From a virus, in IMG/VR virus record IMGVR_UViG_3300020377_000030, positions 1-23,814 of that record: a stretch of DNA of 23,814 nucleotides, one strand, 5' to 3'. Positions 1 through 23,814 of this stretch are shown here, piece by piece. Below the pieces are notes generated by a model. That model was not told the origin of the DNA, did no database searches, and worked only from the letters and a program-made list of their open reading frames with translations. Position 1 is the stretch's first letter; every line of letters begins with the position of its first letter. The position numbers and the translations under genes are program-made.

Positions 1-159
1 AAGTGGGTACAGGTTATAACTTTGGCTAGAACAAAAATCTTAGGTATTCCTACAAAAGCAAAACAGAGAATACCAGAATTAGATACAACTGCTATTACTT
101 GTCTAGAAGATATTGTCAGAGAAACTTTAGAAGATTTAGCTAATAGAAAAGCTGCATGA
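1..159 (+). CDS. Terminase small subunit, C-terminal part (gene starts left of window)
   Basis: The first frame is open from base 1 to a TGA at 157-159 and gives the last 52 residues of a protein. They include the stretch ARTKILGIPTKAKQR, followed by an acidic helix ending in ETLEDLANRKAA. This pattern (an arginine-rich helix, a 'lgiPtka' turn, then a helix before the end) is how Nu1-like small terminase subunits finish. The small subunit recognises the packaging site on phage DNA and recruits the large subunit. The stop overlaps the start of the large terminase as ATGA, so the two are probably translationally coupled. The DNA-binding N-terminus is outside the window, so the family call rests on this tail and on position. 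Confidence 0.75.
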   Translation, partial: KWVQVITLARTKILGIPTKAKQRIPELDTTAITCLEDIVRETLEDLANRKAA

Positions 160-2027
160 ATAATATAAATAAATTAGAACGATCAGCATTAGAAGCATTT
201 CGTCCTCCTAAAAAGATGAGTCTTAGTGAATGGGCAGATGAATTTGCATATCTTTCCGCAGAAAGTAGTGCCGAGGGTGGTAAATGGAAAACTTTGCCAT
301 ATCAAAAAGGGATTATGGATGCGATTACTGACCCTAATATTGAGCGTGTAACAGTGATGAAAAGTGCAAGGGTTGGATATTCTAAAATTTTAAATCATGT
401 TATTTCATATCACATACATCAAGATCCTTGTCCGATGATGATGGTGCAACCGACTATAGAGGACGCGCAGGGATATTCAAAAGAAGAGATAAGTCCATTA
501 TTAAGAGACACTCCTTGTCTACAAGGTTTAGTCAGTGATCCAAAAGCAAAAGATGGTGCTAATACAATATTGCAGAAACAGTTTCCAGGAGGAACATTAT
601 CTCTTGTCGGTGCAAATAGTGCCAGGGGTTTTAGAAGAGTTAGCAGACGTATTGTTTTATTCGATGAGGTTGATGGCTACCCTGCATCAGCAGGTACAGA
701 AGGAGATCAGATAAGACTAGGAATAATGCGTACAGAATATTATTGGAATAGAAAGATTGTTGCTGGTTCTACTCCTACATTAAAAGAATTTAGTCGTATT
801 GAAAAACTATATAAAGAAACAAATCAACAAAAATATTTTTTACCTTGTCCAGAATGTGGTCATATGCAATATCTGGAATGGAAATATTTTGCATGGCAGA
901 ACAATGATTACGATACTGTTAGTTATGCATGTAAATCTTGTGGTGTTTTTATACCGCAGAATAAAAAACGATGGATGGTGGAAAAAGGAGAATGGCGACC
1001 TACAGGAACTGCTGAAAATAAAAGGCATGTAGGATTTCATATCTGGGCTGCATATTCATATTCACCAAATGCGTCATGGTCTAACCTTGCCAGAGAATGG
1101 GATGCTGCAAAAGAAAGTGGAGATCAATTGCAAACTTATTACAACACTGTACTAGGAGAGCCATACGAGGATGAGTATGAAACAAAGATTGGTGCATCTG
1201 CATTATTAGAAAGAGCAAGTAAAGAAAAATATAAACATATGATTCCACCAAAAGAGGTATTGGTATTGGTAGCAGGTGTTGATACACAAGACGATAGATT
1301 ATCTATGTCAGTCTGGGGTATAGGTCGTAATGAGGAGATGTATTTAGTAGATCGGGCTAAGATTTACGGCTCTCCATCAAGACAGGATGTATGGGATCAA
1401 CTAGATGAAATATTACAAACACCATATAAAAATGAAGATGGTAGAAAAATAAATATAGAAGTTACAGCAGTAGATACTGGAGGACACTTTACTGAGGAAG
1501 TCTACAGATACACAAGAAGCAGAGCAAAGTTAGGCGTTATAGCTATAAAAGGTCAGGCAAAACTAAGAGATGATTCTTTTTTGTCAAAACCTAGACGTAT
1601 AGATTATTCAAATAAAAAGAAAATAACAAAATTTGGTGTTGAATTATATCTTGTAGGCGTAAATAGAATTAAGACATTAATGCATAGAAGATTACGAGAG
1701 GCAGAAGTAACAAAAGGTGCATTACATTTCTATCCGACAGTAACAAATGATTATTTTGAAGAATTAACAGCAGAAAGAGAGATACAAAAATATAAGAATG
1801 GTTACACTTTAGAAAGAGTATGGGTTAAAAAATCTGGTGTTAGAAATGAGGCACTAGATGAACTTGTATATTCTTATGCTTGTCTGCAAAGGTTATATCA
1901 GATATATCCCCGTAGAACGATATGGGATTACATGGAAAAAAAGTATGTAAAACAAAAAGATGAATCTAAAGGTAAAAGAGTTACAATGAAAAGAAAGCAA
2001 GGTAATGATTATGTCAACAACTGGTAG
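156..2027 (+). CDS. Terminase large subunit (lambda gpA family)
   Basis: This 623-residue packaging motor is close in length to lambda gpA. The N-terminal ATPase shows a Walker-A-like loop at residues 69-77 (KSARVGYSK) and a Walker B at about 166-171 (IVLFDE). A zinc ribbon follows with cysteines 231, 234, 259 and 262. The C-terminal nuclease shows acidic metal-ligand candidates at D376 (GVDTQDD), D440 (AVDTGGH) and D568 (NEALDELVY). The protein cuts concatemeric DNA and drives it through the portal using ATP. The start overlaps the small-subunit stop (ATGA), and there is no strong ribosome-binding site, consistent with coupling. The TAG stop lies inside the TAGGAGG ribosome-binding site of the next gene. 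All expected motifs are present, so it appears functional. Confidence 0.97.
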   Translation: MNNINKLERSALEAFRPPKKMSLSEWADEFAYLSAESSAEGGKWKTLPYQKGIMDAITDPNIERVTVMKSARVGYSKILNHVISYHIHQDPCPMMMVQPTIEDAQGYSKEEISPLLRDTPCLQGLVSDPKAKDGANTILQKQFPGGTLSLVGANSARGFRRVSRRIVLFDEVDGYPASAGTEGDQIRLGIMRTEYYWNRKIVAGSTPTLKEFSRIEKLYKETNQQKYFLPCPECGHMQYLEWKYFAWQNNDYDTVSYACKSCGVFIPQNKKRWMVEKGEWRPTGTAENKRHVGFHIWAAYSYSPNASWSNLAREWDAAKESGDQLQTYYNTVLGEPYEDEYETKIGASALLERASKEKYKHMIPPKEVLVLVAGVDTQDDRLSMSVWGIGRNEEMYLVDRAKIYGSPSRQDVWDQLDEILQTPYKNEDGRKINIEVTAVDTGGHFTEEVYRYTRSRAKLGVIAIKGQAKLRDDSFLSKPRRIDYSNKKKITKFGVELYLVGVNRIKTLMHRRLREAEVTKGALHFYPTVTNDYFEELTAEREIQKYKNGYTLERVWVKKSGVRNEALDELVYSYACLQRLYQIYPRRTIWDYMEKKYVKQKDESKGKRVTMKRKQGNDYVNNW

Positions 2028-2035
2028 GAGGTTAT

Positions 2036-2614
2036 ATGTGGATATCTGATATCCCCGCTGTTATAACTGCTGGTACAACAGTAAAATGGCGTGATGAATC
2101 TGCAACAGTAGGATTTAACGAATCTGCAACAAGTGCTGATTATTCATTAACTTACTATTTAAGAACAAATATTGCTGGACAAGGACATATTTCTATTGGT
2201 AGTGCATTTGCAACAGGATGGCAGTTTACTATTTCTGCAACAGATAGCGGAACTTTTCACGCAGGGGATTGGTATTGGTGTGCGATTGCAGAAAAATCTG
2301 GAGAAAAATATAAATTAGGAGAAGGGTATATAAAAGTAAAACAAAGTTTAGTATATAGTGGTACTCCATTAGTATTTGATTCTAGAACTTACGCAGAAAA
2401 AGAATTAGATATAGTAAAAGCTGCTATACTTGCATTAGAAACAGATAAAGCTAAAGAATATAGTATTGGTGATAGAACTTTTAAACGTATTGAATTATCA
2501 GAATTGATTAAACGAGAATCACAATTAAAAAGCATAGTTGCAACGGAACAAAGAGCATCTAAAATAGCACAAGGTCTTGGTGATCCCAAGAACCTTCTTA
2601 TTCGTTTTAAATAG
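2036..2614 (+). CDS. Head-completion protein: N-terminal beta domain plus gpW-like C-terminus
   Basis: This 192-residue protein has two parts. Residues 1 to about 115 look like an Ig-like beta-sandwich. They open with IPAVITAGTTVKW and contain alternating strands ending in the GDWYWCAIAEKSG and GEGYIKVK stretches. Residues about 118-192 (EKELDIVKAAILALETDK, then an IGDRTFKRIELSELIKRE segment) match the helix-beta-hairpin-helix pattern of gpW. In lambda gpW is a separate small protein that enters the portal after packaging and prepares the head for the connector. Its place between terminase and portal is also that of lambda W. The ribosome-binding site TAGGAGG (2025-2031) lies 4 bases before the ATG. 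The N-terminal domain is known fused to gpW-like tails in prophages, but I do not know its role. Confidence 0.8.
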   Translation: MWISDIPAVITAGTTVKWRDESATVGFNESATSADYSLTYYLRTNIAGQGHISIGSAFATGWQFTISATDSGTFHAGDWYWCAIAEKSGEKYKLGEGYIKVKQSLVYSGTPLVFDSRTYAEKELDIVKAAILALETDKAKEYSIGDRTFKRIELSELIKRESQLKSIVATEQRASKIAQGLGDPKNLLIRFK

Positions 2615-2651
2615 GTGTTAAATGTTCTTATTTTTGCTTAAAGGAGACTAA

Positions 2652-4238
2652 ATGGGCTTAAGAAACGCTTGGAGAGGCTTATTTACCTCTAAAAAAGATG
2701 CATTTTCGCAAAAAAAACCTTTTAGAAGGCGTGCATACGCAGGTGCAAAAACAGATAGATTAACTTCAAGTTGGGTAACAAGAACAACATCTGCTGATCA
2801 GGAATGGTCATCATCTATATCTACATTAAGATCGCGTGTTCATCAGTTAGTTCGTGATAATAATTATGCAGCACAGGCTATAAGATTATCTACAAATCAA
2901 ATTGTGGGAACAGGAGTAAGATTACAGGCGCAGGTAAAAAAAGTTAGAGGAGGTAAGTTAGATACTCGTATAAACGAACAGATAGAAAGTCAATGGTCAA
3001 TGTGGGGTAGAAAAGATAGTTGTGATGTTCGTGGTGTGCTTTGTTTTAGTGAATTAGAAAGATTAGCGATAAGAGGAATGATTGAATCTGGAGAATCTTT
3101 TGTTATTATTCATAGAAAAAATTTAGGTAGAAGTAAAATACCATTTGCATTAGAAGTTATAGAAGCAGATCAATTAGATGAGGATTATAAAGGTACAACC
3201 TTACAGCCAGGTAATACTTGGCGATTAGGTATAGAGCTAAATCAATTTAAGAGGGCAGTTCGTTATGCTTTTCTTACTAAGCATCCTGGTGATTCAAACT
3301 TTACTACACCTGCTGGCACTAAAAGACATGTAATTATAGATGCAAAAGATGTGTTGCATTTGTTTTTACCACAAAGACCAGGACAGCATCGTGGTATTCC
3401 TTGGTTATCTTCTACTATCCAACATCTGCATCAGTTAGATGGCATGATCGAGGCCACATTAATTAATGCGAGAGCATCCAGTGCTTTGATGGGATTTATT
3501 ACAACTCCAGAAGGAGAGTTAGATCCTGGTGGTGAGGTTTATGATTACGACAGAGTAACAAGTTTTGAACCAGGGCAATTTAAGTACTTAGAACCTGGTT
3601 CATCTGTAACGATACCTGATATGGGTAAACCTAACAGTGAATTTGAAACATTTGTAAGAACTATGCTTAGATCTATGGCATCTGGTCTTGGTTGTAGTTT
3701 TGAAGGTATAAGTTCTGACTATTCACAATCTAATTACAGTTCAAGCAGACTTTCTTTATTACAGGATCGTGATCACTGGCGTACTGTACAACAGATGTTG
3801 AAGGAAAACTTCTATCAACCCATGTATGAATCATGGTTAGAGATGGCTGTAATGTCTGGGGCGTTAGTGCTACCAACTTATGAGACAGAACCAGAAAGGT
3901 ATGAAAAGATTAGATGGGTATGCAGAGGATATTCATATGTAGATCCACAGAGAGAAGTAGAGGCACAGAAAAATGCAGTTAGATCTGGATTTAAGACACT
4001 TGGAGATTGTGTTTCTGAGAATGGTGGTGATTTAGATGAATTATTAGTAGCGAGACAGTCAGAGTTAGCTAAATTAGATGAGATGAATATTGTCTTAGAC
4101 ACTGATCCATCTGCTGTTAACAAGTCTGGTGGTTCTCAGTTTAAACCTATAGGTAGCGTAGATCCATTTGGTGATACGCTAGAACCGTCAGGTGAAGATG
4201 CAGAAAACGTAGGAGAAGAATCAAGTGGCAACTATTAA
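2652..4238 (+). CDS. Portal protein (lambda gpB family)
   Basis: This 528-residue protein is close in length to lambda gpB. The portal is the dodecameric ring at one capsid vertex through which DNA enters and leaves. The N-terminal region has the family pattern of an arginine-rich segment, then LRSRVHQLVRDNNYAAQAI and NQIVGTGVRLQAQV (about 62-100). The centre has FALEVIEADQLDEDY and KDVLHLFLPQRPGQHRGIPW, also typical. The acidic C-terminal tail after about residue 480 is low-complexity. A strong ribosome-binding site, AAGGAG at 2641-2646, sits 5 bases before the ATG. The last 14 bases overlap the start of the protease-capsid gene, whose own ribosome-binding site lies inside this coding region. 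No separate lambda-C-type protease follows, because that activity is inside the next gene. Confidence 0.95.
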   Translation: MGLRNAWRGLFTSKKDAFSQKKPFRRRAYAGAKTDRLTSSWVTRTTSADQEWSSSISTLRSRVHQLVRDNNYAAQAIRLSTNQIVGTGVRLQAQVKKVRGGKLDTRINEQIESQWSMWGRKDSCDVRGVLCFSELERLAIRGMIESGESFVIIHRKNLGRSKIPFALEVIEADQLDEDYKGTTLQPGNTWRLGIELNQFKRAVRYAFLTKHPGDSNFTTPAGTKRHVIIDAKDVLHLFLPQRPGQHRGIPWLSSTIQHLHQLDGMIEATLINARASSALMGFITTPEGELDPGGEVYDYDRVTSFEPGQFKYLEPGSSVTIPDMGKPNSEFETFVRTMLRSMASGLGCSFEGISSDYSQSNYSSSRLSLLQDRDHWRTVQQMLKENFYQPMYESWLEMAVMSGALVLPTYETEPERYEKIRWVCRGYSYVDPQREVEAQKNAVRSGFKTLGDCVSENGGDLDELLVARQSELAKLDEMNIVLDTDPSAVNKSGGSQFKPIGSVDPFGDTLEPSGEDAENVGEESSGNY

Positions 4239-6807
4239 TGGCACTGAAATAAATCTTATGCCTACAGAAGGCATGAGAAATGCAGCAAAAAGATATCGTG
4301 AATTTAAAAAACAAGGAAGAAAAGGTGGTACTGAAGTAGCAGCAAGAAGAGCAACGCAGATATTAAGTGGTAATGAGTTAAGTCCAGATGTTGTCATAGA
4401 AATGAATGCTTGGTTTGCAAGACATGCTGTAGATAAAAAAGCAGAAGGATTTAAGCAAGGCGAAAAAGGTTATCCAAGTCCAGGCAAAGTTGCAAATTTA
4501 GCTTGGGGTGGATCTGCGGGCGAGAGTTTTTCAAAGGCAAAATCAGCTAGAATAAAAGAACTTAGATCTATTAATGTGACTGATTCAGAAAATCGAGCAG
4601 CCCCTGATGCTCTAAAAGTAGGTGATTTTGTACGTTGGAACTCTAGTGGTGGTACGGCTAGAGGTCAGATAGATCGTATTGAACGTGACGGAACTATAGA
4701 TGTACCAGATTCCAGTTTTACTATTACAGGTACTGCTGATGACCCTGCTGCATTAATTACCTTGTATAGAGATGGTGAGGCTACAGACAGAAAAGTAGGC
4801 CATAAATTTTCTACCTTGACTAAAATCCCAGCAATTAGATCTATAAACGAGTCTTTCAAACGTGCAGGTGAAACAAAATTTAACAAAGTAGAGGAAAGAA
4901 TATATGAGTTTCCATTTTCTTCTGAATTTGCAGTGCCAAGATCATTTGGAAATGAAATACTTTCTCACGAAAACGATGCTGCTGACTTAAAAAGACTTAA
5001 TGATTCTGCACCCTTGTTATTTAATCATGACACTGACAAAGTTATAGGTGTAGTAGAAAGGGCATATGTTGATAAAAAGAAGAAAAAAGGTGTTTCAAGA
5101 GTAAGATTTGCACAAACTGCCTTTGCTGATGAGATTCGTGGAATGGTGTCAGATGGCATTTTAAGGAACGTTAGTACTGGATATCGCATTTTAGAGATGG
5201 AAGAACGTGAAATAGATGGAAATAGTGCTTTTGTCGCATCTCGATGGGAGCCTTATGAAGTCAGTATTGTGGCTACGCCTGCTGACACCTCAGTTGGTAT
5301 AGGTCGGTCTTTATTAGAGACTGATACTATGACTATTGAGGAAAATAAGTCTACAATTGACGATAAGCGTACAAACGCAACTGAGGCTTCTGTCTCACCT
5401 CCTGTAAACATTATTTCTGAAAACGAAATGACCGATCAACCAAATTTAGAGGTTGTGCGTTCAGAGGCTAAAAAACAAGCTGCTTCTGAAGAACGTACAA
5501 GAATAAGAGAGATTACTGCATTATGCGGTAAGCATGGCTTTGAGGACATGGGCGAATCTATGATCGCTAATGGCACTTCAATAAACGAAGCAAGAGCAAA
5601 TGTTCTTGAAAAGTTAGGTGCTAAGTCACCAGAGGTGCAAACTGTTACTCCAGTAGAAAGTCAGTTCTCAGCAAAAGAAGAAAGAGAATACAGAAATACA
5701 GACTTTGTTTCTGGTGGTATTGCTGCTCTTATAGATGGCAATTGGGATAGACCTGGTGCTGGTTTTGCAAGAGAGCTTTCACAGGAAGTACAACGTCAGG
5801 GATATCATCGGAATGCTGGTGGCAAGACATTATTCTTACCATTCTCTGCATTATCAACTCAAAAAAGAGCTACATATGTAACTTCTAGTGCTAATACTGG
5901 CGGTAACATCGTTGCTACAGATTTAAGAGCAGATGATTTTATCGAAGCATTAAGAAATAACACTGTAATGGTGAATCTTGGTGTTCAAGTACTATCTGGT
6001 CTTATTGGTGATGTTGCAATCCCAAGAAGATCTGGTGTTGCTTCTACTGGATATTTATCATCTGAAACAACAGCGATTTCTCAAGCAGAATCTACATTTG
6101 ATCAGATTTCAATGACACCAAAGACTTTAGCAAGTCTGTCAAAATTCTCTAGAAATATGCTCATACAGGCAACTCCTGGTATTGAGGATCTAGTAAGAAG
6201 AGATTTATCTGATAGTATTAACTTAGGAATTGATCTTGGTATCTTGAACGGATCTGGTTCATCAGGTCAGCCTACAGGTATCATGAACACTTCTGGTATT
6301 GGTTCAGTTGCAATCGGTACTAATGGTGGTGCTATTACTCTTGAAAAGATTGTTGATCTTGAGACAGCAATCATGGAAGATAATGCAGGTGTTAATGCAG
6401 ATAACATTGCTTATGTAACAAACGCAAAAGTAATGGGTGCATTGAAGAAACTAAGAGCAGGTGGTTCTACAACTGGTGATGGTGCATTCTTATACAATGC
6501 AGACCTATCAGCTATCGGTAGAGGTGCTACTCCTGGTGTTCTTAATGGATATCCAGTAGCAATGACAAACCAAGTTCCAAGCAACCTTACAAAAGGTTCT
6601 AGTTCTGGTGTTTGTTCTGCTGTTGTTATGGGAGACTTCTCACAGGCAATTCTTGGATTGTTCGGTGGTGGTATCGAAGTAACAGTTGGTGAGGATAGTG
6701 ATGACTTCAGCAAGAACTTAACTTCTGTAAAAGCTGTAGTTGCATTTGATGTTGCCATACGTCATGCACAGTCATTTGCTGCTATAAAAGATGTGACAAC
6801 TGCATAA
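4225..6807 (+). CDS. Capsid polyprotein: accessory domains + Tudor-like domain + HK97 prohead protease + scaffold + major capsid protein
   Basis: A single 860-residue frame carries several units. Residues 1 to about 115 contain the motif LSPDVVIEMNAWFARHAVDK and a later YPSPGK/LAWGG segment, a domain I have seen in phage proteins without assigned function. About 129-200 is a small SH3/Tudor-like domain resembling DUF2945 (KVGDFVRWNSSGGTARG). About 220-362 is a HK97-type (U35) prohead protease with candidate catalytic H268 (LLFNHD) and S317 (NVSTGYR), closing with EPYEVSIVATPADT. About 363-490 is charged and helix-rich, a likely delta-domain scaffold. From about 493 to the end is a HK97-fold major capsid protein. 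GTG is chosen as start because AGGAGAA lies about 8 bases upstream; the first in-frame ATG is 33 bases later without such a site. Protease-capsid fusions are known; this fuller architecture is the odd part. Confidence 0.93.
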   Translation: MATINGTEINLMPTEGMRNAAKRYREFKKQGRKGGTEVAARRATQILSGNELSPDVVIEMNAWFARHAVDKKAEGFKQGEKGYPSPGKVANLAWGGSAGESFSKAKSARIKELRSINVTDSENRAAPDALKVGDFVRWNSSGGTARGQIDRIERDGTIDVPDSSFTITGTADDPAALITLYRDGEATDRKVGHKFSTLTKIPAIRSINESFKRAGETKFNKVEERIYEFPFSSEFAVPRSFGNEILSHENDAADLKRLNDSAPLLFNHDTDKVIGVVERAYVDKKKKKGVSRVRFAQTAFADEIRGMVSDGILRNVSTGYRILEMEEREIDGNSAFVASRWEPYEVSIVATPADTSVGIGRSLLETDTMTIEENKSTIDDKRTNATEASVSPPVNIISENEMTDQPNLEVVRSEAKKQAASEERTRIREITALCGKHGFEDMGESMIANGTSINEARANVLEKLGAKSPEVQTVTPVESQFSAKEEREYRNTDFVSGGIAALIDGNWDRPGAGFARELSQEVQRQGYHRNAGGKTLFLPFSALSTQKRATYVTSSANTGGNIVATDLRADDFIEALRNNTVMVNLGVQVLSGLIGDVAIPRRSGVASTGYLSSETTAISQAESTFDQISMTPKTLASLSKFSRNMLIQATPGIEDLVRRDLSDSINLGIDLGILNGSGSSGQPTGIMNTSGIGSVAIGTNGGAITLEKIVDLETAIMEDNAGVNADNIAYVTNAKVMGALKKLRAGGSTTGDGAFLYNADLSAIGRGATPGVLNGYPVAMTNQVPSNLTKGSSSGVCSAVVMGDFSQAILGLFGGGIEVTVGEDSDDFSKNLTSVKAVVAFDVAIRHAQSFAAIKDVTTA

Positions 6808-6819
6808 ATATGTCAATAT

Positions 6820-6844
6820 GGGGGTATATATTTACCCCCTTTTT
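6820..6844 (+). terminator. Rho-independent terminator after the capsid gene
   Basis: GGGGGTA (6820-6826) pairs perfectly with TACCCCC (6833-6839) across a 6-base loop, and five T residues follow at 6840-6844. It lies 13 bases after the capsid stop and just before the next gene. It is the only clear intrinsic terminator fully inside the window. Downstream tail genes lie on the same strand and I see no obvious promoter just after it. It therefore probably acts partially, raising capsid transcripts over tail transcripts. Confidence 0.85.
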
Positions 6845-6851
6845 ATTAATT

Positions 6852-7022
6852 ATGAAAATTAAATGTTTAGCAAACGTAGGAGCGAGTGGAGCTAGTTTAG
6901 AAGCTGGTAAAACTTATGATGTGTCTAATTCTGATGGTGATTTACTAATTAGAATAGGAAAAGCAGAAAAGGCAATTGAACAAAAACCAAAAAAAACAAA
7001 GGTAAAAAATGCCAATAATTGA
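6852..7022 (+). CDS. Small conserved head-region protein (function unknown)
   Basis: This 56-residue protein begins MKIKCLANVGASGASLEAG, continues with KTYDVSNSDGDLLIRIGKAE and ends in a lysine-rich tail. Short proteins of this shape (a beta-strand start, an 'aGk.ydv' turn, then 'L...G.A') are common next to phage capsid genes and have no firm function. It occupies the slot of lambda FI but I see no FI similarity. I place the start at the ATG at 6852. A longer reading of the frame from 6810 would run through the terminator hairpin. Its end overlaps the next gene by 14 bases, in a different frame. Confidence 0.75.
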   Translation: MKIKCLANVGASGASLEAGKTYDVSNSDGDLLIRIGKAEKAIEQKPKKTKVKNANN

Positions 7023-7296
7023 AGATAAGGAAACATTAAGAATATATTTACAAGATGGTAAAACTTGTACTATTGAGAATGGAATTGTATTTCCTGGGCA
7101 TTTAGACACTGCTGATGATGTAATAGCAGGTGGAACAGCAATAAGCACTGAATATATTCTTACAGCAGTTACAGAAGATGTATCTGCACTATCTAGAGGT
7201 TCTACAATAACGGTTGATTCTGTTAAATATACTGTTCGAGAGAATCTATTAACAGATGATGGATCTTTTTCACAAGTTTTGCTGAGTAAGACATAA
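7009..7296 (+). CDS. Head-tail connector, gpFII-like
   Basis: This 95-residue protein lies between the capsid and tail-terminator genes, where lambda has FII. Its second half (LSRGSTITVDSVKYTVRENL, followed by DDGSFSQVLL) matches the 'RGDtlti....y.V..v..DDGg' pattern of FII-like connectors. These form the ring below the portal that the tail docks on. It is somewhat shorter than lambda FII (117 residues), with the N-terminal helix reduced. AAAGG at about 6998-7002 may serve as its ribosome-binding site. The stop overlaps the next start as TAATG. Assignment rests on one motif plus position. Confidence 0.7.
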   Translation: MPIIEDKETLRIYLQDGKTCTIENGIVFPGHLDTADDVIAGGTAISTEYILTAVTEDVSALSRGSTITVDSVKYTVRENLLTDDGSFSQVLLSKT

Positions 7297-7721
7297 TGGC
7301 AGATTCATTAAGAGAACAGATATTAGCAAGAATGAAAACAAATCTTGATGCAATATCTAATGCTACTGTCTATAGATCAAGAGTAGAGCCTCTCAGTCGT
7401 GGTGAAGCACCAGCGATAATAATAGAACCGATATCAGATCAACCTACAGATACTAACTTCTTTGATAAATTAGATTGGTCTATGCGTGTCAGAGTATCAA
7501 CGATTGTTAGAGCTTCTTTACCTGATGATGAATCAGACATATATTCACAACAAGTACACTTAAAACTAATGGCTGACCAAACTGTAAATGGGTATGCTTT
7601 GGATTTAACGCCAGATCGTACTGACTTTAACTTAGTTGAAGCTGACCTACCTCTTGGTATAGTAAGTCAAGACTTCTTAGTTCGATATAGAACAAGTCGT
7701 ACTGATTTAACTTCATCTTAA
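7296..7721 (+). CDS. Tail terminator, gpU-like
   Basis: This 141-residue protein begins LREQILARMKTNLDAI, with VYRSRVEPLSRGEAPAIIIE next, then strands including WSMRVRVSTIVRA and a final QDFLVRYRT. A first helix, a 'P.i.i.p' strand, a long variable loop and a last beta strand are the plan of gpU-type tail terminators. These cap the tail tube when it reaches the length set by the tape measure and then join the head. Position between connector and tube gene agrees. A lambda gpZ counterpart, normally just upstream, is absent. It is translationally coupled to the previous gene (TAATG). The sequence does not fully exclude a neck role. Confidence 0.7.
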   Translation: MADSLREQILARMKTNLDAISNATVYRSRVEPLSRGEAPAIIIEPISDQPTDTNFFDKLDWSMRVRVSTIVRASLPDDESDIYSQQVHLKLMADQTVNGYALDLTPDRTDFNLVEADLPLGIVSQDFLVRYRTSRTDLTSS

Positions 7722-7725
7722 GATT

Positions 7726-7878
7726 ATGGCTAAAATTAGTAAAGAAGTTCCAAATCCAGGTACAGGTGGAACATATATGTTCGATCCTGAAACTGGGGAA
7801 ACTACACTAGTACCAGAAACCGATTCCTCTAACGACAATGGCTCTAACAAGAACGACAAAACTACTAGCAAAGATTGA
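7726..7878 (+). CDS. Small 50-residue protein overlapping the start of the tail tube gene
   Basis: An ATG at 7726, 4 bases after the previous stop, opens 50 codons ending TGA at 7876-7878. The product begins MAKISKEVPNPGTGGTY, continues MFDPETGETTLVPET and ends in a polar Ser/Asn/Lys-rich tail. The last 41 bases overlap the tube gene in another frame. I judge it real for three reasons: it fills an otherwise empty 116-base gap, it matches the tight packing, and short proteins with a 'GTGG.Y..dp.tG' core are familiar to me just before phage tail tube genes. The tube gene has no ribosome-binding site of its own, so translation here may feed ribosomes into it. The function is unknown. Confidence 0.6.
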   Translation: MAKISKEVPNPGTGGTYMFDPETGETTLVPETDSSNDNGSNKNDKTTSKD

Positions 7879-8779
7879 ATCATCATATGGGAGTAATTCA
7901 ACTCCTGTTGCTGGATCAAATGCTATACAGGTTACTGACATAGAAGTAACACCAATAGAATCTGACAACGTACAGGCTACTGCCTTTCAAGGTTTTATTG
8001 GAAACAGTACAAGACCTACATTGCTCGCAAACAAAAGAGTTGCAGTATCATTTGGTGCTGAACTTTCTGGCAGTGGTGCAGCAGGTACGGCAAGTGCGCT
8101 TTCTCCTTTGCTGAAAAGTTGTGGTTTATCTGAAACAATTGTAGGTTCTACCAGTGTTACTTATGCACCTGTCAGTGCTTCTTTTTCTAGTTGTACAATT
8201 CTTTGCTTTTATGGTGCTACAAGACATTTAATAACAGGATGCAGAGGAACAGCGACTATAACAATGGCAGCAGGTTCATTTGCACAGATTAATTTTGAAT
8301 TTACTGGTATTTATAACAGCCCTGATAGCACAGCAATGTCTGGTACATTCACTGTTGCAAACCAAGCTGCTGCGATAGAGGTAAATGATACTAACGTCAC
8401 TACTGCAACATTTCATGGTGCAACTTCACAGAGGTTAGAATCCTTTGACCTTGCATTAAACAATGAGGTTGTTTACAAAGAAACTGCATCTAGCAAGGAA
8501 GTATTGATAACAAATCGTGCGCCTGGGGGTACTGCTGTTCTAGAAGAACCAGTAAGAGCAACAACAGATTATTTTAGTAAGGCAGAAACTGCTGCAACAG
8601 GTAATAGTTCTATTGTTCTTGGATCTAGTGCAGGTAATATTGTTACTGTTAATGTTCCTCAGACTGATATAACAGGTGTTAGTCGTGGTGATACAAATGG
8701 TGTTAATTCATTAAACCTACCGTACTTGGCATTACCAACAACAGCAGGTAATAATGAGTTAAGTATTGTTATGACTTAA
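7838..8779 (+). CDS. Major tail tube protein (gpV-type)
   Basis: This 313-residue protein has the pattern of siphophage tube subunits. It opens TKLLAKIESSYGSNSTPVAG, then shows an ELSGSGAAGTASALSPLLKS-like segment, SSCTILCFYGATRHLITGCR and a GRGT-like strand region ending in INFEFTGIYNSP (to about residue 167). This first half is the tube fold, which stacks as hexamer rings to form the DNA conduit. The second half (about 170-313) is a Ser/Thr/Ala-rich beta region, probably a surface-exposed or second tube-like domain. The start is the ATG at 7838, within the preceding small gene. No Shine-Dalgarno sequence is visible, so coupled re-initiation is likely. Confidence 0.88.
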   Translation: MALTRTTKLLAKIESSYGSNSTPVAGSNAIQVTDIEVTPIESDNVQATAFQGFIGNSTRPTLLANKRVAVSFGAELSGSGAAGTASALSPLLKSCGLSETIVGSTSVTYAPVSASFSSCTILCFYGATRHLITGCRGTATITMAAGSFAQINFEFTGIYNSPDSTAMSGTFTVANQAAAIEVNDTNVTTATFHGATSQRLESFDLALNNEVVYKETASSKEVLITNRAPGGTAVLEEPVRATTDYFSKAETAATGNSSIVLGSSAGNIVTVNVPQTDITGVSRGDTNGVNSLNLPYLALPTTAGNNELSIVMT

Positions 8780-8782
8780 TTT

Positions 8783-9106
8783 ATGGCACTTGTTTTTAAA
8801 AAAATCGCTGAGTATGAATGGCAGGTAAAAGTTAAAACACCATATAAAGGTAAATTTAAAGAGGAAAGTTTTACTGCTAAATTTAAAAATGTTGGCAGAA
8901 AAAACTTTAATGAACTTATAGATGGTGGTGATGATCACTTTGTAAAAACTGTTCTACTCGGCTGGTCTGGTATTAAAGACGAGGATGGTAATGAGGTTGA
9001 ATTTAATGATGAAAACTTTGAGGCGATATTAGATAACGTATATATTGTTCAAGCCGTTATTGCTGCCTATGGTGAAAGCATGCAGGGAGCATTGGCAAAA
9101 AACTAG
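8783..9106 (+). CDS. Tail assembly chaperone, unshifted product (gpG-like)
   Basis: This 107-residue protein lies between tube and tape measure genes, the slot of lambda G. It opens ALVFKKIAEYEWQVKVKTPY, with an EDGNEVEFNDENFEAILD segment later, as in small chaperones that hold the tape measure protein and recruit tube subunits. They are needed for assembly and are absent from the finished virion. Its last sense codons are AAA AAC, directly before TAG at 9104-9106, and form the slippery site from which a second, longer product is made. The gap to the tube gene is 3 bases. Confidence 0.85.
   Translation: MALVFKKIAEYEWQVKVKTPYKGKFKEESFTAKFKNVGRKNFNELIDGGDDHFVKTVLLGWSGIKDEDGNEVEFNDENFEAILDNVYIVQAVIAAYGESMQGALAKN
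9097..9103 (+). promoter_or_regulatory. Programmed -1 ribosomal frameshift slippery heptamer (A AAA AAC)
   Basis: The heptamer A AAA AAC lies exactly in the reading frame of the 8783 gene, one codon before its stop. It allows both tRNAs to re-pair one base back and enter the frame of the downstream T-like segment. A purine-rich AGGGAG at 9084-9089, 7 bases upstream, could act as an internal Shine-Dalgarno-like stimulator, as known for dnaX. Confidence 0.88.
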
Positions 9107-9441
9107 AAAGGGCTGCTGAGTATTGGGTGAAGGGTGATGTTATAGATGAAAGTGCAGAAGCTTTAGCAGCCTTTGGTGCTACGCCAGAACAGATAGCAGA
9201 TATGGTTAGTCCTGTTAATAATGATGTTGTTATATGGATAGAAAATAAGGAAATTGTAGAAATGTTTTTTAGATTAACAACACAATGGTATGTCAGTATG
9301 GCAGGTTTATCTGGTATTAACTATTCATCTTACGAATATCTGTGTAAACTATATTCAGTAGAAGATCCTGTCTCTATGTTTGAAGGAATACAGACAATGG
9401 AATATGCTGCACTTAGAATGATGCAAAAGGATAAGAAATAA
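9103..9441 (+). CDS. Tail assembly chaperone, frameshift extension (gpT-like; part of G-T fusion)
   Basis: This frame supplies 112 residues made only as a C-terminal extension of the 8783 gene, reached by a -1 slip. The fusion is 8783-9103 joined to 9103-9441, 219 residues. After the slip the reading is LERAAEYWVKGDVIDESAEA, then LAAFGATPEQIADM, then FFRLTTQWYVSMAGLSGINY. The 'AAEYW' start and 'F..l.tQW....aGl.G..Y' core are the DUF1799 pattern seen as the T half of GT proteins. The earliest start-like codon is a GTG at 9127 without a ribosome-binding site, and the first in-frame ATG is at 9202, inside the conserved part. Independent initiation is therefore unlikely. The stop overlaps the tape measure start (TAATG). 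Confidence 0.88.
   Translation, partial: LERAAEYWVKGDVIDESAEALAAFGATPEQIADMVSPVNNDVVIWIENKEIVEMFFRLTTQWYVSMAGLSGINYSSYEYLCKLYSVEDPVSMFEGIQTMEYAALRMMQKDKK
9108..9174 (+). promoter_or_regulatory. Frameshift-stimulating stem-loop downstream of the slippery site
   Basis: Bases 9108-9117 (AAGGGCTGCT) pair with 9165-9174 (AGCAGCCTTT), giving ten consecutive pairs with one G-U, seven of them in the solid core GGCTGCT/AGCAGCC. The stem begins 4 bases after the heptamer, or 7 if only the core forms, which is the spacing at which such stems stimulate slippage. The 47-base loop is long and may hold inner structure or form a pseudoknot. Confidence 0.55.
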
Positions 9442-11681
9442 TGGCTGATCAAAAAACACAATTAGACGTAATATTAAATGTTAAAGGTGTAAAAGAACTT
9501 CGTGGTTTAACAAATTCATTACAAGGACTAAAAAATAATGCAAAAAATGCTGGATTAGATACTAAAAAATTTACACAAGAATTAAGAAAACTACAAAGTG
9601 AGGGTGTTAATTCAATAAATAGAACTAGAGCTTTATCAAATACTTATAAAGAATTAGCAAATAGTGTTGATATAACTTCTAGAGAATTTAAAGAAGCAAC
9701 TAGAGAAGCTAGAAGATTGGATAGAGAGTTAGCAAAAATGGAAAGAAGAAAAACTACTGGAGGACGAGCAAGAGGATTAGCAAGAGGATTAGGAGCAGTC
9801 GCAGCAGGTGGTGTTTTTGGAGGGGTAGAGGGTCTAGTTGGAGGAGGTATAGGTTTAGCTGTTACTGGAAATGCCTTTGGAGCAGCAGCAGGTGCAGCTA
9901 TTGGTGCGCAAGTTGGTCAACTGCGTAAATCTATTGGTGAGATTGGTGTATACACTGCGTCTTTAAAACAACAGAAATTTGCATTAGCTTTAGTTGTAAA
10001 AGACACTGAAAAATTTAATAAAGCACAAGAATTTCTTGCTAAGACTAGTGAAAAATTAGCAATACCACAAGATGTCATAGTAAGACAATTTACGTCCTTA
10101 ACAGCATCAGTCGTTGGTGCAGGTAAATCAGTAGAAGATGCACAAGAGGTATTTTTATCAATCGCTTCTGGTATTAGAGGTACTGGTGGATCATTAGAAG
10201 ATATGCGGGCAGCTATGGTTGCTACAAGTCAGGTATTTAGTAAGGGTAAGGTATCGGCCGAAGAGCTTAGACAACAGCTTGGTGAAAGACTCCCAGGATC
10301 TTTTACATTATTCGCAGCATCAATGGATAAAACACCTAGACAATTAGATAAAGCATTAGAGCAAGGTAAGGTTACATTAGATGATTTTATGGGTTTTGCA
10401 AAACATCTTTTTGCTAATTATGGAAAAAATGCAGAAATTTTAGCATCATCTCCAGCAGCAGCAGGTGATAGATTAGCAACAGAATTTAGTAAGTTCAAAG
10501 AAAACTTTGGTGGATTGTTTGCAAATATAGGTGCAGGTTTTCAAGATACAACAACTAAAATTATTGGTTTTTTAAATGATAATGAGAAAGCTATAAAAAA
10601 ATTCATAACTGGTTTTGTTAATAATCTTGGTGGAATAAAACGTGTATTAACGAAAGTTGCAACTGATATAGCAAATATTGTTAGTGGTATATTTAAATCT
10701 TTTACAACAGTAGTTACGAAGATATTTAATAAGGTGGCTGAAATGATCAATAAACTTATAGAAGCATTAGGTGACACATTAGAAGGTTTTAAAAAAATAC
10801 CTGTTTTAGGACAATTTATTGAAAATATTCAAACAACATCATTTATACCAACAATTGATCCAGATACTAAAAAAACAATAAATAATGCATTGCAACCTGC
10901 TGTAGATTATAAAGATGAATTAGAAAAAATATTTAAACAATCAGGTAAAACTGTAGAGGAAGTTTTTGGTTCACCAGAATTTGATGCAGCAGTAGAAAAA
11001 ATTATAAAACAAAAACAAGCTACAGAAGAACTTAATGCTGCTACTAAAGATTTAGGTAAAACAACTTCAAAGGTATTTGATGGTATGAAAGGTGGTGCGC
11101 AAGACTATCTAAACTCAATAAAAGAGGTAGGCAAACAAATACAAGATGCTTTTGTTAGTGCATTTAAAGGGATGGAGGATGCTTTTGTAAATTTTGTAAT
11201 GACAGGAAAATTAAATTTTAAAGATTTAGCACGTTCAATAATTGCAGATATAACAAGAATAGTAGTCAGACAAAAACTTATGACTCCATTATTAGGTGGT
11301 ATTAATAGTTTATTTGGTTTAGATCTAAAGCTGAATGCAAAAGGAAACGCATTTGGAGCAAATGCAATTATTCCTTACGCAAAAGGTGGCGTAGTTTCAC
11401 AACCTCAACTTTTTAAATTTTCTACAGGAGGCTCTGGAAAACTAGGAATTATGGGCGAGGGTGGCGCACCAGAGGCAATACTACCTTTAAAACGTGGTCG
11501 TTCTGGTAATCTAGGTGTTGAGTCATCAGGTACCTCAACTAATATTGTTGTAAACGTAGATGCATCAGGTTCTTCTGTAGAAGGTAGTAATGAAAATGCA
11601 AATCAATTTGGTGAGCAACTTGCATCTGCAATACAAGCTGTAATTATAAATGAAAAACGATCAGGAGGTTTACTAAATTAA
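9441..11681 (+). CDS. Tail tape measure protein (lambda gpH family)
   Basis: This 746-residue protein sets tail length and is ejected during infection. The N-terminus (1 to about 110) is charged and helical. A glycine/alanine-rich hydrophobic stretch follows at about 112-165 (GLARGLGAVAAGGVFGG onward), a likely membrane-inserting segment. The 'tape_meas_nterm' type region (about 170-330) includes VEDAQEVFLSIASGIRGTGG and LRQQLGERLPGSFTLFAASM. Near the C-terminus (about 582-615) lies VNFVMTGKLNFKDLARSIIA followed by ITRIVVRQKLM, the hallmark of lambda-family tape measures, then a glycine-rich end. From length alone, using about 0.15 nm per residue, a tail near 110 nm is expected (inference). 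Short overlaps with its neighbours place it in the same transcript. Confidence 0.95.
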   Translation: MADQKTQLDVILNVKGVKELRGLTNSLQGLKNNAKNAGLDTKKFTQELRKLQSEGVNSINRTRALSNTYKELANSVDITSREFKEATREARRLDRELAKMERRKTTGGRARGLARGLGAVAAGGVFGGVEGLVGGGIGLAVTGNAFGAAAGAAIGAQVGQLRKSIGEIGVYTASLKQQKFALALVVKDTEKFNKAQEFLAKTSEKLAIPQDVIVRQFTSLTASVVGAGKSVEDAQEVFLSIASGIRGTGGSLEDMRAAMVATSQVFSKGKVSAEELRQQLGERLPGSFTLFAASMDKTPRQLDKALEQGKVTLDDFMGFAKHLFANYGKNAEILASSPAAAGDRLATEFSKFKENFGGLFANIGAGFQDTTTKIIGFLNDNEKAIKKFITGFVNNLGGIKRVLTKVATDIANIVSGIFKSFTTVVTKIFNKVAEMINKLIEALGDTLEGFKKIPVLGQFIENIQTTSFIPTIDPDTKKTINNALQPAVDYKDELEKIFKQSGKTVEEVFGSPEFDAAVEKIIKQKQATEELNAATKDLGKTTSKVFDGMKGGAQDYLNSIKEVGKQIQDAFVSAFKGMEDAFVNFVMTGKLNFKDLARSIIADITRIVVRQKLMTPLLGGINSLFGLDLKLNAKGNAFGANAIIPYAKGGVVSQPQLFKFSTGGSGKLGIMGEGGAPEAILPLKRGRSGNLGVESSGTSTNIVVNVDASGSSVEGSNENANQFGEQLASAIQAVIINEKRSGGLLN

Positions 11682-12031
11682 TGGCAACTTTTCCATCGAC
11701 ACCAGAGGCATCTTTCCCTATAAAAAAAATAAAAGAAAATAAAACTAATACAGTTCAATTTGGTGATGGGTTTGAACAAAGATTAACAGAAGGATTAAAT
11801 CAGAATAAATTAAAATATAGTTTATCTTGGCAAAATATTACTTTATCAGAAGCAGATACATTTATATCTTTTTTAGATGCAAGAGTCAATGATCAAGAAA
11901 GTTTTGATTATACCCCACCTGGCGAAACATCATCATTTAAATTTGTTGCAGAATCTGGATATAGCAAAGATATTGTAAATGCAGATAGAGCAACTGTTCG
12001 TGCAGTTTTTAATCAGGTATTTGAATCATAA
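11681..12031 (+). CDS. Minor tail protein M (gpM-like)
   Basis: This 116-residue protein resembles lambda gpM, which closes the tail tube above the tip. Diagnostic stretches are FGDGFEQRLTEGLNQNKLKY, a following W-containing strand with LSEADTFISFLDA, and FDYTPPGE. The 'GyeQr...G.n' opening and 'f.w.pP' turn are the family signature. A strong AGGAGGT at 11663-11669, inside the tape measure gene, precedes the ATG by 11 bases. Both ends overlap neighbours as TAATG. Length and content look complete. Confidence 0.9.
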   Translation: MATFPSTPEASFPIKKIKENKTNTVQFGDGFEQRLTEGLNQNKLKYSLSWQNITLSEADTFISFLDARVNDQESFDYTPPGETSSFKFVAESGYSKDIVNADRATVRAVFNQVFES

Positions 12032-12654
12032 TGGCAATTCCTTTTGTTGAGCTAAATAAAATAAATCCAAGTTCTATTATCGAGTTATTTGAACTTGAAC
12101 TGACTGTTGGTACACACATAGTTGCTGGCAATCCACAAAGCTTGCCTACTGTGTATAGATTTCATGCTGGTGCAAATCTAAACAATTTTGGTGAAGTAAT
12201 ATTTCAATCAAATTCTTATCAAAGAGTAGCGGTACAAATAGAAGGTTTCGAAAAGAAAAGCACAGGCACTATCTCAAGACCAACAATTACTTTTTCTAAT
12301 TTAGGTGGTATAGTTCAAAATTCATCAACAGGTTTAGTTATAACAATGAGTGATTTTTTAAATAGTGTGAATCAAGTTACCCCACATAATGATTTGATAG
12401 GTGCAAAGCTTACTAGAAAAATGCCGCTTGCTTCTGCCTTAGACAACTCAAATTTCTCATCTGGTTCTAATCCGTTTGGCACTCCAAGTTCTGATAGATT
12501 GCGTGATGAAATATATGTAATTGATAGAAAAGCTGTTGAAAATAGGCAAGTTGTACAATTTGAACTTACTGCTGCAAACGACTTGGAAAATAGGGAAATA
12601 CCTCAGAGAGTAGTCACCAGAGATTTATTCCCTGCTGTTGGAACATTTGTCTAA
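12031..12654 (+). CDS. Minor tail protein L (gpL-like) lacking the iron-sulphur C-terminal domain
   Basis: This 207-residue protein fits the N-terminal part of lambda gpL. It has INPSSIIELFELEL at the start, a central strand GFEKKSTGTISRPTITFSNL, then GAKLTRKM and a strand carrying VQFELTAANDLENREIPQRV. In lambda the next part is a cysteine-rich tail that binds an iron-sulphur cluster. Here the protein stops after VVTRDLFPAVGTFV and has no cysteine at all. The following gene starts on the stop codon (TAATG), so the missing portion is not simply out of frame next door. gpL forms a ring of the tail tip between M and the J/I complex. I infer that its ring function is kept and the cluster domain is lost or replaced. 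Confidence 0.88.
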   Translation: MAIPFVELNKINPSSIIELFELELTVGTHIVAGNPQSLPTVYRFHAGANLNNFGEVIFQSNSYQRVAVQIEGFEKKSTGTISRPTITFSNLGGIVQNSSTGLVITMSDFLNSVNQVTPHNDLIGAKLTRKMPLASALDNSNFSSGSNPFGTPSSDRLRDEIYVIDRKAVENRQVVQFELTAANDLENREIPQRVVTRDLFPAVGTFV

Positions 12655-13001
12655 TGACAGAATATAAATGGGCTACAGATGCTTTTGAACACGCTTTAGA
12701 GTGTGATAAAGAGGAATCATGTGGATTAATAATTGATATAGATGGTATTGAAACCTATTGGAAATGTAAAAATATATCAGGTACATATAAAGAGAAGTCA
12801 TTTGTTATAGACCCTTTAGATTATGCAAGTGGTGAAGATCAAGGAGAAGTTCTTGGTATCGTGCATAGCCATCCTGATGGAGAAATGGCCTTTAGTCATG
12901 CTGATAAAATAAGCTGTAAGTTTAATGATTTACCTTTTTATCTTGTTGAACCAAAAACAGAGTCTATTATTGTTTTATATCCTTCTGAAATAAATGATTA
13001 A
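12654..13001 (+). CDS. Tail assembly protein K, JAMM (Mov34) metallopeptidase domain only
   Basis: This 115-residue protein carries a complete JAMM motif. E21 sits in EESCGLI, H71 and H73 in GIVHSHPDGEMAFSHADK, with S81 and D84 completing H-x-H-x7-S-x2-D. It aligns with the N-terminal half of lambda gpK. The gpK C-terminal NlpC/P60 cell-wall peptidase is absent and is not encoded elsewhere in the window. JAMM peptidases in phages sit next to gpI, whose N-terminus is ubiquitin-like, and are proposed to process it. That pairing is kept here, since gpI overlaps by 8 bases. The start shares bases with the gpL stop. All metal and catalytic residues are present, so it should be active. Confidence 0.92.
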   Translation: MTEYKWATDAFEHALECDKEESCGLIIDIDGIETYWKCKNISGTYKEKSFVIDPLDYASGEDQGEVLGIVHSHPDGEMAFSHADKISCKFNDLPFYLVEPKTESIIVLYPSEIND

Positions 13002-13563
13002 ATTAACTATTTATGGCAGACTAAGAAAGTTTATAGGGCAATCTACATTTGAAATAAATGCGAGAAGTCCTAAAGAAGCATTTAGTTTTTTGATTAATAA
13101 TTTTAAAGGTGTAGGAGAACATATAAAAGAGCAAGAATATTGTGTTATGGCTGGTAATGTAAAAATTACTGAAGATTTATTAGATATGCAGACAGAAAGT
13201 GAAATAAAAATCATACCAGTTGTACATGGTGAAATATTTTTCCTTGCTGCTGGCGCATTATTTACAGCATTAGGATCAGGAACTACTATCTTAGGGTTGA
13301 CTATAGGATCTTTAGTACAACCACTATTTACAGTTATTGGTGTAAGTATGCTCAGTAATGGTATACAAGAATTATTTGCACCAGATCCAAAACCATTAAA
13401 TGTTGACAGACAAGAAGATCCACAAGATCCAAGTTTTGTTTTCACAGGTCTTTTAAATAATTCAAAACAAGGTGTACCGATTAATATAATTTATGGAGAA
13501 ACTTTAGTAGGTAGTACAGTTGTGAGTTCTTCTGTTGATACTTTTCAAGTTGTTAATGAGTAA
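12994..13563 (+). CDS. Tail assembly protein I (gpI-like, ubiquitin-like N-terminus)
   Basis: This 189-residue protein has three parts. Residues 1 to about 78 form a predicted beta-grasp domain (IKLTIYGRLRKFIGQSTFEI start, then EIKIIPVVHG). A glycine-rich hydrophobic stretch follows at about 80-128 (IFFLAAGALFTALGSGTTIL onward). The C-terminal piece contains SFVFTGLLNNSKQGVPINII and ends with YGETLVGSTVVSSSV. The 'F.g..N...qG.piPi.YG...vGs.vis' ending is the gpI hallmark. In lambda, gpI associates with gpJ and helps build the tip. The gene overlaps gpK and lies 2 bases before gpJ. A likely cleavage point for the K peptidase lies after the beta-grasp domain, but no Gly-Gly is visible there. 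Confidence 0.9.
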   Translation: MIKLTIYGRLRKFIGQSTFEINARSPKEAFSFLINNFKGVGEHIKEQEYCVMAGNVKITEDLLDMQTESEIKIIPVVHGEIFFLAAGALFTALGSGTTILGLTIGSLVQPLFTVIGVSMLSNGIQELFAPDPKPLNVDRQEDPQDPSFVFTGLLNNSKQGVPINIIYGETLVGSTVVSSSVDTFQVVNE

Positions 13564-13565
13564 AT

Positions 13566-16500
13566 ATGGTTTTTTTAAATAGACAAATTGTTGATGCTTT
13601 ACTTGGCAACGATAAACTAAAATCTATTGATTTTGGTACTGTTGTTGACGCAATAGGAGAAGGACAGATTGAAGGATCTGCGACAGCAAGTAGAGCAAGA
13701 ATTACAGATAAAACAAGCACAGCTTTCAAAAATGCTTTTCTTAAAGATTTGTTTTTAAATAAAACTGCTGTGTTACAGGGTGACGCAAGTAATACAAGTC
13801 CTATAGACTCAGATTTTAATTATCCGAAAGATAGACTTACTTTTGAGTTTCAAGATGGAACTGCTAACAATGAAGTTTTGTTTGCAGCACAACAACAATC
13901 AAGTGAAGTTATAACAGGTGATAAAGGGCAAGAATGTAGCTTTCCAGTAGGAGGATCGGCAACGCCAAGATCAGGTACTATCACAAATTCATCTATTGAC
14001 ACTGTTCAAGTTAAGGTAAAATTTGATCAATTTTTTAAACTTAATACAGAAAATGGTAATAGAGAATCTACAAGCGTCAGAGTTTTAATAAAAGTCAATC
14101 CAAACAATGCTTCACAAGCAACAGTTATTGATGAAACAATTACTGGCAAAAGTTTTAACCCTTATTCAAGAGATTTTGGTATAAATTTAAAAGATTTTCC
14201 AAATTTTAATGCAACAAATTTTTTTCCTGTTGTAGTAAGTGTTGAAAGAGCAAATGATGTTGGTGACGAAAATACATTTAATACAATGCGTTTAGCAGAA
14301 ATAAGGCAAATTATTAGAGAGCAGAATAACTATCCTAATATTGCATATTCCTCTCTTAGATTTTCTTCAGAATTATTTACCTCTGCCCCAAATCGAATTT
14401 TTAGAGTAAGAGGGAAACTTGTAAAAATACCTCATAATGCCACTGTTGATTATACAAATGGTCGGTTAACATATTCTGGAACTTTTAATGGGTCGTTTAA
14501 AACAGATAAAGAATGGACAAGTGACCCTGCTTTTGTTTTATATGATCTTTTAACAGATAGCGTTAGTGGTTGTTCAATACCAGAGTCAGAGTTAGACGTT
14601 TTTTCTTTTTTTGGTGTTAGTAAATATTGTAGTCAATTAGTAGATGATGGAAATGGTGGTCAAGAACCTAGATTCTCTATAAATGCAAATATTAATAATA
14701 GACGTGATGCAATGGCAGTAATTAAAGATATTTGCTCTGTAATGAGAGCAATACCTTACTACGAAGAGGGAACTATAAAAATTTCTCAGGACGCACCAAA
14801 AGATATTGATAATCCAAGTTCTGTAAGTTTTGATTATGTTTTCAATAACGCTAATGTGGTAAATGGCGAATTTGTATATTCTGGCAGTTCATCAAAAACT
14901 AGATTTAACGTAATTAATGTTTCATATTTTGATTTAGAAACACAAGAAATAGATTATGTGACTGTAAAAGATAGTACTGCACAACAAAAATATGGAACAC
15001 AGACAAAAACAATTAATACTTTTGGTACGACCTCTAGAGGTATGGCACAAAGAGTTGGAAAATGGTTTTTACAAACACAACAAAATCAAACAGAAACTTG
15101 TACTTTTGAAACTAATATTGCGTCTGGATCTGTTATAAGGATTGGAGATATTATTGGTATTGCAGACAGGGTTAAGGCTGCTACAAGAAGGGGAGGCTTA
15201 GTTAAAACAGCTTCAGTTAGTCAAGTAACACTTGATGATGTAACACAGACTAATTTACCAGATATAAGTGATAGTCCAACTATAAGCTGTATGTTGTCAG
15301 ATGGCACAGTAGAAACAAAAAACATTTCATCCTATACAAGTGGAAATCTTGTAAATGTATCTTCTAACTTTTCATCAGCCCCAGTACAAAACAGTCCATA
15401 TATTTTAGAATCTGCAACTCTTTCAGCACAATCTTTCAGAGTTGTAAATATAAAAGAAAACAAACAAAAAAGTTTTTCAATTACAGCAGTAATTCATAAT
15501 CCTAATAAATATGCAGCGATTGAAGATGGTGAGCAATTACCAGTAAAAAATATTAATTTATTAACTTCTCTTTTACCATCACCACAAATAATTAACGGAT
15601 CAGATGGTACAAAAGCAATAGAAGAAAAAATTGTTTTAAATAATAATAGACCTGTTCCAAAGCTTTTTATTGATTGGGAATCTGTAGATGGTGCTTCTGG
15701 GTATCAATTAATTTTTACTAAAGATAATGAAAATCCAGTTGTAGTTAACACACAACAATCAGAGCATGAAATTTTACCATCTGAGGCTGGAACTTATTTT
15801 ATTCAAATATTTACAATAAACAGTAATGGAGAAAGAAGTGCAAGTCCTACAGAAGTAAGCATTGATACTTTAGGATTGACGGCTGTCCCCGAAAATCCAA
15901 CAAATTTTGAGATTGAGCCATTAAATAATTCACAAGTTAAGTTAACATGGACAAAAACTACTTCTTTAGACGTAGAATTTGGAGGAAGATGTATTATTAG
16001 GCATACTCCGAATGTTTTAGGGTCAGCAAGTTTTTCCAACTCTACTGACTTAAATGAAAACATAAATGGATCTACAAATGAAGCAATTCTTCCAGCTTTG
16101 ACAGGCACTTATTTATTAAAGTTTGCTGATCTAGGTGGAAGGGTATCAGAAACAGAGGCAAAAGTGGAATTAAATTTGCCTGAAATGTCGGATGAATTAT
16201 TAGTAAAAAGTCAAAGAGAACAATCATCATTTAGCGGTACAAAAACAAATTTATCTGTTGTGTCAGGTTCTTTACAACTTACTGATCCTTCAGCGAATCT
16301 TACTGGTACATACAATTTTGCCTCAGTTTTAGATTTGGGATCAGTTTTTACAAATATTAGATTAAAAAGACATATAAAAAGCGAAGGATTTTTTATATCA
16401 AACCAGTTTGATTCTATTCCTGATTTTGATGCAAGATTAAGTGTTGATGGATCTGGCAGTGACCGTTTAAAAAGTAAATTACAAGTTCAAACATCACAAG

Positions 16501-16955
16501 ATAATTTAAGTTTTACAACGGTGCAAAATTTAACTAATGGTTCATTTAGTGCAAGAGCTTTTAAATTTACAAGTAATTTAATATCAGTAGATATAAATGA
16601 AAATATAAAATTTACAGAATTAGGTTTTGACGCTTTTTTACCATCAAGAACAGAAAACAAATATCAATCAAGTGGAAATATTATTTCTACACCTTTACAA
16701 TCAGGAACAAGCGCAAGCGGTTTAGCAATTGTATTTGCTAAGCCATTTTTTACAGGAACAAGTGATATTGGTGGCTCAACTTCAGCTTTTCTTCCCTCTA
16801 TATCTATAGCTCCAGAGGATTTGCCAAGCGGTGCATTTTTTCTTTTAAGTTCTATAAGTGGTGCAGGGTTTACAATAGTTTTTAAGAACGCATCAAATGC
16901 AGTCATAGATGTGAAATTTACGTTTCAAGCGTTAGGATATGGAAAAGGTGCATAA
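13566..16955 (+). CDS. Tail tip / host specificity protein J (gpJ-like)
   Basis: At 1129 residues it is almost exactly lambda gpJ size. The first third (IDFGTVVDAIGEGQIEG, then the FLNKTAVLQGD segment and DRLTFEFQDGT) and the central hub region (SFDYVFNNANVVNGEF, TFETNIASGSVIRIGDIIGI) form the baseplate-hub part common to gpJ proteins. About 695-872 looks like two fibronectin-III-like domains. The C-terminal 255 residues are beta-rich and end with FKNASNAVIDVKFTFQALGY, an ending I associate with marine-phage gpJ rather than lambda's receptor-binding tip. The trimer forms the tail tip and contacts the cell surface. Since a fibre cassette follows, primary receptor binding may lie there instead. 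The start is the ATG at 13566, two bases after the gpI stop. Confidence 0.92.
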   Translation: MVFLNRQIVDALLGNDKLKSIDFGTVVDAIGEGQIEGSATASRARITDKTSTAFKNAFLKDLFLNKTAVLQGDASNTSPIDSDFNYPKDRLTFEFQDGTANNEVLFAAQQQSSEVITGDKGQECSFPVGGSATPRSGTITNSSIDTVQVKVKFDQFFKLNTENGNRESTSVRVLIKVNPNNASQATVIDETITGKSFNPYSRDFGINLKDFPNFNATNFFPVVVSVERANDVGDENTFNTMRLAEIRQIIREQNNYPNIAYSSLRFSSELFTSAPNRIFRVRGKLVKIPHNATVDYTNGRLTYSGTFNGSFKTDKEWTSDPAFVLYDLLTDSVSGCSIPESELDVFSFFGVSKYCSQLVDDGNGGQEPRFSINANINNRRDAMAVIKDICSVMRAIPYYEEGTIKISQDAPKDIDNPSSVSFDYVFNNANVVNGEFVYSGSSSKTRFNVINVSYFDLETQEIDYVTVKDSTAQQKYGTQTKTINTFGTTSRGMAQRVGKWFLQTQQNQTETCTFETNIASGSVIRIGDIIGIADRVKAATRRGGLVKTASVSQVTLDDVTQTNLPDISDSPTISCMLSDGTVETKNISSYTSGNLVNVSSNFSSAPVQNSPYILESATLSAQSFRVVNIKENKQKSFSITAVIHNPNKYAAIEDGEQLPVKNINLLTSLLPSPQIINGSDGTKAIEEKIVLNNNRPVPKLFIDWESVDGASGYQLIFTKDNENPVVVNTQQSEHEILPSEAGTYFIQIFTINSNGERSASPTEVSIDTLGLTAVPENPTNFEIEPLNNSQVKLTWTKTTSLDVEFGGRCIIRHTPNVLGSASFSNSTDLNENINGSTNEAILPALTGTYLLKFADLGGRVSETEAKVELNLPEMSDELLVKSQREQSSFSGTKTNLSVVSGSLQLTDPSANLTGTYNFASVLDLGSVFTNIRLKRHIKSEGFFISNQFDSIPDFDARLSVDGSGSDRLKSKLQVQTSQDNLSFTTVQNLTNGSFSARAFKFTSNLISVDINENIKFTELGFDAFLPSRTENKYQSSGNIISTPLQSGTSASGLAIVFAKPFFTGTSDIGGSTSAFLPSISIAPEDLPSGAFFLLSSISGAGFTIVFKNASNAVIDVKFTFQALGYGKGA

Positions 16956-16958
16956 CAA

Positions 16959-18005
16959 ATGACAAGAGTAAATTCTACTGGCAAGGAATCTTCAAGTAAT
17001 TTTTCACCTGATAATGGTACTGGATTAGCTGTAAGAACAGCAATAAAAGATATCTTTGAATCACTAAGAACAGTCAATAGTGCTGCAGGTGATCCTTCAG
17101 GTGCAGCAAATTTAGCAGCTTATCAATTACATATTGATAGTGATACAGATACTTTAAAAATAAGAAATGGTGCTAATTCAGCTTTTGTTACTTTAGGGAA
17201 TGTAAGTCAGACTAACTTTGGTTTTTTATCAGCCACAGGCGGCACACTTACTGGAGTTCTAACTGGATCAACTGGCTCTGAGTCAGCACCTTCTATAAAT
17301 TTTGGAGATAGTAATACGGGGTTTTTTAAAAAATCAACAAATCAAATTGGTATTTCAACTGCGGGAACAGAACAGTTATTTTTAGATCAAAATGGTATTA
17401 CTTTAAATGACCAAAATGAAATAAGATTTAGCGAAAGCACTTCTAACGGTTCAAACTATATAATTATCAAAGCTCCTTCATCTGTAGCTTCTAATAGAAC
17501 ATTAACTCTTCCTGATGAAACGGGAACTATATTAACTTCAAGCACAAATATAAACTCAACAAGCGTTACAGGTGTTTTATTTGCATTAGGAAGTACCTCT
17601 ATTTCTAGAGGAGATACGATCACTGAGTTAGCGGGAGTGTCAACAGTCAAAGTAACGACAATAAAAGATACAAGCGGAAATAATTCTTCAACAACAGAAC
17701 AGATTGCACAAGGTAGAGCAAAAATATGGTGTGCTTTCGATCAAAGTACTATAAATGATTCCTTTGGTGTAACTTCTGTTACTGATAATGGAACTGGTAG
17801 TTATACAGTTAATTTTTCTAGCTCTTTTTCAAATACTAATTACTGTGCCGTAGTAACTGGTGGAAATGGAACAAATTCACCTTGCGGTGTTGCAATTATG
17901 GAAAAGACAACTAGCACTATTCGTATAAGTACGACTGGTATGAATGTAGCAATAAATCAACTTTCTGATTCTTCACTAACAGGTCTTGCTATTTTTGCTG
18001 ACTAA
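16959..18005 (+). CDS. Tail fibre-like protein with C-terminal beta domain
   Basis: This 348-residue Ser/Thr/Asn/Gly-rich protein has no hydrophobic segment and the repetitive strand-turn texture of trimeric fibres. Residues 1-90 look like an attachment part (NGTGLAVRTAIKDIFESLRT). The shaft (about 90-250) carries fibre-style motifs such as APSINFGDSNTGFF and LTLPDETGTILTSS. From about residue 254 (AKIWCAFDQ, VTSVTDNGTGSYTVNFSSSF) lies a compact beta domain often placed at the tips of phage fibres, a probable receptor-binding domain. It starts 3 bases after gpJ, so it is likely made with the tip genes and may attach to it. The fibre role is inferred from composition, motifs and position. Confidence 0.8.
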   Translation: MTRVNSTGKESSSNFSPDNGTGLAVRTAIKDIFESLRTVNSAAGDPSGAANLAAYQLHIDSDTDTLKIRNGANSAFVTLGNVSQTNFGFLSATGGTLTGVLTGSTGSESAPSINFGDSNTGFFKKSTNQIGISTAGTEQLFLDQNGITLNDQNEIRFSESTSNGSNYIIIKAPSSVASNRTLTLPDETGTILTSSTNINSTSVTGVLFALGSTSISRGDTITELAGVSTVKVTTIKDTSGNNSSTTEQIAQGRAKIWCAFDQSTINDSFGVTSVTDNGTGSYTVNFSSSFSNTNYCAVVTGGNGTNSPCGVAIMEKTTSTIRISTTGMNVAINQLSDSSLTGLAIFAD

Positions 18006-18023
18006 TATTTGTAACGTTATACT
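17995..18023 (+). promoter_or_regulatory. Candidate sigma-70-type promoter before the adhesin accessory genes
   Basis: TTGCTG (17995-18000) and TATACT (18018-18023) are 17 bases apart. The -10 differs from TATAAT at one base; the -35 matches TTGACA at only three. It overlaps the end of the first fibre gene in one of the longest non-coding gaps here (32 bases), so a start near 18030 would serve the gene at 18038. In AT-rich DNA such matches arise by chance. Confidence 0.2.
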
Positions 18024-18037
18024 GAAAGAAAAACTTT

Positions 18038-18238
18038 ATGGCTAATTCAGACAAAAGATTTATCTATGAGAATGACGAAGGTGGTATTTCTATTGTCGTT
18101 CCATCAGATAATTGTGATTTAACTTTAGATCAAATAAAGGATAAAGATTGCCCCAATGGTAAGACAGTTTATACTGTTGATAAGTCTGCAATTCCTACTG
18201 ACAGGAGTTTTAGAAACGCTTGGACTTATACGGAGTAA
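18038..18238 (+). CDS. Small conserved fibre-region protein (function unknown)
   Basis: This 66-residue acidic protein opens KRFIYENDEGGISIVVPSDN and ends IPTDRSFRNAWTYTE. The closing 'p.DR.FRnAW' motif recurs in short proteins next to fibre genes of marine and other phages. I know no proven function; a chaperone or small structural role is conceivable. There is no good Shine-Dalgarno sequence before the ATG at 18038. It lies 3 bases before the next small gene, whose ribosome-binding site GGAG is at the end of this coding region, so the two are probably co-translated. It looks complete. Confidence 0.75.
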   Translation: MANSDKRFIYENDEGGISIVVPSDNCDLTLDQIKDKDCPNGKTVYTVDKSAIPTDRSFRNAWTYTE

Positions 18239-18241
18239 AAC

Positions 18242-18502
18242 ATGGGATTTGGGGTTAATATGGCGAAAGCCAGAGAAATTCATAAAACAAATATTAGAAA
18301 TGCAAGAACACAAAAACTTGCAGAACTTGATATTGAATTTCAAAAAGCATTAGAAACTGGTGCTTCGACAACAGATATTGTTACTAAAAAACAGGCATTA
18401 AGAGATGCTCCTGCTGATTCTGAAATAGCTGCTGCTAATGATACAGATGCGTTAAAAACACAATGGAAAACTGATATACTAGGCACATCACCTTATACCT
18501 AA
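18242..18502 (+). CDS. Small helical fibre-region protein (possible fibre assembly factor)
   Basis: This 86-residue protein is mostly helical and charged. MAKAREIHKTNIRNARTQKL forms one long helix (from residue 7), followed by ITTKK-like and KKQALRDAPADSEIAAAND segments. The pattern 'R...R.ar...L..LD..f..ale.g' followed by 'kq.LRD.p' is seen in short proteins near phage fibres and tail assembly genes. I can only suggest an assembly role. I keep the ATG at 18242 because GGAG (18232-18235) is 6 bases upstream. The alternative ATG at 18260 has only a weak GGGG-type site and would give 80 residues. The stop overlaps the next start (TAATG). Confidence 0.72.
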   Translation: MGFGVNMAKAREIHKTNIRNARTQKLAELDIEFQKALETGASTTDIVTKKQALRDAPADSEIAAANDTDALKTQWKTDILGTSPYT

Positions 18503-18846
18503 TGGCAATAGCACCTGGAACATATAATATGACCGTTCAAAGAAGGTCAGATCACAGTGTTCCTATTGTGCTGAGTGATAGCACTGGAACGCCAATAAAC
18601 TTAACAGGGTTTACAATAGCAGCACAAGTTTGGGATGAATCACGTTCCACGAAATATGCAGATTGGGCTGTTACTTATACAGATAGATCAGCAGGATCTT
18701 TTTCTATAGCATTAACAGACACCCAGACAGCTACATTTACTCCAGAAATATTAGCTTACGATGTGTTATTAGTTGATGGATCGGGACTCAAAGAATATTA
18801 TTTAGAGGGTAAGATATTTATGAGTGAGGGTTATACAACCACATGA
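18502..18846 (+). CDS. Beta-sandwich tail/baseplate accessory protein (BppU N-terminus-like)
   Basis: This 114-residue protein contains APGTYNMTVQRRSDHSVPIV, then LSDSTGTPINLTGFTIAAQV, then a final YLEGKIFMSEGYTTT. The 'D.s.pi.l.Ds.GtpinLtG.ti' pattern is that of small Ig-like domains at the N-terminus of baseplate upper proteins (BppU-like), which anchor receptor-binding proteins. A role as linker between tip and fibre is plausible but unproven. Starts and stops overlap neighbours (TAATG before, ATGA after), so the small genes form one translational chain. It appears complete. Confidence 0.7.
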   Translation: MAIAPGTYNMTVQRRSDHSVPIVLSDSTGTPINLTGFTIAAQVWDESRSTKYADWAVTYTDRSAGSFSIALTDTQTATFTPEILAYDVLLVDGSGLKEYYLEGKIFMSEGYTTT

Positions 18847-19088
18847 GTCAAGTTAACATTTCAACCACTAAAAACACTGTTACTGTCAACGGTGAAACTA
18901 GAGTTGTTACAGTCAAGACAGCAGGGACACAGGGCATACAAGGAGTGCCAGGGGGAGGTTTTGATTTAACTTTAGATCACACTGCAAAAGTTGATAATTC
19001 AGTTATGTACTATCAGCAAAGTAGTGGTAAGGTTATATTAGATAACAATGTCACTACTCTTAAACTCGTAGACGGAGGAAATTTCTGA
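18843..19088 (+). CDS. Small protein with short collagen-like segment
   Basis: This 81-residue protein begins with a beta-rich half (VNISTTKNTVTVNGETRVVT), then about residues 28-39 read GTQGIQGVPGGG, a few collagen-like Gly-X-Y triplets, and then a polar C-terminus. Short collagen-like runs trimerise phage fibres, so this could be a trimeric spacer or a fibre-attachment subunit. The start overlaps the previous stop as ATGA. Its last codons carry the GGAGG (19074-19078) that serves the fibre gene at 19090. The function is inferred from composition and context only. Confidence 0.68.
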   Translation: MSQVNISTTKNTVTVNGETRVVTVKTAGTQGIQGVPGGGFDLTLDHTAKVDNSVMYYQQSSGKVILDNNVTTLKLVDGGNF

Positions 19089-19089
19089 G

Positions 19090-20394
19090 ATGACTAACAC
19101 GATCAGAATCAAAAGATCTACAGGATCATCTGCACCAACTACTTTGGAAAATGCTGAATTAGCGCTTGCTGAAGGCAGCAAAAAATTATTTGTAGGTATT
19201 GGAACGGGCGGAGCAGGAGGTTCAGCTACCACTATTGAACCTATTGGTGGTTCGGGTGCTTTTGCAGATTTATTTACGAGCAGAACACAGAATACATTTT
19301 TAGCTGCACCTGATGGAAGTAATGGTGCTGCAACATTTAGAGCTGTTTCGTCCGATGACGTACCTTCGCTTCTACATACGAAAATTTCAGATTTTGATAC
19401 AGGTGTAAGAACAAATAGATTGGATCAAATGGCTGCACCAACAGGTTCAGTTTCATTAAATAGTCAGACAATTACTAACTTAGGAGCGCCTGTAAATGCC
19501 TCTGATGCAGCAACGAAGTCGTTTGTAGAATCTACAGCACAAGGTTTAGACGTAAAAGATAGCGTGGTCGCAGCAACGACTGCAAATATTACAATTTCAA
19601 GTGCATTAAATAATGGAGATACTTTAGATGGTGTTACTTTATCAACTAATGATCGAGTATTAGTTAAAGATCAAAGTACAGCTAGTGAGAATGGTATTTA
19701 TATTGTAGGTTCATCACCTGCAAGAGCAGATGACTTGGCTGCTGGTGCAGACGCAGCAGGAATGTTCACCTTCGTAGAACAAGGTTCTGTTAATGCTGAC
19801 AATGGGTTCGTTTGCACTAGCAATAAAGGATCAGCAGTTGTTGGAACTAATAATTTAACTTTTGCTCAGTTTAGTGGTGCAGGAAATATTTCGGCAGGTG
19901 ACGGTTTAGATAAATCTGGTAATACTCTGTCTGCCGATTTAAAAGCTAATGGTGGACTTGTTATTGAGTCAACTGAGATTGCTGTTGATCTTGCTGCTAG
20001 TTCAATAACAGGAACTTTAGCTATATCTGATGGTGGTACAGGTGCAACAACTGCCTCTGCCAGTCGCAGTGCGCTCGGTTTAGCCATCGGCACAAATATT
20101 CAAGCATATGACGCTGATTTAGATAATTTATCTGGTATGCAGTCTGGTGCTTCTGCTGCGTTAGCTTTGTTAACTTCAAGCGAAGTAGGCATTCTCGACG
20201 GAGCGACAGTATCGACTTCTGAGTTGAATGTTATGGATGGTGATACATCTGCTACTTCTACTACTTTGGCAGCAGCAGATCGTATGGTAACAAACGACGC
20301 GGGAACCATGAAACAGGTAGCGTTATCTGATCTGGTTACATTTTTAGAAGATGAAAGTGCCTCTAGTTTCAATATAGACGGGGGTAGCTATTAA
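19090..20394 (+). CDS. Tail fibre protein 2
   Basis: This 434-residue Ala/Ser/Thr/Gly/Asp-rich protein has fibre-shaft texture. The N-terminus TNTIRIKRSTGSSAPTTLEN followed by AELALAEGSKKLFVGIGTG is a module it shares with the next fibre. The middle contains NLGAPVNASDAATKSFVEST and QGLDVKDSVVAATTANITIS, then NGIYIV, a combination familiar from marine-phage tail fibres. The C-terminal third has repeated short motifs around SDGGTGATTA and DLDNLSGMQSGA. It carries no membrane segment or signal peptide and is expected to form a trimer in the virion. The start has GGAGG 11 bases upstream, within the previous gene. It is probably one structural rod of the adhesin assembly; a receptor-binding tip is not evident. 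Confidence 0.82.
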   Translation: MTNTIRIKRSTGSSAPTTLENAELALAEGSKKLFVGIGTGGAGGSATTIEPIGGSGAFADLFTSRTQNTFLAAPDGSNGAATFRAVSSDDVPSLLHTKISDFDTGVRTNRLDQMAAPTGSVSLNSQTITNLGAPVNASDAATKSFVESTAQGLDVKDSVVAATTANITISSALNNGDTLDGVTLSTNDRVLVKDQSTASENGIYIVGSSPARADDLAAGADAAGMFTFVEQGSVNADNGFVCTSNKGSAVVGTNNLTFAQFSGAGNISAGDGLDKSGNTLSADLKANGGLVIESTEIAVDLAASSITGTLAISDGGTGATTASASRSALGLAIGTNIQAYDADLDNLSGMQSGASAALALLTSSEVGILDGATVSTSELNVMDGDTSATSTTLAAADRMVTNDAGTMKQVALSDLVTFLEDESASSFNIDGGSY

Positions 20395-20419
20395 AATCTA
20401 ACCAACAAGAGGTCGAACA

Positions 20420-23158
20420 ATGGCAAACACAATTAAGTTTAAAAGAGGTTCTGGTAGCGATCCAGATGCATCTGATCTTTCTGTTGGCGAACTAGCTATA
20501 AGAACGGATACAGCTTTACTTTTTACAAAAAATGATGGTGGTTCAGTAGTTCCTATCGGTATTTCTGATGGAGATAAAGGAGATATAACAGTAAGTTCTA
20601 ATGGTGGCACGTTTACAATTGACAGTGGAGTTGTAACATCTGCAAAAATAGCAAACGATACAATTGTTAATGCTGATATAAATTCAAGTGCAGCAATAGA
20701 TGGTTCAAAAATATCACCAGCCTTTACTTCAGATATAACTGGAACGGGTAACTTAACACTTACTTCTACTAATACTGGTAGTTCTGCTGCTCCAGAGCTT
20801 GAACTATATAGAAATAGCTCATCTCCAGCAGATGCAGATTATCTAGGCCAACTTAAATTTACAGGCGAAAGTGACGATGGAAGTAAAGAAGTTTATGCAA
20901 AAGTCACAGGTAAAATTGATGATGCAAGTTCTGGCACTGAAGATGGAATTATTGAATTTGCACTTAGAAAAGCTGGTTCAAATGTAATTACAGGAAGATT
21001 TAAAAGTACAGTATTTCAATTATTAAATGGAACTGGCCTTAGTGTTAATGGAAACATATCTACAGATGGAACAGTTGATGGTCGTGACGTAGCTGCTGAT
21101 GGTACAAAGCTTGATGGGATAGAAAGTGGAGCTATAGCAAATCTTGTCAGTGATACTACTCCACAGCTTGGAGGAGATCTGGATATGAACTCGAAATCTA
21201 TATCTAGTGGCATATTAGGAATAAAAAATACAGGATCACAATCTGAACTTCGTTTGTATTGCGAAGTTAGTAATGCTCATTATGTAGCAATAAAAGCACC
21301 ACCTCATGCACAGTTTTCTGGTAATCCTGTTTTTCAGTTACCGCCAAACGGAGGAACAAATGGATATTTTCTTACTACAAATGGGTCAGGTGTAACTTCA
21401 TGGTCAGCTATGACGATAGCTAACGACAGTATTGATTCACAGCATTATGTTGACGGCAGTATAGACACTGCACACGTTGGTGACAGTCAGATAACAAATG
21501 CAAAAATAGATTCAATGAGTGCTTCAAAATTGACTGGAGCATTACCAGCTATTGATGGTTCATCATTAACAGGTATAGCTAGTGGTACAGATATTAATAA
21601 TTTAGTTAATAACATAGCCGTGCTTGGTTTTAAATTAGCAGTACAAAATTCTTTGACTAAATTTAATTTAGTAAATCAAGTTGTAGATGAGTTTATTGAT
21701 AAAACTGGTGTTGATTTATCTGCAAGCACAAATGAAATATTGGTTGATGGAGCTTGGTATGGTGTAAGTGGAACCGCTCCTACTGGTGGAACTATCACAG
21801 AGGTAACAATAAGTGGTGTTGTTTATAAACTTCATACATTTACTTCAAGTGGTAACTTTGTAGCCAGTTATGCTGGAACTGCTGATATGTTGATTGTTGG
21901 TGGCGGAGGCGGAGGCGGTAATAATTTGGGTGGTGGTGGTGCTGGTGGTGAAGTTTTACACGTTCAAAACCGCACAGTTGCCGCAGGAACTTACGCAGTT
22001 ACTAGAGGTAATGGTGGATCAGGGGGATCTTCTCAAGGTGATGATGGATCACAAGGAACAGGAAGTTCTTTTGGTTCCGATTTTGCAACTACAAATCTAT
22101 ACGCAAGACCAGGTGGTGGTGGAGGTGGTGCAGGATACTATGGTGGTGATAATTCTGATGCTCCAGGTGTTGCTTCAACTGCAATAACTGGAACAGGTAA
22201 TGGTGGGGGAGGTGGTTCGTATGCATATCAATACGGATCTAATACAAGTGGTTATGATCCAACTAACAGGACTGTAACAGCACCATCAGGTGAGACTTGG
22301 GTACTTTACGGTAGTCGCGAGGGTCAAACTGGTATTCAAGAAAATGCTAATTATGATTATGGTCGCGCTCATAACGCTGGTGGAGGTGCTGGTGCTGCTA
22401 TAGGCGCTGATAATGATTCGCAGTTTTTAATGGTTATGCAAACTTACAGCACTGCACCAGGCGGGAATGGAGGTCATGGAGTACAAATTGATATAGACGG
22501 TAATAATTACTATTGGGGCGGTGGCGGTGGCGGCACTGGCGGTGGTAGTCAATTTAGCAGTTCTTATGGTGGAGATGGTGGAGCTGGTGGATTCGGTGGT
22601 GGAGGCGGTGGAGGTGCTGGAACAAGTTCCAGATCAAATGGAATAGTTCGTGGATCTGCATTAAACTCTGGCGAACAAGATTCTACTAATGGAGTCGGTG
22701 GTGATGGTGGTGCTAATACTGGTGGAGGAGGTGGAGGAGGTAGATATGGAAACTATAATGGAGGTGATGGTGGATCAGGTATTGTTATGATTAGATATCG
22801 TAATAATCAATTTGTAAATACTGATAATCTTACACTTCAATCAACAGATACAACTGCTGTTGATGGTGTTCCAACAAGTGCAGACCTTGTAGTTTTAATG
22901 GAAGATAAAATTGGAACTGCAACTTTAAATACAGATATAAAAGGATTTATATCACGAGATAGCGGTTCTACCTTTACACAAGGAACATTGGTTGATGAAG
23001 GAACTTATGGAGCAAGCACAAAAAGAATAATAGCTTTCCATGATCTTGATATCTCAGGATCAGGAAGTGGTACTTCTGTTTGTTATAAAATAACAACTCA
23101 TAATCAAGGATCTTCAAAACAAACTAGAATTGAGGCAGTTTCTCATGGTTGGAAGTGA
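20420..23158 (+). CDS. Large tail fibre / adhesin with glycine-rich domain
   Basis: This 912-residue protein opens NTIKFKRGSGSDPDASDLSV, then GELAIRTDTALLF, homologous to the N-terminus of the previous fibre. A shaft follows (about 45-470) with repeats such as DGTVDGRDVAADGTKLDGIE and PQLGGDLDMNSKSI. From about 480 the sequence reads YKLHTFTSSGNFVASY and enters a glycine-rich block (about 493-785) of Gly runs up to seven, ending GGSGIVMIRYRN. This is the layout of the Gly_rich_2 type domain (PF21722), which may fold as packed polyglycine-II helices. The C-terminal 110 residues hold FISRDSGSTFTQGTLVDEG and end IEAVSHGWK. It probably carries host-range determinants. AGAGGT (20408-20413) lies 6 bases before the ATG. 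Confidence 0.87.
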   Translation: MANTIKFKRGSGSDPDASDLSVGELAIRTDTALLFTKNDGGSVVPIGISDGDKGDITVSSNGGTFTIDSGVVTSAKIANDTIVNADINSSAAIDGSKISPAFTSDITGTGNLTLTSTNTGSSAAPELELYRNSSSPADADYLGQLKFTGESDDGSKEVYAKVTGKIDDASSGTEDGIIEFALRKAGSNVITGRFKSTVFQLLNGTGLSVNGNISTDGTVDGRDVAADGTKLDGIESGAIANLVSDTTPQLGGDLDMNSKSISSGILGIKNTGSQSELRLYCEVSNAHYVAIKAPPHAQFSGNPVFQLPPNGGTNGYFLTTNGSGVTSWSAMTIANDSIDSQHYVDGSIDTAHVGDSQITNAKIDSMSASKLTGALPAIDGSSLTGIASGTDINNLVNNIAVLGFKLAVQNSLTKFNLVNQVVDEFIDKTGVDLSASTNEILVDGAWYGVSGTAPTGGTITEVTISGVVYKLHTFTSSGNFVASYAGTADMLIVGGGGGGGNNLGGGGAGGEVLHVQNRTVAAGTYAVTRGNGGSGGSSQGDDGSQGTGSSFGSDFATTNLYARPGGGGGGAGYYGGDNSDAPGVASTAITGTGNGGGGGSYAYQYGSNTSGYDPTNRTVTAPSGETWVLYGSREGQTGIQENANYDYGRAHNAGGGAGAAIGADNDSQFLMVMQTYSTAPGGNGGHGVQIDIDGNNYYWGGGGGGTGGGSQFSSSYGGDGGAGGFGGGGGGGAGTSSRSNGIVRGSALNSGEQDSTNGVGGDGGANTGGGGGGGRYGNYNGGDGGSGIVMIRYRNNQFVNTDNLTLQSTDTTAVDGVPTSADLVVLMEDKIGTATLNTDIKGFISRDSGSTFTQGTLVDEGTYGASTKRIIAFHDLDISGSGSGTSVCYKITTHNQGSSKQTRIEAVSHGWK

Positions 23159-23171
23159 TGAGGATATATCA

Positions 23172-23393
23172 ATGATTAAAAATATTATTGAAAAGCAAAT
23201 TCTTGAATGGAAAGAAGAATTAGCAAAACAAATTAAAACAAAAGAACAAGCTGAAAAAGTTTTAACTGAAGCCAGTAAAACTATCTTGATGATTGAGGGT
23301 GGGATACAGGCAAAGGAAATATTATTAAAGAAAATTAATACACAATCAAAGGAAAACGTAAAAAAACAAGTAAAAACAAATAAAAACAATTAG
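23172..23393 (+). CDS. Small coiled-coil protein (function unknown)
   Basis: This 73-residue protein starts MIKNIIEKQILEWKEELAKQ and is lysine- and glutamate-rich with heptad-like spacing of I/L residues throughout, so a single long helix or coiled coil is expected. I choose the ATG at 23172 because GAGG (23160-23163) lies 8 bases upstream. An upstream in-frame ATG at 23130 would overlap the fibre gene and has no ribosome-binding site. It has no cysteine and no membrane segment, and its codons are strongly A-rich. It lies 13 bases after the fibre, so an assembly factor for the fibre is possible; nothing in the sequence proves it. Confidence 0.7.
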   Translation: MIKNIIEKQILEWKEELAKQIKTKEQAEKVLTEASKTILMIEGGIQAKEILLKKINTQSKENVKKQVKTNKNN

Positions 23394-23420
23394 TATATAG
23401 CTTTAATTTTTTTTAATTAA

Positions 23421-23774
23421 ATGCTCAAAAAAGTATTAACAATAGCTGCTGCATCAGCACTATCAACACCTGCCTTTGCGGGATTCTACTTAAACGTAGA
23501 AAACAATGGCTCTTACACAGGGAAAAATTTCATAGGAAGTGGAACGGACGCTCATTTAGGGTACGAAGATGGTAATGCCTTTGGTAGCTACTACATTCAA
23601 GGTGGTGCGTATTTTAACAACCCAGATGGTGCAGCTTCAAGCACAAACTTTTCTGGTAAAGTTGGTGGATCTGTAACAGCTTCAGACAAGGTAGATGTTT
23701 ACGGTGAGTTTTCTATCGTTACAGATACAACTAATTCTTACGGAACGAAGCTTGGTTTGAAGTACAAGTTCTAA
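23421..23774 (+). CDS. Small phage-encoded outer-membrane beta-barrel protein
   Basis: This 117-residue protein begins with a classic signal peptide: MLKKVLTIAAASALSTPAFA, a positive start, hydrophobic core and A-F-A before a predicted cut after residue 20. The 97-residue mature part alternates polar and apolar residues in about six strands, for example DAHLGYED, SYYIQGGAYF, FSGKVGGSV, VDVYGEFSIV and TKLGLKYKF. It ends in phenylalanine, the signal used for outer-membrane insertion. It is smaller than common eight-stranded barrels and may oligomerise. Lambda also places an outer-membrane protein (Lom) after J and near its fibre gene, which supports a cell-surface role such as altering the receptor surface of the infected cell. 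Tyrosine codons are 8 TAC to 1 TAT. No Shine-Dalgarno sequence is visible. Confidence 0.82.
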   Translation: MLKKVLTIAAASALSTPAFAGFYLNVENNGSYTGKNFIGSGTDAHLGYEDGNAFGSYYIQGGAYFNNPDGAASSTNFSGKVGGSVTASDKVDVYGEFSIVTDTTNSYGTKLGLKYKF

Positions 23775-23795
23775 GTATGTAACTTAATATGAATA

Positions 23796-23814
23796 GGGGT
23801 GTGCTTACACACAC
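23796..23814 (+). terminator. Partial hairpin at the window end, possible terminator after the outer-membrane protein gene
   Basis: GTGTG (23799-23803) can pair with CACAC (23808-23812). If the next bases are CCCC, the longer GGGGTGTG (23796-23803) would pair around the 6-base loop CTTACA, like the terminator at 6820. The window stops before any T-run, so this remains a suggestion. Confidence 0.35.

Follow-up and report, generated by a model that had tools for sequence, protein, structure and literature searches.

The tail region of an uncultured virus very probably carries a site for programmed −1 ribosomal frameshifting like that of lambda G/GT, and the 3′ arm of the helix predicted to stimulate the shift lies at one of three places among its relatives. 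The analysed DNA (the window) is a 23,814-base record with a lambda-like tail order of tube, G, T and tape measure genes, from a lineage that we take to be marine phage, partly on the basis of its named relatives. A frameshift of this sort is standard textbook material for phages, and meeting it in this uncultured lineage is no surprise; the G/GT frameshift itself is of a known kind, and no account of a 3′ arm that changes place was found in the open-licence literature searched.

The features of the tail region described here lie on the plus strand. Two overlapping frames are found, from open reading frames and Pfam matches, between the major tail tube gene (7838–8779, in the gpV position; Pfam Phage_tube_2, PF18906, E-value of 2.5e-10) and the tape measure gene (9441–11681, in the gpH position; Tape_meas_lam_C, E-value of 1.3e-26, and TMP_3, E-value of 2.2e-21). 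The 0 frame (8783–9106) encodes a probable G-like tail assembly chaperone of 107 residues that matches PHROG 569 with an E-value of 2.7e-19. Its match to PHROG 313, 'Tail assembly chaperone' (E-value of 7e-8), covers a short stretch, and its score with Pfam Phage_TAC_4 (PF08748) is 20.9 bits, just below the cut-off of 21.1. The T-like segment in the −1 frame (9103–9441), composed of 112 residues and a stop codon, belongs to the DUF1799 family (PF08809, E-value of 4.1e-12).

The G frame ends with GCA AAA AAC TAG, so that the slippery heptamer (9097–9103) is read as A AAA AAC in the frame of the 8783–9106 open reading frame and abuts the stop codon TAG (9104–9106). The open stretch of the −1 frame spans 9076–9441, and the preceding −1 stop codon at 9073–9075 confines the shift to a 31-base overlap, within which A AAA AAC is the heptamer of the form X XXY YYZ. 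The positions given for the heptamer, the stop codon, the frame and the stem in the initial annotation agree with the sequence, and shifting at A AAA AAC yields the 219-residue G-T fusion that it had proposed. AAAAAAC alone is not rare (the two strands of the window together contain 19, where 12.3 are expected); its position, in frame and against the stop codon, is what matters.

Relatives were collected by scans with G, with T and with alignments of both, giving 116 uncultured viral contigs with a readable junction; from one scan with at least 440 matches, 80 were taken, comprising 30 already in the set and 50 new. AAAAAAC is kept in all 117 rows (the relatives and the window), and a stop codon follows it directly in every one (TAA in 98, TAG in 18 and TGA in 1). 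Conservation of the heptamer in related phages had been named beforehand as a condition for the frameshift reading, and these rows show it without exception. On a tree of 48 distinct G and T sequences, for which 55 of 67 rows were kept and 12 that were incomplete, broken or of a different T length were dropped, no third-base changes were found at any of the seven codons from −2 to +4, compared with a mean per codon of 4.5 changes for G and 2.4 for T. Codon +1 is additionally constrained by the overlapping stop codon. Stretches of low third-base change also occur in T codons 63–102, so the invariance of the junction counts as support rather than proof. AAC is the minor asparagine codon in the genes of the window (93 of 399), and its invariance at the junction is therefore not a matter of codon bias. 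A search for relatives in bacterial genomes confirmed none. In one near relative (L025, 991–1297) the T frame breaks at codon 71, through either a genuine indel or faulty assembly.

Translation of T as a gene of its own, started at GTG 9127–9129 and joined to G by ordinary translational coupling across the overlap, is very improbable. This codon is in frame, has a G-rich sequence upstream and is the sole ATG, GTG or TTG among the first 20 T codons of the window, and some annotations do start T alone, as with gp16 of phage HK578. The start is not conserved, however: 29 of the 117 rows have GTG as T codon 9, and 87 rows are without any ATG, GTG or TTG in T codons 1–20, on which grounds an independent start at GTG 9127 was rejected. 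The residues encoded between the G stop codon and GTG 9127 are conserved in the −1 frame (L1, A5, Y7 and W8), as is the T sequence from its first codon on, and the HK578 gp16 annotation begins at a base inside the G stop codon, that is, from ATT. The invariant heptamer and the lack of a conserved separate T start thus support the −1 frameshift to a G-T fusion predicted in the initial annotation.

The junction also recurs among named phages. Among 18 named phages picked for diversity and compared at the end of G, a heptamer of the form X XXA AAC stands right before the stop codon in 15. It is AAAAAAC in 12 (Synechococcus phages S-CBS1 and S-CBS3, HK639, HK578, SO-1, Vibrio phage ZX4290, Smarc2, pAEv1818, phiES15, Silvanus, IME-JL8 and LeonhardEuler) and GGGAAAC in three (RS1, PS-1 and SBP3.1); the other three (Sonora, JVSB2 and Scapp) differ at the junction. 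A joined frameshift product is already annotated in the records of Smarc2, Silvanus, Sonora and Scapp. The records of HK578 and SO-1 hold T as a separate gene, gp16 (1462–1776 in L131 and 862–1176 in L135), annotated in both from an ATT that overlaps the stop codon of gp15; conservation of AAAAAAC in these two phages suggests an unannotated frameshift there. More broadly, DUF1799 proteins, which are often annotated as separate hypothetical proteins, may be the T halves of such fusions; no link between DUF1799 and frameshifting was found in the open-licence literature.

These comparisons also bear on transcriptional slippage, by which RNA polymerase rather than the ribosome would join the frames on the A run. 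The run comprises six A's in the window and seven in many relatives, which lends this alternative some plausibility, but it is short, the C that follows it and the adjoining helix are conserved, and the three distant relatives with GGGAAAC have no long run at the same place. We consider slippage of the polymerase highly unlikely, and ribosomal frameshifting the preferred reading.

Upstream of the heptamer, at a distance of 7 bases, lies the Shine–Dalgarno-like (SD-like) sequence AGGGAG (9084–9089). The glycine codon at position −5 is GGA or GGG in 116 of the 117 rows and GGN in the remaining one, whereas these two codons account for 227 of 637 glycine codons in the genes of the window and, across G and T of the newly added loci, for 207 of 692; such an excess suggests selection for GGRG. 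A glycine column at +96 is likewise GGA in 48 of 48 sequences, without an SD-like role. The spacing of 7 bases falls short of the 9–14 bases reported for SD-like elements of −1 shifts in the available part of PMC5009743. The G-rich element perhaps adds to pausing.

Downstream of the heptamer, the ten-pair stem described in the initial annotation (9108–9117 with 9165–9174) is present, with nine Watson–Crick pairs and one G-U pair. It begins 4 bases past the heptamer, and further G-U and A-U pairs lengthen it to 13 pairs without a break (5′ arm 9108–9120, 3′ arm 9162–9174). The duplex energy of the 5′ arm was equalled by none of 2,000 synonymous recodings drawn with the codon usage of the window and, when codon usage was taken locally from G and T, by 4 of 1,000. 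A pseudoknot, which had been suggested to hide in the 47-base loop, found no support and was rejected: the best helix between the loop and the downstream sequence reaches −2.2 kcal/mol, and 494 of 500 recodings were as good.

With these elements, most ribosomes would stop at TAG 9104 and release the 107-residue G chaperone. A minority, paused by the helix 4 bases downstream with tRNA-Lys and tRNA-Asn on A AAA AAC, would slip back by one base, pair anew with AAA AAA and continue into T, giving the 219-residue G-T protein with Lys-Asn-Leu-Glu-Arg at the junction. By analogy with lambda, G would coat the tape measure protein, to which tube subunits would be brought by the less abundant G-T protein. 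The parts of the site, their conservation and the helix-forming potential are shown by the sequences; that the shift occurs, its rate and the roles of both proteins we infer.

Among the relatives, the 5′ arm starts 4–7 bases after the heptamer, which is within or near the spacing of 5–8 bases given as usual in the accessible text of PMC4066793. The 3′ arm lies at one of three places: at +30, closing a loop of 15 bases (local hairpin); at +91 to +94, closing a loop of about 75 bases (long-range form); or at +59, which is found only in the clade of the window. The ten-pair stem is thus real in the window but confined to its clade, and the idea that all relatives share a stem at these coordinates was rejected, the 3′ arms of the relatives lying elsewhere. 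Folding 90 bases missed the stem of the relatives; folding 120 bases revealed the 3′ arm at +91. The long-range form was found in 52 distinct sequences. Its 5′ arm at +8 typically reads GGCTGCGA or GGTTGCGA and meets TCGCAGCC or TTGCAGCC at about +91; in other versions GGCTGCTG pairs with CAGCAGCC at +94 and, in one case, GAGGCTGC with GCAGCCTT. The local hairpin, typically CGCCGCT with GGCGGCG at +30, was assigned to 32 distinct sequences, one of which (L225) does not form it, and the form of the window's clade in two, with a loop of about 41–47 bases.

These stems could be by-products of an Ala/Gly-rich coding sequence, with a real frameshift brought about by the heptamer acting alone. The shift of lambda is usually described as not requiring a strong structure, and the arms coincide with Ala-Ala and Gly-Gly codons. 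The stem signal is also weak in part of the single-sequence tests: 510 of 1,000 recodings matched the stem in L192 and 739 of 1,000 in pAEv1818, and the stems of pAEv1818, S-CBS3 and SBP3.1 do not stand out against recodings. Against this stands the excess of the window stem over its recodings, together with the meeting of the arms at one of the three places in 85 of 86 distinct downstream sequences (two of the 117 rows, L083, which contains N, and L095, which is too short, were left out of this count). In the long-range form (20 of the 52 distinct sequences), 98.1% of cells are paired compared with 17.5–50.6% in the slid controls; the pairing was reached by 9 of 500 shuffles and the covariation score by 7 of 500. 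In the local form, the stem was reached by none of 1,000 recodings for IME-JL8 and by 1 of 1,000 for Vibrio phage ZX4290. We therefore regard a heptamer acting alone as unlikely, although less so than a separate T gene or polymerase slippage, and retain a stimulating helix as a probable part of the signal.

Further single-sequence results vary with the phage. The stem of L024 was matched by none of 1,000 recodings, a clear excess. S-CBS1, HK578, SO-1, IME-JL8, LeonhardEuler and Silvanus each have a local stem of their own at +7 or +8, and those of IME-JL8, LeonhardEuler and SO-1 exceed 99% of recodings. The sole failure among the 86 sequences, L225 (1501–1560), has a best local match of three pairs only and folds otherwise, with −17.9 kcal/mol over 60 bases. 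Compensatory changes in the stem, proposed in the initial annotation as a check, are scarce: covariation in the long-range set (20 of the 52 sequences) is weak, with one pair changed on both sides, and none was found in 24 of the 32 distinct local hairpins, where the core hardly varies and covariation is uninformative.

In a tree of 86 G and T proteins, labelled with 49 long-range and 32 local-hairpin rows, the clade of the window (99/96) is nested within the long-range group, with 41 long-range rows next to it and eight more outside, and the local-hairpin rows are placed outside both. The branch of the S-CBS1 outgroup is very long, which makes the root uncertain. This nesting suggests that the 3′ arm was relocated, and on the simplest account the clade of the window re-formed it some 30 bases closer in. 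A sequence in the window, TAGCAG (9194–9199), lies at the place of the 3′ arm of the long-range relatives and forms six weak pairs with 9113–9118 (−4.9 kcal/mol); it is a possible remnant of the older arm. We lean towards an evolutionary history in which the stimulating helix changes partners: the heptamer, the G-rich element and the 5′ arm (to within a few bases) would stay fixed, and the 3′ arm would be rebuilt up to 94 bases away within T, as a local, a long-range and a third version, the last derived from the long-range one.

If the helix does change partners in this way, selection would keep a helix at the entrance of the ribosome and not a particular fold. The site offers three natural helix versions behind an unchanged heptamer, with loops of 15, about 41–47 and about 75 bases, and thus a ready series for the effect of 3′-strand distance on frameshifting; the versions also bear on the way in which a stimulator can shift its place within coding DNA and still be kept. 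A survey of phage tail frameshifts was reportedly made by Xu and colleagues in 2004. In the open-licence papers searched, no account was found of a stimulator in phage tail genes that acts at long range or changes place.

The slippery heptamer of lambda is GGGAAAG, and the difference from the window that the initial annotation had pointed out holds. The window further differs from lambda in that its AAAAAAC abuts the stop codon, and in its conserved downstream stem and its T of the DUF1799 family. The shared features, as far as the accessible text of PMC5009743 goes, are two frames between the tube and tape measure genes, a −1 shift near the end of G and a G-T fusion; the same text describes the G/GT frameshift as an established feature of lambda, with wide conservation among long-tailed phages. 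It also lists A_AAA_AAC as the G-T shift site of the archaeal tailed virus HCTV-2, which is likened to the window by this listed site only and has a different, archaeal host. Further counterparts are gp15–gp16 of the Dhillonvirus phages HK578 and SO-1 and the tape measure chaperones of Tunavirus type, which share AAAAAAC with the stop codon, a DUF1799-like T in the −1 frame and a local stem starting at +7 or +8, and differ in the arm sequences and in a T identity of about 36% or less.

Escherichia coli dnaX, in which the SD-like spacing is 10, has the same three-part layout of G-rich element, A-rich heptamer and stem. The resemblance to dnaX noted in the initial annotation extends to this layout and to a stem a few bases downstream, but not to the last base of the heptamer (C instead of G) or to the spacing of 7 bases. 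In the accessible part of PMC5009743, dnaX uses AAAAAAG and its shift gives a shorter product, whereas AAAAAAC in the window would give a longer one.

Use of the heptamer A_AAA_AAC is also documented outside tail genes, in an IS1 shift that is without an established stimulator and whose product is a transposase, not a tail protein. We take the A_AAA_AAC cluster of the source cited next to be that of IS1. The part of PMC4066793 available describes it as a proven bacterial −1 shift at A_AAA_AAC, a motif of low efficiency in E. coli, which may not be the host here, yet one used by IS elements. For tail chaperones, the accessible text of PMC3711429 gives measured frameshifts of 6–7% in genes similar to one of HK97.

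Three other genes of the window were noted. A single open reading frame of 860 residues (4225–6807) fuses a prohead protease (Peptidase_S78) to a capsid domain (Phage_capsid), with a weak Hva1_TUDOR match ahead of the protease. The gpK-like protein (12654–13001) is cut down to a 115-residue JAB domain (Prok-JAB), with no space for the NlpC half of lambda K. At the end of the contig (23421–23774), a 117-residue outer-membrane β-barrel protein matches Pfam Phage_OMP (E-value of 1.1e-34), a family that is cyanophage outer membrane protein like.
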